Shown piece by piece: positions 1 through 64,000 of a stretch of 64,000 nt of DNA. Position numbers and translations under genes: made by a program. Location of the stretch: the NCBI GenBank assembly GCA_036378175.1, contig DASUWY010000033.1:1-64000 (forward strand), read 5' to 3'. This stretch comes from Thermoleophilaceae bacterium (GTDB lineage Bacteria; Actinomycetota; Thermoleophilia; Solirubrobacterales; Thermoleophilaceae). Positions within the stretch are counted from its first letter, which is position 1; each line of letters starts with the position of its first letter. Under the pieces are notes generated by a model. The model was not told the origin of the DNA, ran no database searches, and saw only the letters and a list, made by a program, of their open reading frames with translations.

Positions 1-339
1 GCGGTCCAACCGAGGCAAACCCAGTCAGCGTCAGCGGCTCGGAACGGAGTCATTTGCAGCGATTTTGATGATCTGAGGTGCCCTCCGGTGGACCCGGTCG
101 AGACAATGAAATTCGCTCTCGTAGCGGGGGTCGAGGGTTCGGATCCCTCCGTCGGCTTACGTAAATGCCTGTCCGGCCCCCCGTATTTCGGTCCACCTCT
201 CCTGTCGTAGTTCCGGCAAGTGAGAGCCCGAATGGAGGGAGGATGGCGAGAGCGAAGCGCTATCGCGCTCAGCGTATAGCCGCAAAACTCCGCAATGCCG
301 CCTCGGGCCTGCTCGGGACCGTTCTGGCGGTCAAGCGAA
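1..339. other. Left edge without a recognised gene
   Basis: No convincing protein gene. A reading frame from about 165 to 401 runs across the tRNA gene on the other strand and codes for the usual antisense-tRNA peptide, so it is not real. At 133-149 there is a 5-bp stem with a 7-base loop (GAGGG / TTCGGAT / CCCTC) that resembles a tRNA T-arm, followed by a 7-base acceptor-like strand. No matching 5' acceptor strand lies inside the window and the loop lacks the conserved A58, so it is not called as a tRNA or tmRNA. Confidence 0.6.
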
Positions 340-412
<73 letters not shown>

Positions 413-478
413 CGGCGGGCCGAGTCTAGATCATTGTTTTGGGCATGAAGTCGGGAGCTTTTGGGGAGCATTCCCTGA

Positions 479-967
479 GTGCTGATCGCCGTTGTCTCAG
501 ACACTCACCTGCCGCGCGGCGCGCGGCGCATCCCCGACGAGTGCCTGCGGCACATGGCGGGCGCGGACCTCATCCTCCACGCCGGCGACTTCGTCTCGCT
601 CGCGGCGCTCGAGCAGATCGAGTCGCTCGGGCCGCCGCTCGTCGCGGTGCATGGCAACGTCGACTCGATGGACCTACGCCGGAGGCTCCCAGGCGAGCAA
701 ACGGTGGACGCTGCCGGCGTGCAGATCGGCATGATCCACGACGCCGGACCGTCACGCGGGCGCATCGAGCGGATGCGCGCACGCTTCCCGGACGCGGCGG
801 CCGTGGTGTACGGCCACTCGCACATCCCGCTGCACGAGGAGAGCCACGGCTTCCAGCTCTTCAACCCGGGTAGCCCGACCGATCGCCGCCGCCAGCCGCG
901 GCACACGATGGGCCTCGCGCGCGTAACTGACGGACGCGTGGAGTTCGAGCTCATCGCGCTCGACTGA
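479..967 (+). CDS. YfcE/MJ0936-type metallophosphoesterase
   Basis: A 162-residue single-domain phosphodiesterase. The calcineurin-like metal-binding motifs appear in order: D8-x-H10, GD at 36-37, GN at 59-60 and GHSH at 112-115, near the usual family size. YfcE-type enzymes hydrolyse phosphodiesters with a two-metal centre; the natural substrate here is unknown. The start is a GTG directly followed by the hydrophobic first strand (LIAVVSDTH), so no longer form is likely. It is cytosolic (no signal peptide) and lies 23 bp upstream of the RNase Z gene on the same strand, so the two are probably cotranscribed. Confidence 0.85.
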   Translation: MLIAVVSDTHLPRGARRIPDECLRHMAGADLILHAGDFVSLAALEQIESLGPPLVAVHGNVDSMDLRRRLPGEQTVDAAGVQIGMIHDAGPSRGRIERMRARFPDAAAVVYGHSHIPLHEESHGFQLFNPGSPTDRRRQPRHTMGLARVTDGRVEFELIALD

Positions 968-990
968 CCCTCCCCATAACCTGCGGAGCC

Positions 991-1977
991 ATGGACCTCG
1001 ACGTGCTCTTCGTCGGCACCGCGGGCTCGGCGCCCACCGCCCGCCGCGGGCTGCCCGCCACGCTCGTGCGCCGCGGCGGCGACCGGCTGCTCTTCGACTG
1101 CGGCGAGGGCACGCAGCGGCAGCTGCTGCGCTCCGTAGGGCTGCTCGAGCTCGAGGAGATCTTCATCAGCCACTTCCACGCGGACCACTTCCTCGGCCTG
1201 CCCGGCCTGCTCAAGACGTTCGGCCTGCGCGGCCGCGAGCAGCCGCTCTCGATCTACGGCCCGCCCGGCCTGCGCGCCATGTACCACGCGCTCTATCCGG
1301 TGATGGGGAAGACGGGCTTCGAGGTGCAGATCGTGGAGCTCGAGCCCAACGAGGAGCTGCGGCGCGACGGCTACCTGGTGGCCGCGTTCCAGGTCGACCA
1401 CCGGGTGGCGGCCTACGGCTACGCGCTGATCGAAGACGAGCGCCCCGGCCGCTTCGACGAGCGGCGAGCGCGCGAGCTCGGCATTCAGCCGGGACCGGAC
1501 TTCGGGCGGCTCCAGCGGGGCGAGCAGGTGGGGGAGGTGCGCCCCGAGCACGTGCTTGGCGAGGCGCGCGCCGGGCGCAAGGTGGTGATCGCGGGCGACA
1601 CGGCTCCGTGCCACATGACCGAGCTCGTGTCCCACGGCGCCGACCTCCTGGTGCACGAGGCCACCTTCTCGATGGAGGAAGCCGCCCGCGCACGGGAGAC
1701 CGGACACTCCACGGCGCGCGGCGCGGCGGAGCTGGCAGCGAAGGCGGAGGTGAAGCTGCTCGCGCTCACCCACATCTCCCAGCGCTACGGGGGCAAGGAG
1801 CTGCGGGACGAGGCGCGGCAGGTGTTCGAGAACACGATCGTGCCGAGGGATTTTGATCGCGTCGAGGTTCCTTTCCCCGAGCGCGGTGAGCCGGTGCATC
1901 TCCGCTGGCAGGACGAGGTGGCAGGTCGCAAGTCGCAGGTCGCAGGCACCGTTGACAATAGAGAAAGTGAGTGCTAA
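991..1977 (+). CDS. rnz: Ribonuclease Z
   Basis: A metallo-beta-lactamase-fold tRNA 3'-processing endonuclease of 328 residues, close to the usual short-form length. The signature HFHADH is at 61-66. Downstream are the conserved GDT (in VVIAGDTAPC) and HEATF motifs and a C-terminal LTHIS segment. RNase Z cuts tRNA precursors after the discriminator base, which matters where CCA is not encoded, as in the nearby tRNA-Arg. GGAG lies just upstream of the ATG. The last codons contain a heptamer repeat cluster (1921-1948), and the stop codon overlaps the promoter of the following tetR gene. Confidence 0.93.
   Translation: MDLDVLFVGTAGSAPTARRGLPATLVRRGGDRLLFDCGEGTQRQLLRSVGLLELEEIFISHFHADHFLGLPGLLKTFGLRGREQPLSIYGPPGLRAMYHALYPVMGKTGFEVQIVELEPNEELRRDGYLVAAFQVDHRVAAYGYALIEDERPGRFDERRARELGIQPGPDFGRLQRGEQVGEVRPEHVLGEARAGRKVVIAGDTAPCHMTELVSHGADLLVHEATFSMEEAARARETGHSTARGAAELAAKAEVKLLALTHISQRYGGKELRDEARQVFENTIVPRDFDRVEVPFPERGEPVHLRWQDEVAGRKSQVAGTVDNRESEC
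1921..1948. repeat. Heptamer tandem repeat cluster 1
   Basis: Four consecutive 7-base units, GCAGGTC, GCAAGTC, GCAGGTC and GCAGGCA, fall in the last codons of rnz. The period is exactly seven, so the repeat is not a codon-level (multiple of three) repeat even though it is translated. It is one of seven such clusters in the window. Confidence 0.8.
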
Positions 1978-1980
1978 CTT
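1952..1980 (+). promoter_or_regulatory. Promoter of the tetR-type gene
   Basis: A perfect -35 hexamer TTGACA (1952-1957) is followed after 17 bp by TAACTT (1975-1980). Predicted transcription begins within a few bases of the ATG at 1991, so the transcript would be nearly leaderless. The -10 hexamer starts on the rnz stop codon and lies inside the operator at 1967-1982. Confidence 0.65.
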
Positions 1981-1982
1981 AC
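1967..1982. promoter_or_regulatory. TetR-family operator, site 1
   Basis: The 16-bp imperfect palindrome GTGAGT-GCTA-ACTTAC covers the -10 hexamer of the regulator's own promoter. Its half-site and 4-bp spacing recur at 2591-2606 before the MFS pump gene. The matched pair indicates autoregulation plus control of the pump; binding itself is inferred. Confidence 0.65.
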
Positions 1983-1990
1983 TTCACGCG

Positions 1991-2563
1991 ATGGCAGCCA
2001 CGAAGACACCCAAGAAGCGCGAGCGCGGGCCGCGCATAAGCGCCGAAGAGCGGCGCGAGCTCGTGGTGGACGTGGCCGTGGCCGAGTTCGCCAAGCGCGG
2101 GCTCCACGGCACGCCGACGCAGGACATCGCCGAGGAGGCGGGGATCTCGCACGCTTACCTCTTCCGCCTCTTCCCGACGAAGACCGACCTCTTCATCGCC
2201 GTCACCGAGCGCTGCTTCCAGCAGGTGCGCAACGTGTTCGCGAGCGCTGCCGCCGGCACGGAGCCGGGGGAGGAGCGGCTCCACGCGATGGGCCACGGCT
2301 ACGTGGAGCTCCTTGCGGACCGCAACCGCCTGCTCGTGCAGCTCCAGTCCTACGCAGCGTGCGACGACGCCAGGGTCCGCAAGGCCGTGCAGCGCGGCTG
2401 GGAGGAGCTCTGGGGCTATGTGGAGCGCGAGTCCGGCGCGCACGCCGAGCAGGTGCGCGACTTCTTCGCCATGGGAATGCTCCTCACCGTGGCGGCGGCG
2501 GTCGACCTGTTCTCGATCGACGAGCGCTGGACCAAGCGGATCATCCCCGCGGACAAGACCTGA
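1991..2563 (+). CDS. TetR-family transcriptional regulator
   Basis: A 190-residue one-component repressor. The basic N-terminus is followed by a TetR helix-turn-helix at about residues 42-61 (TPTQDIAEEAGISHAYLFRL), the only well-conserved part of this family. The rest is a variable alpha-helical ligand and dimer domain. The ATG at 1991 is preferred because the reading frame upstream runs through rnz in another frame. It lies upstream of an MFS drug/metabolite exporter, and both genes carry the same 16-bp operator. The simplest reading is a repressor of itself and the pump, relieved by a pump substrate that cannot be named from sequence. Confidence 0.9.
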   Translation: MAATKTPKKRERGPRISAEERRELVVDVAVAEFAKRGLHGTPTQDIAEEAGISHAYLFRLFPTKTDLFIAVTERCFQQVRNVFASAAAGTEPGEERLHAMGHGYVELLADRNRLLVQLQSYAACDDARVRKAVQRGWEELWGYVERESGAHAEQVRDFFAMGMLLTVAAAVDLFSIDERWTKRIIPADKT

Positions 2564-2590
2564 CCACCCTTTTTTTCATCAGAAAAGTGA

Positions 2591-2606
2591 GTAAGCACAC
2601 ACTTAC
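2591..2606. promoter_or_regulatory. TetR-family operator, site 2
   Basis: GTAAGC-ACAC-ACTTAC matches site 1 in half-site sequence and in the 4-bp spacer. It sits between the regulator and the MFS gene, upstream of the ribosome-binding site GGAAGGAG at about 2613-2620. This suggests a second regulated promoter for the pump, although no clear -35/-10 pair is visible. Confidence 0.6.
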
Positions 2607-2628
2607 ATCAGCGGAAGGAGAAGCTCCC

Positions 2629-4038
2629 ATGAAGTCCCGGACCAAAAACGGCGGCTGGACCTTCGCGATCGTGTCGATCGCCCTCTTCATGGTCGTCCTC
2701 GACAACCTCGTGGTGACGAACGCGCTGCCGAGCATCAAGCGCGATCTCGGCGCCACCATTCAGCAGCTCGAGTGGACGGTGAACGCGTACACTCTCAGCT
2801 ACGCGGTGCTGCTTCTCACGGGCGCGGCGCTCGGGGACCGCTTCGGGCGCCGGCGCGTGTTCTCATTCGGGCTAGCCCTCTTCACGCTCGCCTCGGCTGC
2901 CGCCGCTCTCGCGCCGAGCACATCGGCGCTGATCGCGGCGCGAGCCATTCAGGGTATCGGCGCGGCGGTGGTCACGCCGCTCACGCTCACCCTGCTGAGC
3001 GAGGCAGTGCCGGCTGAGAAGCGCGGCCTGGCGCTCGGCGCCTGGTCGGGGATCAGCGGTCTGGCCGTCGCCCTCGGCCCGGTGGTGGGCGGCGCGGTGG
3101 TCACCGGCATCTCGTGGCACTGGATCTTCTGGCTGAACGTCCCGATCGGCGCGGTGGCCGCGCCGCTCGCTTTCGCCCGGCTGAACGAGAGCTACGGCGA
3201 GTCGCGCGGCCTCGACCTGCGGGGCGTCGCCCTCGCGAGCGCCGGGCTGCTCGGCGTGGTGTACGGGATCGTCCACGCATCATCGGCCGGCTGGACGGAC
3301 CTGACGGTGCTCGGCCCGATCGCCCTCGGCGCGGTGGTGCTCGCCGGCTTCGTGGCCTGGGAGCTGCGCGCTCCCGCGCCGATGCTGCCGATGAGCTTCT
3401 TCCGCTCGCGCGCGTTCAGCGCCACCAATGGCGTGTCGATCGCCATGTACTTCGGCACCTTCGGCTCGGTGTTCCTGCTCGCCCAGTTCTTCCAGGTCGC
3501 GCAGGGCTACTCCGCCCTTCAGTCCGGCCTGCGGATCCTGCCGTGGACCGTGATGCCGATCTTCATCGCGCCGCTCGCGGGCGCGCTGTCCGATCGCGTC
3601 GGCGGCCGTCCGCTCATGGCGGCCGGATTGGCGCTCCAGGGCGCTGGCCTCGCATGGCTGGCCGCGACGACCAGCCCGACGGTTGCGTATATCCACCTCG
3701 TGCCCGGCTTCGTGATGGCCGGCACCGGCATGGCCCTGGTGTTCGCGCCGGCGGCCAACACGGTGCTCGCGGCGGTGCGCCCCAAGCAGGCGGGCCAGGC
3801 GTCGGGCGCCACCAACGCGATGCGCGAGCTGGGCGGCGTGCTCGGCGTCAGCGTGCTCGCGACGGTGTTCTCCGGCTCGGGCGGGTACCTCTCGCCGCAG
3901 AACTACGTGGACGGGCTGATCCCGGCGATCACCGTGGGATCCATCGTGCTGTTCGCCGGAGCGCTGGTGGCGCTGCTCGTGCCGTCGGCGAGGTCGGAGG
4001 CCGGAGATCGGAGGCCGGAGGCGGTCGTGACCGTCTGA
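2629..4038 (+). CDS. MFS transporter, DHA2 (EmrB/QacA) family
   Basis: A 469-residue inner-membrane exporter. The N-terminal motif LDNLVVTNALPSIKRDL is the DHA2 signature (LDxTVVNVALP type), followed by the loop GALGDRFGRRRVF-like motif A (here GAALGDRFGRRRV). The length fits a 14-helix proton antiporter. The strong ribosome-binding site GGAAGGAG 9 bases upstream fixes the ATG. It is controlled, by inference, by the adjacent TetR protein through the 2591-2606 operator. Substrate is unknown; drugs, lipids or metabolites are all possible. The 3' end contains a heptamer repeat cluster and overlaps the oppositely oriented apbE gene by 136 bp. Confidence 0.9.
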   Translation: MKSRTKNGGWTFAIVSIALFMVVLDNLVVTNALPSIKRDLGATIQQLEWTVNAYTLSYAVLLLTGAALGDRFGRRRVFSFGLALFTLASAAAALAPSTSALIAARAIQGIGAAVVTPLTLTLLSEAVPAEKRGLALGAWSGISGLAVALGPVVGGAVVTGISWHWIFWLNVPIGAVAAPLAFARLNESYGESRGLDLRGVALASAGLLGVVYGIVHASSAGWTDLTVLGPIALGAVVLAGFVAWELRAPAPMLPMSFFRSRAFSATNGVSIAMYFGTFGSVFLLAQFFQVAQGYSALQSGLRILPWTVMPIFIAPLAGALSDRVGGRPLMAAGLALQGAGLAWLAATTSPTVAYIHLVPGFVMAGTGMALVFAPAANTVLAAVRPKQAGQASGATNAMRELGGVLGVSVLATVFSGSGGYLSPQNYVDGLIPAITVGSIVLFAGALVALLVPSARSEAGDRRPEAVVTV

Positions 4039-4796
4039 CCGGCTTCGAGGCTTGCTGCCACCGATCCGCCTGGGCAGTAGTCGAGGAATCCCGGGGTGGT
4101 GAGCACGCGGTCGTCGTCGAGGACCGTCATGGCCTCGAAGCCAGCCAGCGATGCAGTCCAGGCCGGGCCTCGCCGGCCCATCGCGAGAGCCGCCGTCGCG
4201 AAAGCGTCGGCGGCTCCGAGTGTCGGGGCCACGACGGTCACGGACAGCGTGCCGGCCGGTGGCCGGCCGGTCTGCGGATCCAGCACGTGCTGCCCGCGTT
4301 CGTACGCCCCCGAGGTGGCGACCGCTCCGTCGCGCAACACGACAACCCCCGCCAAACGGTCTGCCAGCCGGGGATGCTGAATGCCGATCCGCCACGGCGC
4401 GCCCCCTCGGACCACAACGTCACCGCCCGCGTTGATCCAGAAGCGCCTTGCGCCGGCCCGCTCGAGCACGCCCGCCGCTCGGTCCACCGCCCAGCCCTTC
4501 ACGAACCCGGACGGATCCAGATGCCCGCCCGCACGGATGTCGAAGAAGCCGTCGCTGGCCAGGCGGAACGCCTCGCAGCGTTCAACCACCTCGCGCACGT
4601 CGGGGTCGGCAGCTTCGAGCGTGATCTCGCCACGGTCGAGCCGCGACACCTGGCTGTCGTTTCGGTAGGTGCTGAAGGTGGCGTCGACGTGGTGCAGCCA
4701 CTCGAACACGTCGTCCACGGCGCATGGTGCGATCGCGTCTGGCACCGCGATCGACACGGGCATCCCCATCACGTGCTCCATTCGGTGCTCAGCCAC
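3903..4796 (-). CDS. apbE: FAD:protein FMN transferase (ApbE family)
   Basis: Transfers FMN from FAD to a threonine of a target protein, outside the cytoplasmic membrane in known cases. Family motifs are visible: DPSGFVKGWAVD around 94-105, INAGGD at 121-126 and HVLDPQTGRP at 170-179. Total length is 297 residues, but conserved sequence ends near residue 240 (FLDYCP), and the tail overlaps the MFS gene. A GTG start at 4796 overlaps the upstream gene by 8 bases; an ATG at 4781 is an alternative. No signal peptide is seen. The upstream neighbour is an FMN-binding protein with an SGAT acceptor motif, its likely substrate. Confidence 0.9.
   Translation of the reverse strand: MAEHRMEHVMGMPVSIAVPDAIAPCAVDDVFEWLHHVDATFSTYRNDSQVSRLDRGEITLEAADPDVREVVERCEAFRLASDGFFDIRAGGHLDPSGFVKGWAVDRAAGVLERAGARRFWINAGGDVVVRGGAPWRIGIQHPRLADRLAGVVVLRDGAVATSGAYERGQHVLDPQTGRPPAGTLSVTVVAPTLGAADAFATAALAMGRRGPAWTASLAGFEAMTVLDDDRVLTTPGFLDYCPGGSVAASLEAGQTVTTASGLRSPASDLADGTSSATSAPANSTMDPTVIAGISPST
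3992..4026. repeat. Heptamer tandem repeat cluster 2
   Basis: Four 7-base units, GGTCGGA, GGCCGGA, GATCGGA and GGCCGGA, and a partial fifth (GGCGGTC) end four codons before the MFS stop codon, in the overlap with apbE. The exact seven-base period shows it is not a codon repeat. Confidence 0.75.
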
Positions 4797-5199
4797 GGGC
4801 GCGATCGATCGCCGACTGCAGTGACGAGATGTAGCTCGTGCTCGTCCCGGTGGCGCCCGACACCAGATGTATGTGGGCGCTGCCGGCGCGGAGAGCTTCC
4901 TCGTGGAGGATGGGGATGGCGCGATCGTTCAGCGCCCTGGTGTGCGCGTTGTCGTTCGCCACGAGGATCTCCCGCACGGACACCAGGCGGCCTCGGCGCA
5001 CGAACGCGCGGACCTGGATGGTGGTGTAGTGCGTGCTGATGGCGAGCCCTGTGGCGGCGCGCGCGCCTGCAATGCGCGGCGCCGGCTGCGGATGCGCCGG
5101 CGGTCGCGCGGTCGCTCGGTGCGGCGGGTGCGTGCGGTAACTCACGAGCGCGATCACCGCGGCCACGGTCACCACGAGCGCGACGACGGTCCGGCGCAT
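4789..5199 (-). CDS. Membrane-anchored FMN-binding domain protein
   Basis: A 136-residue protein with an N-terminal membrane anchor (residues 4-20), a proline-rich linker (about 24-42) and a compact FMN_bind-type domain. The flavin attachment motif SGAT is at 114-117, so Thr117 is the predicted residue for covalent FMN linkage by ApbE, and the family ending TSYISSLQSAI follows. The start overlaps the stop of the reductase gene (ATGA). The predicted role is a one- or two-electron carrier on the outer face of the membrane, taking electrons from the haem-containing reductase encoded upstream. The partner assignments are inference from gene order. Confidence 0.85.
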   Translation of the reverse strand: MRRTVVALVVTVAAVIALVSYRTHPPHRATARPPAHPQPAPRIAGARAATGLAISTHYTTIQVRAFVRRGRLVSVREILVANDNAHTRALNDRAIPILHEEALRAGSAHIHLVSGATGTSTSYISSLQSAIDRARG

Positions 5200-6560
5200 C
5201 AGAACGCGAACCGCTCGGTGAAGATGTGGCTCGCCGGCAGCCCCGCCGCGAGCAGGCTCGCGCGTGTGACCTCAACCATCCGCGGCGAGCCGCAGACGAA
5301 GGCATCACGCTCGGCGATGTCCGGGATCAGTCGAGTGAGCGACTCAACGGACACATCGCCCTCCGGCCCCACAACGAAATGCACGTCGGCCCCGCGCGTG
5401 CGCCCAAGCTGCTCGAGCTCGCCGCGGAAGACGAGGTCGTCGGCGCGCGCCACCCGATACACGAGCGCGATCTCGCCGTGTCGAGCAGGGAGCGACTCGA
5501 GCAGCGCGCGAATTGGCGTGATGCCCGATCCGCCCGCTATCAGCGCCACGCGTGGCCGCCGCCTGACTTGTGCGGTGAACGAGCCGTACGGACCCTCCGC
5601 AAGGATGCGCGCTCCCGGGCGCAGAGCACGAAGTCCCGCGGTGAAGTCGCCGCTGTCCTTCACGGTGATGCGCAGGCGCCGGCCATCGGGGGGAGCCGAC
5701 AGCGAGAACGGGTGCGCCTGCCACCAGCGGCCTCGGGTGAGGAAGCGCCAGAGGAAGAACTGGCCGGGTACCGCGCCGAGCCCCTCCAGGTCGCGCCCGG
5801 TGATTTCGATCGACACGACGCCCGGCGCCTCCTCGACCACGCGCGCGACGCGCAGCCGGTGACGTGCGCCGCGAACCAGCGGAAGCACAACCCGGAACAG
5901 CACGAGCGCACTGAGCGTGAAGAGGTACAACGCGGTCCAGTAAGCGCGAGCCGCCGGGTTGCCCACGAAGTCCTTGCCCGTCGCGATCTGGTGACTGAAC
6001 GCCAGCGCGATCGCCAGGTAGCTGTAGAGATGTACGAAGTACCACGTCTCGTAGCGGAGGCGGCGGCGCACGATCACCGCCGACGTTACGCCCACCGCCA
6101 CCAGCAGCGCGAGCCCGGCCGTGGCCGTGATCACTCCTGGATAGCTGGAGATGAGCCGCCCGGCCTCACGCGGAAGCGAGACGCCATCGCCCACGGTGAG
6201 CCCCGCTGTCGTGAGCGCGGTATGGGCGAGCAGCAGCACGAGGCAAGCACGCGCGGCTCGCTTGTGCCAGCCGGTGAGCCGGTCGAAGCCGGCCAGCCGC
6301 TCGAGAACGGGTATGCGCGCGAGCAGCAGGACCGCCACGAGCGCCAGGTAGGCGCCGAGCAGTGCCGCCAGCCGGCCGGCGGTCGTGAGAGCGTCGGCCG
6401 TGTCGTGCACGTCGGTGAGCCCGCCCGCGCGCAACCACAGCGCGACGATCACCACCACGTTCACGGCACCCACGGCAGCGGCGATGGCGCGCATGGTCGG
6501 GCGCGGGAGGCGAGCGCCGATCGGAGAGTGCACGACGGCGGAGTGCTCCATTCGCCTCAT
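5199..6560 (-). CDS. Ferric-reductase-like transmembrane protein with FAD/NAD(P) reductase domain
   Basis: A 453-residue protein with an N-terminal membrane domain of about six helices. Four histidines are arranged as in ferric reductases (H99/H113 and H177/H190), which could ligate b-type haem. The cytosolic C-terminus is a ferredoxin-reductase module with the FAD-contacting HPFSLSAPP motif and the nucleotide-binding GGSGITPIRALL motif, ending in the typical aromatic FAF. Electrons would pass from NAD(P)H via FAD and haem to the outside, plausibly to the flavinylated protein encoded next. The ATG at 6560 is chosen; an ATG at 6551 is in the same frame. Confidence 0.85.
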   Translation of the reverse strand: MRRMEHSAVVHSPIGARLPRPTMRAIAAAVGAVNVVVIVALWLRAGGLTDVHDTADALTTAGRLAALLGAYLALVAVLLLARIPVLERLAGFDRLTGWHKRAARACLVLLLAHTALTTAGLTVGDGVSLPREAGRLISSYPGVITATAGLALLVAVGVTSAVIVRRRLRYETWYFVHLYSYLAIALAFSHQIATGKDFVGNPAARAYWTALYLFTLSALVLFRVVLPLVRGARHRLRVARVVEEAPGVVSIEITGRDLEGLGAVPGQFFLWRFLTRGRWWQAHPFSLSAPPDGRRLRITVKDSGDFTAGLRALRPGARILAEGPYGSFTAQVRRRPRVALIAGGSGITPIRALLESLPARHGEIALVYRVARADDLVFRGELEQLGRTRGADVHFVVGPEGDVSVESLTRLIPDIAERDAFVCGSPRMVEVTRASLLAAGLPASHIFTERFAF

Positions 6561-6599
6561 ATGTACCCAGGCCCCAATCCGGGTACCTAGGTACGCGAG

Positions 6600-7430
6600 A
6601 TGTCGTCCCTGGGAGCCACCCGCCGCGAGACTCGCCAGCTCGAGCAGGCCCAGCCGTTTCAATGGCTGGTGCGGGCGGGCTTCGTCGCGCGGGCGATCAC
6701 CTATGGAGTGATTGGCGCGCTTGCGCTCGCACTCGCGTTCGGGGCGGGCACGATGGGCACGGCGCCGAACCAGCAGGGCGCGCTCGCCTTGATCGCTCGG
6801 AGCGCCGTCGGCCGCGCGGCAATGGTGGCGATTTGTGCCGGGTTGCTCGCGTACGCGCTCTGGAAGCTCACCCAGGGCATCTTCGGCACAGGCCCAGAGG
6901 GGGGCGGCAGCATGAAGCCGATCGATCGCGTCGGCAACTTCGCCGGCGGGCTGGTCTATCTCGGGTTCTTCGGCGTCGCGCTCCGCGTCCTCACCGGAAG
7001 CTCGGGCAACTCCACCGCGCAGCAAAAGCACGCCGCGGCCGGAGTCCTCGGGTGGCCCGGCGGGCAGGAGATCGTCGCCATCGGCGGCGGCGTGCTGATC
7101 GCGATCAGCCTCTACCAGCTGTACGACGCGCTGGGCCGCGGATTCACCGACGAGGCGAAGACGCAGCAGATGAGCCACGCCGAGCGGCGGGTCTTCGTCG
7201 TGCTGGGCTGCGTCGGACTGACGGTCCGGGCGCTCGTGTTCGCGCTCGTGGGCTACTTCTTCGTGCGCACGGCAGTCGAATTCAATCCCAACGACGCCGT
7301 CGGGCTCGACGGCGCCCTGGGCCGCCTGCATCACCAGCCCCTTGGACCGTGGATCCTCGCATTCGTGGCGGCGGGCCTGATGGTGTTCGCCGCCTACTCG
7401 CTGCTCGAGGGGCGCTACCGCCGCCTGTAG
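6600..7430 (+). CDS. DUF1206 family membrane protein
   Basis: A 276-residue integral membrane protein built from three copies of a two-helix unit. Each copy begins with a pattern like ARAITYGVIGALAL, GNFAGGLVYLGFFGVAL or GLTVRALVFALVGYFF, which is the hallmark of the DUF1206 family common in Actinobacteria and Proteobacteria. Function is unknown. It is transcribed divergently from the flavin/haem reductase operon across only about 40 bp, so the two may share a control region. Confidence 0.85.
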   Translation: MSSLGATRRETRQLEQAQPFQWLVRAGFVARAITYGVIGALALALAFGAGTMGTAPNQQGALALIARSAVGRAAMVAICAGLLAYALWKLTQGIFGTGPEGGGSMKPIDRVGNFAGGLVYLGFFGVALRVLTGSSGNSTAQQKHAAAGVLGWPGGQEIVAIGGGVLIAISLYQLYDALGRGFTDEAKTQQMSHAERRVFVVLGCVGLTVRALVFALVGYFFVRTAVEFNPNDAVGLDGALGRLHHQPLGPWILAFVAAGLMVFAAYSLLEGRYRRL

Positions 7431-7445
7431 GGCGTCCGCGGTCAC

Positions 7446-7454
7446 TGCTACTGT
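7446..7454 (+). promoter_or_regulatory. Extended -10 promoter candidate for the pyr operon
   Basis: TGC-TACTGT fits an extended -10 element with TANNNT. It would start transcription near 7461, about 48 bases before the pyrR TTG, leaving a short leader that contains the PyrR-type loop. No clear -35 hexamer is seen. Confidence 0.35.
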
Positions 7455-7473
7455 CCGCAGCGCAACTCCTTTA

Positions 7474-7499
7474 ACCCGGTCCCGCGAGGCCAGGAAGGA
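7474..7499 (+). promoter_or_regulatory. PyrR-type RNA binding site overlapping the pyrR ribosome-binding site
   Basis: The leader reads GGTCCCGCGAGGCC followed closely by GGAAGGA. This matches the known PyrR loop core (U/G-UCC-N-G-N-GAGG) and places the Shine-Dalgarno sequence in the 3' side of the same element. There is no terminator hairpin, so the likely mechanism is translational repression when PyrR with UMP or UTP binds, as described for mycobacterial pyr leaders. The site is seen directly; the mechanism is inferred by analogy. Confidence 0.65.
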
Positions 7500-7508
7500 A
7501 CGAGCAGC

Positions 7509-8063
7509 TTGAGCAGCGAGAAGGTAGTACTCGACCGCGAGGACATTCGCCGCACCCTCGTGCGGATCGCGCACGAGATCGTCGAGAAGACGGGCGGGGA
7601 GCGGATCGCAATCGTCGGCATCCACCGGCGCGGAGCGGTCATCGCGGCGCGCCTGCACGAGCGCGTCGAGGAGCTGATCGGAGCGCCGGTGCCGCTGGGC
7701 GACCTCGACATCTCCTTCTACCGCGACGACGTCGCCACGCGCGGCCCCGATCGCCAGCCCGTGGTGCTCGCGTCGCACATCGAGTTCCCGCTGCAGGCAT
7801 GCACGGTGGTGCTTGTGGACGACGTGCTCTACACGGGCCGCACCGTCCGCGCCGCAATCGAGGCGCTGTTCGACTACGGCCGCCCGGAGCGCGTGCAGCT
7901 CGCCGTGCTTGCGGACCGCGGCCACCGCGAGCTCCCCATTCGCCCGGACTACGTCGGGAAGAACCTGCCCACCGCCCGCGACGAGCGCGTGAACGTGCGC
8001 GTGGACGAGGTGGATGGAGTGGACGAAGTCACGATCAGCCAAACCGCCGAGGTGCCCGCTTGA
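7509..8063 (+). CDS. pyrR: Bifunctional pyr operon regulator / uracil phosphoribosyltransferase
   Basis: First gene of the pyrimidine operon, 184 residues, normal for PyrR. The type I phosphoribosyltransferase PRPP-binding loop LVDDVLYTGRTVR is at 102-114. PyrR binds pyr mRNA when UMP/UTP is plentiful and lowers expression; it also has weak uracil phosphoribosyltransferase activity. The TTG start at 7509 sits after GGAAGGA within the RNA element at 7474-7499, consistent with autoregulation. Its stop overlaps the pyrB start (ATGA), as do most junctions in this operon. Confidence 0.95.
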   Translation: MSSEKVVLDREDIRRTLVRIAHEIVEKTGGERIAIVGIHRRGAVIAARLHERVEELIGAPVPLGDLDISFYRDDVATRGPDRQPVVLASHIEFPLQACTVVLVDDVLYTGRTVRAAIEALFDYGRPERVQLAVLADRGHRELPIRPDYVGKNLPTARDERVNVRVDEVDGVDEVTISQTAEVPA

Positions 8064-9025
8064 TGAACCGAAATCTTCTGTCGGTCGACGACCTCTCGCG
8101 CGACGACATCGAGCGCATCCTGCACCGCGCGCGGAGCTTCGCCGAGGTCTCGGGCCGCGAGATCAAGAAGGTGCCGACGCTCCGCGGCCGCACCGTGATC
8201 AACCTCTTCTACGAGTCCTCCACGCGCACGAGCTCGTCGTTCGAGCTGGCCGCCAAGCGCCTGTCGGCGGACCTCGTGAACATCAAGTCCGCAGGCTCGT
8301 CGGTGGACAAGGGCGAGTCGCTCAAGGACACGGTGCAGACCCTGTCGGCATACGACCCGGCGGCCATCGTCATCCGATCGCCGCACGCGGGGGCTGCCAA
8401 CCTGGTCGCGCGCTGGACCACCGCATCCGTGATCAACGCGGGCGACGGCAAGCACGAGCACCCCACCCAGGCGCTGCTCGACCTCTACACCCTTACGCGC
8501 CGCCGCGGCTCGCTCGACGGGATGAAGCTGTGGATCGTGGGCGACGTGCTGCACAGCCGGGTGGCGCGCTCGAACATCCTCGCCTTCACGCGGATGGGGT
8601 GCGAGGTCACGCTCTGCGGTCCACCCACGCTGATCCCGCGCGAGATCGAGTCGCTCGGTTGCGAGGTGCGCTACACGCTCGAGGGGATCGAGAAGGCGGA
8701 CGTGGTCTACACGCTGCGGATGCAGCACGAGCGGATGACCGGGTCCTACGTCCCGTCGCTTCGCGAGTACGCGGCCCGCTACCAGATCGACTCGCGCAGG
8801 CTCGCCCCGCACCAGCTCTTGATGCACCCGGGCCCGGTCAACCGCGGGGTGGAGCTCTCGTCCGAGGTGATCGACTCGCCGCAGGCCCTGATCGTCGAGC
8901 AGGTGGAGTCCGGAGTGGTGGTGCGGATGGCGGTGCTCTACGAGCTGCTCGCGGGCGGCCCGGGCCGCGCGGCCGCCGGGGCGCCGAGCCCGCTCGGCAC
9001 GGAGACGGAGCCACAGCCCGCGTGA
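8063..9025 (+). CDS. pyrB: Aspartate carbamoyltransferase catalytic subunit
   Basis: Condenses carbamoyl phosphate with aspartate in the cytosol, the committed step of pyrimidine synthesis. The 320-residue chain shows the carbamoyl-phosphate site SSTRT at 52-56, HPTQ at 133-136, the RVARSN segment and the C-terminal HPGPVNRGVE aspartate-loop motif. No pyrI regulatory chain is nearby. The ATG is fixed by the 4-base overlap with pyrR. An alanine/proline/glycine-rich tail of about 20 residues after the last conserved helix is an extension beyond the usual family end. Confidence 0.96.
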   Translation: MNRNLLSVDDLSRDDIERILHRARSFAEVSGREIKKVPTLRGRTVINLFYESSTRTSSSFELAAKRLSADLVNIKSAGSSVDKGESLKDTVQTLSAYDPAAIVIRSPHAGAANLVARWTTASVINAGDGKHEHPTQALLDLYTLTRRRGSLDGMKLWIVGDVLHSRVARSNILAFTRMGCEVTLCGPPTLIPREIESLGCEVRYTLEGIEKADVVYTLRMQHERMTGSYVPSLREYAARYQIDSRRLAPHQLLMHPGPVNRGVELSSEVIDSPQALIVEQVESGVVVRMAVLYELLAGGPGRAAAGAPSPLGTETEPQPA

Positions 9026-10362
9026 GCGCCGCACTCGACCGCGCCCCGGTTCCGCCCGGCAACCTGCTGATCCGCGGCGCCCACCTGATCGACCCGCGCT
9101 CGAAGCTCGACCGAGTGGGCGACGTGCTGGTGCGCGACGGCGAGATCGCCGAGATCGGCGAGAGCGGCGCGCTCAGCGCACCGGACGGCGCCGAGGTGGT
9201 GGATGGCGGCGGCCTCCACGCGCTGCCCGCCTTCGTCGACCCCCACGTGCACCTGCGCACCCCCGGCCGCGAGGATGAGGAGGACATCGACTCCGGCACG
9301 CGCGCCGCGGCGGCGGGCGGTTTCTGCGCGGTCCTCGCCATGCCCAACACCGATCCGGTGGTGGACACGGCGTCGGTGCTGAACTCGCTGCGCCGCCGCG
9401 CGCGGGAGGAGGCGCGGGTGCCGGTGGGCTTCACCGCGGCCATCACGCGCGGGCAGGCGGGCGAACAGCTCACGGAGATGGCCGAGCTCGCCTCGGAAGG
9501 CGCCGCCGGCTTCACCGACGACGGACTGCCGGTGCGCTCAGCCGGCGTGCTGCGCCAGGCGCTTCAGTACCAGAAGCTCGCCGGTCGCACGATCGCGCTG
9601 CACGAGGAGGATCCGGCGCTGTCGGGCAAGGGCGTGATGCACGAGGGAGCGGTGTCGGCGCAGCTCGGCCTGACGGGCATTCCGTCGGTGAGCGAGTCGA
9701 CCATGGTGGCGCGCGACGCCGCGCTCGCGGAGTACGAGCGGGCGCGCATCCACATCCAGCACGTGTCCGCGCGACAGACCGTGGAGGTGATCGAGCGGGC
9801 CAAAGCCGCCGGCGTTCAGATCACGGCGGAAGCCACGCCGCACCACCTCACGCTCACCGACCAGGCGGTGCTCACGCTCGACAGCAACTTCAAGATGAAC
9901 CCGCCGCTCCGCTCGGAGGACGATCGCCAGGCACTGATCGACGCGCTACGCGCAGGCACGCTCGACTGCGTGGCCACCGACCATGCGCCTCACGCGCGCG
10001 AGGAGAAGGAGCAGCCGTTCGAGGCCGCGCCGATGGGGGTCACCGGCCTGGAGACGGCGTTCGCCGCGCTCCACACCGAGCTCGTGCTGCCGGGCGTGAT
10101 CGGACTCGAACTGCTGGTGGAGCGCATGACGGCGGGTGGTGAGCCCTTCGGCATCCCGGCGCCGATGCTCGCCGTGGGCGTCCCCGCGAACATCGTGCTC
10201 GTCGACCTCGACGCGCAGTGGGAGGTGGGCGAGGCCGGCTACGAGAGCCGCTCCGCCAACAGCTGCTTCGCAGGGCGAACCTTCACGGGCCGGGTGCGGA
10301 TGACTGTGGCCGGCGGCGCCGTGGCGTACCGTGAGCGTTCGTTCGCGATCGGAGCCGTATGA
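9022..10362 (+). CDS. pyrC: Dihydroorotase
   Basis: A 446-residue zinc amidohydrolase that cyclises carbamoyl aspartate to dihydroorotate. The motif DPHVHLRTPG near residue 72 gives the first metal ligands. ATPHHLTLTD and CVATDHAPHAREEKE are the further metal-ligand and catalytic-aspartate segments of class I bacterial dihydroorotases. The GTG start overlaps the pyrB stop (GTGA), and the gene in turn overlaps carA. The length is typical for the monofunctional class I enzyme. Confidence 0.95.
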   Translation: MSAALDRAPVPPGNLLIRGAHLIDPRSKLDRVGDVLVRDGEIAEIGESGALSAPDGAEVVDGGGLHALPAFVDPHVHLRTPGREDEEDIDSGTRAAAAGGFCAVLAMPNTDPVVDTASVLNSLRRRAREEARVPVGFTAAITRGQAGEQLTEMAELASEGAAGFTDDGLPVRSAGVLRQALQYQKLAGRTIALHEEDPALSGKGVMHEGAVSAQLGLTGIPSVSESTMVARDAALAEYERARIHIQHVSARQTVEVIERAKAAGVQITAEATPHHLTLTDQAVLTLDSNFKMNPPLRSEDDRQALIDALRAGTLDCVATDHAPHAREEKEQPFEAAPMGVTGLETAFAALHTELVLPGVIGLELLVERMTAGGEPFGIPAPMLAVGVPANIVLVDLDAQWEVGEAGYESRSANSCFAGRTFTGRVRMTVAGGAVAYRERSFAIGAV

Positions 10363-11476
10363 GCCACGCGTATCTGCTCCTCGAGGACGGCACGCGGTTC
10401 GATGGCGATTCGGTCGCCGCTCCGCTTTCCGCCACCGGCGAGGTGGTCTTCAACACCTCGATGTCGGGCTACCAGGAGTCGGTCACCGACCCGAGCTACC
10501 GCGGGCAGATCATCGTCTTCACCTATCCGCTGATCGGGAACTACGGCGTCTCGGCGGAGGCGATGGAGTCGGACCGCATCCACGCGCGCGCGGTGATCAT
10601 GCGCGAGGGCGTGAACCGTGAGGACGCGCCCGGCGCGGAGGGCGGCTGGCTCACGTGGCTCAGCGACTGCGGCATCCCGGCGCTGAGCGGCGTGGACACG
10701 CGCGCGCTCGTGCGCCATATCCGCGACAAGGGGGCCATGCGCGGCGGCGTGTTCGCGGCAGAGATGCCCGAGCACGAGGCGCGCGAGCGGGTGATGGCCG
10801 AGCCGCCGATGGCGGGCCAGGACCTCGCGCGCGAGGTCACGCCGTCCGAGCCGGTGATCCTCGACCCGGACAACCCGGGCCCGCTCATCGTCGCCATCGA
10901 CACGGGCATCAAGACCTCGATCGTGCGCAACCTGCGCGAGCGGGGCGCGCGCGTGGAGCTGCACCCGTGCCATTCGAGCGCGGAGGACCTGCTCGCGCGC
11001 GAGCCGGACGCGGTGTTCCTCGCCAACGGACCCGGTGACCCCGCGGCGCTCGACCACATCGTCGAGACGGTGCGCGAGCTCGTGGGCCGCACGCCGGTGT
11101 GGGGAATCTGCCTCGGCCATCAGCTGCTCTGCCGCGCGGTCGGCCTGGACACATTCAAGCTGCCGTTCGGCCACCGCGGCGCCAACCACCCGGTGAAGGA
11201 CCTCGAGACCGGCCGCATCGACATCACCAGCCAGAACCACGGCTTCGCGGTGCTTGGCCCGGACGGCGAGCAGACGATCGACACCGACGAGGCGATCCGT
11301 TGGGACACCGACTTCGGCGCCGCCGAGCTGAGCCTCCTCAACCTCTACGACCGCACGGTCGAGGGCCTGAACTTGCTGGACGTTCCGGGGAGCACGGTGC
11401 AGTACCACCCCGAAGCGGGCCCGGGTCCGCACGACAGCCTGTATTTGTTCGACCGGTTCCTGGAGAGGGTGGGCTG

Positions 11477-11477
<1 letters not shown>
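10359..11477 (+). CDS. carA: Carbamoyl-phosphate synthase small subunit
   Basis: Glutaminase subunit, 372 residues. The N-terminal domain has the typical [10 protein letters not shown] motif (31-40). The class I amidotransferase domain has catalytic C251 in GICLGHQLL and the His/Glu pair in [13 protein letters not shown] near the C-terminus. It supplies ammonia to the large subunit, encoded next. ATGA overlaps link it to pyrC and carB, implying coupled, near-equimolar synthesis. Confidence 0.96.
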
Positions 11478-14583
<3,106 letters not shown>

Positions 14584-14587
<4 letters not shown>

Positions 14588-15363
14588 CCCTCGCGCCGTT
14601 CGGGCGCCGCCTCGCGCCGCTGGTCGAGAACAGACGGGTCGGCGCCTACACGCTGTTGGTCGCGGAGGACCCCGGGGGACCGCCCGACCCGCGGCCCGGC
14701 CAGTTCTACATGCTCGCCACCGAAGAGGGCTGGGGAGCGGGGGAGGGCGAGCGCCCCCACCTCCCGCGTGCCTTCTCCTTCGCGCGCGCGCGCGAGGGGC
14801 GGCTCTGGTTCCTGCTCGAGGACATCGGGCCCGGCACGCATCGCCTCGCCGAAATGGGCGAGGGTGAGAACCTGTGGCTCACCGGCCCGCTGGGGATCGG
14901 GTTCGAGGAGCCGGCGGGGCGGCCGCTCCTGGTGGGCGGCGGCATCGGCACCGCGCCACTGCTCTGCCTGCAGGACGAGCTCGGGCCGGACGCGAAGGTG
15001 CTGCTCGGATTCAGGAGCGCCGACCACGCCGAGGCAGCCACCCTCTTCGCCGGCGAGTCACAAATAGCCACGGACGACGGGTCGGTTGGCAAGCACGCCC
15101 TCGTCACCGAGCTCCTCCGAGAGGAGCTTCAGCCGGGCGACGTCGTCTACTCATGCGGGCCGCCGGCCATGCTCGAGGCCGTACGCGCGCTGGCTGAGGA
15201 GCACGACATCCCGGCGCAGCTTGCGCTCGAATCCGGCATGGCATGCGGCTTCGGCGCCTGCTTCGGCTGCGTGGTGCCGACCAGGAACGGCTACATCCGG
15301 CTCTGCGTCGACGGCCCGGTGGTGGAGGCGGCCGATCTCGTCCCCGGAGGCGTGGGCCACTGA
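14584..15363 (+). CDS. pyrK: Dihydroorotate dehydrogenase electron-transfer subunit
   Basis: A 259-residue FAD and [2Fe-2S] protein that lets the PyrD catalytic subunit pass electrons to NAD+. FAD-binding [11 protein letters not shown] and nucleotide-binding [10 protein letters not shown] segments are followed by the cluster cysteines C221, C226, C229 and C241 in the PyrK spacing (CGFGACFGC...C). A GTG start overlaps the carB stop, and the stop overlaps pyrD by one base. The pairing with a class 1B pyrD is as expected for the heterotetrameric enzyme. Confidence 0.94.
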
Positions 15364-16256
15364 TGGTCGAGCTCTGCGGCGTCCACCTGCGCGGGCCGGT
15401 CCTGAACGGCTCCGGCACCTACGACGCCATCGCGGCCCGCCGCGTGTTCGGCGACGAGCTGCTCGAGCGCTTCCCGTTCGACTGCTTCGTGTCGAAGACG
15501 ATCACGCTCGCACCGCGCCAGGGCAATCCGCCGCCGCGCCTGTGGGAGACGCCCGCCGGCCTGATCAACTCGATCGGGCTGCCCAACAAGGGCCTCGCCG
15601 GGTTCCTCGCGGAGGATCTGCCGATGCTGGCGGAGCTGCCCGTGCCGCTCTGCGTGTCCGTGATGGGGTTCGACCACGGTGAGCTGAGGGAGCTCGTGTC
15701 GACGGTGGGGGCGCGCGACGAGGTGTCGCTCATCGAGCTCAACTTCTCCTGCCCCAACGTGGAGACCGGGCTGATCATGGGGGCCGATCCCGCCGAGACC
15801 GCGCGCGCGGTTGAGGCGCTGCGCCCCCTCACGGAGAAGCCGCTGATCGTGAAGCTCACGCCCAACGCCACCGAACCTGCCGCCGTGGCGCGGGCGGCCG
15901 AGGCCGCCGGCGCCGATGCGGTGTCCCTCATCAACACGCTCAAAGGCATGGCGCTTCACCCGCAAACGCGCGATCCGTGGCTCGGCGGGACCACCGGCGG
16001 AGTGTCGGGTCCGGCGGTGCGCGCGATCGCTCTCGAGCAGGTCCACTCGGTATCGAAAGCTGTGCAGTTGCCCGTGATCGGGATGGGCGGGATCGCAAGC
16101 GGGCGCGATGCCGCCGACTTCCTCGCGGCGGGCGCGACCTGCATAGCCGTGGGCACGGAAAGCTTTCGCGACCCCACCGCGGGCGCCCGTGTCGCCGCCG
16201 AGCTGGAGGCGCTTTCTCGCAAAGAGCGGGAGTTTTCCCCGGGGGGTGTGCGCTAG
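15363..16256 (+). CDS. pyrD: Dihydroorotate dehydrogenase, class 1B catalytic subunit
   Basis: A 297-residue FMN enzyme oxidising dihydroorotate to orotate. The class 1 active-site cysteine is C130 in NFSCPN. Other FMN-barrel motifs are KTITLAPRQGNPPPRLWET, NSIGLPN and GMGGIASGRDAADFLAAGA. Class 1B is indicated by the adjacent PyrK subunit. The last codons and the TAG stop fold into a hairpin (16247-16263). The expected pyrF (OMP decarboxylase), often next in actinobacterial pyr operons, is absent here. Confidence 0.95.
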   Translation: MVELCGVHLRGPVLNGSGTYDAIAARRVFGDELLERFPFDCFVSKTITLAPRQGNPPPRLWETPAGLINSIGLPNKGLAGFLAEDLPMLAELPVPLCVSVMGFDHGELRELVSTVGARDEVSLIELNFSCPNVETGLIMGADPAETARAVEALRPLTEKPLIVKLTPNATEPAAVARAAEAAGADAVSLINTLKGMALHPQTRDPWLGGTTGGVSGPAVRAIALEQVHSVSKAVQLPVIGMGGIASGRDAADFLAAGATCIAVGTESFRDPTAGARVAAELEALSRKEREFSPGGVR

Positions 16257-16263
16257 GCGCACA
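16247..16263 (+). terminator. Hairpin around the pyrD stop codon
   Basis: Perfect 7-bp arms TGTGCGC and GCGCACA enclose only the stop codon TAG as loop. No T-run follows, so if it terminates transcription it would be of the U-less actinobacterial type. It could equally affect 3'-end stability of the pyr transcript. Confidence 0.45.
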
Positions 16264-16331
16264 AATTCTCAGAAAGCCCCTGCAAAAAGAGCCAAAACGC
16301 TCAACCAGCCCGAAGGGCGCTCAAGCTCAGG

Positions 16332-16360
16332 TTGAGGTCGAGCTGAATTCACGGAAAAAT
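16332..16360 (+). promoter_or_regulatory. Candidate promoter of mihF
   Basis: TTGAGG (16332-16337) and AAAAAT (16355-16360) are separated by 17 bp in the relatively AT-rich 150-bp gap between pyrD and mihF. Transcription would begin near 16367. This is a consensus-based inference; another -10-like TAACAT lies nearer the gene. Confidence 0.4.
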
Positions 16361-16409
16361 CGACATTTCGCCGTCTCGCGACCTTCATTTCTGTGTAACA
16401 TCGCCGCCC

Positions 16410-16757
16410 ATGTCGCCCGCCGCGCAGTCGCCCCCGAAAGCCGCCTCGGGGGTCGCACCCGAACGTTCCCTCACCCAGCGGATGGACGCCCTCAAGCGGG
16501 CGAACGAGATCCGCACGAGGCGCGCCCGGCTCAAGCGCGATCTGAAGGCGGGGCGGCAGCAGATCCATGGACTGCTCCTGGATCCGCCGGAATATCTGCA
16601 AACTGCGAAGGTCTTCGACCTGCTCCTGGCGGTTCCGAAGTACGGCCGCGTGAAGGTGAATCGCATCCTCACCCAGTGCCGGATCTCGCCGAGCAAGACG
16701 ATCGGCGGGCTGTCGGAGCGCCAGCGCAACGAGCTCGTCTCGTACCTCCGCCGCTAG
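16410..16757 (+). CDS. mihF: Actinobacterial integration host factor
   Basis: A 115-residue basic DNA-binding protein of the mIHF family, found only in Actinobacteria and related high-GC lineages. The conserved core runs from about residue 20 (SLTQRMDALKRANEIRTRRA) to the C-terminal helix-two-turn-helix region (KVFDLLLAVPKYGRVKVNRI, SPSKTIGGLSERQR). It binds and bends DNA without sequence similarity to enterobacterial IHF. The position between pyr genes and gmk-rpoZ is a classic actinobacterial arrangement and supports the lineage call. Confidence 0.93.
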   Translation: MSPAAQSPPKAASGVAPERSLTQRMDALKRANEIRTRRARLKRDLKAGRQQIHGLLLDPPEYLQTAKVFDLLLAVPKYGRVKVNRILTQCRISPSKTIGGLSERQRNELVSYLRR

Positions 16758-16770
16758 CTGATCCCGCGCC

Positions 16771-17346
16771 ATCGCGCCACCTCGCGTTCTAGTCATCACC
16801 GGGCCGTCTGGAGTGGGCAAGGGCACGCTCATCCGCGCCCTGCTCGAGCGCTTCCCGGACCTCCGGCTGTCCGTCTCGGCCACCACCCGCCAGCCGCGTC
16901 CAGGGGAGACGCAGGGGGTGGACTATCACTTCCTCACGCGCGATGAGTTCGAGAAACGCCTGCAAAACGACGAGTTCCTGGAGCACGCGGAATATGCCGG
17001 CAATCAGTACGGCACGCTCCGCTCCGAGCTCGACCGGGCCGCGGAGGGGCTCGTGCTCGAGATCGAGCTGCAGGGCGCCCGCCAGATTCGAGAGGCGCTG
17101 CCGGACGCGCAGCAGGTGTTCATCAAGCCGCCGTCGCTCGACGCTCTGCGCACGCGCCTGATCGCGCGCGGGGCGGAAAACGAGGAGCAGATTGCGCGCC
17201 GGCTCGCCGTCGCGGAGCGCGAGCTCGCGGCGGAGCACGAGTGGAAGCACGTGATCGTGAACGATCGGCTCGAGGATGCCGTGGACCAGCTCGCGGAGCT
17301 CGTCGCTACCCTTTCTGAAGAGCAACCCCGAGGAGACTCTCTGTGA
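16771..17346 (+). CDS. gmk: Guanylate kinase, start codon unusual
   Basis: Phosphorylates GMP to GDP. The P-loop GPSGVGKGT is complete and is followed by the GMP-binding SATTRQPRPGE and GVDYHF segments; the rest of the kinase is intact. The only ATG/GTG/TTG in frame is the GTG at 16813, which lies inside the P-loop and would remove its first half. An in-frame stop sits at 16759-16761. The start must therefore lie between 16762 and 16800, where the plausible codons are ATC at 16771 or 16795. Coordinates use ATC 16771, giving 191 residues. Function is certain; the start is not. The stop overlaps the rpoZ GTG. Confidence 0.85.
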   Translation: MAPPRVLVITGPSGVGKGTLIRALLERFPDLRLSVSATTRQPRPGETQGVDYHFLTRDEFEKRLQNDEFLEHAEYAGNQYGTLRSELDRAAEGLVLEIELQGARQIREALPDAQQVFIKPPSLDALRTRLIARGAENEEQIARRLAVAERELAAEHEWKHVIVNDRLEDAVDQLAELVATLSEEQPRGDSL

Positions 17347-17573
17347 TCAAGCCCCGTCTCGACACGCTGCTCGAGCGCGTCGACTCCCACTACGCGTGCG
17401 TTCTGGTGTCCGCCAAGCGGGCCCGCCAGATCAACTCGTACTACCACAACCTTGGCGAGGGAACGTTCGACGAGTACCCGCCGCCGATGGTGGAGACGGG
17501 GTCGAAGAACTACCTCAAGATCTCGCTCGAGGAGATTGCTGCCGGGAAGCTGAAGTATCGGTACCGGTCATAG
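17343..17573 (+). CDS. rpoZ: RNA polymerase omega subunit
   Basis: A 76-residue omega subunit that helps assembly of RNA polymerase around beta-prime. The N-terminal MIKPRLDTLLERVDSHYACV and the KRARQINSYY segment correspond to the conserved omega core (here lacking the long acidic tail of some families). GTG start overlapping gmk (GTGA). The genes gmk-rpoZ-coaBC stand in the order usual for many bacteria. A heptamer repeat cluster starts on its stop codon. Confidence 0.93.
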   Translation: MIKPRLDTLLERVDSHYACVLVSAKRARQINSYYHNLGEGTFDEYPPPMVETGSKNYLKISLEEIAAGKLKYRYRS

Positions 17574-17595
17574 GGCATAGGGCATAGGGCATGGG
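17568..17595. repeat. Heptamer tandem repeat cluster 3
   Basis: Units TCATAGG, GCATAGG, GCATAGG and GCATGGG begin three bases before the rpoZ stop codon, which is part of the first unit. The word GGCATAG recurs at the infB 3' end (25462 onward). The remaining gap to coaBC (17596-17645) shows no other feature. Confidence 0.85.
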
Positions 17596-17645
17596 GCGAC
17601 AGCTCGATTGCAGCTGATCGTCCGTTTTCGCGTCATCCTTAGCTT

Positions 17646-18905
17646 GTGGCGCGGGTTCTTCTTGGCGTAACTGGCGGGATTGCGGCTTATAAGGCCGTTG
17701 AGGTCGCTCGGCTTGCGATTAAGGCTGGGCATTCTGTACGGGTCGTTCAGACCCCGGCTTCGCTCAGCTTCGTGGGCCGCGCCACGTTCGAGGGAATCAC
17801 TGGGGCTCCGGTCCTGGTCGACGAGTTCGAGGGTGATCCCGCTCGCGGTGCCTTCCCGGGCGATCCGGCGCCCGACCATGCCGCCATCTCGCACCTCGAA
17901 TTGGTGCGGCGGGCCGATGTCTACGCGATCGTGCCGGCGTCGGCCAACACGATCGCCAAGCTCGCTCACGGCATGGCGGACAACCTGCTCACGAGCGCGG
18001 CGCTCGCGAGCACTGCGCCGCTCGTGATCGCGCCGGCGATGAACGACCGGATGTACGAGCACCCGGCCACCCAGGCCAACTTGGAGACGCTTGCGGCGCG
18101 CGGCGCGGAGATCGTGCCCCCGGGCACTGGCCAGCTGGCCTCCAAGGGCGAGTTCGGCGTGGGCCGGCTGGCCGAGCCACCCGAGGTGCTGGCGGCGATC
18201 GAGGCTGCGCTCGGGGGAGCGGGGTTCGCGCCCCGCTCGCTCGATGGCCTGAGGGTGCTCGTCACCGCGGGAGGTACGCGTGAGCCGATCGACGCGGTGC
18301 GCTATGTGGGCAACCGCTCGAGCGGGCGGATGGGCTTCGCCCTTGCGGACGAGGCGGCACGCCGAGGCGCCGACGTGACGGTGATCGCGGCGAACGTATC
18401 GCTCCCGCGGACGGACGGAGTCACCTATGTGGACGTTGAGAGCGCGGCCGAGCTGGAGCGGGCGGCGCGCGAGGCCTTCCCCAACAGCGACGTGCTGCTG
18501 ATGGCGGCCGCCGTGGCCGACTTCCGGCCGGCCTCGCCCGAGGCTTCGAAGATCTCGAAGACCGGGCGCGACGGCCTCACGGTTGAGCTCGAGCCCACCA
18601 CCGACGTGCTTGCGGCGCTGGCGGCCGAGCGGCGGCCGGGCCAGACGATCGTGGGCTTCGCCGCAGAGCACGGTGAGGGCGCCGCCGAGCGCGCGCGCGA
18701 GAAGCTCGAGCGCAAGGGGGTCGACGCTATCGTCCTGAATGACGTGTCGAGGCCCGGAATCGGGTTCGACGCGGCGGAAAACGAGGTCTCGATTGTCACC
18801 CGTACGGGCATCCTGGAGGTGCCCAGAGCGCTCAAGAGTGAAGTTGCCGGGGCGATCATCGAGGTGGTGGAGAAGCTGCACGCGGAGGAGGTGAAGACGT
18901 CATGA
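17646..18905 (+). CDS. coaBC: Bifunctional phosphopantothenoylcysteine decarboxylase / phosphopantothenate-cysteine ligase
   Basis: A 419-residue fusion of CoaC (about 1-190) and CoaB (about 195-419), making 4'-phosphopantetheine for coenzyme A. The flavin-dependent CoaC part has GVTGGIAAYKAVEV, the catalytic-His segment SHLELVRRAD and PAMNDRMY. The CoaB part has VTAGGTREPIDAVRYVGNRSSG and DFRPA. The flap that carries the reducing cysteine in the E. coli enzyme (ACGD) here reads LASKGEFGVGRL, with no cysteine. GTG start; the stop overlaps the next gene. Confidence 0.94.
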   Translation: MARVLLGVTGGIAAYKAVEVARLAIKAGHSVRVVQTPASLSFVGRATFEGITGAPVLVDEFEGDPARGAFPGDPAPDHAAISHLELVRRADVYAIVPASANTIAKLAHGMADNLLTSAALASTAPLVIAPAMNDRMYEHPATQANLETLAARGAEIVPPGTGQLASKGEFGVGRLAEPPEVLAAIEAALGGAGFAPRSLDGLRVLVTAGGTREPIDAVRYVGNRSSGRMGFALADEAARRGADVTVIAANVSLPRTDGVTYVDVESAAELERAAREAFPNSDVLLMAAAVADFRPASPEASKISKTGRDGLTVELEPTTDVLAALAAERRPGQTIVGFAAEHGEGAAERAREKLERKGVDAIVLNDVSRPGIGFDAAENEVSIVTRTGILEVPRALKSEVAGAIIEVVEKLHAEEVKTS

Positions 18906-19291
18906 CCGAGCCGGAGCGCACACCCGAGGAGCGGGGCGAGCACGTGTATGACCTCTTCCGCCGCGGCACCGCGCTGCTCGAGTCGAAGGACTTCAACGCC
19001 GCGCAGATCCCGCTTGAGCAGGCGCGCGAGCTCGAGCCCGACAAGACCTCGATCCGCGAGGCCCTGGGCCGCGCCTACTGGCACAGCGGCCGCTACGCGC
19101 AGGCGCGGGACGAATTCGCCGCCGTGGTGGAGCGCAACCCGGTGAACGACTTCGCGCACTTCTGCCTCGGCCGCTCGTGCGAGAAGACCGGGCGCATCCG
19201 AGAGGCCAGGCGCCATCTCGCGCTCGCCACGAGCCTTCGGCCGGACCGGGCGGACTACCGCCACTACCGCGCTCGGCTCGAAGCCGCCTGA
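18902..19291 (+). CDS. Tetratricopeptide repeat protein
   Basis: A 129-residue soluble protein made of about three TPR units, starting around residues 15, 50 and 84. They show the alternating small/aromatic pattern: GTALLESKDFNAAQIPLEQA, GRAYWHSGRYAQARDEF, GRSCEKTGRIREARRHLALA. It is a probable protein-protein interaction scaffold; the partner is unknown. It is translationally coupled to coaBC (ATGA overlap). Confidence 0.8.
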   Translation: MTEPERTPEERGEHVYDLFRRGTALLESKDFNAAQIPLEQARELEPDKTSIREALGRAYWHSGRYAQARDEFAAVVERNPVNDFAHFCLGRSCEKTGRIREARRHLALATSLRPDRADYRHYRARLEAA

Positions 19292-19316
19292 TCCGCAGCG
19301 CATAGAGTGCGGCGCC

Positions 19317-20159
19317 ATGCCGCGCTTCCGCTACGTCATAGCCGACGTGTTCACGGGCACGCCGCTCACCGGCAACCAGCTCGCCGTGTACACGGACGCC
19401 CGCGCCATCCCCGAGGACAGGCTGCAGGACATCGCACGCGAGATGAACTTCTCGGAGACGGTGTTCGTGCTCCCGCCCGAGGGCGACGGCCATGTGCGCA
19501 TCCGGATCTTCACGCCTGCCACCGAGCTGCCGTTCGCGGGGCATCCCACGCTCGGCTCGGCGTTCGTGCTCGCGGGGCCACTGCAGCTCACCGAGATCCG
19601 GATCGAGACCGGCGTCGGCGTGATCCCCGTCCAGGTGGAACGCGAGGGCGCACGGATCTCGTTCGGCTGGATGGTCCAGCGCGTGCCCACCTGGGAGCCG
19701 TACGCGCGGGAGGCCGAGGCGCTCGCGGCACTGGGCGTGGAGCGCGCGGCGCTCCCGGTCGAGGAGTACGACAACGGTCCCCACTTTGTGATGGTCGGCC
19801 TCGAGTCCGAAGAGGCGGTGGCGGCGCTCGAGCCCGACTTCGGCCGCCTGAACAGGCTGGGCACCTTCGGATTCAGCACCTTCGCGGGCCAGGGCACGAA
19901 ATGGAAGACGCGCATGTTCGGCCCCGGCGTGGGCGTGGTCGAGGACCCCGCTACAGGCAGCGCGGCCGGCCCGCTGGGGGTCCACCTCCTGCGCCACGGA
20001 CTGATCGAGTCGGGGCAGGAGATCGAGCTCACGCAGGGGGTCGAGATCAAGCGCCCATCCACGCTCTACGTGCGCGTGACGGGAACACCTGAAGAGATCG
20101 AGCGCGTGGAGGTGGGCGGCGAGGCAGTGATCGTCGCCAACGGAGAGCTACAGCTCTAG
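19317..20159 (+). CDS. PhzF family isomerase/epimerase-like protein
   Basis: A 280-residue protein of the PhzF/diaminopimelate-epimerase fold. It has the N-terminal VIADVFTGTPLTGNQLAVY, the catalytic-glutamate region MNFSETVFVLP and the signature FTPATELPFAGHPTLGSA, followed by the second-domain DPATGSAAGPLGVHL. Members isomerise small metabolites; no phenazine genes are nearby, so the substrate is unknown. Its TAG stop shares the tetranucleotide CTAG with the stop of the convergent gene. Confidence 0.88.
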   Translation: MPRFRYVIADVFTGTPLTGNQLAVYTDARAIPEDRLQDIAREMNFSETVFVLPPEGDGHVRIRIFTPATELPFAGHPTLGSAFVLAGPLQLTEIRIETGVGVIPVQVEREGARISFGWMVQRVPTWEPYAREAEALAALGVERAALPVEEYDNGPHFVMVGLESEEAVAALEPDFGRLNRLGTFGFSTFAGQGTKWKTRMFGPGVGVVEDPATGSAAGPLGVHLLRHGLIESGQEIELTQGVEIKRPSTLYVRVTGTPEEIERVEVGGEAVIVANGELQL

Positions 20160-20533
20160 TCGCCGTGCGCCTCGCGGACCGCGAGCGCCCCTTCCACCAC
20201 GAGCCCGAGCAGCCGGTCCACGGCCTGCCGGTCAAGGCCGGCGGCGGGCAGATCGCCGTGCACCCAGATGTCGCCCGAGCGGGTGCACGCGAAGCGCACG
20301 AAGCGCGTCTGCCGGTTCCAGTGCAGGAGGTTCCAAGGGTTCAGCTCGTCGGAGGCCGAGAGCGCGAACGCCTGCACGCGCAGGAGGCCGTCCGCCACCC
20401 GCACCCCCACGTCGAGCGGCCAGCCGCGCGCCTGCTCGGCCGCCACGGTGATGCCCCACTCGCCATGGGCGAGCCGCCGGGTCTCACCCGGCAGGGCACT
20501 CACGTAGGCGTCCACCACGTCAACGGCTGCCAT
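20156..20533 (-). CDS. YbjN-like / type III secretion chaperone-fold protein
   Basis: A 125-residue acidic soluble protein. The pattern of a helix followed by an antiparallel sheet (WPLDVGVRVADGLLRVQAFAL, NRQTRFVRFACTRSGDIWVHGDLP) resembles the YbjN/CesT-like fold used by small chaperone-like proteins. The ATG at 20533 is chosen because the frame upstream antisenses dtd. It is divergent from dtd with 25 bp between starts. No function can be assigned from sequence. Confidence 0.65.
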   Translation of the reverse strand: MAAVDVVDAYVSALPGETRRLAHGEWGITVAAEQARGWPLDVGVRVADGLLRVQAFALSASDELNPWNLLHWNRQTRFVRFACTRSGDIWVHGDLPAAGLDRQAVDRLLGLVVEGALAVREAHGD

Positions 20534-20558
20534 CGGCTCCCAGGGTAGGGTGCCGCCC

Positions 20559-20981
20559 GTGCGAGCGGTGGTCCAGCGCGTGAGCGGCGCGTCGGTGACG
20601 GTGGAGGGGGAGGAGATCGCGCGGATCGGGCGCGGGCTCCTCGTGCTGCTCGCCGTCCACACCGACGACACGGAGGAGCTGGCGAACAAGCTCATTCGCA
20701 AGCTGCTCGCGCTGCGCGTATTCGAGGATCACGAGGGGCGAATGAACCTCGCCATAGGCGACGTCCATGGCGAGATCCTGTGCGTCAGCAACTTCACCCT
20801 GTACGGGGATACGCGCAGGGGAAACCGCCCCAGCTTCGTGGATGCGGCGCCTCCGGAGGAGGCGGAAGAGCTCTACGAAATGGTGCGCGAGGGGCTCGGC
20901 GCGCAGGGTGGACGCTTCGGCGCGCGCATGGCCGTCGAGCTCGTGAATGACGGTCCCGTCACCCTTCTGATCGAGACCTGA
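20559..20981 (+). CDS. dtd: D-aminoacyl-tRNA deacylase
   Basis: A 140-residue homodimeric editing enzyme that removes D-amino acids (and glycine from tRNA-Ala) from mischarged tRNA. The start RAVVQRVSGASVTV is the canonical N-terminus, so the GTG at 20559 is preferred over a GTG at 20550. SNFTLYGD stands where the family has SQ-x-T, an Asn-for-Gln variant, and NDGPVTLLIET is the C-terminal cis-proline motif. A strong hairpin follows the gene. Confidence 0.92.
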   Translation: MRAVVQRVSGASVTVEGEEIARIGRGLLVLLAVHTDDTEELANKLIRKLLALRVFEDHEGRMNLAIGDVHGEILCVSNFTLYGDTRRGNRPSFVDAAPPEEAEELYEMVREGLGAQGGRFGARMAVELVNDGPVTLLIET

Positions 20982-21004
20982 GGCGGCCTTCGAGGGCTAA
21001 CTCC

Positions 21005-21023
21005 GCGGGGCATCCAGCCCCGC
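21005..21023 (+). terminator. U-less hairpin terminator candidate after dtd
   Basis: Perfect 7-bp GC-rich arms GCGGGGC and GCCCCGC enclose the loop ATCCA, 24 bases after the dtd stop. No T-tract follows, so this is a hairpin-only terminator candidate. Confidence 0.5.
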
Positions 21024-21040
21024 AATTGGATGGTCTCTCG

Positions 21041-21054
21041 GCCTCCAGCCTCCG
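21041..21054. repeat. Heptamer repeat, short cluster 7
   Basis: Two 7-base units, GCCTCCA and GCCTCCG, sit 60 bases past the dtd stop and immediately upstream of the rimP promoter. The word GCCTCC is the reverse complement of the GGAGGC word in cluster 2. With only two units it is the weakest member. Confidence 0.45.
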
Positions 21055-21066
21055 GTAGGTCAGGGC

Positions 21067-21072
21067 TATACT
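21067..21072 (+). promoter_or_regulatory. -10 element of the rimP-nusA-infB operon
   Basis: TATACT is the best -10 match in the 180-bp gap before rimP. No good -35 is present 17 bp upstream. Transcription would start near 21079, giving a leader of about 80 bases with two hairpins. Confidence 0.5.
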
Positions 21073-21094
21073 CGATTTCGTTGGAACTTCATCT

Positions 21095-21143
21095 GCGGCC
21101 GTGTGCCGCTCTTGGGGTGGGCTTCGGAGGCCCACCTTTTTTT
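21095..21143 (+). terminator. Leader with intrinsic terminator (attenuator) before rimP
   Basis: A first hairpin GCGGC/GCCGC (21095-21109) is followed by GGTGGGC/GCCCACC (21116-21136) and seven Ts (21137-21143), the only textbook intrinsic terminator in the window. It lies between the promoter and the rimP ribosome-binding site GGAGGGAG (21149-21156), so it can only act on the operon's own leader. The pattern fits feedback attenuation of an operon that encodes NusA itself. Confidence 0.75.
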
Positions 21144-21159
21144 CGCCCGGAGGGAGATC

Positions 21160-21576
21160 GTGGAACCCACACAGGAGTACATCGAGGAGCGGCTCACGCA
21201 TGCTGAGCCCGATGTCGAAGTGCTGCTTGTGGAGCAGATCTCCGGCAACAAGGTGAGGGTGTTCGTGGACCACCCGGACGGCGTGGACCTGGCGCTCTGC
21301 GAGCGCGTCACGAACCACCTCCGCGAGCTACTCGTGGAGTACGCGCTCGAGGTCTCCTCGCCGGGGCCCGAGCGGCCGCTCACCAAGCCGCAGCACTTCC
21401 GCCGCTACGTCGGACGCCGCGCGCGCGTGCGCACGCGCGTGGACCACGGCGGCCGCAAGACCTTCACGGGCGAGCTCGTAGGCGCGAGCGACAGCGAGAT
21501 CACGGTGGCGGCCGACACCGGCGTCGTGTCGATCCCGTACTCGGACATCAACAGAAGCAACCTGGTGGAGGGCTGA
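21160..21576 (+). CDS. rimP: Ribosome maturation factor RimP
   Basis: A 138-residue assembly factor for the 30S subunit. The N-terminal alpha/beta domain holds the typical DPDVEVLLVEQISGNKVRVFVDHPDGVDL-like run (about 14-45), and the C-terminal SH3-like domain contains VSSPGPERPLTKPQHFRRYVGR. GTG at 21160 follows GGAGGGAG with good spacing. First gene of the rimP-nusA-ylxR-infB operon. Confidence 0.94.
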   Translation: MEPTQEYIEERLTHAEPDVEVLLVEQISGNKVRVFVDHPDGVDLALCERVTNHLRELLVEYALEVSSPGPERPLTKPQHFRRYVGRRARVRTRVDHGGRKTFTGELVGASDSEITVAADTGVVSIPYSDINRSNLVEG

Positions 21577-21580
21577 GCGC

Positions 21581-22938
<1,358 letters not shown>

Positions 22939-22945
<7 letters not shown>

Positions 22946-23208
22946 GCTCTGCCCCGCAGAGGACCTGCGTGGGTTGCGGAGCCACGCGCTCGAAAACTGA
23001 GCTCGTACGCTTCGTACTGGGACCGAACGGGCTCGTGCCGGATCCCGAGTCGAGGCAGCCGGGGAGAGGTGCCTATCTGTGCCGGGAGGGCCATTGCGGC
23101 CCGACGGCAATCGAAAGAGGCGGCTTTGCACGGGCATTGAGGGCCCAAGTCCGCATCCCAAGAGAGACCCTAGACTTCATCGAGAATGGCCAAGAAGCGA
23201 GTTCATGA
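22939..23208 (+). CDS. YlxR family RNA-binding protein, start unresolved
   Basis: A small YlxR (DUF448) protein with the family hallmarks RTCVGCGATRSKTELVRFV and PGRGAYLCREGHC. YlxR proteins bind RNA and nucleoid-associated regulators and usually sit between nusA and infB, as here. No ATG, GTG or TTG occurs between the nusA stop and the first cysteine; the next is GTG 22969, which would delete RTC. The only upstream ATG (22777) would add 50 low-complexity residues overlapping nusA by 169 bp. The coordinates mark the approximate beginning of the conserved part. The stop overlaps infB by 23 bp. Confidence 0.75.
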
Positions 23209-25456
23209 GATAGCCAAAGAGCGAGGAATCTCCAGCAAGGAGGTTCTCGCAGTGCTGCAAAAGGCCGGCCTGGACGTGAAGGCCGCGGCGTCGAGCGTCG
23301 ACGAGGACGACATCCGCCGCGCCTTCTCGAACGGTGCCGAGGCCGCCCAGGAGCAGCAGCCCAGCCAGCCGGCCGCCGGTGGGGATGGTGCGCAGACGCG
23401 TGAGCGCCCCGCGCAGCCGCGCTCGCAGGAGCCCACGCAGCCCCAGCCTCAGGGCCAGCAGCAGCCGCAGGGCGGCGACGGCGGCCAGCGCCCCCAGCGC
23501 CCACAGCGCCGCCCGGAGCAGGGCGGCGGCGGTGGCGGAGGAGGCGGCCGCCGCCGGCGTGTCGTGATCGACTCGCAGGCCTCGCGCCGCCCTCAGGGCC
23601 CGCCGCCCGTGCAGCAGCCGCCGCGCCGCGGCCGCGGGCGCCGCCGCCGCACGCCGTGGGTCGAGCCCGATCTCACCGCGCAGCCCGAGCCGCAGCAGGA
23701 GGAGCCGGCAACGCAGATCAAGTCCGGCGCCACCGTCAAGGAGGTGGCGGAGTCGCTCGGCCTGGGCGCGCCCGACGTGATCAAGAAGCTGACGGAGCTC
23801 GGCGAGAGGGCCACGCTCACGCAGACCCTCTCCGACGAGGCGATCGGCGTGCTGGCCGAGGAGTTCGACAAGAAGATCGAGATCCAGCACGCCGCGGACG
23901 AGGTTGACGAGGAGCCCGAGTACGAGGACGACGAAGCGGCGCTCGCGGAACGGCCGCCGGTCGTAACGATCATGGGCCACGTCGACCACGGCAAGACCTC
24001 GCTGCTGGACGCGATCCGCCAGACCGAGGTGGTGGCCGGCGAGGCCGGTGGCATCACCCAGCACATCGGCGCGTACCAGGTGCGCCACGAGGGCAAGACG
24101 ATCACGTTCCTGGACACTCCGGGCCACCAGGCGTTCACCGCCATGCGCGCTCGTGGCGCGAAGGTCACCGACGTCGCGGTGATCGTCGTGGCTGCGGACG
24201 ACGGCGTGATGCCGCAGACCGAGGAGGCGGTGGACCACGCGAAGGCCGCCGGCGTGCCGATCATGATCGCCGTCAACAAGATCGACAAGGAAGGCGCCGA
24301 TCCCAACCGCGTGCGCGGCGAGCTCGCGCAGCTCGGCCTCACGCCGGCCGACTGGGGCGGCGACACCGAGTTCGTCGACGTGTCCGCCAAGACCAAGGTT
24401 GGGCTCGAGGACCTGCTCGAGACCATCGTGACGATCGCCGACCTCGAGGAGCTCAAGGCCAACCCGGGCGCCGAGGCGTCGGGCAGCGTGATCGAGTCGA
24501 AGCTCGATCCGGGGCGCGGCCCCGTGGTCACGCTGCTCGTGCAGCGCGGCACGCTCAAGGTGGGCGACGCCCTCGTGGCCGGAGCCCACTGGGCGCGGGT
24601 GCGCGCGATGAACGACTACCGCGGCGAGCGCATGAAGCTGGCGCGGCCTGGCGATCCGGTGGAGATTCTCGGCTTCGACGGCGTGCCCGAGGCCGGCGAG
24701 CACTTCCGCGTGGTGGAGAACGACCGCCGCGCCCGCCAGCTCGCGGGCGAGCGGGCCAACCGTCTCAAGACCGAGGCGCTCGCGCGCCGCCAGGGCGTGC
24801 GCGTGTCGCTCGAGGACGTCTTCGCCCGCGCTCAGGAGGGCATCAAGGAGCTCAACCTCGTGCTCAAGGCGGACGTCGCCGGCTCGCTCGAGGCGCTCGA
24901 GGACGAGATCGCGAAGCTGCCGCACGACCAGGTGGTGGTGAACGTGATCCACGACGGCGTGGGCGGCATCAACGAGTCCGACGTGATGCTGGCCTCCGCG
25001 TCCGACGCGATCGTGATCGGCTTCAACGTGCGGCCCGTGCAGGACGCGCGCCAGATCGCGCAGCGCGAGGGCGTGGAGATCCGCACCTACAGCGTGATCT
25101 ACCGCGTGGTGGAGGAGCTGCGCGCCGCGATGGAGGGCATGCTCGAGCCGGAAGAGGTGGAGAGCACGATCGGCGTGGCCGAGGTGCGTGCCACCTTCCG
25201 CGCCTCGCGCGTCGGCACCATCGCCGGCTCGTGGGTGCGCGAGGGCACGGTGCGGCGTGGAGCGAGCGCTCGCCTCGTGCGCGGCGGCACCATCATCTAC
25301 GACGGCCGCATCGCCTCACTGCGCCGCTTCCAGGACGACGTCCGCGAGGTCGAGTCCGGCTTCGAGTGCGGCATCGTGCTCGAGAACTTCGCTGACGTGA
25401 AGGAAGAGGACGTGATCGAGGCATATGAGACGCGGCAGGTCGAAAGGGAGCTGTAG
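23186..25456 (+). CDS. infB: Translation initiation factor IF-2
   Basis: A 756-residue GTPase that places initiator tRNA on the 30S subunit. An IF2_N helix bundle (1-50, [20 protein letters not shown]) is followed by a Gln/Pro/Gly/Arg-rich linker (about 53-170) and a second IF2_N unit (about 178-235). The G domain has GHVDHGKTS (near 263), DTPGH and NKID; domains II-IV follow. The linker is shorter than in many high-GC Actinobacteria but complete. A heptamer cluster starts five bases after the stop. Confidence 0.97.
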
Positions 25457-25461
25457 CTCGG

Positions 25462-25530
25462 GGCATAGCGGATAGGGGATAGGGCACATAGAGACTTCGG
25501 TGACCCACGCCCTACGCCCAATGCCCATGT
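25462..25530. repeat. Heptamer repeat cluster 4, inverted
   Basis: On the left, units GGCATAG, CGGATAG, GGGATAG and GGCACAT (25462-25489). After an 17-base gap, the reverse-strand words ACGCCCT, ACGCCCA and ATGCCCA (25507-25527). The two halves are partly complementary and could fold as a hairpin between the infB stop and the next gene; the last unit covers that gene's ATG region. Confidence 0.8.
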
Positions 25531-25829
25531 CCTTCGTAGTGCTCCTTCAGATCCACCTCCACTTCCCAGACGGCAGCTCACTCAAGGACAAACGCCGCGT
25601 GCTGTCCTCGTTGAAGGAGCAGTTGCGGCACCGCTTTGGCGCGAGCGTCGCCGAGACGGATCATCAGGACCTGTGGCAGCGGTCCACGTTGTCGGTGGCG
25701 CTCGTGGGACGGAATGTGCACAGCGTTGACGACGCTGCTGCCAAGCTCACCAGGTATGTGGAATCGCAGTTTCCGGACGGCGTCAGAGTTGAGAGAGGTC
25801 TCATTTCCGCTGACGAGATCCTTGGGTAG
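25527..25829 (+). CDS. DUF503 (YlxP-like) family protein
   Basis: A 100-residue soluble protein of the DUF503 family, found between infB and rbfA in many Gram-positive bacteria. Conserved features are LQIHLHFPDGSSLKDKRRVLSSL near the N-terminus and VAETDHQDLWQRSTLSVALVG in the middle. Function is unknown, with a likely link to ribosome biogenesis from context only. An ATG at 25521 is two codons upstream in frame. No Shine-Dalgarno sequence is visible because the upstream bases belong to the repeat. Confidence 0.88.
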   Translation: MSFVVLLQIHLHFPDGSSLKDKRRVLSSLKEQLRHRFGASVAETDHQDLWQRSTLSVALVGRNVHSVDDAAAKLTRYVESQFPDGVRVERGLISADEILG

Positions 25830-25840
25830 CGTGAGCTAGG

Positions 25841-26197
25841 ATGCCCGGGTCCCGAATGCGGCGGGTCAACGAGGCTGTGCGAGAGGTTCTCTCGGGACAC
25901 ATCACTGAGGACCTCAAGGACCCGCGAATCGGATTTGTGACAGTGACTGGAGTCGATACGAGCCCAGATCTGCGCCATGCGCGCGTATACGTGAGCGTGC
26001 TGGGTACGGACGAGCAGAAGAACGCAGCCCTGGAGGGCTTGCGTTCCTCGGCAGGTTTTCTGCAGTCGAAGGTGGGTCAGGAGCTGCGAATGAAGCGCAC
26101 TCCAACGCTTGAGTTTCATTACGACGAATCGATTGACCGCGGGATGCGGATCACGGAATTGCTGGACGACACGGAAGGGCGGGGCGAGTGGGAGTAA
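25841..26197 (+). CDS. rbfA: 30S ribosome-binding factor RbfA
   Basis: A 118-residue KH-like cold-shock assembly factor that binds the 30S subunit and assists 16S rRNA 5'-end maturation. MRRVNEAVREVLSGHI and DPRIGFVTVTGVDTSPDLRHARVYV are the family's N-terminal helix and core strands, and the terminal RTPTLEFHYDESIDRGMRI is diagnostic. It overlaps the following gene by 10 bases. Confidence 0.94.
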   Translation: MPGSRMRRVNEAVREVLSGHITEDLKDPRIGFVTVTGVDTSPDLRHARVYVSVLGTDEQKNAALEGLRSSAGFLQSKVGQELRMKRTPTLEFHYDESIDRGMRITELLDDTEGRGEWE

Positions 26198-27174
26198 TCA
26201 CTGATCTGGACCAGGTGGTGGGCGAGCTTCGCCAGGCGGAGAAGCTGCTCCTCACCACACACGAGAACCCTGACGGCGACGCCCTCGGCTCGCTGCTCGC
26301 AATGCACCAGATCCTCACGCTGCTCGGCAAGGATTCGCTGATGTTCATGGCGGCGGATGAGTTCCCGCTGCCCGCCGAGTACCGCTACATGGACTTCACC
26401 GGCGTGCTCAACGATCCGCCGCCGGACGTGAACGAGCGCACGATCGTGTTCCTCGACTGCGGCAACATCGACCGCATGCCGGTCGACTTCCTGCAGCAGG
26501 GCGACCTGCACATCCTCAACATCGACCACCACCACGACAACACGCGCTTCGGCACGGTCAACCTCGTGGTGCCGAACGCCTCGTGCACGGCGGAGATCGT
26601 GTACCGGATCTCGAAGGAGCTCGGCGTCGACGTCTCGCCGCTGACCGGTGAGGCGCTGTACGTCGCCCTCGTCACGGACACGGGACGCTTCATGTACGAG
26701 AACACCACGCCCGAAGCGCACCGCATGGCGGCCGACCTGATCGAGCTCGGAGTGGACGTGCACAGCGTGTACCGGCGGCTGTACGAGGACCTGCCGTTCG
26801 GCCGCCTCCAGCTCCTGGCGCGCGCGCTTAACCGCGTGAGCCGCCACGACGGAGGCGCCCTCACATTCACGTACCTCACGCGCCAGGACTACGAGGAGAC
26901 GAGCACCCTCGAGACCGACTCCGAGGGAATCGTCGACCACATCCGCGCAGTGGAGGGCACCGCGGTGGCGGCGCTCGTGCGCGAGCTCCTGTCGGACGAC
27001 CGCGTGGGCGTTCGCAAGGTGAGCCTCCGCTCGACGGACGGCCGCGTGGACGTGTCGCGCATCGCCCGCGCTCATGGCGGCGGCGGCCATCGCCAGGCGG
27101 CGGGCTTTTCCACCGAGCTGCCCGTGGAGGAGCTCGTGGAGCGCCTTCGCGTGGAGGTCGGCGAGCAGCTGTAG
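26188..27174 (+). CDS. nrnA: DHH-DHHA1 phosphoesterase, NrnA-type oligoribonuclease / pAp phosphatase
   Basis: A 328-residue enzyme that degrades nano-RNAs and converts pAp to AMP. The DHH catalytic motifs are HENPDGDALGS near residue 25, FLDCGNIDR, IDHHHDN and TDTGRF; the C-terminal DHHA1 domain ends in HGGGGHRQAAGF, which binds the substrate. It lies in the rbfA-nrnA-truB order typical of Firmicutes and Actinobacteria. GTG start overlapping rbfA. Confidence 0.92.
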   Translation: MGVITDLDQVVGELRQAEKLLLTTHENPDGDALGSLLAMHQILTLLGKDSLMFMAADEFPLPAEYRYMDFTGVLNDPPPDVNERTIVFLDCGNIDRMPVDFLQQGDLHILNIDHHHDNTRFGTVNLVVPNASCTAEIVYRISKELGVDVSPLTGEALYVALVTDTGRFMYENTTPEAHRMAADLIELGVDVHSVYRRLYEDLPFGRLQLLARALNRVSRHDGGALTFTYLTRQDYEETSTLETDSEGIVDHIRAVEGTAVAALVRELLSDDRVGVRKVSLRSTDGRVDVSRIARAHGGGGHRQAAGFSTELPVEELVERLRVEVGEQL

Positions 27175-27231
27175 CCAGTAGATGCCGAATCGCGGGCCCA
27201 CGCACCCCCCGATGGCACTGCGAACCATCTA

Positions 27232-28041
27232 GTGGCCGGCGCCGGCGTTCTGCTCTATCCCAAGCCCGCCGGCGTGACGTCGCACGATGTCGTCGCGAAG
27301 GTGCGCCGGCGGCTGTCGGAGGAGTCAGGGCGGCGCGTGAAGGTCGGCCACGCGGGCACGCTCGATCCGTTCGCCACCGGGCTCCTGCTCGTACTCGTGG
27401 GTTCCGCCACGCGCGCGCAGCGCTTCCTGATGGAGTTGCCGAAGACCTACCGGGCCGTGGCCCGCCTGGGCTGGACCTCCGACACCGGCGACCGCGACGG
27501 CAACCTCGACCACACCGGCCGCATCCCGTCATCGCTCGAGATCCCCACGGGCGAGCTCCAGCAGGTGCCGCCCGCGTACTCGGCCGTGAAGGTGGGCGGT
27601 GAGCGTCTGTACAAGAAGGCACGCCGCGGCGAGTTCGTTCAGGCGGACGCCAGGCCGGTGACGGTGTACCGGGCCGAGCTCCTCCGCCACGACCAAGAGA
27701 CGGCCGAATTCGAGATCGAGTGCTCTTCCGGAACCTACGTCCGGAGCCTGATCACGGAGCTCGGCGACGCCTATTGCGACGAGCTCGAACGCACCGCGAT
27801 CGGCCCGTTCCGCCTCGAGGACGCAAGCGAGGAGAGAATCGTGCCCCTGAACGAAGCCCTCGACTTCATGACTGAATACGAGCTGGAAGAGGATGAGGCA
27901 AGAAAGGCAGCGAACGGAGTGGCAGTTACGACACCAGTCAACAGTCACCAGTCACCCGTACGCCTAACGCACAGCGGCCACCTGATAGCAATCGCGGAAG
28001 CGAGCGCAGAAACGCTCAAGCCAATAGTCGTCTTCAAATGA
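27232..28041 (+). CDS. truB: tRNA pseudouridine(55) synthase
   Basis: A 269-residue synthase making pseudouridine 55 in the T-loop of tRNAs. The catalytic aspartate is in GHAGTLDPFATGLL (about 38-51). Further motifs are KTYRAVARLGWTSDTGD, QVPPAYSAVKVGGERLY and SSGTYVRSLITELG. The C-terminal PUA-like part is short. Near the end, the codons for VNSHQSPV come from a heptamer repeat (27933-27960), an apparent insertion into coding sequence. GTG start; stop overlaps ribF (ATGA). Confidence 0.94.
   Translation: MAGAGVLLYPKPAGVTSHDVVAKVRRRLSEESGRRVKVGHAGTLDPFATGLLLVLVGSATRAQRFLMELPKTYRAVARLGWTSDTGDRDGNLDHTGRIPSSLEIPTGELQQVPPAYSAVKVGGERLYKKARRGEFVQADARPVTVYRAELLRHDQETAEFEIECSSGTYVRSLITELGDAYCDELERTAIGPFRLEDASEERIVPLNEALDFMTEYELEEDEARKAANGVAVTTPVNSHQSPVRLTHSGHLIAIAEASAETLKPIVVFK
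27933..27960. repeat. Heptamer tandem repeat cluster 5, inside truB
   Basis: Units ACCAGTC, AACAGTC, ACCAGTC and ACCCGTA lie 81 bases before the truB stop. The word CAGTCAC is the same as at the ftsK end (cluster 6). The repeat is translated, so it has been tolerated within the C-terminal domain. Confidence 0.75.
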
Positions 28042-28922
28042 AAGTCACCTTCCTTCAGCACACCCAGCCGCGACCGCGGCGCGTGGCGGTCGGCACGTTC
28101 GACGGCGTGCACCTGGGCCACCGGGAGGTGATCCGCGGAAACGACACGGTGCTCACATTCGAGCCCCATCCGCTCGCGGTGGTCGCGCCGGACCACCTGC
28201 CGAAGCTGATCTCCTCCTATCCGGTCAAGCGCGACCTGATCGCCGGCCTGGGGGTGGAGGAGCTGGTGGTGATCCCGTTCGACAAGGAGTTCTCGCAGAA
28301 GCCCGCCGAGCAGTTCATCCAGGAAGTGCTCGTTGAGAAGCTGCAGGCCACGCACGTGTCGGTGGGGGAGAACTTCACGTTTGGCAAGCGCGCGCAGGGC
28401 ACGCCCGCGATGCTGGCCGAGCGCCCCGAATTCGAGACCCGCGTGGTGCCGCTCGTGGAGGTGAGAGGTGAGACGGTCTCCTCGAGCCACATCCGCGGGC
28501 TGGTGGCCGCCGGCGAGGTGAAGGAGGCGGCGGAGTTCCTCGGCGGTCCCTTCCTCTTCCAGGGCGAGGTGGTGCACGGCGACAAGCGCGGCCGCCAGCT
28601 TGGTTTCCCCACCGCCAACCTCGTGCCGGGCAGCGAGCTGGCGGTGCCGGGACACGGCGTGTACGCCGCATGGGCGCACGGCCATCCGGCCGCGGTGAAC
28701 GTGGGGGTGAGGCCGACGTTCGTCACCGGCCGCGGCCTGCTGATCGAGGCCTACCTGCTCGACTTCGACGCTGACCTGTACGGGCAGGAGCTGCGCGTGG
28801 CGTTCGTCGAGCGCCTCCGTGGCGAGAAGCGCTTCGAGTCGGTGGACGAGCTGGTGAGGCAGATGGAGCGCGACGTACAGCAGGCGCGCGAGATTTGTTC
28901 TGCTACGGTCTTCCGCCGATGA
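28038..28922 (+). CDS. ribF: Bifunctional riboflavin kinase / FAD synthetase
   Basis: A 294-residue enzyme making FMN and FAD. The N-terminal adenylyltransferase has [15 protein letters not shown] and TFEPHP; between them only about four residues remain, where most RibF proteins have a helix of roughly 15-20 residues. The C-terminal flavokinase domain has GKR-type [11 protein letters not shown] and NVGVRPTF. It overlaps both truB and rpsO. It could supply flavin for the ApbE system elsewhere in the window. Confidence 0.93.
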
Positions 28923-29188
28923 GCCTGACCCAAGAAGCCAAGCGCGACATCGTCACGAAGTTCGGCAAGTCCGACTCGGACACCGGATCCACCGAGGTGC
29001 AGGTGGCTCTCCTCACCGCGCGCATCAACCACCTCACCGAGCACCTGCGCGAGCACCGCAAGGACCATCACTCGCGCCGCGGGCTGCTGATGCTCGTGGG
29101 CCAGCGCCGGCGGCTGCTCCGCTACATGCAGAAGAAGGATCTCGACGGTTACCGGAACCTGATCCGGGAGCTCGGCCTCCGCCGATGA
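28919..29188 (+). CDS. rpsO: 30S ribosomal protein S15
   Basis: An 89-residue S15 that binds helices 20-22 of 16S r[36 protein letters not shown]-like N-terminus and [29 protein letters not shown] are typical. The ATG at 28919 overlaps the ribF stop. In most bacteria pnp follows directly; here four redox/secreted-protein genes intervene. Confidence 0.97.
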
Positions 29189-29646
29189 TCGAGCCCGGCA
29201 GCCCGGCGCCGGACTTCAAGCTGCGGGACCAGGACGGAGCGGAGGTCTCGCTGGAAGACCTCAAGGGCCAGACCGTGGTGCTGGTCTTCTACCCGCTCGA
29301 CTTCAGCCCGGTCTGCACCGATCAGCTCTCGATCTACCAGGAGCTGGTGCAGGACTTCGATTCGCGCGGCGTGAAGCTGTACGGCGTGTCCGTGGACTCC
29401 GCGTTCTGCCACAAGGCCTTCCAGGAGAAGCTCAACCTCACGATCCCGCTCCTCGCCGACTTCGAGCCCAAGGGCGAGGTGGCGAAGGCGTACGGCGTCT
29501 ACAACGACGAGTACGGCACGTCTCAGCGTGCGCTCGTGATGATCGGGCCCGACGGCGTTGTGAAGTGGTCGTACTGCTCGCCGAGCGCGCTCGAGATTCC
29601 GGGCGCGAACCTCATCTTCGACGCGCTTGAGCCCAGCGCCGCCTAG
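29185..29646 (+). CDS. Peroxiredoxin (AhpC/TSA, AhpE- or BCP-like)
   Basis: A 153-residue thioredoxin-fold peroxidase. The peroxidatic cysteine is in DFSPVCTDQ, where the usual PxxxTxxC becomes PLDFSPVC (about residues 38-45); [14 protein letters not shown] and the later [19 protein letters not shown] match the AhpE/BCP type. It reduces peroxides with electrons from a thiol partner. Its start overlaps rpsO (ATGA) and the gene end overlaps the DsbA-like gene, so all are probably cotranscribed. Confidence 0.9.
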
Positions 29647-30160
29647 CGGCGGCCACGCGCCGGACCTCCGCAGTTCCGGGCCGCCCGAGCCCAGTCCCGA
29701 CGACCACGTGCGCGGCGAAGCCGGCCCGGTGGTGATCGAGTACGGCGACTACGAGTGCCCGTACTGCGCGAAGGCGGACATGCTGCTGGCCGGGCTTCCG
29801 ATCGTGCGGGTGTTCCGCCACTTCCCCGTGCCGTCGAAGCATCCGCGGGCTCGCACTCTCGCCATGGCCGCCGAGGCGGCGGCGTTGCAGGGCCGCTTCT
29901 GGGAAATGCATGACTCGCTGTTCGGTGATCAGGGGCATCTCGACGACCCCCACCTCTGGCAGCGGGCGCGCGAGTTCGGCCTCGACCTCGAGCGCTTCGA
30001 GTCCGACCGCCGCTCGGCGCACGTGGAGGAACGGGTCACGCGCGACTTCCGGTCGGGCGTGCGTGCGGGCGTGATGTCCACGCCCACGCTGTTCGTGGAC
30101 GGCGAGCTGTGCCCGGGCGTGCCGGGACCCGAGCTGCTCGAGCGGCTTCGGGCCGGCTAG
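29627..30160 (+). CDS. DsbA-family thioredoxin-fold protein
   Basis: A 177-residue thioredoxin-fold protein with the active site CPYC in EYGDYECPYCAKAD (about residue 45-48) and the cis-proline loop STPTLFVDGELC. This is the DsbA/Frn2-like cytosolic type found in Actinobacteria; no signal peptide is seen. The TTG start at 29627 overlaps the peroxiredoxin gene by 20 bases; the first conserved residue is about 33 codons later, so a shorter form is possible. The stop shares CTAG with the opposite gene. It may act as an oxidoreductase partner of the peroxiredoxin. Confidence 0.85.
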   Translation: MSPAPPSGGHAPDLRSSGPPEPSPDDHVRGEAGPVVIEYGDYECPYCAKADMLLAGLPIVRVFRHFPVPSKHPRARTLAMAAEAAALQGRFWEMHDSLFGDQGHLDDPHLWQRAREFGLDLERFESDRRSAHVEERVTRDFRSGVRAGVMSTPTLFVDGELCPGVPGPELLERLRAG

Positions 30161-30630
30161 CCGCGTCCCCGCGTGCGCACCATCGAGTAGGCGGCGTCGA
30201 CCTTCAAGGTGCCTGAGAACGGGCCGGCGTGGAACGGCAGGTTGCTGTGCAGCTCGAAGCTGATGCGCTTGCGCTTGAGGACCTTCAGCGGCATGGCCAC
30301 GGCAGGAAGCACTCTCGCGGCGAGCATGTCTCGCTCGGTCGGTCCGGCGCAGTGCGTGCCGAGGTGGTCCGAGCTCAGCAGGTCCGCGTTCAGTCCGTGC
30401 AGGCCGAGCTCCACGCGCGAGCCCGTGACGAAGACGTCGAGCGAGTCATTTTGCTGCTTCACCGAGTCGACGCACGGCTGCGCGACACCGGCTTGGGTCA
30501 CGTTTGCGCTCGTGGTGCCGTCAGTGCCGAAGTCGAACTCGCCGATGCCCGTATGCCTGTGGCCGCGAGTGATCACGGTGATCAGAGCACCGCCGCCGCG
30601 CCAGTCCGATGGCGACAGCCAGCAGCGCAA
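30157..30630 (-). pseudogene. N-terminally damaged paralogue of the neighbouring secreted protein
   Basis: The C-terminal half is clearly related to the protein upstream: THCAGPTERDMLAARVLPAV against TYCAGPSDRDIAHVRALPQL, and LPFHAGPFSGTLKV against RSFHTGPFVGTVQF. A signal-peptide-like stretch (NRVALLAVAIGLA) lies just upstream in another reading frame, near 30605-30650, so a single frameshift in the GC-rich run around 30590-30605 would explain the missing N-terminus. Starting from the TTG at 30630 the in-frame product has no signal peptide. Either a recent pseudogene or a sequencing error. Confidence 0.5.
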
Positions 30631-30683
30631 CCCTGTTCCAACACAGATCTCCGTCGAATAATGGGCCAGAGCTGATCGAACGC

Positions 30684-31340
30684 TTACAGCAGGAGGTGGC
30701 GGATACCGGCCACATCGCGAGCCCGCCGCATGCGGATGTTCACGCTGAACTGCACTGTCCCGACGAAGGGGCCCGTGTGGAAGGAGCGGGTGCTCGACAT
30801 CTCGAGGTGGACCTTGGTGTGCCGGAGAGTGCGCGCGGACAACACGAGCTGCGGCAGGGCGCGCACATGCGCGATGTCGCGATCGCTCGGCCCGGCGCAG
30901 TAGGTGGTGAGGTAGCGCGGCGCGTCGAATGCCGGGTGGAACACCAGCCGCGGCCGGGCCGCGGTGCCCTCCACCTCGAAGCGGTCGGCGCCGTGAAGCA
31001 CTTTGTCCGTGCAGGCCGGCAGTCCGCCGGGAGGCTGGACCATCGCGCTCGTGAGACCAGCAAAGAAGAAGTCGCCGGCCCCGGCGATCCGCCGCCCGCC
31101 GGTGAGGAAGATCGCATAGCCGTCGCCGTGATCGAAGGCGTAGGTGATCCTGCCGCTGTAGCCGCACATTCCCGCCCGCTCACAGGCGGGACCGCCATCG
31201 CCCTGGAAGCTCACGACCTCGGACATGCTCGCGCTCGTCACCCTGAACGCGTACGCGTGCCTGACCGCGGCTGTGGCAGGGGCGGCGAAAGCCATGGCGC
31301 AGAGGCCGGACACGAGCCCGGTGAGCAGCGCGCGAGTCAC
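30684..31340 (-). CDS. Secreted protein of unknown function
   Basis: A 218-residue protein with a clear Sec signal peptide (residues 1-24, ending AFAAPATAAV). Four cysteines in the mature part (CERAGMC, PACTD, YCAGP) suggest disulfides. Alternating beta-strand patterns suggest an all-beta domain. No known family is recognised. GTG at 31340 gives the cleanest signal peptide; a longer start at 31361 is possible. It is followed by a degenerate paralogue on the same strand. Confidence 0.7.
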   Translation of the reverse strand: MTRALLTGLVSGLCAMAFAAPATAAVRHAYAFRVTSASMSEVVSFQGDGGPACERAGMCGYSGRITYAFDHGDGYAIFLTGGRRIAGAGDFFFAGLTSAMVQPPGGLPACTDKVLHGADRFEVEGTAARPRLVFHPAFDAPRYLTTYCAGPSDRDIAHVRALPQLVLSARTLRHTKVHLEMSSTRSFHTGPFVGTVQFSVNIRMRRARDVAGIRHLLL

Positions 31341-31532
31341 CGGTCGAGTGTCCCTGTGCAAAGCCGCGCTGTCAAACCCTGGCGAGCAAGCGCAGGTTCA
31401 CGCGCAAGCGCGCAACCTTCACGATCCACGGCAGCGCCCCGGCACCTCTTCGTTTGCAGCAATTAAGGAGAGGCTCGCAAGGGTCCCATTGCTAACCTCC
31501 CCGGGACTCTTTCGCAGAGCCAAATGAGAAAT

Positions 31533-31551
31533 GCCGCCAACCGGAGGCGGC
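31533..31551 (+). promoter_or_regulatory. Hairpin in the pnp leader
   Basis: Arms GCCGCC (31533-31538) and GGCGGC (31546-31551) enclose a 7-base loop and end just before the Shine-Dalgarno GAAAGGA. The rest of the gap 31341-31566 shows no other clear element. A leader hairpin processed by RNase III controls pnp in E. coli; a similar role here is only a possibility. Confidence 0.4.
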
Positions 31552-31566
31552 GCTGAAAGGAACAGC

Positions 31567-33843
31567 ATGAATGAAGTAGGCGCTCCGCAAGCGCACCGCG
31601 TCTCGGTCGAGGTCGGGGGAACTGAGATCACCTTCGAGACGGGGAAGCTCGCCAAGCAGGCGAGCGGTGCAGTGGTCGTTCGAGCGGGAGACACGATGGT
31701 TCTCTCCACGGCCACCGCAGGGAACCTCCGCGATGTCGACTTCCTGCCGTTGACGGTGGACGTCGAGGAGCGGATGTACGCCGCGGGCAAGATCCCGGGC
31801 AGCTTCTTCAAGCGCGAGGGCCGTGCCGGCGAGAAGGGCACGCTCACCGCGCGAATGATCGACAGGCCGCTGCGGCCGCTCTTCCCGAAGGGCTGGCGCC
31901 GCGAGACGCAGCTCGTCTCGATGCCGATGTCGGTCGACCACGTGAACCCGTACGACATCCTCGCGATGAACGGCGCGAGCGCCGCCCTGATGGTGTCGGA
32001 CATCCCGTTCCCGGAGCCCGTCGGCGCCGTGCGCATCGGCATGGATGACGAGCGCGGCTTCGTGGTGAACCCGGAGGAGGAGTCACTTCTCGAAACCGGG
32101 CTGGACCTCGTGGTCGCCGGCACCGAGGAGGCCATCCTGATGGTCGAGGCCGGCGCGGACGAGGTGTCCGAGGCCGAGATCCTCGACGCTCTCGACATCG
32201 CTCATGCGGAGATCAGGAAGCTCTGCCAGGCCCAGCACGAGCTGCGGAAGATCGCGGGCAAGGAGAAGCAGGAGGTCGAGGTCCCGCAGGTGAACGAGGA
32301 CCTGCTCCAGCAGATCCGCGACCGCTTCGGCGCAGCGCTCGACGAGGCCACGCAGGTCGAGGACAAGCTCGAGCGCCAGGACGCGACGGCGCGCGTGGAG
32401 GAGGAGGTCCTGAACACCTTCACTCCGGAGCCCGACGCCGAGAACTACGCGGAGGCGCGGGCCAACGCGCAGCTTGCGTTCGACAAGCTCGAGAAGGACA
32501 TCATCCGGCGCCGGATCGCCGTGGACAAGAAGCGTCCCGACGGCCGTAGCGCGGACGAGATCCGTCCCATCTGGATCGAGGTCGGAGTTGCTCCCCGCAC
32601 GCACGGGTCGGCGTTCTTCACCCGTGGCCAGACGCAGGCGTTCTCGGTCGCCGCGCTCGGCACGACGCGCGAGGAGATGAGGCTCGACACCCTCGGGCTG
32701 CAGACCGCCAAGCGCTACTTCCACCACTACAACTTCCCGCCGTTCTCGGTCGGGGAGGCCGGCTTCATGCGCGGGCCCAAGCGCCGCGACATCGGCCACG
32801 GCGCGCTCGCCGAGCGGGCGCTCGTGCCGGTGATCCCGTCGCAGGAGGAGTTCCCGTACACGATCCGCGTGGTGTCGGACATCCTCGAGTCGAACGGCTC
32901 GTCTTCGATGGCGTCCGTGTGCGGCTCGTCGCTGTCGCTGATGGATGCCGGCGTGCCGATCAAGAAGCCGGTGGCGGGCATCGCCATGGGCCTGATCAAG
33001 GAGGGCGATGACTACATCGTGCTCTCCGACATCGCCGGTGTTGAGGACCACCTCGGAGACATGGACTTCAAGGTGGCCGGCACGGCTGACGGCATCACCG
33101 CGCTGCAGATGGACATCAAGATCGGTGGCGTCACGTTCGACATCCTGCGCGACGCGCTCGATCAGGCTCAGAAGGGCCGCGATTTCATCCTGGGCAAGAT
33201 GCGCGACGCGCTCGAGGGGCCGCGCGAGGAGCTGTCCCAGTACGCGCCGCGGATCACCTCGATCCAGATCGACGTCGACAAGATCGGCATGGTCATCGGC
33301 AAGGGCGGCGAGACGATTCGCGCGCTGTCCGAGGAGTACGAGGCGCAGATCGACGTGGACGACGACGGCACGATCCTCGTGTACGCCGCGTCCGGCGAGC
33401 TGGGCGACGCCCTGATCGAGCGCATCCGGACCATGACCAAGGAGGTCGAGGTCGGGGACGAGTACACCGGCAAGGTCGTGAAGACCACGACCTTCGGCGC
33501 GTTCGTCGAGCTCTCCAAGGGCACCGACGGGCTGCTGCACATCTCGAACATCTCACCCGGCCAGCGGGCCGAGTCCGTGGAGGACGTCCTGAACCGCGGC
33601 GACGAGGTGAACGTGCGTGTTGTCGAGGTCGACAAGGAGCGCGGCCGCATCGGACTGCGCCTCGCGGACGACCCGGAGATCGCGGGCAAGACGGCCGAGG
33701 AGCTCGCCGCCGTGGGCACCGGCGATCGTGGACCGCGTGGCGGCGGCGATCGTGGACCGCGGCGCGACCGCGGTGACCGCGGCGGGCGCGGCCGTGACGG
33801 CGGCGGCCGCGGCGGGAACGATCACCGGCGCGACCGTCGTTGA
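31567..33843 (+). CDS. pnp: Polyribonucleotide nucleotidyltransferase (PNPase)
   Basis: A 758-residue phosphorolytic 3'-5' exoribonuclease. It has two RNase PH-like cores (about 10-230 and 310-550) joined by a helical domain, then KH ([15 protein letters not shown]) and S1 ([21 protein letters not shown]) RNA-binding domains. It ends in a Gly/Arg/Asp-rich tail of about 40 residues that includes a nearly exact 7-codon repeat (GDRGPRG-type). ATG at 31567 with GAAAGGA upstream; an ATG at 31531 lies in the hairpin. The stop overlaps the next gene (TTGA). Confidence 0.97.
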
Positions 33844-35126
33844 CGACGACTGACGGACACCAGCTGACCGAGCTCGACTCGGGCGTCCGGGTGGTCACCG
33901 AGGAGATGCCCTCGGTGCGCTCGGTCGCGCTCGGCTTCTGGATCCGCGTCGGCTCTCGCAACGAGACCGTCGAGCAGGCGGGGATCTCGCACTTCCTCGA
34001 GCACCTGCTGTTCAAGGGCACCAACCGCTTCAGCTCGACGGAGATCGACCAGATCTTCGACGGGCTGGGGGCGGAGATCAACGCGGGCACCGGCAAGGAG
34101 ACCACGTCGGTGTACTCGCGTTTCCTGGACCAGCACCTCGACCGCGCGTTCGACGTTATGGCGGACATGGTGCTGCGGCCCTCGTACCCGGACATCGACT
34201 CCGAGCGCCAGGTGGTGATCGAGGAGATCGCCATGTACGAGGACGAGCCGTCGGACAAGGTGCACGACGTGCTGTCGCGCGCGGTGTTCGGCGACCATCC
34301 GCTCGGGCGGCCGATCATCGGCACGGCCGACGTGATCGCCGGCGTGCCGGTGCCGGACATCGCCGCGTACCACGACGGCCGCTACACGGCTCCGAATCTG
34401 GTGGTGGCGGGCGCCGGTCGTCTGTCCCACGAGAAGCTGGTGTCTCTCGTAGAAGAAGCGTTCACGGCCGGCCCAGGCGAGGCCAATGTGCCCGAAGCGG
34501 CGCATCCGACCGTGTCGCCGCAGGTGTGCTTCCACGAGAAGCAGACCGAGCAGTACCACCTCTGCCTGGGCGCGCCCGGGCTGCCGCGCGGCGACGAGCG
34601 GCGCTTCATCCTGCGCGTGCTCGACACGATCCTCGGCGGCTCTTCCTCATCCCGCCTGTTCCAGGAGGTGCGCGAGAAGCGCGGCCTGGCGTACTCCGTG
34701 TACTCGTACGCGAGCCAGTACCAGGACTCCGGCCAGGTGGCTCTGTATGTGGGCACGCGACCAGATCGTGTGGGCGAGGCGATGGACGTGATCGGCGAGG
34801 AGCTGCGCAAGCTGCAGGATCCTTCGTCGGTCACCGAGGAGGAGCTCGTTCGCGCCAAGGAGAACGTGAAGGGGCGCACCGTGCTTTCGATGGAGTCCAC
34901 GCTGGCGCGCATGAACCGGCTCGGGTCGTCCGTGCTGATGGGCGTGCCGCTGCTGACTCTGGACGAGATCGTGGCCGCGATCGACGCCGTGACCCTCGAG
35001 CAGGTGGCCGGGCTGGCACGGGAGCTGTTCGACCCCTCCCGCATGTCCGCCGCGGGCGTGGGCGGGGACGAGGACAGCTTCCTCTCCGCGCTCGAGGCGG
35101 TGAATCCGTCGCTAGTGGCGGCGTGA
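33840..35126 (+). CDS. M16 family zinc metallopeptidase
   Basis: A 428-residue peptidase of the processing-peptidase/PqqL-like M16B family. The zinc site HFLEH (inverted HxxEH) is at about residues 50-54, with the distal glutamate in the VVIEEIAMYEDEP segment. The C-terminal half is the inactive partner domain, with RGLAYSVYSYAS. Its fixed place between pnp and dapB is found in many Gram-positive bacteria. TTG start; the stop overlaps dapB. The substrate is unknown. Confidence 0.92.
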   Translation: MTTTDGHQLTELDSGVRVVTEEMPSVRSVALGFWIRVGSRNETVEQAGISHFLEHLLFKGTNRFSSTEIDQIFDGLGAEINAGTGKETTSVYSRFLDQHLDRAFDVMADMVLRPSYPDIDSERQVVIEEIAMYEDEPSDKVHDVLSRAVFGDHPLGRPIIGTADVIAGVPVPDIAAYHDGRYTAPNLVVAGAGRLSHEKLVSLVEEAFTAGPGEANVPEAAHPTVSPQVCFHEKQTEQYHLCLGAPGLPRGDERRFILRVLDTILGGSSSSRLFQEVREKRGLAYSVYSYASQYQDSGQVALYVGTRPDRVGEAMDVIGEELRKLQDPSSVTEEELVRAKENVKGRTVLSMESTLARMNRLGSSVLMGVPLLTLDEIVAAIDAVTLEQVAGLARELFDPSRMSAAGVGGDEDSFLSALEAVNPSLVAA

Positions 35127-35779
35127 TCAACGTAGCCGTATCGGGCGCGGCGGGCCGGATGGGCAAGACGGTCTGCCACGCCGTGGAGGGCGCCGACGAC
35201 ATGGCGTTGGTCGGCCGCGCGGATCCCGTGCTGGAGACGCACCTGCAGGACGTGCTCGGCGACGCCGACGTGGTCGTGGACTTCTCCCAGCCGCACGCTG
35301 CGCTCGAGAACGCTCGTCACTGCCTGGAGGCAGGCGTGCACTGCGTGATGGGCACCACGGGCCAGGACTTCTCCGAGCTCGAGGGGGTCGGCTCCGCCAA
35401 CCTGTTCGTGGCCCCGAACTTCGCGATCGGCGCGGTGCTGATGATGGAGGCGGCGAAGATGGTCGCCCCGCACATGCCGGAGTGCGAGATCATCGAGCTC
35501 CACCATGACCAGAAGCTCGACGCGCCGTCCGGGACCGCGGCGCGAACCGCCGACCTGGTGCGGGGCGCCGGTGGCAATGTGCACGAGCCGATCCACTCTG
35601 TGCGGCTGCCGGGCCTCGTTGCGCACCAGGAGGTGCTCTTCGGCGGCCTCGGCCAGACGCTCTCGATCCGCCACGACTCAATCTCCCGTGAGTCGTTCAT
35701 GCCCGGCGTGCTGCTGGCGATCCGCAAGGTGGGAACGCTCGAGAAGTCGCCCACGGTGGGCCTCGAACACCTGCTGTAG
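35123..35779 (+). CDS. dapB: 4-hydroxy-tetrahydrodipicolinate reductase
   Basis: A 218-residue NAD(P)H enzyme of lysine and diaminopimelate synthesis. The N-terminal Rossmann motif VSGAAGRMGKTV and the catalytic/substrate segment ELHHDQKLDAPSGTA are intact, followed by HSVRLPGLVAHQEVLFGG. It is shorter than the usual 240-270 residues, because the loop after the first helix is compact. GTG start overlapping the peptidase stop (GTGA). The partner dapA is 3.5 kb downstream. Confidence 0.94.
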   Translation: MINVAVSGAAGRMGKTVCHAVEGADDMALVGRADPVLETHLQDVLGDADVVVDFSQPHAALENARHCLEAGVHCVMGTTGQDFSELEGVGSANLFVAPNFAIGAVLMMEAAKMVAPHMPECEIIELHHDQKLDAPSGTAARTADLVRGAGGNVHEPIHSVRLPGLVAHQEVLFGGLGQTLSIRHDSISRESFMPGVLLAIRKVGTLEKSPTVGLEHLL

Positions 35780-35805
35780 GGCCCCGGGGGGCGAAAACCC
35801 ACGCT

Positions 35806-35842
35806 CTTCACCTTCTTCACGGTATGCGTGAAGAACGTGAAG
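35806..35842. promoter_or_regulatory. Long hairpin with a start codon in its loop
   Basis: A 16-base arm (35806-35821) pairs with 35827-35842 at 15 of 16 positions; the 5-base loop GTATG contains the ATG (35824-35826) of the following gene. It lies 26 bases after the dapB stop. It may serve as dapB terminator, as a translation block on the AbiEi-type gene, or both. Confidence 0.65.
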
Positions 35843-36714
35843 CACGTCGAGCGAAGCTGGCGCGGTTGACGGCCAGGCAGCACGGGACCGTGGCCTACTG
35901 GCAGCTCGTGAAGGTCGGCTTCGACCGCGGCGAGATCGACCGGATGGTGGCCGGCCGTTTCCTTCATCGCCTGCACCGGGGCGTATTTGCCGTTGGCCAT
36001 CCCGGCGTGAGCCGCGAGGGGCAACTAATGGCTGCGGTGCTGACCGGCGGCCCGTATGCCGTGCTGAGTCACTGGAGCGCCGCAGAGCATTGGCGGCTCC
36101 TGAAGCTCCGCCGTTCCCTCATTGCTATTTCCGCGCCCACGCATCACCGCCGCGTGGCAGGGGTGAAAGCACACTGGGTGCCCGATCTCGCAAAAAGCGA
36201 ATTCACCCGCAGAGACAACATCCCGATCACCACCGTCACCCGCACGCTGCTCGACCTCGCCGCCGTCGTCCCCCTCAAGCAGCTCCAACGCGCCGCCAAT
36301 GAGGCCGAGCGGTGCGGTTGGCTGAGCGAAAGAGCAATAAGGGAGACGCTGGAGCGACACCGCGGCCGCAAGGGCATCAAGACCTTCCGCGCCGTTATTG
36401 CCTCCTTAGACCCTCAAGCACGCCGCAGCCGCTCAGATCTGGAGCTCGAGTTCCTGGCCTTCTGCCGCCGGCACAAGCTCCCGGTGCCCGTGATGAACGG
36501 GGAGGTCGACGGCTACGAGGTGGACTTCCACTGGCCGGGCACGAGACTCATCGTCGAGCTCGACACCTGGGACTACCACCGCACGAGCCAGACGTTCGAG
36601 ACGGACCGCGAGCGTGACGCGCATTTCGCGGGCAGATACGTCGTCCTCCGCGTGACGCCCAGAATGATCAGCGCCACCCTCGCCGCGACTATCCGGAGGT
36701 TGTTGGCGACCTGA
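35824..36714 (+). CDS. AbiEi-type N-terminal domain fused to a DUF559 (Vsr-like) nuclease domain
   Basis: A 296-residue protein. Residues about 10-60 form the AbiEi antitoxin-type winged helix (ARQHGTVAYWQLVKVGFDRGEIDRMVAGRF). A linker domain follows, and residues about 195-290 form a DUF559 domain of the PD-(D/E)xK/Vsr superfamily, with SRSDLELEFLAFC, VDFHWPGTRLIVELDTW and the ending RVTPRMI. The acidic residues (Glu in LELEF, Asp in VDF, Glu/Asp in VELD) are retained. No AbiEii toxin is adjacent. Such solitary proteins are common in actinobacteria. No ribosome-binding site; the start lies in the hairpin loop. Confidence 0.8.
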   Translation: MREEREARRAKLARLTARQHGTVAYWQLVKVGFDRGEIDRMVAGRFLHRLHRGVFAVGHPGVSREGQLMAAVLTGGPYAVLSHWSAAEHWRLLKLRRSLIAISAPTHHRRVAGVKAHWVPDLAKSEFTRRDNIPITTVTRTLLDLAAVVPLKQLQRAANEAERCGWLSERAIRETLERHRGRKGIKTFRAVIASLDPQARRSRSDLELEFLAFCRRHKLPVPVMNGEVDGYEVDFHWPGTRLIVELDTWDYHRTSQTFETDRERDAHFAGRYVVLRVTPRMISATLAATIRRLLAT

Positions 36715-37609
36715 AGCGCGACGAGTCCGCCGCGCCACCGGCGCCCACCGGCGCGGACGATTCCGCGCCGCGCCGCGCGATGTCCTCCGACACCACGCGC
36801 TCCACCTCGGGCATCACGTCGGCCACCTGCTTGTCGCTGATCGGGCCGATGAAGTCGCGAATGGCGAACATGTACTTGATCCACGGCGGCCCCATCACGC
36901 GCCGTGAGCGGTTCTCGATGCCCTTCTCAACGGCGTCGACGGCAACGGAAACCGGATAGGTCTTCGCCAGCGGCCCCTTCATCTTCCCGCGGAGGATGCC
37001 GCCGGCGGCACTGGCGTCGCCGCCCGCGACCATGTCCGTGCCGATCCAGGAGAAGTAGGCGCAACCCACCTTCACGCCGTGGTGCGCCACCTCGCCGCGC
37101 AGAGCGTCCGTGAACGCCTCCACGCCCGCCTTGCTCGCGGAGTAGGCGGACATCACCGGGCTGTGCGCGGCCGCGGCCAGCGATGCCACCGGCAGGATGT
37201 AGCCCTTGCGCTCGATCACGTAGGGCAGGCAGGTGCGCACTGTGCGCCACACGCCGAGGAGGTTCACCTCGATCACGCGCTCCCAGGCAACCGGGTCAGT
37301 GTTGATCACGAGACCGGCGCTCGCGATGCCCGCGTTGGCCATCACCACGTCGATGCCGCCGAAGCGCTCTGCGGTTCCCGACGCGGCGCGCTCGAGCGCG
37401 TCCCAGTCGGTCACGTCGGTCTCGAACCAGATCGCGTCCGAGCCGCACTGCGCCGCCACTCGCTCGAGCTCCTCCGGCTCCAGGCCAACGAGGGACACCT
37501 TCGCGCCCTTGGCCGCCAGACGGCGGGCCGTCTCCGCGCCGATGCCGCGCGCGGCGCCCGTGATCAGTATCGACTTGCCTGCTACCGGATAGCTCGCCAT
37601 GCCCGGCAC
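36689..37609 (-). CDS. Short-chain dehydrogenase/reductase
   Basis: A 306-residue classical SDR. The cofactor loop TGAARGIGAETA (about 18-29), NAG (90-92) and the catalytic YSASK (about 156-160) are present. An acidic residue where the second strand ends is not clear, so NADP or NAD cannot be decided. The C-terminal extension of about 40 residues rich in Ala/Ser/Pro is unlike core SDRs and overlaps the opposite gene by 26 bp. Substrate unknown. GTG at 37609; an ATG at 37600 is in frame. Confidence 0.88.
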   Translation of the reverse strand: MPGMASYPVAGKSILITGAARGIGAETARRLAAKGAKVSLVGLEPEELERVAAQCGSDAIWFETDVTDWDALERAASGTAERFGGIDVVMANAGIASAGLVINTDPVAWERVIEVNLLGVWRTVRTCLPYVIERKGYILPVASLAAAAHSPVMSAYSASKAGVEAFTDALRGEVAHHGVKVGCAYFSWIGTDMVAGGDASAAGGILRGKMKGPLAKTYPVSVAVDAVEKGIENRSRRVMGPPWIKYMFAIRDFIGPISDKQVADVMPEVERVVSEDIARRGAESSAPVGAGGAADSSRFRSPTTSG

Positions 37610-37635
37610 AGTAGCCCGTTTGCTGCCAGGTTGCC

Positions 37636-38418
37636 TCAGGCGGTGAAGCCGAACCGCTTCAACACGCCCTGCTCCGCCCGTCGCACGCCCGCCGCCACCT
37701 GAGCCGGATGCAGGTGTCGCGGCACGAGGACGCCCGTGAGGAACCCGGCGCCGTGAGCGTCGGTGATGCCGTTGACGATCGCATTGCGCTGCGGTCCCAG
37801 CGAGGGACTGATGCGATGCGAGATCGACGACGCGCGCGTTAGAAGACCGAAGGCATCCTGGTAGGCCCGCTTGCCGCGCGGCGTGAAGTTCCCAACCCGG
37901 GCCGACAGCGCGTATTCACGGGCCGCCTGGTTGGCCAGCCGCATCATCACGAGCGCGGCCACCCCCGGGTCATTGAACGCCGGCTTCGACACCGAATCCT
38001 GGATTGCGGCGTCGAGGAACTGGCCCTGCAGGATGCCCATGCGGTTGGTCACCGTGAGCGGCTGCGCCCGCTGGGCGATCTGCCCGGCGATCACGCCAAA
38101 GGCCGCGTTGAACTCACGGTCGAGCACGCTGTCGCGGGTTCGCACCGCCTGCGCGATCGTGCGGTAGTTCGCCTCCGCTGCGGCCATGTGGTCGGTGGCG
38201 AACTGGAAGCGTCCGTTGTTGTAGAGGCGCGCCGCCACGAGCAGGTGGGCCCGCATCTGCTCGCCGGCCAGCTCAGCGGCGATCTCGGATGCCGGATGGC
38301 GCGCCGAGGGCGGGCCCTGGGGAGGCTTCACCGCAGGTCCGCCGCCCCCACCGCCTCCGCACGAGGCGAGCAGGATCGAAGCGGCAAGAGCCGCCGCGGC
38401 GGCAGCGGCCCGCCTCAC
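37636..38418 (-). CDS. Predicted lipoprotein of unknown function
   Basis: A 260-residue lipoprotein. An Arg-Arg start, a hydrophobic segment and the lipobox LLASC (cysteine near residue 18) are followed by seven glycines and a Pro-rich linker, then an alpha-helical domain of about 210 residues with no recognised family. The GTG start overlaps the stop of the DUF3052 gene (GTGA), so the two form an operon. Likely anchored on the outer face of the membrane. Confidence 0.75.
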   Translation of the reverse strand: MRRAAAAAAALAASILLASCGGGGGGGPAVKPPQGPPSARHPASEIAAELAGEQMRAHLLVAARLYNNGRFQFATDHMAAAEANYRTIAQAVRTRDSVLDREFNAAFGVIAGQIAQRAQPLTVTNRMGILQGQFLDAAIQDSVSKPAFNDPGVAALVMMRLANQAAREYALSARVGNFTPRGKRAYQDAFGLLTRASSISHRISPSLGPQRNAIVNGITDAHGAGFLTGVLVPRHLHPAQVAAGVRRAEQGVLKRFGFTA

Positions 38419-38843
38419 GCCTCTGCCGAGCCGTCCTGGCCGCGGAGCGCCCGGGGCACGACGAAACGGATGCCCGAGCGCTCGTCGTCGATGGAGCAGG
38501 TCTTGTTGTCGATCAGGCCGCGGCGCTTGCCGCCTGGCACGAGGGCCATCTGGTTCACGTAGCCCTCCTGGCCGCGCTTGGGAGTGATGAGCCACAGGTA
38601 ACCCGTGTCGCGCAGCCGCGGCCGGTAGGTGTCGAACGCCTCCTCGGCCTCCTCGACCGACTGGACCGCCACGATCGCGCCATCTAGCTCCCCAGAGCGA
38701 ACGAGGCCGCGCCCGAGCACTGCCTTGACGTCCCGGCGCAGGCCGGTGCCCACGTCGCCGGCGACCTCCACGCGTTGCTCAGGCTTGACCCCGAGCTTCT
38801 GGACGGCGCTGCGATGGCTGTAGTCGGTGGTGGTCTGTGCCAT
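38415..38843 (-). CDS. DUF3052 family protein
   Basis: A 142-residue soluble protein of the DUF3052 family, which is concentrated in Actinobacteria. Conserved parts are QKLGVKPEQRVEV near the N-terminus, GYLWLITPKRG in the middle and DNKTCSIDDERSGIRFVVPRA near the end. Function is unknown. ATG at 38843 with a -10-like CATAAT upstream on the minus strand. Translationally coupled to the lipoprotein gene. Confidence 0.85.
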   Translation of the reverse strand: MAQTTTDYSHRSAVQKLGVKPEQRVEVAGDVGTGLRRDVKAVLGRGLVRSGELDGAIVAVQSVEEAEEAFDTYRPRLRDTGYLWLITPKRGQEGYVNQMALVPGGKRRGLIDNKTCSIDDERSGIRFVVPRALRGQDGSAEA

Positions 38844-38922
38844 ATGAAATCCGAGCAAATTATGACCTGTGCCCGGGAGACCTCGCGCTAATCTCCGCCG
38901 CGAGCTACCGAGGAGGACGCCC

Positions 38923-39207
38923 ATGGGGTTCATGGACCGGCTGAGAGAGATTTTCGGCGGAGGCGGCGCGCGTGCCCGCGAGCCGGTGGAGACCGGTGAT
39001 CCCAGCCCTGGCCCCGCCCAGAAGGGCACCGCCGCCACCCCTGCGGCGATGGGCGATCCCGCTCCAGGAGCGGTGCAGGAGACGGATCCGTCCGTGCAAT
39101 CGGCCTCCGCCACGCAGACTCCCGAGGAGCAGCGCCAGGCGGCCGAGCAGGATCCCGCCGCAAGTCCCAAGCCGGGCACCGAGGGGCAGGACCAGGAGCC
39201 GAGATGA
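38923..39207 (+). CDS. Small disordered protein with an amphipathic N-terminal helix
   Basis: A 94-residue protein: MGFMDRLREIFGGGG forms a short amphipathic helix and glycine stretch, and the rest is rich in Pro, Ala, Gln, Glu and Thr and is probably disordered. A perfect Shine-Dalgarno AGGAGG 9 bases upstream of the ATG supports translation. Function unknown; no close family recognised. It is divergent from the DUF3052 gene and lies just before dapA. Confidence 0.6.
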   Translation: MGFMDRLREIFGGGGARAREPVETGDPSPGPAQKGTAATPAAMGDPAPGAVQETDPSVQSASATQTPEEQRQAAEQDPAASPKPGTEGQDQEPR

Positions 39208-39236
39208 GCGCTCGCTTCGCCCGGGGCGAGTCCTGG

Positions 39237-39242
39237 GATAAT
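39237..39242 (+). promoter_or_regulatory. -10 element for leaderless dapA transcription
   Basis: GATAAT lies 6 bases before the GTG at 39249, the spacing expected when transcription begins on the start codon itself. No -35 hexamer is evident. Leaderless mRNAs are common in Actinobacteria. Confidence 0.45.
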
Positions 39243-39248
39243 CGCGGC

Positions 39249-40100
39249 GTGACCTTCGGCGGCATCCTCACAGCGATGGTGACGCCGTTCGACGAGCGGG
39301 GTCGCGTGGATGAGGACGCCTTCGTGGCGATGGTCCACCACCTGCTCGAGAACGGCAGCGACGGCCTCGTGGTCGCGGGCACCACGGGCGAGGGCGCCAC
39401 GCTGAACGACGACGAGAAGCGCCGGATCTGGGAGCTGGCCGTAGCTGAGGCCGGCGGCGCCCCCGTGATCGCCGGCACCGGCACCTACGACACCGCACAT
39501 TCCGTGCACCTCACCGAGAGCGCCACGGAGGCGGGCGTGGACGGGGTGCTCGTGGTCACGCCGTACTACAACAAGCCGAACCGCCGCGGCCTGCGGGCGC
39601 ACTTCGAGGCCGTGGCGAAGGCCACCAACCTGCCGGTGGTGCTCTACAACATCCCCGGGCGCTGCGTGATCGACCTGCCGAACGACTTCCTCCGCGAGCT
39701 CGCGCAGGGGATCCCGAACGTGGTGGCGGTCAAGCAGGCGCGCAGCGAGGACATCCAGGCGATCGACGGCCTCAACCTGCTCGCCGGAAACGACGACACG
39801 CTCGCCGAATGCCTGGACAAGGGCGGCACGGGCGGCATCTGCGTGTCCTCGCACATCGTGGGCCGCGAGATGCGGCGCATGATCGACGAGCCCGACGCCC
39901 GCCACGAGATCCACGCGCAGCTCAAGGACATCTTCGACGTGATGTTCATCACCGCGAGTCCCACGCCCGTGAAGGCCGCGCTGAACATGCTCGGCATCCG
40001 CGCCGGCGGGCTCCGCCTGCCGATGGTCGAGGCGTCCGAGGAAGAGGAGCAGGCGATCCGCGGCGTGCTCGAGCGCCACGGTCTCTTGAGCGCGGTTTGA
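39249..40100 (+). CDS. dapA: 4-hydroxy-tetrahydrodipicolinate synthase
   Basis: A 283-residue TIM-barrel aldolase that condenses pyruvate with aspartate semialdehyde. Visible motifs are TAMVTPF, GTTGEGATL, TPYYNKP, the catalytic tyrosine in YNIPGR and the Schiff-base lysine in VVAVKQA. GTG 39249 matches the family N-terminus and the -10 spacing; an ATG at 39204 overlapping the previous gene would add 15 residues. The stop overlaps rnj (TTGA). Confidence 0.95.
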   Translation: MTFGGILTAMVTPFDERGRVDEDAFVAMVHHLLENGSDGLVVAGTTGEGATLNDDEKRRIWELAVAEAGGAPVIAGTGTYDTAHSVHLTESATEAGVDGVLVVTPYYNKPNRRGLRAHFEAVAKATNLPVVLYNIPGRCVIDLPNDFLRELAQGIPNVVAVKQARSEDIQAIDGLNLLAGNDDTLAECLDKGGTGGICVSSHIVGREMRRMIDEPDARHEIHAQLKDIFDVMFITASPTPVKAALNMLGIRAGGLRLPMVEASEEEEQAIRGVLERHGLLSAV

Positions 40101-41764
40101 GCGGCACCCTTCGCGTCCTGCCTCTCGGCGGGCTCGGGGAGATCGGCAAGAACATGACGGTCGTGGAGTACGACGGCCGCATCGTGGTCGTCGACACCGG
40201 GCTCATGTTCCCCACGCCCGACCAGCTCGGGATCGACCTCGTGCTGCCGGATTTCAGCTACCTGCGCGAGCGCGCCGAGGACATCGAGGCGATCGTGCTC
40301 ACGCACGGCCACGAGGATCACGTGGGAGCGCTGCCGTACGTGCTGCGGGAGATCGGCCCGGACAACGTGCCGAACGTCTACGGCGGCCCGCTCACCGTCG
40401 CGATGGTGCGCTCGAAGCTCGACGAGCACCGGCTGAAGGACATGCCCGTGTACGAGGTGGAGCCGGGCGAGCCGCTCGAATGTGGCCCGTTCGAGGTGGA
40501 GATGGTGAAGATGGCGCACTCGATCCCGGACGCCTTCGCCGTGGCGCTCAGCTGTGAGCTGGGCACCACGCTCATCACCGGCGACTACAAGTTCGACCAG
40601 ACCCCCGTGGACGGCATCCCGGCGGACGTCTCGCGCCTGGCGGAGCTCGGCCGCGAGGGGCTGCTGCTCCTGTGCGGCGACTCCACGAACGTCACGCGGC
40701 CGGGCATCGCGGAGTCGGAGTCGAGCGTGGGGCCGCACCTCGAGCAGGCTCTCTCACGCTGCGAGGGACGCGTGGTGGTCACCTGCTTCGCCTCGAACAT
40801 TCACCGCGTGCAGCAGGTGGTGGATGCCGCGGCGTCGCTCGGACGCAAGGTGTCGCTCGTGGGACGGTCGATGCGCAAGAACGTGAACATCGGGCGCGGG
40901 CTCGGGCACATCCATATCCCCGACGGGATGCTCGTGCCGGTGCGCGAGATCGAGGACTTCCCGGACCACAAGATGGTCGTGATCTCCACCGGGAGCCAGG
41001 GCGAGCCGCTCTCGGCGCTGCGGCGGATGGCGCACGGCGACCACCCGCAGGTGGAGCTGCACAGCGGCGACACCGTGATCTTCTCCGCCACCCCGGTGCC
41101 GGGGAACGAGCGCGCGGTGAACGAGACGATCGACCGCATCTTCCATCTGGGCGCCGACGTGATCACGCCGCAGGACGCGCCGATCCACGCGAGCGGCCAC
41201 GGCTACGCCGAAGAGCTCAAGCTGATGATCAACCTCACGCATCCGCGCTACGTGCTGCCCGTCCACGGCGACCACCGCCGTATCCGGCTGCACGCCGAGC
41301 TGGCGGAGGCGGTGGGCGTGGATCCCGAGGACGTCTTCCGCGGCGAGAATGGCCTGCCGCTCGAGATCGACGAGCGCGGCGCCCGCTTCGCCGAGCGCGA
41401 GCAGGCGGGAATGATCTTCGTGGACGGCGTGGACGTGGGGGACATCGAGGACGTGGCGCTGCGCGACCGCCGGATGCTGTCGGCGGACGGCATCTTCATC
41501 GTCGTGGCGACGATCGGCGAGCAGGACGGCCGTTCGGTCGCGCCGCCCGAGATCATCTTCCGCGGGGTGCCGTTCGCGGACGACGTGGACGGCCTGCTCG
41601 ACGAGATCCGCGAGGCCGTGGACGAGTCGCTCGAGCGCTCCGCGGACGAGGAGATCAGGGAGATCGACCTGCTCCAGAGCCACCTGCACGACGACGTGGC
41701 GCGCTTCGTCTACGAGCGCCTCAAGCGGCGGCCGATGGTGCTGCCTGTGGTCGTGGAGGTCTAG
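40097..41764 (+). CDS. rnj: Ribonuclease J
   Basis: A 555-residue metallo-beta-lactamase/beta-CASP nuclease with both endo- and 5'-3' exonuclease activity. The N-terminus LPLGGLGEIGKNM, the metal motif LTHGHEDHVGALP (about residue 71-83), GDSTN and the beta-CASP HASGHGYAEELK and LPVHGDHRRI segments are all present. TTG start coupled to dapA. RNase J, RNase Y and PNPase are all encoded in this window. The stop shares CTAG with the histidine kinase on the other strand. Confidence 0.95.
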   Translation: MSGTLRVLPLGGLGEIGKNMTVVEYDGRIVVVDTGLMFPTPDQLGIDLVLPDFSYLRERAEDIEAIVLTHGHEDHVGALPYVLREIGPDNVPNVYGGPLTVAMVRSKLDEHRLKDMPVYEVEPGEPLECGPFEVEMVKMAHSIPDAFAVALSCELGTTLITGDYKFDQTPVDGIPADVSRLAELGREGLLLLCGDSTNVTRPGIAESESSVGPHLEQALSRCEGRVVVTCFASNIHRVQQVVDAAASLGRKVSLVGRSMRKNVNIGRGLGHIHIPDGMLVPVREIEDFPDHKMVVISTGSQGEPLSALRRMAHGDHPQVELHSGDTVIFSATPVPGNERAVNETIDRIFHLGADVITPQDAPIHASGHGYAEELKLMINLTHPRYVLPVHGDHRRIRLHAELAEAVGVDPEDVFRGENGLPLEIDERGARFAEREQAGMIFVDGVDVGDIEDVALRDRRMLSADGIFIVVATIGEQDGRSVAPPEIIFRGVPFADDVDGLLDEIREAVDESLERSADEEIREIDLLQSHLHDDVARFVYERLKRRPMVLPVVVEV

Positions 41765-43173
41765 GCCCGGAGCGGCTCTTCAGCCCGCGCGGGCACCTTC
41801 GCCCCGGGCAGCGTGACGATGAATCGCGCGCCTCCGGTTGCCGGGCTCTCGAGATGCACCGAGCCGCCATGCGCGTCCGCCACGGCCTTGACGATCGCGA
41901 GGCCGAGTCCGCTGCCGGAGCGCGTGCCGCCGTCACCATCGCCTCGTACGAAGCGGTCGAAGATCCGGTCGCGCAGCTCCGGCGGCACGCCTGGGCCGTT
42001 GTCCTCGACCATCAGCGTTACTGCGGCGCCGTCCCGCCTCACCGCCGCGTGCACGGACGTGCCGGCCGGCGTGTGGCTCACCGCGTTGCCGATGAGGTTC
42101 ACCACGAGGCGGTGCAGCTCGTCGGCCGAGCCGTCGACCATCAGGCGCGTCTCGTCCGCGTCCACCGACAGGTCGTGGTCGAGCGCGGTGGGCGCCACCT
42201 CGGCGGCGGCCTCGCGCACGATGGTGGCGAGGTTCACGGGCTCATGCGGCACCTGGCGCCCGGCGTCCGCGCGGGCCAGCAGCAGCAGATCGGCCACCAG
42301 TCGTCGCATGCGCTGCGACGAGCGAAGCGCGGCGCTCGCGATCTCGCGGTCCTCCCCCTCGAGGTCGGCCTCGAGCAGCTCGAGGTTCGTGAGGATGCTC
42401 GTGAGCGGAGTGCGCAGCTCGTGGGAGGCGTCGGCCACGAATTCGCGCTGGCGCTCGAGCATCCCCTCGGTCTCGCCGCGCGCGGAGTCGAGCGCGATGA
42501 GCATCTGCTCGAGGGTTCGAGCGAGGTCCGCCACCTCGTCATCCGCCTCGGGCATCGGCAGATGGACCGCGGGGTCACGGGTGCGTGCGATGTCCTTGGC
42601 GGCGCTGGTGAGGCGGGCGATCGGTGACATGGCGCGCCGCGCCACCGCAAGGCCCGCCAGGAGCGCCAGCAGCGACCCGCCGAGCACGCCGAGGATGAGG
42701 AACAGCCGCACACGCCCGATGGTGTGCGCCAGGTTGGCCTTGGGCTTGCCGTATTCCATGTAGCCGACGGGCCCACCCTGCGGTGGATAGAGCGCCTTGG
42801 TCACGACGCGATAGCCGTTCACGTCGTGTATCCCGGAGCGGGGGCGGCCGAGGTTCGGCGGGTGCTTCACGGGCGCGTAGGTGGTGCGGCGGTCCCTGAG
42901 GTCGATGAAGCTGATCACGGCGCCGCCTGCGGTGGCGGCTTCGAGCGCGTCCGGCTGGCTTGTGAGCTGGAAGCCCTCGAGCGTCCGGTCCCAGTGCAGC
43001 CGGTCCTGAAGCTGCTGCGCCGACACCTGGAGATCGTTGTCGAAATCGGACCGCAGGCGCGACACCGTCACCACTTCCACGAGCACCGCGAACAGCAGCA
43101 GGATCACGAACGTGAGCCCCGCGGATGTGATCGCCAGCCGCCAGCGGACCGGGAGCTTGTCGAAACGGTTCAT
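41761..43173 (-). CDS. Sensor histidine kinase
   Basis: A 470-residue membrane kinase: first helix (about 14-35), an extracytoplasmic sensor region (about 36-155), second helix (about 157-178) and a HAMP domain. The H box FVADASHELRTPLTSIL has the phosphorylated His near residue 252; the N box HRLVVNLIGNAVSHT, G1 DNGPGVP and G2 GSGLGLAIV follow. Its start overlaps the response regulator stop (ATGA), so they are a cognate pair. The layout resembles MprB-type kinases; the signal is unknown. Confidence 0.93.
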   Translation of the reverse strand: MNRFDKLPVRWRLAITSAGLTFVILLLFAVLVEVVTVSRLRSDFDNDLQVSAQQLQDRLHWDRTLEGFQLTSQPDALEAATAGGAVISFIDLRDRRTTYAPVKHPPNLGRPRSGIHDVNGYRVVTKALYPPQGGPVGYMEYGKPKANLAHTIGRVRLFLILGVLGGSLLALLAGLAVARRAMSPIARLTSAAKDIARTRDPAVHLPMPEADDEVADLARTLEQMLIALDSARGETEGMLERQREFVADASHELRTPLTSILTNLELLEADLEGEDREIASAALRSSQRMRRLVADLLLLARADAGRQVPHEPVNLATIVREAAAEVAPTALDHDLSVDADETRLMVDGSADELHRLVVNLIGNAVSHTPAGTSVHAAVRRDGAAVTLMVEDNGPGVPPELRDRIFDRFVRGDGDGGTRSGSGLGLAIVKAVADAHGGSVHLESPATGGARFIVTLPGAKVPARAEEPLRA

Positions 43174-43850
43174 GCCGCGCGCAACACGTACCCCGCGCCG
43201 CGAACCGTGTGAAGCACACGCGGCTCGCCGCCGGCCTCGAGCTTGCGCCGCAGGTTGGACACGAACACGTCCACCGTGTTCGTCTCCACGAGAACCTGGT
43301 AGCCCCAGACGTTCTCGAGCAGCGCTTCCCTCGACACCACAAGCCGCTCGTTACGCATCATGTACTCGAGCAGCTCGAACTCGCGGGACGTGAGCTCGAG
43401 CGGGCGGTCCCCGCGCATCACCTCGCGCGTGTCGGGGTTCAGGCGCAGGTCCCCGACCACCAGGAAGGCGCTGCCGCGCGGCGGCCGCCGGCGCAGCAGC
43501 GCGCGGAGGCGCGCGAGCAGCTCCTGGCGGTCGAACGGCTTGACGAGGTAGTCGTCTGCCCCCGAGTCGAGCCCCTTCACGCGCGCGTCCACGCCGTCGC
43601 GCGCCGTGAGCATGAGGATCGGCACGTCGCTCGTGTCGCGGATGCGCTGACACACGTCGATGCCGTCCAGCCGGGGCAGACCGAGGTCGAGCACCACCGC
43701 ATCGGGCTCGAACACAGCCGACTCCTCGAGCGCCGCCACGCCGTCCTCGGCAAGGCGCACGTCGTAACCCTCCAGCCGCAGCGACCGCCGGAGAGCGCCG
43801 CCAATTTCGGCGTCGTCCTCCACCACCAGTACACGCGGCTTGGGTGCCAT
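43170..43850 (-). CDS. OmpR/PhoB-family response regulator
   Basis: A receiver domain (about 5-118) with EDD near the N-terminus, the phospho-acceptor Asp in VVLDLGLP, the Thr in LMLTARD and the Lys in LVKPF. A winged-helix effector (about 130-225) carries RPLELTSREFELLEYM and the ending RGAGYVLRAA. It binds tandem DNA sites when phosphorylated by the kinase encoded next. The ATG at 43850 is preferred over the adjacent GTG. Confidence 0.94.
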   Translation of the reverse strand: MAPKPRVLVVEDDAEIGGALRRSLRLEGYDVRLAEDGVAALEESAVFEPDAVVLDLGLPRLDGIDVCQRIRDTSDVPILMLTARDGVDARVKGLDSGADDYLVKPFDRQELLARLRALLRRRPPRGSAFLVVGDLRLNPDTREVMRGDRPLELTSREFELLEYMMRNERLVVSREALLENVWGYQVLVETNTVDVFVSNLRRKLEAGGEPRVLHTVRGAGYVLRAA

Positions 43851-43976
43851 CACATTGATGGTATTTGCAGCGGACCGCCCGCTCGCGCTGATTTAACCCG
43901 GCTTTAGCCGCGGAGATTCGGTGTTTGTGCGCGGGGAGGGAGGCGGAAGCCGGCGTCGAAGCCTTTCGCGCTAGAC

Positions 43977-46400
43977 ATGGCAAGCCGCCGACCTCCGAAA
44001 AAGAAGGCTCGCCGCGGGCGACAGAGGATGTTCTCAGATGTCCTGCGGCTGCCGCAGATGCCGCATTTCGACGATCACGAGCTCGATCTCATCGGGCTCG
44101 GCCTGGTGGCGCTGGCCGCGTTCTTCGCCTTCGTCTTCTACCTCGGCTGGGATGGGGGGAAGGTGGGGCAGGCACTCGCGGACGGGTTCGTCTACCTGTT
44201 CGGCGGCGTGGGCTATCTCGTGCCGGTTGCGATGTTCGGCGCGGGCGCTGTGCTCGTGATGCGGCAGCTCCTGCCGTCCGTGCGCCCCTTCAGGGCGGGT
44301 GCCATCTGTCTCCTCGCGGGGCTCATGCTCGGCCTCGCCGCGCGCTCGTTCGGGATCGGCCCGGCGCATCCCGCCCGGCACGGCTACTTCCAGCCCGAGT
44401 ACTTCAAGGACCACGGCGGCCTCGTGGGCGACGCGATGTACGCCGTCACGAAGACGCTGATCCAGCAGTTCGGCACCGACATCCTGTTCCTGTTCCTCAT
44501 GGCGGCTGGGATCCTGCTCCTGAGCGGTGCCTCGCTCGCGGGCATCGTCAAGGCGACGGGCGACAGCGTGACCGCCACCACCCGGCGCGTGCGGCAGTCC
44601 ACGCAGGAGTTCACCGCGCTCGTGTCAGGCAAGGAGCCGAGCGACAAGAAGCCGGCGCCGCCGTCCCTCGACGACGACCGGCCGCCCGAGGTGGAGCCGG
44701 TGGTGCGCGCGACCCATGTGGAGGCGCCCGCGCTGGACGGAGAGCGTCGCTTCCCGGACCTCTTCGGGCAGGAGGACGAGGCCGACACCATCGACGAGTC
44801 ACAGCCGGAGTCCGAGGAGGCGGAGTCCGAGATCGAGGACGACGTGACCGCGGGCGTGGCGGCCGTGCACGAGGACGACGTGCCGCGCCAGGAGCAGCTC
44901 ACGCCGATGGGCAACAAGCGTTCGGCGGTGACCGAGGCGGACGACATCCAGTACTCGCTCCCCAGTCCGTCAAAGCTCAAGCGCTCGAACGGCAACGCGA
45001 AGGTGGACACGAGCGGTCAGCAGCGCACCGCCGCCCAGCTCGTGGAGGCGCTCGGCCACTTCGGCGTGGAGGCGCAGGTGGTGGGAACCGTCACCGGACC
45101 GCACGTGAGCCGCTACGAGCTGCGCCTCGCGCCCGGAACCAAGATGTCGAAGGTGAGCGCGCTGAAGGACGACCTCGCATACGCGCTCGCCGCCACCGAC
45201 GTACGCATCCTCGCGCCCATTCCCGGCAAGCAGGCCGTGGGCGTGGAGGTGCCGAACCAGGTGCGCCGCATCGTGCACCTCGGCGACGTGTACCAGGAGG
45301 CGCCCAAGGGCTGGTCGCCGCTCACGGTGTGGCTCGGCAAGGACATCGCGGGCAAGGCCATCGGCACGGACATCGCCAAGCAGCCGCACATCCTCGTGGC
45401 CGGCACCACCGGCTCAGGCAAGTCCGGGTGCGTGAACGCGATGCTCTCCTCGATCCTCCTGCGCGCCACGCCGAACGAGGTGCGCCTCGTGCTGGTGGAT
45501 CCCAAGCAGGTGGAGCTGAACCACTACGACGCGATTCCGCACCTGCTCACGCCGGTGATCACGAGCCCGCGCCTGGCGGCCAACGCGCTCGCCAACCTGA
45601 TCAAGGAGATGGAGGAGCGCTACTCGATCATGAGCCGCGCCCGCACGCGCAACCTGGTGGAGCTGAACCGTCACCGCGAGCGCGAGGGCGAGCAGCCGCT
45701 CCCGTACATCCTCTGCGTGATCGACGAGCTTGCGGACCTGATGATGGTGGCGCCCGGCGAGGTGGAGGACTCGATCATCCGGCTCGCGCAGAAGTCGCGC
45801 GCCGTGGGCATCCACCTGCTGCTCGCCACGCAGCGCCCGAGCGCGGACATCATCACCGGCATGATCAAGGCGAACGTTCCCGCTCGCATCGCCTTCGCCG
45901 TGTCCTCGCAGACGGACTCGCGCGTGATCCTCGACCAGAACGGTGCCGAGTCGCTGCTCGGCCAGGGCGACATGCTCTTCCGGCCCGCCTCCGAGTCGCG
46001 CGGCGCGCGCATCCAGGGCGCGTTCATCACAGAGGAGGAGATCGAGAAGATCACCTCGCACTGGGCAAAGCAGGGCGAGCCCGAGCTTCACGAGGAGCTG
46101 CTCGAGGCGGTCGAAGGCGCGGGCGACGACGGCGATCGCGACTTCGACCCGGACTCCGACGACCTGCTCGGCGAGGCCATCGCCACGGTCGTTCAGCTCG
46201 GCAGCGCCTCCACCTCGATGCTCCAGCGCCGCCTCCGCATCGGCTACACCCGAGCCGGCCGCCTGATCGACATGATGGAGAGGCGCGGAGTCATCTCGGG
46301 CTATGAGGGGTCGAAGGCGAGGCAGGTCCTCATAACGGAGGGCGATCTGCCTCGGGTCTTGGACGCGCTGGACGAGCCGGTAGGCGCTCCGAGTGACTAG
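43977..46400 (+). CDS. ftsK: DNA translocase FtsK/SpoIIIE
   Basis: An 807-residue septal DNA pump. A basic start is followed by four membrane helices (about 36-190), a charged linker (about 215-335) and the motor. The motor has alpha/beta domains from about 345, Walker A GTTGSGKSG (about 476), Walker B CVIDELADLM, and a C-terminal gamma winged helix (TSMLQRRLRIGYTRAGRLID) that reads orienting sequences. It moves chromosome DNA during division. The stop lies inside heptamer cluster 6. Confidence 0.95.
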   Translation: MASRRPPKKKARRGRQRMFSDVLRLPQMPHFDDHELDLIGLGLVALAAFFAFVFYLGWDGGKVGQALADGFVYLFGGVGYLVPVAMFGAGAVLVMRQLLPSVRPFRAGAICLLAGLMLGLAARSFGIGPAHPARHGYFQPEYFKDHGGLVGDAMYAVTKTLIQQFGTDILFLFLMAAGILLLSGASLAGIVKATGDSVTATTRRVRQSTQEFTALVSGKEPSDKKPAPPSLDDDRPPEVEPVVRATHVEAPALDGERRFPDLFGQEDEADTIDESQPESEEAESEIEDDVTAGVAAVHEDDVPRQEQLTPMGNKRSAVTEADDIQYSLPSPSKLKRSNGNAKVDTSGQQRTAAQLVEALGHFGVEAQVVGTVTGPHVSRYELRLAPGTKMSKVSALKDDLAYALAATDVRILAPIPGKQAVGVEVPNQVRRIVHLGDVYQEAPKGWSPLTVWLGKDIAGKAIGTDIAKQPHILVAGTTGSGKSGCVNAMLSSILLRATPNEVRLVLVDPKQVELNHYDAIPHLLTPVITSPRLAANALANLIKEMEERYSIMSRARTRNLVELNRHREREGEQPLPYILCVIDELADLMMVAPGEVEDSIIRLAQKSRAVGIHLLLATQRPSADIITGMIKANVPARIAFAVSSQTDSRVILDQNGAESLLGQGDMLFRPASESRGARIQGAFITEEEIEKITSHWAKQGEPELHEELLEAVEGAGDDGDRDFDPDSDDLLGEAIATVVQLGSASTSMLQRRLRIGYTRAGRLIDMMERRGVISGYEGSKARQVLITEGDLPRVLDALDEPVGAPSD

Positions 46401-46457
46401 TGACTGGTGACTGGTAGGGGCGGCCTGCTCCAGTCACCAGTCACCAGTCACCAGTCA
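46393..46457. repeat. Heptamer repeat cluster 6, inverted, on the ftsK stop
   Basis: Left units GTGACTA, GTGACTG, GTGACTG (46393-46413) and right units CCAGTCA repeated four times (46430-46457) are reverse complements, separated by 16 bases. They can form a stem of about 22 bp with one mismatch. The ftsK stop codon lies in the left arm, so the structure may act as its terminator or mRNA 3' end. Confidence 0.88.
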
Positions 46458-46477
46458 CCCGCCACAATGGGGCTGCA

Positions 46478-47248
46478 ATGCCCCAGCAAATCGGTGACAC
46501 GCTGCGCGAAGCGCGCATGCGCCAGAAGATCGACATCACCGAGATCGAGGCCAAGACCAAGATCCGGGCCAAGTACCTGCGCGCGATGGAGAACGAGGAG
46601 TTCGATCTCCTCCCGGGCAGCACGTTCGCGAAGAGCTTCCTGCGCACCTACGCCGAGGCGCTCGGCCTCGACGCCCACAGGCTCCTCGACGAATACCGCG
46701 CCCAGTACGAGCCGCGAGAGGAGGGCGAGCTCCCACCGCTCGCCGGCCAGCCCCGCGCGCGTGACCGGCGCGACCGGCGTGATCGCCGCTATGAGCGCAG
46801 GCCGCCGGGCCGCGGCGCAGCCATAGTCGCCGTGATCCTCGTGGGTGTGATCGTGCTTGCCGTGATCGGCCTGGTGAGCAGCGGCGGCGGATCGAAGGCC
46901 ACGAGCTCCACGTCCACCCAGGCGACGAAGCCGAAGAAGCCCCACCGCAGGCACCATTCCACCCACGCCGCCACGCCAACCCGAGTGAGCCTTCGCATCA
47001 CACCCACCGTGCCCACCTACATCTGCGTGGACCGGGGGCTCGGCACCACGCCCGTGTACCAGGGGATCACCTCACAGACACAGGCCTTCCACGGCCACCA
47101 CCTCCGCGTGAACCTGGGGAAGACGTCCGTGACGATCACCGCCAACGGCAAGCGCGTGCCGCTCGTGGTGGGGCCGAACCCGGCGGGGATCGACTTCACG
47201 CCGGGCAAGCACAAGGACATCCCGGTCGGCCAGCGACCGTGCGCATGA
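46478..47248 (+). CDS. RodZ-like helix-turn-helix membrane protein
   Basis: A 256-residue protein with a cytosolic HTH_25 domain (about 3-70; [43 protein letters not shown]). A basic Arg/Asp-rich linker, one membrane helix (about 112-130), a Lys/Ser/Thr/His-rich spacer and an outer beta domain of the DUF4115 type (about 165-256) follow. RodZ couples MreB to the cell wall machinery in rods; no mreB is in this window. Position between ftsK and cinA is typical for Actinobacteria. pgsA, often here, is absent. Confidence 0.87.
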
Positions 47249-48537
47249 CGGTCCGCGCGGGAATCGTCGTCACCGGCACCGAGGTGCTGAGCGGGAAGAT
47301 CAGCGACCGCAACGGGCCGTGGCTCGCGGAGCGGCTGTTCGAGCTCGGTATCGACCTCGCCCACGTGACCATCTGCGGCGACCGCCCGCAGGACATGACG
47401 GCCCAGCTTCGCTTCCTGGCGGACGAGGGCGTGCAGCTGATCGTGACGAGCGGCGGGCTGGGGCCCACCGCTGACGATCTCACTGCCGAGGTGGTGGCGG
47501 AGTTCCAGGGGCGGCCGCTCGAGCTCGACGCGGCGATGGAGGCGAAGATCGCACGCATCCTCGAGCCGCTGATGAAGCGCTTTCAGCACCTCGACCGCGA
47601 CGCCGTGCTCGAGGCAAACCGCAAGCAGGCTCTTGTCCCGCACGGCGCGACGCCGATCGATCCCGCCGGCACGGCGCCCGGCCTCGTGGTGCCGCCCGCG
47701 GAGGGCCGCGGAGGGCCGACGATCGTGGTGATGCCCGGCCCGCCGCGGGAGCTGCAGGCGATGTGGCCGATCGCGGTGGAGACGGACGCGTTCCAGGCCG
47801 CCGTGGCCGGCCGGCCCGAGTACCGCGAACGGATGCTGAGGCTGTTCGGCATCCCAGAATCGGAAATTGCGGAGACGCTGCGGGCGGCAGAGCGGCAGAT
47901 CGGCAGCCTCGATGGGCTGGAGATCACAACGTGCCTGCGGCGGGGCGAGGTGGAGCTGTCGGCGCGTTTCGAGCCGTCCGCCGAGGACACGTGGGACGCT
48001 CTCGAGGAACTCGTGGCCGAGCGCCACGAGCACGCGCTCTACTCCCGCGATGGCACGGTGATCGACGAGCAGATCGCCAAGCTGCTCGAGGGTCATTGGA
48101 TCGCCACCGCCGAATCGTGCACCGGCGGCCTGCTCGCGGCACGTCTCACCGAGCGCCCCGGCTCGTCCGCATACGTGGCCGGCGGCGTGGTGTCGTATTC
48201 GAACGAGGCGAAGTCCGAGCTCCTCGGCGTGGACCCGGCGCTGATTGCGGAACACGGCGCCGTGTCGAAGGAGGTGGCCGAGGCGATGGCCGACGGCGCG
48301 CTGGCGCGCTTCGAGGCGGACCTTGCGTTGGCGATCACGGGAGTGGCCGGTCCCGGCGGCGGGACCACGGAGAAGCCGGTGGGCTACGTCTGCTGGTGCG
48401 TGAAGAGCACGAACGGGGAATGCCTCGTACGCGACACGCGGCTCCCGGGCGATCGTGCGGACGTGCGGGACCGCTCGACCACCGTCGCGATGCACCTCCT
48501 GCGCAGGGTGCTCGTGGGGGAGAAGGCGCCGCTCTGA
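47245..48537 (+). CDS. cinA: CinA family protein (competence/damage-inducible; nicotinamide-nucleotide amidase)
   Basis: A 430-residue two-domain protein. The N-terminal MoCF-like domain (about 1-170; [33 protein letters not shown]) is an ADP-ribose-type pyrophosphatase in studied members. The C-terminal CinA amidase domain (about 265-430) contains [22 protein letters not shown] and [11 protein letters not shown]. The ATG at 47245 overlaps the preceding stop (ATGA). Usually linked to recA in Actinobacteria; here recA is about 10 kb downstream. Confidence 0.93.
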
Positions 48538-49115
48538 GCAGGGAGCGGCCCGGCTCGCCGCGTGCGCGGCTGTTCCTGGCGCTCGACCTGCCCGAGCACG
48601 CACGCGCCCATATCCTCGCCTGGCGCGAGGAGGCGCTGAGCGGCCGGAGCGACCTTCGCCCGGTCGCGCCCGAGGCTCTTCATGTCACGCTCGTGTTCCT
48701 CGGCTATCTGCCGGAGAAGAAGATCGAGCTGGCGGCGAGTCTCGCTTTCGAGCCTCTGCGAGGGATGGCGGCGCCTCTGCTGGCCGTCCAGGGCGTCCGG
48801 GGGGTGCCGCCGCGCGACGCGCGCCTGTTCGCTCTCGACCTCGCGGACGACTCCGGCCGCGCGACGTCCGTGCAGGCGGCAGCGTCCGATGCGCTGGCCG
48901 GGGCACGGCTGTACCGGCCGGAGAAACGCCCCTTCTGGCCGCACGTGACCTTCGCGCGGGTGAAGAGAGGCGAGCGCCGGGTCCCGCCCGTGCCGGCGGA
49001 GGGCCTGCCCGGCACGCCCTTTGAGGCCGGCCAGGTCACGCTGTACCGCTCGCATCTCAGCCCGCGTGGCGCCCGCTATGAGCCGCTCGAGCGGATCAAC
49101 TTGGCGCGCAGGTAG
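48534..49115 (+). CDS. thpR: RNA 2',3'-cyclic phosphodiesterase, probable CTG start
   Basis: A 193-residue 2H phosphoesterase that opens 2',3'-cyclic phosphates. Both histidine motifs are present: HVTLVFLGY near residue 45 and [10 protein letters not shown] near 140. The N-terminus [10 protein letters not shown] is complete, but the frame has no ATG, GTG or TTG before it. A CTG overlaps the cinA stop (CTGA), the same 4-base arrangement as the ATGA, GTGA and TTGA junctions elsewhere in the window, so initiation at CTG by coupling is likely. Confidence 0.85.
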
Positions 49116-49205
49116 GACTCAAGGATCGCGCCCGATCGTCCGATGCATTGACGACGGACCCTCTCGGGATGCTTCCCCGGCTGCCCGAAGGGGACGGACA
49201 CCCAA

Positions 49206-50336
49206 ATGGAGAAACGCGACTTCGACCTGACCGCCACGTTGGACCGCGTGGCAGAGTGGCAGGGCTCGGACCTCCACCTGAAGCACGGCTCGCCGCCGCT
49301 CGTGCGGGTCAACGGCGACATCGTGCCGCTGGAGGACGTGCGCTTGCTCGACCCATCCGATACAGAGCGTGCGCTCTGGCAAATGCTCGAGGATCCGGGG
49401 AGGGTCGCGGAATTCGAGAGCGAGCACGAAGTTGATTTCTCCTACGCCCACGGCGGCGCGAATCCCGGCCGCTTCAGGGTCAATGCCTTCCGCCAGCTCG
49501 GAGGCATCACGCTCGTCTGCCGCCTGATCCCGGAGCGCATCCGTACGGCGGATGAGCTCGGGCTGCCGCCGGCGATCCCAGAGCTGGCCCGAGAGGAGCG
49601 GGGGATCGTTCTCATCACCGGCTCCACCGGTTCCGGCAAGACCACCACGCTCGCCGCGATGGTCGACCAGATCAACTCCGAGCGCGCCCGCCACATCGTC
49701 ACGATCGAGGATCCGATTGAGTTCGTTCACCGTGATCGCCGCTCGGTGATCAACCAGCGTGAGGTCGGCATCCACACCGAGTCGTTCGCGCGCGCGCTCA
49801 GGCGCGTGCTGCGGCAGGACCCGGACGTGATCCTGATCGGCGAGATGCGCGACGAGGAAACCGTGCGCACCGCCCTCTCGGCCGCCGAGACCGGGCATCT
49901 CGTGCTCTCGACCCTTCACACGCTCGACGCGACGGAGAGCGTGAACCGCATCGTGGACTTCTTCCCGACGCGCGCGCAGCAGCAGGCACGGTTGATGCTC
50001 GCGAGCACGCTGCGCGGAATCGTGTCGCAGCGGCTGGTGAAGACCGCGGACGCCCGCGGCCGCGTGGTGTGCTGCGAGGTGCTGCGGATGACCGGCCGCG
50101 TGCGCGACATGATCATGCGCCCGGAGGAGACCTCACGCCTGTCGGAGGCGATCGCCGAGGGCGCGTACTACGGGATGCAGACGTTCGACCAAGCGCTGCA
50201 CCAGCACATGGACGCTGGCCGCATCTCGATGGACGAGGCGCTCATCGCGGCCTCGCACCCGCACGACTTCAAGCTGCTCGTGGCGGCCAACGGCCAGTCG
50301 GCGAACAGCGTCGAGCAGGTCATCTCCGCCGAGTAA
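49206..50336 (+). CDS. PilT-like type IV pilus retraction ATPase
   Basis: A 376-residue secretion-superfamily ATPase with an N-terminal PAS-like domain (1-100). Walker A is GSTGSGKTTT (about 139-148), the Asp box is TIEDPIEF, Walker B is DVILIGEMRDEETV and the His box is GHLVLSTLHTLDA. The C-terminal AIRAG motif of true PilT is replaced by the AIAEGAYYGMQTFDQAL region, which matches PilT/PilU. No pilB, pilC or pilin gene is in the window, so its partners are elsewhere. No clear Shine-Dalgarno. Confidence 0.88.
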   Translation: MEKRDFDLTATLDRVAEWQGSDLHLKHGSPPLVRVNGDIVPLEDVRLLDPSDTERALWQMLEDPGRVAEFESEHEVDFSYAHGGANPGRFRVNAFRQLGGITLVCRLIPERIRTADELGLPPAIPELAREERGIVLITGSTGSGKTTTLAAMVDQINSERARHIVTIEDPIEFVHRDRRSVINQREVGIHTESFARALRRVLRQDPDVILIGEMRDEETVRTALSAAETGHLVLSTLHTLDATESVNRIVDFFPTRAQQQARLMLASTLRGIVSQRLVKTADARGRVVCCEVLRMTGRVRDMIMRPEETSRLSEAIAEGAYYGMQTFDQALHQHMDAGRISMDEALIAASHPHDFKLLVAANGQSANSVEQVISAE

Positions 50337-51834
50337 CCGCGCGCTGCTCCGCGAGGAGCGCCACCGCCGCGCACGGGAAGAGCCAGACCACGTAGAGGTA
50401 CGACCAGTTGCTGGCCGTTAGCTGAAGCGCGGCGAGCACGGCCCCGGAGACGGCGGCCAGGCGCGCGGCGTCGGTGCCGAAGTGGCGCGCGCGCAGCGCG
50501 GCCCACGCGATCAGCGCGATGGTGGCCGCCTGAGCCACCTGCTGGGCCGCCCCGAGACCGAGGAGCGTCCAGGCCGACTGGAGCGTGCCGCGGTCGAGCT
50601 GGAAGGTGAGCGCGTGGAGCATGTGGCCGGGCGCGGCCGCACCGCCCAGCGCGACGATCCAGATCGTGAGCGCTGCGCTGAGCACGGCGACGGCGCCAAC
50701 GGCGCGAAGGAGCGGCCTCCCGCGCGTGCGGGCGAGCCAGACCGGCAGCAGAGCCAGCGGGGCGAGCTTGATCCATGCGCCTGCCGTGAGCGCGAGGGCC
50801 GCCCGCCCGCCGCGGGCCGCGGCCGCGAGCGCCAGAGCGAGCGCGGCGGCAAGCAGCAGGTCGTTGGTTCCGCTCGCCACGGCCACCGCGAGCGGCGGGA
50901 AGGTGAGCCATGCGAGCACCGCGCGCCGCCCGCTGCCGCGCAGGGCGAGCGCCACCACGAGGGTGGCGGCGAACGCCATGAGCACGGCACTCGAGGTGTC
51001 GTCGAACGCGTCCCGTACAGGAGAAACAGCCGCCGCCGGCAGGTAGAGCACGTAGTTGAGAAGCGGGTAGGTGTCGCCGTGCACGAGGTCGGATGGCATG
51101 TGGCCGTAGGGGAGAGTGCCGTGAAGAAGCAGGGTGGCGCCGGCGGTGGACGCGAAGCCCACGTCGATCGCCCCCGGCGAGCTCACCGCCACTATCGCGA
51201 GCAGGCCGGCCGCGAAGCCGATCCCGTAGGCGATTGCGCGTGGCGTGAGCAGGTCGTACAGCGGGCGCGCGCTGGCAGGCTCTTCGCTTCGCGTAGCTCG
51301 GTGCACGAACCGCCAGCACAGGTAGGCGAGCGGCACGTAACCGGACAGCACGCTCAGCTCCAGCAGGTCACGATCACCGGCCAGGATCGGAACCGTGAGA
51401 GCCAGTAGCGCCAGCACGTCGAGGTTCCGGAGGCTGAGCAGGGGCAGCGTGGCGGTGGCGAGCACGAAGCCGATCGCAAGCAGCGCGAGCAGCCACGGAG
51501 CGTCGCTCAGCCGCGACCCATAGCGAGGCGCGCCAGGGGTGTAGACCTGCGTGTGCTCCACCACGCCGCGCGCGTCCACGGCCGCCACCGCGCGGATGCG
51601 CGGCCCGTCGAAGAAGGTCACGCGGGCGAGCTTCGAGTCGAGCGGACCGATGCGCGCGTGGTCCCAGCCGCGCGCGATCAGCTGCTTGTGAATCAGCGGA
51701 TCGGCGAGCGCCGCGTTCAGCGCCTTCTGCCGCGGCAGCGGCAGCTTCGGCTCGCCGCTGCCGTGCGCGAGCAGCACGGCAAGCGCGATCGCGAAGACCG
51801 CGATGGGAATGGCGAGGAGGGTTCGCCTGCTCAT
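50320..51834 (-). CDS. Polytopic membrane glycosyltransferase-like protein (GT87/DUF2029 type)
   Basis: A 504-residue membrane protein. A signal anchor (about 5-22) is followed by an extracytoplasmic region of about 90 residues and then ten or more helices from about 115 onward. The features of polyprenyl-phosphate-sugar mannosyltransferases appear: HGTLPYGH with an acidic context and the GAWIKLAPLALLPVWLAR segment. It would add sugars outside the membrane; donor and acceptor are unknown. The ATG at 51834 is preferred because a longer frame would overlap the divergent S4 gene. It overlaps pilT by 17 bp at the 3' end. Confidence 0.7.
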   Translation of the reverse strand: MSRRTLLAIPIAVFAIALAVLLAHGSGEPKLPLPRQKALNAALADPLIHKQLIARGWDHARIGPLDSKLARVTFFDGPRIRAVAAVDARGVVEHTQVYTPGAPRYGSRLSDAPWLLALLAIGFVLATATLPLLSLRNLDVLALLALTVPILAGDRDLLELSVLSGYVPLAYLCWRFVHRATRSEEPASARPLYDLLTPRAIAYGIGFAAGLLAIVAVSSPGAIDVGFASTAGATLLLHGTLPYGHMPSDLVHGDTYPLLNYVLYLPAAAVSPVRDAFDDTSSAVLMAFAATLVVALALRGSGRRAVLAWLTFPPLAVAVASGTNDLLLAAALALALAAAARGGRAALALTAGAWIKLAPLALLPVWLARTRGRPLLRAVGAVAVLSAALTIWIVALGGAAAPGHMLHALTFQLDRGTLQSAWTLLGLGAAQQVAQAATIALIAWAALRARHFGTDAARLAAVSGAVLAALQLTASNWSYLYVVWLFPCAAVALLAEQRAVTRRR

Positions 51835-51874
51835 CCCCACAGTTATCGGCTCTCCGGCCTGCGATGCTGAGGGC

Positions 51875-52090
51875 GTGGAACGCGACATTCGGATCAGGGG
51901 AGACACGATCCGCCTCGGTCAGCTGCTCAAGCTCGCGGGCGTGGTGGGCAGTGGCAGCGAGGTGAAGGATCTGCTCGCCTGGGATCCGGTGCTCGTCAAC
52001 GGCGAGCCGGAGGACAGGCGCGGCCGCCAGCTGCGCGCGGGAGACGTGGTTCGCATTGGGGAAGAGGAGCTCCACGTAATCGGCGCTTAG
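51875..52090 (+). CDS. Small S4-domain RNA-binding protein
   Basis: A 71-residue stand-alone S4 domain with DTIRLGQLLKLAGVVGSGSEVKDLL and VLVNGEPEDRRGRQLRAGDVV, the fold's RNA-binding motif. It resembles YbcJ/YaaA-type proteins. The GTG start gives the typical length; upstream codons have no similarity. It may bind rRNA or tRNA. Divergent from the glycosyltransferase. Confidence 0.85.
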   Translation: MERDIRIRGDTIRLGQLLKLAGVVGSGSEVKDLLAWDPVLVNGEPEDRRGRQLRAGDVVRIGEEELHVIGA

Positions 52091-52117
52091 CCCCTCCGGC
52101 TGGCAAGATCCCCGTCC

Positions 52118-52774
52118 ATGACCGCGCCTGAGCCGATGACCCGGGGCTACCGGATCGCGATGAAGGTCTGCTCGCCGATCGTCCGCCGCTGGGCACGGCT
52201 CGAGGTGGAGGGCCTCGAGCACATGCCGGAGCACGGGTCGGTGCTGCTCGCGGGCAACCACGACTCGTACTGGGATCCCGTGGCGATAGGCGTTGCCGCG
52301 CTTCCTCGGCGTCAGATACGCGCGCTGGCCAAGTCGTCGCTCTGGAAGATCAAGGGGCTCGATCGAGTGCTCGACAGCATGGGGCAGATCCCGATCGAGC
52401 GCGGGAAGAAGGACGAGAGGGCGATGCAGAGGGCCATCGACGAGCTGCGCGCGGGCGCCTGCATCGGCATCTTTCCGGAGGGCACGCGCAGCCTGGGGCG
52501 TGAGCTGCGGGCGCGCAGCGGCTTCGGCCGCCTGGCCGCGGCCGTTCCGGAGGCCGAGATCGTGTGCGTAGCGGTCACAGGCACGGTGGACATTCCGCGC
52601 TTCCCCACTCGCCCGCGCGTGTGGGTGAAGTTCTTCAGGCCGGCGGAGGGCGGCCTTGCCGAGGGCGAGGAGGCGGCGGCGCTGGCGATCAGGCTGCTCG
52701 AGGAGATTCGCGGACACGCTCCGATAGCGGTGGCCGGGCGGAAGCGCCGGCGCAAGCACCCCGTCGCAGCCTGA
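52118..52774 (+). CDS. 1-acyl-sn-glycerol-3-phosphate acyltransferase (PlsC family)
   Basis: A 218-residue membrane-associated acyltransferase. The catalytic block is NHDSYWDP (near 47-54, the HX4D-type motif), followed by the lysophosphatidate-binding FPEGTRS (near 128-134) and the VTGTVDIPRF region. It adds a second acyl chain in phospholipid synthesis. An Arg/Lys-rich tail (GRKRRRKH) may contact the membrane. Starts 27 bp after the S4 gene. Confidence 0.88.
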   Translation: MTAPEPMTRGYRIAMKVCSPIVRRWARLEVEGLEHMPEHGSVLLAGNHDSYWDPVAIGVAALPRRQIRALAKSSLWKIKGLDRVLDSMGQIPIERGKKDERAMQRAIDELRAGACIGIFPEGTRSLGRELRARSGFGRLAAAVPEAEIVCVAVTGTVDIPRFPTRPRVWVKFFRPAEGGLAEGEEAAALAIRLLEEIRGHAPIAVAGRKRRRKHPVAA

Positions 52775-52790
52775 GCGCTAACGTCCTCGC

Positions 52791-53705
52791 ATGGGCTGGC
52801 CGTCGCTCCGGTACGAGGAGTGGAAACCCACGTGCGACACGCTGCACGCCCACACGCAGGTGCTCGGCAAGCTCGCGGCGGTTCTCGCGCCTCCGGAGCC
52901 GCAGCTCCAGCACGCGGCTCTGCAGCTCTCGGCTCGCGGCTGGGAGACGCATCCCCTGCCGGCGCCGGACGGCTCCGGGGCTTTCGTCGCGTGCCTCGAT
53001 CTCCACGTGCACGAGGCGGTGATCGAGCACAGCGGCGGGGGTATCCGGCGGGTGCCGCTCACGCTGAACCGAGGCGTTGGTGAGGTCACGCGGGACGTGC
53101 TCGAGGCGGTACGCGAGATCGCCGGCGAGGTCACTCTCGACACCACGCCACAGGAGGTGCCGTGGAGCGTGCCGCTCGACGAGGACGAGGAGCACGCGAC
53201 GTACGACACCGCTCATGTGGGCGTGTATTTCGAGATGGCCACACGCGCGGCGCTCGTGCTGGCGGACTTCCGGGCGCCGTACCGCGGCCGGTCCACGCCC
53301 ATGAACGCCTGGTGGGGCTCGTTCGACCTCGCGGTGAACCTCTTCTCGGGGCAGCCGGCCGACCCGCCGTCGGACGACTACATCATGCGCAACGCCATGG
53401 ACTCCCAGGAGGTGGCCGTGGGATGGTGGCCGGGCGACGGCCGCTACGGGAAGCCGGCTTTCTATGCGTACGCACACCCCGCGCCCGAGGGTTTCTCGGG
53501 TGGCCGGCTCGACCCGGACGCGGCGCGCTGGGACGACGCACTCGGCGAGTTCATCCTCGACTGGGAGGACGTGATCGCGCAGCCCGATCCGCACGCCTAC
53601 GCGCTGGAGTTCGCCCGCTCGGCGTTCAGGCACGCGTGCGCGGTGTGCGAATGGGACCCGGAGCTGTCCGCTACCGCGGAGGGGAAGCCGCCGCCGGTGC
53701 GCTAG
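52791..53705 (+). CDS. DUF5996 family protein
   Basis: A 304-residue soluble protein of the DUF5996 family. Landmarks are EEWKPTCDTLHAHTQVLGKL near the N-terminus, EVPWSVPLDEDEEHATYDT in the middle and TPMNAWWGSFDLAVNLFSG in the second half. No enzymatic function is established for the family. It overlaps the convergent flavin reductase gene by 35 bp. Confidence 0.85.
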   Translation: MGWPSLRYEEWKPTCDTLHAHTQVLGKLAAVLAPPEPQLQHAALQLSARGWETHPLPAPDGSGAFVACLDLHVHEAVIEHSGGGIRRVPLTLNRGVGEVTRDVLEAVREIAGEVTLDTTPQEVPWSVPLDEDEEHATYDTAHVGVYFEMATRAALVLADFRAPYRGRSTPMNAWWGSFDLAVNLFSGQPADPPSDDYIMRNAMDSQEVAVGWWPGDGRYGKPAFYAYAHPAPEGFSGGRLDPDAARWDDALGEFILDWEDVIAQPDPHAYALEFARSAFRHACAVCEWDPELSATAEGKPPPVR

Positions 53706-54237
53706 CGGCGAGCCGCGCGAGGGCGCCGGCGAGGTGCTCGCGCGCGCCCGCGTCGGACACGAGGCCGTTCACGCCGATCGCCTGGCGCACGAGGGGCACG
53801 CGTACGCAGGCGCTCTCCACGATGCTCGCGCCGGAGTAGGTGAGCACCTTGCGCAGCGAGTCGTGCGCGTCCGCGCCGCCGGTGGGGGCTGCTGGACCCG
53901 ACACGTTGATCCAGGCCACCGGCTTCCCGTACGTGCCGCCGTCGCCGATGGTCCACTCGAGCAGATTCTTCAGGGCGCCCGGCAGCGCGCCGGCGTACTC
54001 GGGAGTGCAGAACAGGATCGCGTCGGCTTCGGCGATCTGCCGGCGCAGATCCGCCACGCCGGGGTGAGGCGTGGCGCCCTCCACGTCATCGTCCGGGTTG
54101 AAGTGCGGTAGCGCTGCCATCCCTTCGTAGAGCACGGTGTCCGTTCCGTCCTGCGCGAGCGCCGCGACCGTGCGCAGAGCCGCGGCGTTCGTGGATTCCG
54201 CGCGCAGGCTGCCGCAGATGAGGAGGACCCGTGTCAC
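53671..54237 (-). CDS. NADPH-dependent FMN reductase
   Basis: A 188-residue flavodoxin-like reductase. The FMN phosphate loop GSLRAESTN (about 9-17), FCTPEYAGALPGALKNLLEW and the INVSG segment match the SsuE/ChrR/YieF-type family. It reduces FMN, or quinones and small xenobiotics. GTG start overlapping the stop of the YjbR gene (GTGA), so both form an operon. Confidence 0.88.
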   Translation of the reverse strand: MTRVLLICGSLRAESTNAAALRTVAALAQDGTDTVLYEGMAALPHFNPDDDVEGATPHPGVADLRRQIAEADAILFCTPEYAGALPGALKNLLEWTIGDGGTYGKPVAWINVSGPAAPTGGADAHDSLRKVLTYSGASIVESACVRVPLVRQAIGVNGLVSDAGAREHLAGALARLAASAPAAASPPR

Positions 54238-54623
54238 GCGTTCTCTGCGAGGTACTGCTCGGCCAGGCGCTTGGGCGCTCGCACGAGCCACGCCTCGGTC
54301 ACCACCTCTTCGAGGTCCTCGGCACTGATCTTCTCGAGCTGCACCAGGATCGCCGGATAGCCGTCGAAGTGCGGCGTGGTGAAGAAGACGGCCGGGTTGT
54401 CCTCGATGAGCGCCTGCTTTGCGAGCTCGTGCTCGACCCGCGCGCCGAGGATCGGTCCCGCGGGGGCACTGTCCCCGAGCGCGTTCAGGTCGGACTTCCT
54501 GAGCGGGCGCTCCCACACGAACAGCTTGTCCTTCACGGTCCACTGCGCGTTCTCGCGCGAGATGCGCTCACTCGTCTCCGGCAGTGCCAGCGCGAGACGC
54601 CGGACGTCGTCCCAGGTGGCCAT
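54234..54623 (-). CDS. MmcQ/YjbR family protein
   Basis: A 129-residue DUF/CyaY-like fold protein of the MmcQ/YjbR family. ATWDDVRRLALALPETSE at the N-terminus and DKLFVWERPLRKSD and PHFDGYPAILVQLEKISAEDLEEVV are diagnostic. Members are annotated as DNA-binding on structural grounds but function is not established. Coupled to the FMN reductase gene downstream. Confidence 0.87.
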   Translation of the reverse strand: MATWDDVRRLALALPETSERISRENAQWTVKDKLFVWERPLRKSDLNALGDSAPAGPILGARVEHELAKQALIEDNPAVFFTTPHFDGYPAILVQLEKISAEDLEEVVTEAWLVRAPKRLAEQYLAENA

Positions 54624-54644
54624 TCCGGTGAGGGTAGGGACATC

Positions 54645-55217
54645 ATGCCGCTGATGCCACGGTGGATGGGTGTTGATGTGGGAGGGAAGCGGAAGCGCTT
54701 CGACGTCGCGCTTGTGGAAGACCGGCGGCTCGCCGGGCTGCGACGGCGGCAGTCGGTTGCTGACGTGGTCACGTGGGCCGCGGAGGCCCGGCCGAGCGTG
54801 GTGGCGATCGACAGCCCCCGCTCGCTCGCTGCTCCTGGGGCCACACATCGTCCGGAGGAGAGAGCCCTGTGCGTGGCGGTGTGCGGCATCCGCTGGACCC
54901 CGCCTCCGGAGAAGCTGGATGGCAACCCGTATTACGAATGGATCGCCGAAGGGTTGCGTCTATACGAAGCTTTTTCGCACCTGCACTTCCGGGTGATCGA
55001 ATGCTTCCCCACAGCTTCGTGGACGCGCTGGTACGGGCCGCGCAACGGCCGGCCGCGGTCGGCCTGGAGCCGTGCGGCGCTCGCAGCGCAACGCCTGCAC
55101 GGAGTGCCAGAGCGCACCAACCAGGACGAGCGCGACGCCATCGCCGCGGCGCTCACCGCCCGCGACCACGAGTTCGGCCGCTGCGAAAAATTCGGCGAGA
55201 TCGTCGTGCCGCGCTAG
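54645..55217 (+). CDS. DUF429 family protein (predicted RNase H-fold nuclease)
   Basis: A 190-residue protein with the RNase H-like start GVDVGGKRKRFDVALV, the second-strand VVAIDSPRS and the acidic NQDERDAIAAALTAR near the C-terminus. The catalytic acids of the fold (Asp in GVDVG, Asp in IDSP, Asp/Glu in DERDA) are kept. Biological role unknown. Three in-frame ATGs (54645, 54654, 54666) leave the exact start open. Confidence 0.82.
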   Translation: MPLMPRWMGVDVGGKRKRFDVALVEDRRLAGLRRRQSVADVVTWAAEARPSVVAIDSPRSLAAPGATHRPEERALCVAVCGIRWTPPPEKLDGNPYYEWIAEGLRLYEAFSHLHFRVIECFPTASWTRWYGPRNGRPRSAWSRAALAAQRLHGVPERTNQDERDAIAAALTARDHEFGRCEKFGEIVVPR

Positions 55218-55247
55218 GGAGGCGTCAGATTTCGGACGCGCTCGATG

Positions 55248-55262
55248 CTGGCGCTGCGCCAG
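55248..55262. promoter_or_regulatory. 15-bp palindrome upstream of a surface-protein gene
   Basis: CTGGCGC-T-GCGCCAG is a perfect palindrome in the 90-bp gap before the PASTA-domain protein. It could be an operator or a U-less terminator for the DUF429 gene. Confidence 0.35.
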
Positions 55263-55307
55263 ACCCTGTCTTACGGTCGTGATTCCGGACTCGCAACAGG
55301 GAGACAA

Positions 55308-56492
55308 ATGACTCGCAAGCGGTACTCACTCGTAGCTGTTGCCGTCGGCGTGCTTCTCGCCACGGCGCCCGCCCATGCCGCCACGATCGGCACCTCGACG
55401 GCGCCGGCCGGCACGTCACCCGGCTCCTGTGGTCCGGGCGTCATCGGCCAGTGGAGCAGCGACCCTGCCATGCCCTACGAGGTACCGGCGGGCGGCGGGC
55501 GGGTCACTCAGTGGCAGCTCAACACGTCGGGCGGCAACCCTGGCGACCAGGTGACGTTCGTGCTCCTACGCCCGAACTCCGGGCGGACCGCCTACAACGT
55601 GGTGGGAACCGACACCGAGCCGCTGCCGAACCCGCTTCCCGCTGTCGCATCCTTCAACGTCGCCACCCCGATCCCGGCAGACGCCGGCGACACCATGGGC
55701 GTGTTCGCACCGTCATCCAGCGTGACCTGCTATTTCCAGGGCGGCTCACTCTCCTTGATGGATCAGGCGATGGCGCTGGGGCCGAGCGGTAGTTCGACAC
55801 CCGCGCCCGGTCAGACGCTGCCGGTCGCTGAGACCGGCTCGCAGATCGTGACGAACGTCGCTGCGACCATTCAGCAGTCCGAAGACGTCGCCGTCACGGC
55901 CGCGGCGGGGCCCGCGGGAGCGGCCGCCGGGAGCCTTGGCCAGCTCTCCGCGCTCGTGACGAACGGGGGAGTTTCAGGAGGCCCGGTGACCGTGGTGGAC
56001 AACGTGCCTGCCGGCCTCGCGGTCAACTCCGCTGTGGCGGGCGGTGGCACCTGCTCGGTGGCCGGCCAGACGGTGACCTGTGCGATCGCCTCGCTCGCTC
56101 CGGGGGCCTCCGTCCCCGTGGTGGTCACCGTGGTGCCGACCCATGCCGGAAGCTACGCGAACACCTTCTCCGCGACCCCCGCGTCGTTCCCCGATCCGAA
56201 CCTCGGAAACAACAACGCCAGCGCCACGCTGAGCGTCGGGCCCGCGGTGGTGCCGGTGAGCAACGCGTGCGTCGTTCCCCCGCTGGGCGGCGTCTCGCTC
56301 CGGGTGGCCAAGCGGATCCTGCGCGCCCTCCACTGCAAGCCCGGAAAGGTGAGCCGCGCACACTCGCGCAAGGTGCCTCGGGGCGCCGTGATAAGGACCA
56401 CGCCGTCGACGGGCGACTTCGCCGCGGGCAAGAAGGTCAACCTGACGATCTCCTCGGGGAAGGCGAAGAAGAAGAAGCGGCACGGGCACTGA
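55308..56492 (+). CDS. Secreted protein with a DUF11-like repeat and a C-terminal PASTA domain
   Basis: A 394-residue exported protein: signal peptide (1-26, ending PAHA), an N-terminal beta domain (about 30-180) with two cysteines, a DUF11-type Ig-like repeat (about 200-310; VTVVDNVPAGLAVNSAVAGG, NNNASATLSV) and a PASTA domain (about 325-385; GVSLRVAKRILRALHCKPGK, VIRTTPSTGDFAAGKKVNL). It ends in a lysine-rich tail. PASTA domains bind peptidoglycan fragments and are usually on PknB kinases or PBPs. ATG chosen for the Shine-Dalgarno GGGAG and the signal peptide. Confidence 0.8.
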   Translation: MTRKRYSLVAVAVGVLLATAPAHAATIGTSTAPAGTSPGSCGPGVIGQWSSDPAMPYEVPAGGGRVTQWQLNTSGGNPGDQVTFVLLRPNSGRTAYNVVGTDTEPLPNPLPAVASFNVATPIPADAGDTMGVFAPSSSVTCYFQGGSLSLMDQAMALGPSGSSTPAPGQTLPVAETGSQIVTNVAATIQQSEDVAVTAAAGPAGAAAGSLGQLSALVTNGGVSGGPVTVVDNVPAGLAVNSAVAGGGTCSVAGQTVTCAIASLAPGASVPVVVTVVPTHAGSYANTFSATPASFPDPNLGNNNASATLSVGPAVVPVSNACVVPPLGGVSLRVAKRILRALHCKPGKVSRAHSRKVPRGAVIRTTPSTGDFAAGKKVNLTISSGKAKKKKRHGH

Positions 56493-56518
56493 CCGCGCCT
56501 GGCGGAGATCCGGGCTCG

Positions 56519-56534
56519 GGTCAGGCTTCTGACC
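56519..56534 (+). terminator. Short U-less hairpin between surface-protein genes
   Basis: GGTCAG and CTGACC arms enclose GCTT, 26 bases after the stop of the PASTA protein gene. There is no T-run. The rest of the 56493-56640 gap shows no clear promoter. Confidence 0.35.
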
Positions 56535-56640
56535 TAGTTCGGTTACCCATACCGCGAATCGGTGGCTAGCGCGCTTCCGATGGGGCCCTGCGAAATCGCA
56601 CACTTGCGGCGTCCAAGGCCCTTTCAGCGGGAGGTTTTCA

Positions 56641-58272
56641 GTGTCCGGCTCGCAGCCCGGCGACCAGCGTCTGCTGTTCGCGTTCACCCTGTTCATAGTT
56701 CTTTTCTGCGCGGTGCTTGCGCTCGCGCTTCCACGCCCGGCCGCGGCCGACTGCCCAGCAAGCGGGTGCGGCGGCGGCGGGACCGTCACCGAGAATTTCA
56801 CGCACACGCTCACGGTCACCCGGCCGTCGAGCGGCACGATCACGAGCACTCCCTCGGCCATCAGCTGCCCGGCCGGCAGTGGCGGCACGTGCACGAAGTC
56901 GCAGACGCAGTCGATCGACTGCCCCATCGACTCTGCTCCCTGCGACGAGCCCACCACCGGCTGGAACAGCTACACGCTCAGCGCTAGTGGCGGCCCGTCC
57001 GGATTCGCCGCGAGCTGGTCCGGCGCATGCTCCGGCTCGAGTTGCAGCGTCACATTGGACGCCGACAGGACTGTGTCGCTCACATGGATCGACGTGACCA
57101 ACCCGTCCGTCTCCGTCTCGCCGGGCAGCGTGAAGGTGGGCACGATCCTCAACGCGAGTGCGGCCGCCTCGGACAACGCAGGAATCGCGAAGGTCGAGTT
57201 CTGGCTCGACGGCTCGCTGAAGGCGACCGACACGACCGCTCCCTACGGCGCCTCAATCCCGATGGGTAGTTACGCCCAGGGTTCGGCGCACACCCTTATG
57301 GCGCGTGCCTATGACACGAGCGGGCGTGTCGCCGACTCCTCGTCGACGGTCACCGTCGACAAGGTGGTCAATCTCACGCTCGGCGCTCTGCCGGCGTACA
57401 CGAACGCCACGACCGTGCCGCTCTCGATTGGCACCGACCCTGACGCGAGCATGAAGTGCTCGCTGAACGGCGGTCCCGCCAGTACTTGCGCGGGCACATA
57501 CAGCCCGCTTTCGTCGCCGGCCGATGGCACCTACACCTACCACGTGGTCGCCACCGACGACGTGGGCAACGTGGCCAGCGGCAGCCGGACCTTCACCGTG
57601 GACCGCACAGCTCCGGCCGCCTCGTTCACGGACGGGCCGAGCGAAGGCGCGATCGTAGGCAGCGGGCCGCTCAGTTTCAAGTTCAGCTACACGGACCTCA
57701 CCCCGACGACGGTCACCTGCTCGCTCGATGGCGCGGCGTTCGCCGCCTGTGACAGCGCGGACTCGCAGACGCTCGACGGCCTCGCGCCGGGCAGCAACCA
57801 CACGTTCACGGTCAACTTCGTGGACTCCGCCGGGAACGTGACCCAGCTGGTGCGCCACTTCTCCGTTGCGGCGGCGCCTCCAAGCGGCACGGGCAGCGGC
57901 ACGGGTGGCTCCGGCCCCGGCGGCGGCGGCGGCTCCCAGAGCGTCCTCGGCGCCGGCCCGGCGGCCAGCAAGGCCAAGCTGTCGAGCGGCTTCAAGGTGG
58001 CGGGCAAGAACACGCTGGTGAGGAAGCTCGTGCTCACCGGTGTGCCGAACGGCGCCACGGTGACCGTGCACTGCCACGGCCATGGCTGCCCGTTCAGGTC
58101 AAAGACCTTCAGGGCGAAGCACGGCAAGGTGTCGCTGTCGAAGGTCTTCAAGGGCCGCAAGCTCGGCAAGGGCGCGAAGATCGAGCTGGACGTGACCGTT
58201 CCGGGCGCGCCCAAGCAGGTCTTCAAGCTCACCACGCGCGCGGGCAAGAAGCCGCTGCTGCGGCACAGCTAG
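56641..58272 (+). CDS. Secreted multi-domain Ig-like repeat protein
   Basis: A 543-residue exported protein with a long signal peptide (about 12-37, ending AAAD). A cysteine-rich first domain (about 38-150) is followed by three Ig/cadherin-like repeats (about 152-242, 245-320 and 322-408; for example [27 protein letters not shown] and [33 protein letters not shown]-type runs). A Gly/Ser linker (about 415-440) precedes a basic C-terminal beta domain (about 445-543). Probably a cell-surface adhesin or wall protein. GTG follows GGGAGG. Same strand as the PASTA protein. Confidence 0.78.
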
Positions 58273-58295
58273 AAGCTCGTCATCACCGAACGGTT

Positions 58296-58347
58296 CGCGT
58301 CCGTGACGAGGTTGTCACAAACCCGTCACAAACTTGTCACGGACGCG
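58296..58347. repeat. 12-bp inverted repeat enclosing three 11-bp direct repeats, upstream of recA
   Basis: Perfect arms CGCGTCCGTGAC (58296-58307) and GTCACGGACGCG (58336-58347) flank the 11-mers TTGTCACAAAC, CCGTCACAAAC and TTGTCACGGAC (58312-58344), the last overlapping the right arm. The core GTCAC(A/G)(A/G)AC thus occurs three times forward at one-helical-turn spacing and once inverted. A -10-like TACCGT (58354-58359) follows. This is a probable protein-binding array for recA control. It does not match the LexA box or the known PafBC promoter spacing. Confidence 0.75.
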
Positions 58348-58412
58348 TGTGGATACCGTCCGATCCGACCCGTACCTTGGTGTTCATCTCGAAGACTGCG
58401 AGGAGCACCGAC

Positions 58413-59525
58413 ATGGATACGGACAAGGATCAGGAAAAGGCGGCGAAGGCCCGCGATTCGGCGCTGAACAGCGCACTCACTCAGATCGAGCGCCAGTTCG
58501 GCAAGGGCTCGATCATGCGCATGGGCGACGAGGAGGCGGCCGTCAAGGTGTCCGCCATTCCGTCCGGGGCCCTGTCGCTCGACCTCGCGCTGGGCGTGGG
58601 AGGCTTCCCGCGCGGGCGCATCGTGGAGATCTTCGGCCCGGAGTCATCGGGCAAGACCACGCTCATCTACCACGTGCTGGCGCAGGCCCAGAAGCAGGGC
58701 GGCATCTGCGCGTTCGTGGACGCAGAGCACGCGATGGATCCGGCTTACGCCAAGCGGATCGGCGTGGATGTGGACGAGCTGCTCGTCTCGCAGCCGGACC
58801 ACGGTGAGCAGGCGCTCGAGATCGCCGACCTCCTGATCCGCTCAGGCGCGATCGACGTCGTGGCGATCGACTCGGTGGCGGCCCTCACGCCGAAGGCCGA
58901 GCTCGAGGGCGCGATGGGCGACCAGACGGTGGGCCTCCAGGCGCGCATGATGAGCCAGGCGATGCGCAAGCTGGCCGGCAACCTCAACCGCACCGGCACG
59001 CTCTGCATGTTCACCAACCAGATCCGCGAGAAGGTCGGCGTGATGTTCGGCTCGCCGGAGACGCAGCCGGGCGGTCGCGCGCTCAAGTTCTACTCGTCGC
59101 AGCGGCTCGACATCCGCCGCATCGAGACGCTCAAGGAGGGCGTCGAGGCGGTCGGCAACCGCGTGCGGGTGAAGGTCGTGAAGAACAAGGTGGCGGCGCC
59201 GTTCCGCCAGGCCGAGTTCGACATCGAATACGGCATGGGCATCTCCGCGGAGGGCTGCCTGCTCGACCTCGGGCTCGAGCACGACATCGTGCAGAAGTCC
59301 GGCTCGTTCTTCTCGTACGGCGACACCCGTCTCGGCCAGGGCCGCAACAACGCCAAGGCCTTCCTGCGCGAGAACCCCGAGATGGCGAAGGAGATCGAGA
59401 CGAAGATCTACGACGCCGTGGGGATCACGCCGGCGCACCCCGGCGCAAACGTCGCGGAGCTCGATCCGAACGCGTCGAAGGAAGCAGCAGAGGAAGCGGT
59501 AGCAGCCGCCGCCGAGGCGGCCTAG
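58413..59525 (+). CDS. recA: Recombinase RecA
   Basis: A 370-residue recombinase that forms filaments on single-stranded DNA. Visible are [11 protein letters not shown], Walker [18 protein letters not shown], Walker [11 protein letters not shown], the L1/L2 DNA loops (about [20 protein letters not shown] and [15 protein letters not shown]) and the glutamine-type L2 region. The acidic tail is replaced by an Ala/Glu-rich end. The ATG is fixed by GAGGAG upstream. No recX follows, unlike many Actinobacteria. Confidence 0.97.
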
Positions 59526-59544
59526 AGCTTCCACTCCCCGAGGT

Positions 59545-59569
59545 GCGGGCGGTCCCTCAGACCGCCCGC
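59545..59569 (+). terminator. Strong hairpin terminator candidate after recA
   Basis: Perfect 10-bp arms GCGGGCGGTC and GACCGCCCGC enclose CCTCA, 19 bases after the recA stop, without a T-run. This is the most stable hairpin of the U-less type in the window. Confidence 0.65.
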
Positions 59570-59604
59570 CGTCCGGGCCCGGTGGTCGTGGTTGACTGTG
59601 GCGT

Positions 59605-60372
59605 ATGGCGTCGGGTGCGTTCTACGACGACATTGGCCGCAGCTACACGGCCACGCGGCAGGAGGATCCGAAGCTCGCGGCGGCTATCTGGGCGGCGCTT
59701 GGGGATGGGCGGAGCGTCCTCAACGTCGGTGCGGGCACCGGCTCGTACGAGCCGCGTGACCGGGACGTGCTGGCACTCGAGCCGTCAGAGGTGATGATCG
59801 CCCAGCGGCCGGAGGGCGCCGCGCCGGTGATCAAGGGGAACGTGGAGGCCATTCCGCTCCGGGACGACAGCGTGGACGTGGCGATGGCCGTGCTCAGCGA
59901 TCACCACTGGCGCGACCGGCTCGCCGGCATGGGCGAGATGCGGCGCGTGGCGCGCCGGCGCGTCGTGCTGTTCACGGCGGATCCGGGTGAGTTCGCGAAG
60001 TTCTGGTTCGTGCCGGAATACCTGCCCGAGTACGTGGACCTGATTCCCCCGCGCTACCGCGAGGCGGGTGTGTGGGAGCGCGAGCTGCGAATGGGGCTCG
60101 GAATGATCCGGCTCGAGCCGGTGGCGATCCCGCACGACTGCCTGGACGGGTTCTTCGGTGCGTACTGGCGGCGTCCCGAGGCGTACTTCGATGAGACCGT
60201 GAGAGCGGGAATTTCGGTCTTCGCGCGGGTTCCTGCGGCGGCCACGGAGCGCGCGCTGGCGGCTTTGAGCGCCGATCTCGACAGCGGGACGTGGCATGAG
60301 CGCCACGCCCACCTGCTCGAGCTTGAGGAGATCGACCTCGGCTACCGGCTCGTGATCGCGGAGCTCAAGTAG
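59605..60372 (+). CDS. Class I SAM-dependent methyltransferase
   Basis: A 255-residue protein with the SAM-binding motif I VLNVGAGTGSYEP (about 38-50), the acidic residue after strand two (ALEPSE) and PLRDDSVDVAMAVL as motif II. The C-terminal half is variable and substrate-specific. Family resembles UbiE/MenG-type small-molecule methyltransferases, but no pathway is implied by the neighbours. Confidence 0.85.
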   Translation: MASGAFYDDIGRSYTATRQEDPKLAAAIWAALGDGRSVLNVGAGTGSYEPRDRDVLALEPSEVMIAQRPEGAAPVIKGNVEAIPLRDDSVDVAMAVLSDHHWRDRLAGMGEMRRVARRRVVLFTADPGEFAKFWFVPEYLPEYVDLIPPRYREAGVWERELRMGLGMIRLEPVAIPHDCLDGFFGAYWRRPEAYFDETVRAGISVFARVPAAATERALAALSADLDSGTWHERHAHLLELEEIDLGYRLVIAELK

Positions 60373-60616
60373 GCGCGTCGGAGCGCGCCTTGCACCCCGC
60401 CTTCCGCAGGTTTACTCTGTGGAGAGCGGCCGGATCGGTCGCCGTGAGACGAATAGCCAGCAAATTGACTGTTTTTGATGCGGGCACAGGACATTTCAAA
60501 CTTGATTCCGATGTTCCAGCCAAGGCCAGAGGACGAGCTCGAAAGGAGACGCGGAGCGCGTCGCTAGCCGTACTGTGAGCGCGCCGCGAGCGCGCCTACC
60601 CGCTTAAAAAGCACGC
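60373..60616. other. Intergenic gap before the rny leader
   Basis: About 240 bases between the methyltransferase and the rny leader. A 62-codon frame (60390-60578) has no Shine-Dalgarno and no similarity, so it is not called. The middle part (60460-60530) is distinctly less GC-rich than its surroundings and has a TTGACT at about 60465 but no matching -10. A GCGCGC-rich hairpin near 60578-60597 precedes TTAAAAAG, a possible promoter region for rny. Confidence 0.5.
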
Positions 60617-60699
60617 CTGGTGTCTTGCGGAGCCGAGACGCACCGCTTGACGACGACACGAGACGCCGGCGCCGCCAAGCGCCGGACTGGAGACACCAG
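60617..60699 (+). promoter_or_regulatory. Structured leader RNA candidate of rny
   Basis: An outer stem CTGGTGTC (60617-60624) pairs with GACACCAG (60692-60699). It encloses GCGG/CCGC (60627-60646) and a strong 7-bp hairpin CCGGCGC/GCGCCGG (60666-60685). The Shine-Dalgarno GGAG (60689-60692) and the bases before the ATG at 60702 are in or next to the outer stem. The fold would be a three-way junction that hides the ribosome-binding site, suggesting control of RNase Y translation or cleavage of its own leader. Confidence 0.5.
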
Positions 60700-60701
60700 A
60701 G

Positions 60702-62207
60702 ATGGACATCGTGCTGGCGGCAGTTGTTGCGGCGGTGGTGGCGGCGGCTGTGGTCGCGCTCATGACGCGCCGCGCCCGTCCCGCAGCCGTGGCACTCGGC
60801 CCACGCCCGCAAAGCCGCGCGGTGGAGGCGCCCACGCGCACGACCTTGCGGACGCGGGAGGAGGGGACGCGGGAGGACGACACCGAGCCCGAGCTCGACG
60901 CCCGCCGGGCCGAGCTCGCCCGGATCGAGGAGCGGCTGCTCAGCAAGCAGGAGGCGCTCGATCTCAAGCTCGCGGAGGCGAGCCGCAAGGAACGTTCGCT
61001 CGAGGACAGGGCGCGCAACCTCGAGGTAGAGGCCGACAAGCTCAAGGAGGCGAAGCAGGAGCACCTGCGCGAGCTCGAACGGATCGCGGGCCTCAGCGCG
61101 GGCCAGGCGCGCCAGATTCTCCTCAAGGAGCTCGAGGACGCCCTGCGCCACGACAGCGCCCGGCTGATCAGGCAGGTGGAGGACGAGGCCAAGCGGGAGG
61201 CCGAGCGCCGCTCCCGCAACATCCTGGCCACGTGCCTGCAGCGGATGGCCGCGGGGCACGCGGTGGAGACCACCGTGTCTGTGGTGGAGCTCCAGTCGGA
61301 CGACCTGAAGGGCCGCATCATCGGGCGCGAGGGTCGCAACATCCGCGCGCTCGAGACGCTCACCGGGATCGACTTCATCATCGACGACACGCCGGGCGCC
61401 GTGATCCTGTCCGGCTTCGACGGCGTGCGGCGCGAGATCGCGCGGCTCACCCTCGAGAAGCTGCTCCAGGATGGTCGCATCCACCCGGCGCGGATCGAGG
61501 AGGCGTACTTCCAGGCCCGCTCGGAGATCGACCAGCACATCGCCGAGGTGGGGGAGCAGGCGGTGTTCGAGGCGGGCGTGGGCGCGATGCACCCGGAGCT
61601 GACGAAGCTGCTCGGCCGGCTCCACTACCGGACGAGCTACGGCCAGAACGTGCTCGCGCACTCGATCGAGGTCGCTCACCTGGCGGCCCTGATCGCCGGC
61701 GAGCTGGGTGCCAGCGCCAAGACCGCGCGGCGCGCGGCGCTGCTGCACGACATCGGCAAAGCGGTGACGCACGAGGTGGAGGGCCCCCACGCGCTCGTGG
61801 GCGGCGAGATCGCGCGGAAGTACAAGGAGTCCGAGGCGGTGGCGCACGCGATGGAGGCCCACCACAACGAGGTGGAGATGCAGACCGTGGAGGCGGTGGT
61901 GGTGCAGGTGGCGGATGCGCTCTCCGGCGCACGGCCGGGCGCCCGCGGCGAGTCCCTCGAGCAGTATGTGAAGCGGCTGCGCAACCTCGAGGAGATCGCC
62001 AAGCGCCACGCGGGCGTGGAGAAGGTGCACGCCATGCAGGCCGGGCGCGAGGTGCGCGTGATCGTGAGCCCCACCGACGTGGACGACGACGCCGCCGCCC
62101 TGCTCTCGCATCAGATTGCGCGCGAGGTGGAGAAGGAGCTCGAATACCCCGGTCAGATCAAGGTCACGGTCATCCGGGAAAGTAGGGCAACGGACTATGC
62201 GAAGTAG
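60702..62207 (+). CDS. rny: Ribonuclease Y
   Basis: A 501-residue membrane-anchored endoribonuclease. It has one N-terminal membrane helix (3-20), a coiled-coil region rich in Glu/Arg/Lys (about 65-185), a KH domain with [15 protein letters not shown] and an HD domain with catalytic LLHDIGKAV (about 347-355). It starts decay of many mRNAs. The linker between helix and coiled coil is extra Arg/Thr/Glu-rich (about 35-62). RNase J and PNPase are encoded elsewhere in this window. Confidence 0.96.
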
Positions 62208-62619
62208 GGGGATGGTGATCCTGCTGGTCACCGCGGCGTTCGCCGCCGGTGGCACGGCGTCCACCAGCGCGGCGACTCAGACGGTGGTGCCACGGGACTG
62301 CGTCCACGAGGCTGTGAAGCCGCACCGGATCATCATCACCTGCGCCGACGCCAATTTCGTGCTCACAGGCCTCAAGTGGTCGCACTGGGGTCGCAGGTCC
62401 GCCACCGGCACGGGTTCGGCGAAGATCAACGACTGCAAGCCGTCGTGCGCAAATGGTCACTTCCACAAGTACCCCGTGAGCGTGAGATTGTCGAGCGCAC
62501 ATTTCTGCCGGAATGCAGGGCGAACGCAGTTCCGCCGCATGCGGCTCACGTTCACCGGCAAGGTTCCCGCTGGGATCAAGCGGACCAACTCGCCCGCGAT
62601 TGCCTGCCCGCCCAAGTAG
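62197..62619 (+). CDS. Small secreted cysteine-rich protein
   Basis: A 140-residue exported protein: signal peptide (about 5-26), then a domain with five or six cysteines ([47 protein letters not shown]). The pattern of paired cysteines around [13 protein letters not shown] is a recurring actinobacterial secreted family without assigned function. The ATG at 62197 lies inside rny (11 bp overlap); an ATG at 62212 is possible. Confidence 0.75.
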
Positions 62620-62635
62620 CTATCTTCAGACGGCT

Positions 62636-63958
62636 GTGAAGACGTACCACGTCACCACCTTCGGGTGCCAGATGAACGAGCATGACTCCGAGCGCATGAA
62701 GGGCATGCTCGAGTCGCTCGGCTACAGCGAGGTGCCCGAGCGCGCCGACGCCGACGTGATCCTCTTCAACACCTGCTCGATCCGCGAGTCCGCGGACAGC
62801 CGCTTCGTCGGTCATCTCGGCGAGGCCAAGCGGCTCAAGTCGGAGGACCCGGAAAAGGTGATCGGGGTTGGCGGCTGCTGGGCGCAGTCGGTGAAGGACG
62901 ACGTGTTCCGGCAGTTCCCGTTCGTGGACGTGGCCTTCGGGCCCGGGCAGATACCGAAGCTCGCCGAGTTCCTCACGAGCGACAGCATCACCGCTCAGGG
63001 CTTCTTCGAGTTCGAGAGCTTCTCCGGACACCTTCCGATGAAGCGCGAGCGCGAGTTCCAGGCGTGGGTGCAGATCAGCGTGGGCTGCAACTGCAGGTGC
63101 TCGTACTGCATCGTTCCGTCCACCCGCGGCCGCGAGGTGAGCCGCTCCCCGCGCGAGCTCGTAGACGAGATCGCGAGGCTGGCGCAGGACGGGGTGCGGG
63201 AGGTCACGCTGCTCGGCCAGAACGTGAACTCATACGGGCGCGACCTCCCGAAGGAGCAGCGCATCCGCTTCAGCGACCTGCTGCGAGAGATCGACGCGAT
63301 CGACGGGGTCGACCGCATCCGCTACACGAGCCCGCACCCGAAGGACATGCGCGAGGACGTGATCGCGGCGCACGCCGAGCTACCGAGCCTGTGCGAGCAC
63401 ATCCACCTGCCGCTCCAGTCAGGCTCGAGCCGGATCCTCAAGGCGATGCGCCGCACCTACAACCGCGAGCGCTACATGGACCGCGTGGCGATGATCCGCG
63501 AGCACGTGCCGGACTGCGCGATCACCACCGACATCATCGTCGGCTTCCCCGGCGAGACCGACGAGGACTTCGAGCAGACGATGGAGGTGGTGGAGGAGGT
63601 GCGCTACGACGGCGCCTTCACCTTCATCTACTCGCCGCGGCGCGGCACCGAGGCGGCCACGCTCGAGGAGCAGGTGCCGCACGAGGTGAAGCGCGAGCGC
63701 ATGGAGCGGCTCGTGGACGCGGTGCAGCGGATCCAGCGCGAGCGCGCACAGAGGTTCGTGGGCCGCACGATGGAGGTGCTGGTGGAGGGCCCGTCGCGCA
63801 CGGACGCTTCCAAGCTGCGAGGGCGCACGCGCCACAACAAGACGGTGAACTTCACTGGCCTGGCCCATGCCGGCGAGATGGCGCAGGTGGAGATCACGGG
63901 CGCCACCAGCACCACGCTCGCGGGCGAGGAGCTGCTGCTCTCGCGCGCGCTGGCTTGA
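62636..63958 (+). CDS. miaB: tRNA-2-methylthio-N6-dimethylallyladenosine synthase
   Basis: A 440-residue radical-SAM methylthiotransferase that modifies A37 in tRNAs reading U-starting codons. The N-terminal UPF0004 domain has cluster cysteines C11 (TFGCQMNEHDSE), C46 (NTCSIRE) and C80 (GGCWAQS). The radical-SAM motif CNCRCSYC (C-x3-C-x2-C) is at about 152-159, and a TRAM domain closes the protein. GTG start; the stop overlaps miaA (TTGA). Confidence 0.96.
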   Translation: MKTYHVTTFGCQMNEHDSERMKGMLESLGYSEVPERADADVILFNTCSIRESADSRFVGHLGEAKRLKSEDPEKVIGVGGCWAQSVKDDVFRQFPFVDVAFGPGQIPKLAEFLTSDSITAQGFFEFESFSGHLPMKREREFQAWVQISVGCNCRCSYCIVPSTRGREVSRSPRELVDEIARLAQDGVREVTLLGQNVNSYGRDLPKEQRIRFSDLLREIDAIDGVDRIRYTSPHPKDMREDVIAAHAELPSLCEHIHLPLQSGSSRILKAMRRTYNRERYMDRVAMIREHVPDCAITTDIIVGFPGETDEDFEQTMEVVEEVRYDGAFTFIYSPRRGTEAATLEEQVPHEVKRERMERLVDAVQRIQRERAQRFVGRTMEVLVEGPSRTDASKLRGRTRHNKTVNFTGLAHAGEMAQVEITGATSTTLAGEELLLSRALA

Positions 63959-64000
63959 CCCGCGTAATCGCGATCTTCGGTCCCACAGGGATCGGCAAGA
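63955..64000 (+). CDS. miaA: tRNA dimethylallyltransferase, first 15 codons
   Basis: Cut off by the window end. The TTG at 63955 overlaps the miaB stop, and the frame reads TRVIAIFGPTGIGK, the P-loop with which MiaA proteins begin. MiaA adds the dimethylallyl group that MiaB then thiomethylates, so the pair is a functional unit. Confidence 0.85.
   Translation, partial: MTRVIAIFGPTGIGK

What the first reader, a model, noticed from the sequence alone, without database searches (positions are those of the whole stretch)
58296..58347. Iterated 11-bp repeats inside a perfect inverted repeat upstream of recA
Three copies of GTCAC(A/G)(A/G)AC at 11-bp steps (one helical turn) plus one inverted copy, enclosed by perfect 12-bp arms, sit directly before a TACCGT -10 candidate for recA. 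The actinobacterial LexA box (CGAAC-N4-GTTCG) is absent; only CGAAC-G-GTTCG occurs at 58287-58297. The PafBC-type promoter element needs different bases and spacing. This may be a lineage-specific DNA-damage operator.
Basis: partly seen in the sequence, partly recalled or inferred. Interest (0 to 1): 0.65.

Follow-up and report, generated by a model that had tools for sequence, protein, structure and literature searches.

The report
Competence-gene operator before recA
The repeats in front of this soil bacterium's recA gene are a real control site that its relatives also carry before their DNA-uptake (natural transformation) genes, so they probably switch recA on for taking up DNA rather than being a DNA-damage switch, and they give a handle on how competence is controlled in this branch of Actinobacteria, which is unknown.

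Summary
The array is real: GTCAC boxes at exact 11-bp steps (58303, 58314, 58325, 58336). The same boxes occur at 11/22/33-bp steps before recA in 8 of 15 Thermoleophilaceae genera sampled; coding controls and other families are at chance. The perfect inverted arms are not conserved: the one same-genus relative lacks the left arm. Its spacing is that of the PafBC (RecA-NDp) damage promoter; it also precedes xseA, rmuC and the gene before a fused pafBC. So recA has a damage promoter, and the array is something else. Genome-wide, the boxes recur before natural-transformation genes: comEA, and the divergent comM-dprA / yraN region. A promoter rule built from them (GTNRC-N15-GTNRC-N11-TASSNT) hit 12 places in 10 genomes (about 31 Mb), all at comEA, comM or yraN. 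A stricter form in 399 class genomes hit 9 such places, all in this family, plus 2 identical hits elsewhere. Best reading: a lineage-specific competence operator with recA as an optional member, bound by an unidentified activator, possibly OmpR/SARP-type (geometry only). The protein, binding and induction are inferred, not shown.

The parts
58303..58307 (+). Box 1, GTGAC (the inverted copy; 11 bp before box 2)
   Evidence: in the same-genus relative the letters are TGGAC, so this box is not kept there
58314..58318 (+). Box 2, GTCAC (GTTAC in G067)
58325..58329 (+). Box 3, GTCAC
58336..58340 (+). Box 4, GTCAC (GTCGC in G067); 22 bp upstream of GTCCG, 37 bp upstream of the -10
   Evidence: the 21-22 bp distance to GTCCG recurs in 11 family members
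58296..58347 (.). Inverted repeat: 12-bp perfect outer arms 58296-58307 / 58336-58347, 23-bp arms at 87% overall
   Evidence: absent in G067: judged incidental or species-specific
58287..58297 (.). CGAACGGTTCG, short palindrome; not a LexA box (1-bp instead of 4-bp centre)
   Evidence: not kept in G067
58356..58362 (+). CCGTCCG, PafBC-type -26 promoter element of recA
   Evidence: GTCCG-N10-TA in 27 of 30 family members; 8 places genome-wide, 3 of them at DNA-repair-type genes besides recA
58373..58378 (+). TACCTT, conserved -10 of recA (start of transcription near 58385, inferred)
58400..58405 (+). GAGGAG, ribosome-binding site of recA
   Evidence: Read from the sequence; conserved in position in relatives
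58413..59525 (+). recA, ATG start, 370 aa
   Evidence: TIGR02012 RecA, E 1.9e-162; N-terminus aligned with relatives

Best explanation
The array is an operator of a natural-competence (transformation) regulon of Thermoleophilaceae. A protein recognises GTNRC boxes (mostly GTNAC) set in phase on the DNA helix. At the core genes (comEA; comM-dprA; yraN) the boxes are built into the promoter as GTNAC-N4-GTNAC-N6-GTNRC-N11-TASSKT, the last box at about -28 to -24, in place of a -35 element, so bound protein probably recruits RNA polymerase there. At recA the same boxes, in tandem 11-bp steps, lie two helical turns further upstream (about -82 to -45) in front of a separate PafBC-type damage promoter, so recA would be driven by DNA damage through PafBC and raised further when the competence regulon is on. 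recA is an optional member: about half the genera have the array, the rest keep only the PafBC-type promoter. Shown: the boxes, spacing, conservation, the sharing with com genes and its specificity. Inferred: that a protein binds, that it activates, that the state is competence. Guessed: that the protein is an OmpR/SARP-type winged-helix activator.
For: Box-pair spacing before recA in 30 family members: d=11 seen 20 times against 0.52 in dinucleotide shuffles, d=22 13 against 0.50; without the own genus 15 against 0.38; one per genus d=11 4 against 0.16 and d=22 6 against 0.21; coding stretches of the same genes 0; other families of the order 1 against 1.18. comM upstreams: d=11 34 against 1.2, d=20 23 against 1.1; comEA: d=11 11 against 0.7, d=20 12 against 0.7. 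Last box to -10: N11 in 14 of 27 comM and 10 of 18 comEA promoters, hardly any other spacing. Own genome, GTNRC x3 at 11-bp steps: recA, both strands of the comM/yraN gap, comEA, a Flp-type prepilin gene, one AbiEi-like gene, the rest in coding DNA; G067: recA, comM/yraN, comEA and two others. Rule GTNRC-N15-GTNRC-N11-TASSNT in 10 family genomes: 12 hits, reversed control 2, all 12 at comEA, comM or yraN. Strict 3-box rule in 399 class genomes: 9 hits, all in this family and at these genes, plus one identical sequence in two other genomes. Gene identities: comM YifB, comEA SLBB+HhH, DprA, ComEC, YraN UPF0102.
Against: No binding, expression or transformation data. The rule was derived from the same promoters it was then tested on; what is independent is the absence of hits elsewhere in the genomes. 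recA does not fit the com promoter rule (0 of 30 have box-N11-TA): its array is upstream, pure 11-bp steps without the 9-bp step, so sharing of one protein rests on box sequence and 11-bp step. Half the genera lack the array at recA. The com promoter is imperfect in several genomes, and comEC and dprA are only covered by neighbourhood. No regulator gene was found next to the com genes. Natural transformation is not reported for this family.
Confidence: 0.68

Rival explanations
1. The array is a lineage-specific DNA-damage operator, with comM, dprA, yraN and comEA being damage-induced together with recA.
For: recA, comM, dprA and yraN can all be read as recombination or DNA-processing genes; the array lies in phase with the PafBC-type element.
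Against: comEA (DNA uptake) is one of the best-conserved members. The repair-type genes with the PafBC-type promoter (xseA, rmuC, the YhaM-like gene) show no array in the stretches read. Genera without the array keep the PafBC-type promoter.
Confidence: 0.14
2. The array is the box of a widespread global response regulator of the OmpR/PhoB class (PhoP, RegX3, MtrA, GlnR), tying recA and com genes to phosphate, nitrogen or envelope stress.
For: 11-bp tandem TCAC-type repeats are typical of this class; MtrA's reported core is GTCACAgcg (PMC2945938); in this genome 11-bp TTCAC repeats stand before a pstS-like gene and GTCAT repeats before an OmpR-type regulator gene.
Against: A global regulator's box should occur before many genes; the com rule hits only com genes in 10 genomes. 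The 9-bp (N4) step in com promoters is not usual for the class. The pstS and regulator repeats differ in sequence (TTCAC, GTCAT).
Confidence: 0.12
3. The boxes are read by a WYL-type activator (PafBC itself or a paralogue) or by a CRP/FNR-type dimer, rather than an OmpR/SARP-type protein; same biology, other protein.
For: Last com box is 16 bp before the -10, PafBC's GTCCG 15 bp before it; PafBC binds a -26 motif by sigma adaptation (PMC11804915). GTNAC-N4-GTNAC at com promoters is a palindrome like CRP-class sites.
Against: PafBC elements and com boxes differ (GTCCG against GTNRC, N10 against N11) and both stand before recA. The recA array has no N4 palindrome, only N6 steps.
Confidence: 0.2
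4. The inverted repeat is the functional part: a terminator or RNA hairpin of the upstream gene, or a cruciform.
For: Strong predicted hairpin, -34 kcal/mol, z -4.05; it lies 24 bp after the stop of the upstream open frame.
Against: No T-run, no terminator-like site found; the hairpin is lost in the same-genus relative (z -0.84, no inverted repeat) while the direct repeats are kept.
Confidence: 0.03

Closest known systems
PafBC / RecA-NDp damage promoters of Actinobacteria
   Same: CCGTCCG-N10-TACCTT before recA, at the spacing recalled for RecA-NDp; fused PafB-PafC protein in the genome, best hit 6sj9 PafBC
   Different: This is the neighbour of the array, not the array. Bases differ from the mycobacterial TGTCRGTG. 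In mycobacteria recA also has an SOS box (PMC8223512); here no perfect LexA box is present
SARP promoters (AfsR, afs box)
   Same: Direct repeats at 11 or 22 bp, sited at -40 to -19 in place of a -35 (PMC10936776); com boxes 2 and 3 fall there
   Different: Extra 9-bp step at com promoters; at recA the array is further upstream; box sequence differs; no SARP gene tested
OmpR/PhoB-class response-regulator boxes (PHO box, MtrA GTCACAgcg, GlnR)
   Same: Tandem TCAC-type repeats in 11-bp steps
   Different: Target genes here are com genes and recA; specificity is narrow; 9-bp step
Known competence boxes: ComX/sigX CIN box, ComK box, CRP-S sites (from memory except sigX, noted in PMC8467076)
   Same: A shared element coordinates DNA-uptake and recombination genes (recA also in some)
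   Different: Different sequence and layout; no such element or its regulator is described for Actinobacteria in the papers found; competence control there is called little known (PMC12849477)
Micrococcus luteus competence (comEA-comEC, Flp pili)
   Same: ComEA/ComEC; Flp prepilins required for transformation (PMC4322843); here a prepilin gene with a G/XXXXEY site has a box array upstream
   Different: No box or regulator is named there; M. luteus promoters could not be compared here

Membership tests
LexA/SOS box (actinobacterial) | CGAAC-N4-GTTCG near the promoter | tested here: not met
   No perfect match in the window; in 30 family recA upstreams 1 strict match; other families 5 of 48 strict, 17 of 48 loose
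PafBC (RecA-NDp) promoter [element 58356-58378] | GTC-core -26 element about 15 bp before a TA...T -10, no -35 | tested here: met
   Position and conservation. The consensus itself is recalled; its letters were not in the papers held
PafBC (RecA-NDp) promoter [element 58356-58378] | PafBC regulator in the genome | tested here: met
   HTH_PafC 32.9 bits, just over cut-off; phmmer 6sj9 E 1.5e-27 over the whole fused protein
PafBC (RecA-NDp) promoter [element 58356-58378] | Damage induction through PafBC | not testable with these tools
   Needs expression data
SARP-type promoter | Direct repeats at 11 or 22 bp | tested here: met
SARP-type promoter | 3' repeat about 8 bp from the -10 | tested here: inconclusive
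   com promoters: GTNRC-N11-TA, compatible if the repeat is taken as an 11-nt unit at -29 to -19. recA: not met, last box 37 bp before the -10
SARP-type promoter | A SARP (OmpR-type wHTH plus BTA domain) binds it | not tested
OmpR/PhoB response-regulator box | Tandem repeats at 11 bp | tested here: met
   recA array
OmpR/PhoB response-regulator box | A response regulator binds it | not testable with these tools
   Needs binding assay
Competence regulon element | Shared by several transformation genes and few others | tested here: met
   12 of 12 hits in 10 genomes at comEA, comM, yraN; recA array shares box and 11-bp step, not the full rule
Competence regulon element | Controls transformation genes in vivo | not testable with these tools
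   No expression data

The most novel reading that the evidence does not exclude
Thermoleophilaceae have a dedicated competence regulon with its own promoter class (GTNAC-N4-GTNAC-N6-GTNRC-N11-TASSKT) and a so far unknown activator, which also takes in recA (upstream array beside a PafBC damage promoter) and the uncharacterised gene yraN: the first competence cis-element described for Actinobacteria.
Probability: 0.55. Interest if true: 0.8.

Novelty: new variant of a known kind. Interest (0 to 1): 0.66.

Why it matters
How competence is switched on in Actinobacteria is an open question (PMC12849477, PMC8467076). A short, highly specific promoter element shared by comEA, comM-dprA and yraN, and by recA in half the genera, gives bait for finding the regulator, a way to predict competence regulons in uncultured soil Actinobacteria, and a hint that yraN (UPF0102) belongs to transformation. 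It also separates two controls on recA that look like one on the page: a damage promoter and a competence array.

Tried and rejected
Inverted repeat as the operator: rejected, not conserved. Terminator: rejected. TACCGT as -10: rejected outside the genus. LexA operator: not met in the window. Plain GTCAC triple with 3 mismatches genome-wide: too loose, 100 matches against 53 for the reversed control. A regulator next to the com genes: none seen in 20-kb neighbourhoods, read without a profile search. Array before pilin and AbiEi-like genes as regulon members: left open, each seen in one genome only. Literature on competence in Thermoleophilia: none found. The papers held do not print the RecA-NDp letters. 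comM promoters of other families were not fetched, so the absence of the com rule outside the family rests on the strict pattern alone.

Full report
What is there. Between the stop of the upstream open frame (58272) and recA (ATG 58413) lie four boxes at exact 11-bp steps: GTGAC 58303, GTCAC 58314, GTCAC 58325, GTCAC 58336. The triple GTCAC-N6-GTCAC-N6-GTCAC with up to two mismatches matches three times in the window, all here; shuffles give 0.13. In the whole 4.29-Mb genome this is the only perfect place. The perfect 12-bp arms are real too. The genome belongs to Thermoleophilaceae, order Solirubrobacterales, as judged from named near relatives.

What relatives keep. recA was located in 147 of 151 genomes of the order and upstream DNA was read for 78. 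The same-genus relative keeps the three direct boxes (GTTAC, GTCAC, GTCGC, same steps) and loses the left arm and the inverted box, and with them the hairpin. In the family, GTNRC pairs at 11 bp occur 20 times against 0.52 in shuffles and at 22 bp 13 against 0.50; without the own genus 15 and 10 against 0.4. Eight of 15 genera have a pair at 11, 22 or 33 bp. Coding stretches of the same genes show none, and the other families of the order are at chance. So the direct, helically phased repeats are under selection; the inverted repeat is not.

The recA promoter itself. Every nearby relative shares another element: GTCCG-N10-TA...(T/G), in 27 of 30 family members. Here it is CCGTCCG 58356-58362 and TACCTT 58373-58378. 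The spacing is that recalled for the RecA-NDp motif of PafBC, whose regulator binds a -26 element and adapts sigma (PMC11804915). The genome encodes a fused PafB-PafC protein (HTH_PafC at cut-off; whole-length phmmer match to the PafBC structure 6sj9, E 1.5e-27). CCGTCCG-N10-TANNNT occurs 8 times in the genome: recA, xseA, rmuC, a YhaM-like gene directly before pafBC, and four others. The reversed control gives 7, so the pattern alone is not significant; the company of genes is what counts. The last array box is 21-22 bp before GTCCG in 11 members of 7 genera, i.e. two turns.

Where else the boxes occur. GTNRC three times at 11-bp steps: 16 matches in the own genome against 6 for the reversed pattern. 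The intergenic ones are recA; the divergent gap between comM-dprA and yraN, with one array on each strand; the comEA promoter; a 75-aa prepilin gene with the Flp-type site G/QGTVEY; and an AbiEi-like gene. In the same-genus genome the matches include recA, comM/yraN and comEA. Upstreams of comM (27 genomes) and comEA (18) in the family are full of the boxes, at 9, 11, 20 and 31 bp. They align as GTNAC-N4-GTNAC-N6-GTNRC-N11-TASSKT, for comM, yraN and comEA alike; the N11 distance stands alone among 5-19. Transcripts of comM would begin at or near the start codon.

Specificity. GTNRC-N15-GTNRC-N11-TASSNT in ten family genomes: 12 matches, reversed control 2, every one directly before comEA, comM or yraN, at constant distance. 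The strict three-box rule in 399 genomes of the class: 9 matches in 6 genomes of this family, all at these genes, and one identical sequence in two genomes of another family with no com gene nearby. The rule came from these promoters, so their presence among hits is expected; the absence of hits elsewhere is the informative part.

Reading. ComEA takes up DNA, DprA loads RecA on incoming strands, ComM migrates branches and RecA pairs the strands (established knowledge). One shared element before these genes is what a competence regulon looks like. recA is an optional member: genera g2, g5, g6, g8, g14 and g16 have no array at recA, and several of them (g5, g6, g14) have excellent com promoters. 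The recA array does not follow the full com rule, so that one protein reads both is inferred from box and step. The com boxes lie at about -39 to -24, the place of SARP repeats (PMC10936776); this and the 11-bp step point to an OmpR/SARP-type winged helix, but the 9-bp step does not, and a WYL or CRP-type protein is possible. No regulator gene was identified.

Novelty. Competence regulons with shared boxes are a known kind. This box, its promoter layout and its presence in Actinobacteria are not in the papers found; reviews and recent work call actinobacterial competence control little known (PMC12849477, PMC8467076). Only open-licence papers could be searched.

Noticed in passing
L126 1950-2080 (G000:C18:70109-70242): yraN (UPF0102, function unknown) shares the com promoter with comM-dprA in divergent orientation in several genera; suggests a role in transformation.
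   Followed up: partly
L148 about 1501-1800, minus strand (G000:C66:16118): 75-aa Flp-type prepilin gene (G/QGTVEY) with a GTCAC/GTAGC/GTTGC array upstream, beside a GGDEF-EAL gene; no Tad genes adjacent.
   Followed up: partly
L145 / L321 10100-10160 (G000:C51:110121-110158): Four boxes at 11-bp steps before an AbiEi-like gene, with the same AAACCC spacer as at recA; not seen in the same-genus genome.
   Followed up: partly
recA hits of G018, G022, G033, G039, G054, G004: RecA matches stop at residue 214 inside open frames of 730-890 aa: probable inteins at one site.
   Followed up: no
G149:C185:15027-16082 and G056:C106:8871-9809: A second, diverged recA (67% identity) in two genomes of other families.
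   Followed up: no
L128 1980-2120 (G000:C48:24980-25122): TTCAC repeats at 11-bp steps before a pstS-like gene: looks like a classic PHO box.
   Followed up: no
L129 1882-1919 (G000:C40:55281-55318): GTCAT repeats at 11-bp steps before an OmpR-type response-regulator gene, likely its own box.
   Followed up: partly
recA upstreams L005, L008, L012, L015, L019, L050, L057, L065, L071: Genera without the array have GGGGCGAA 3-5 bp before the PafBC-type GTCCG instead; unexplained.
   Followed up: no
recA upstreams of other families, e.g. L044, L045, L056, L092: LexA-like CGAAC-N4-GTTC overlaps the PafBC-type element (17 of 48 by a loose pattern).
   Followed up: partly
L136 near 1500 (G000:C37:19546): PafBC-type promoter followed at once by CGAACACATGTTC, a LexA-like box; gene not identified.
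   Followed up: no
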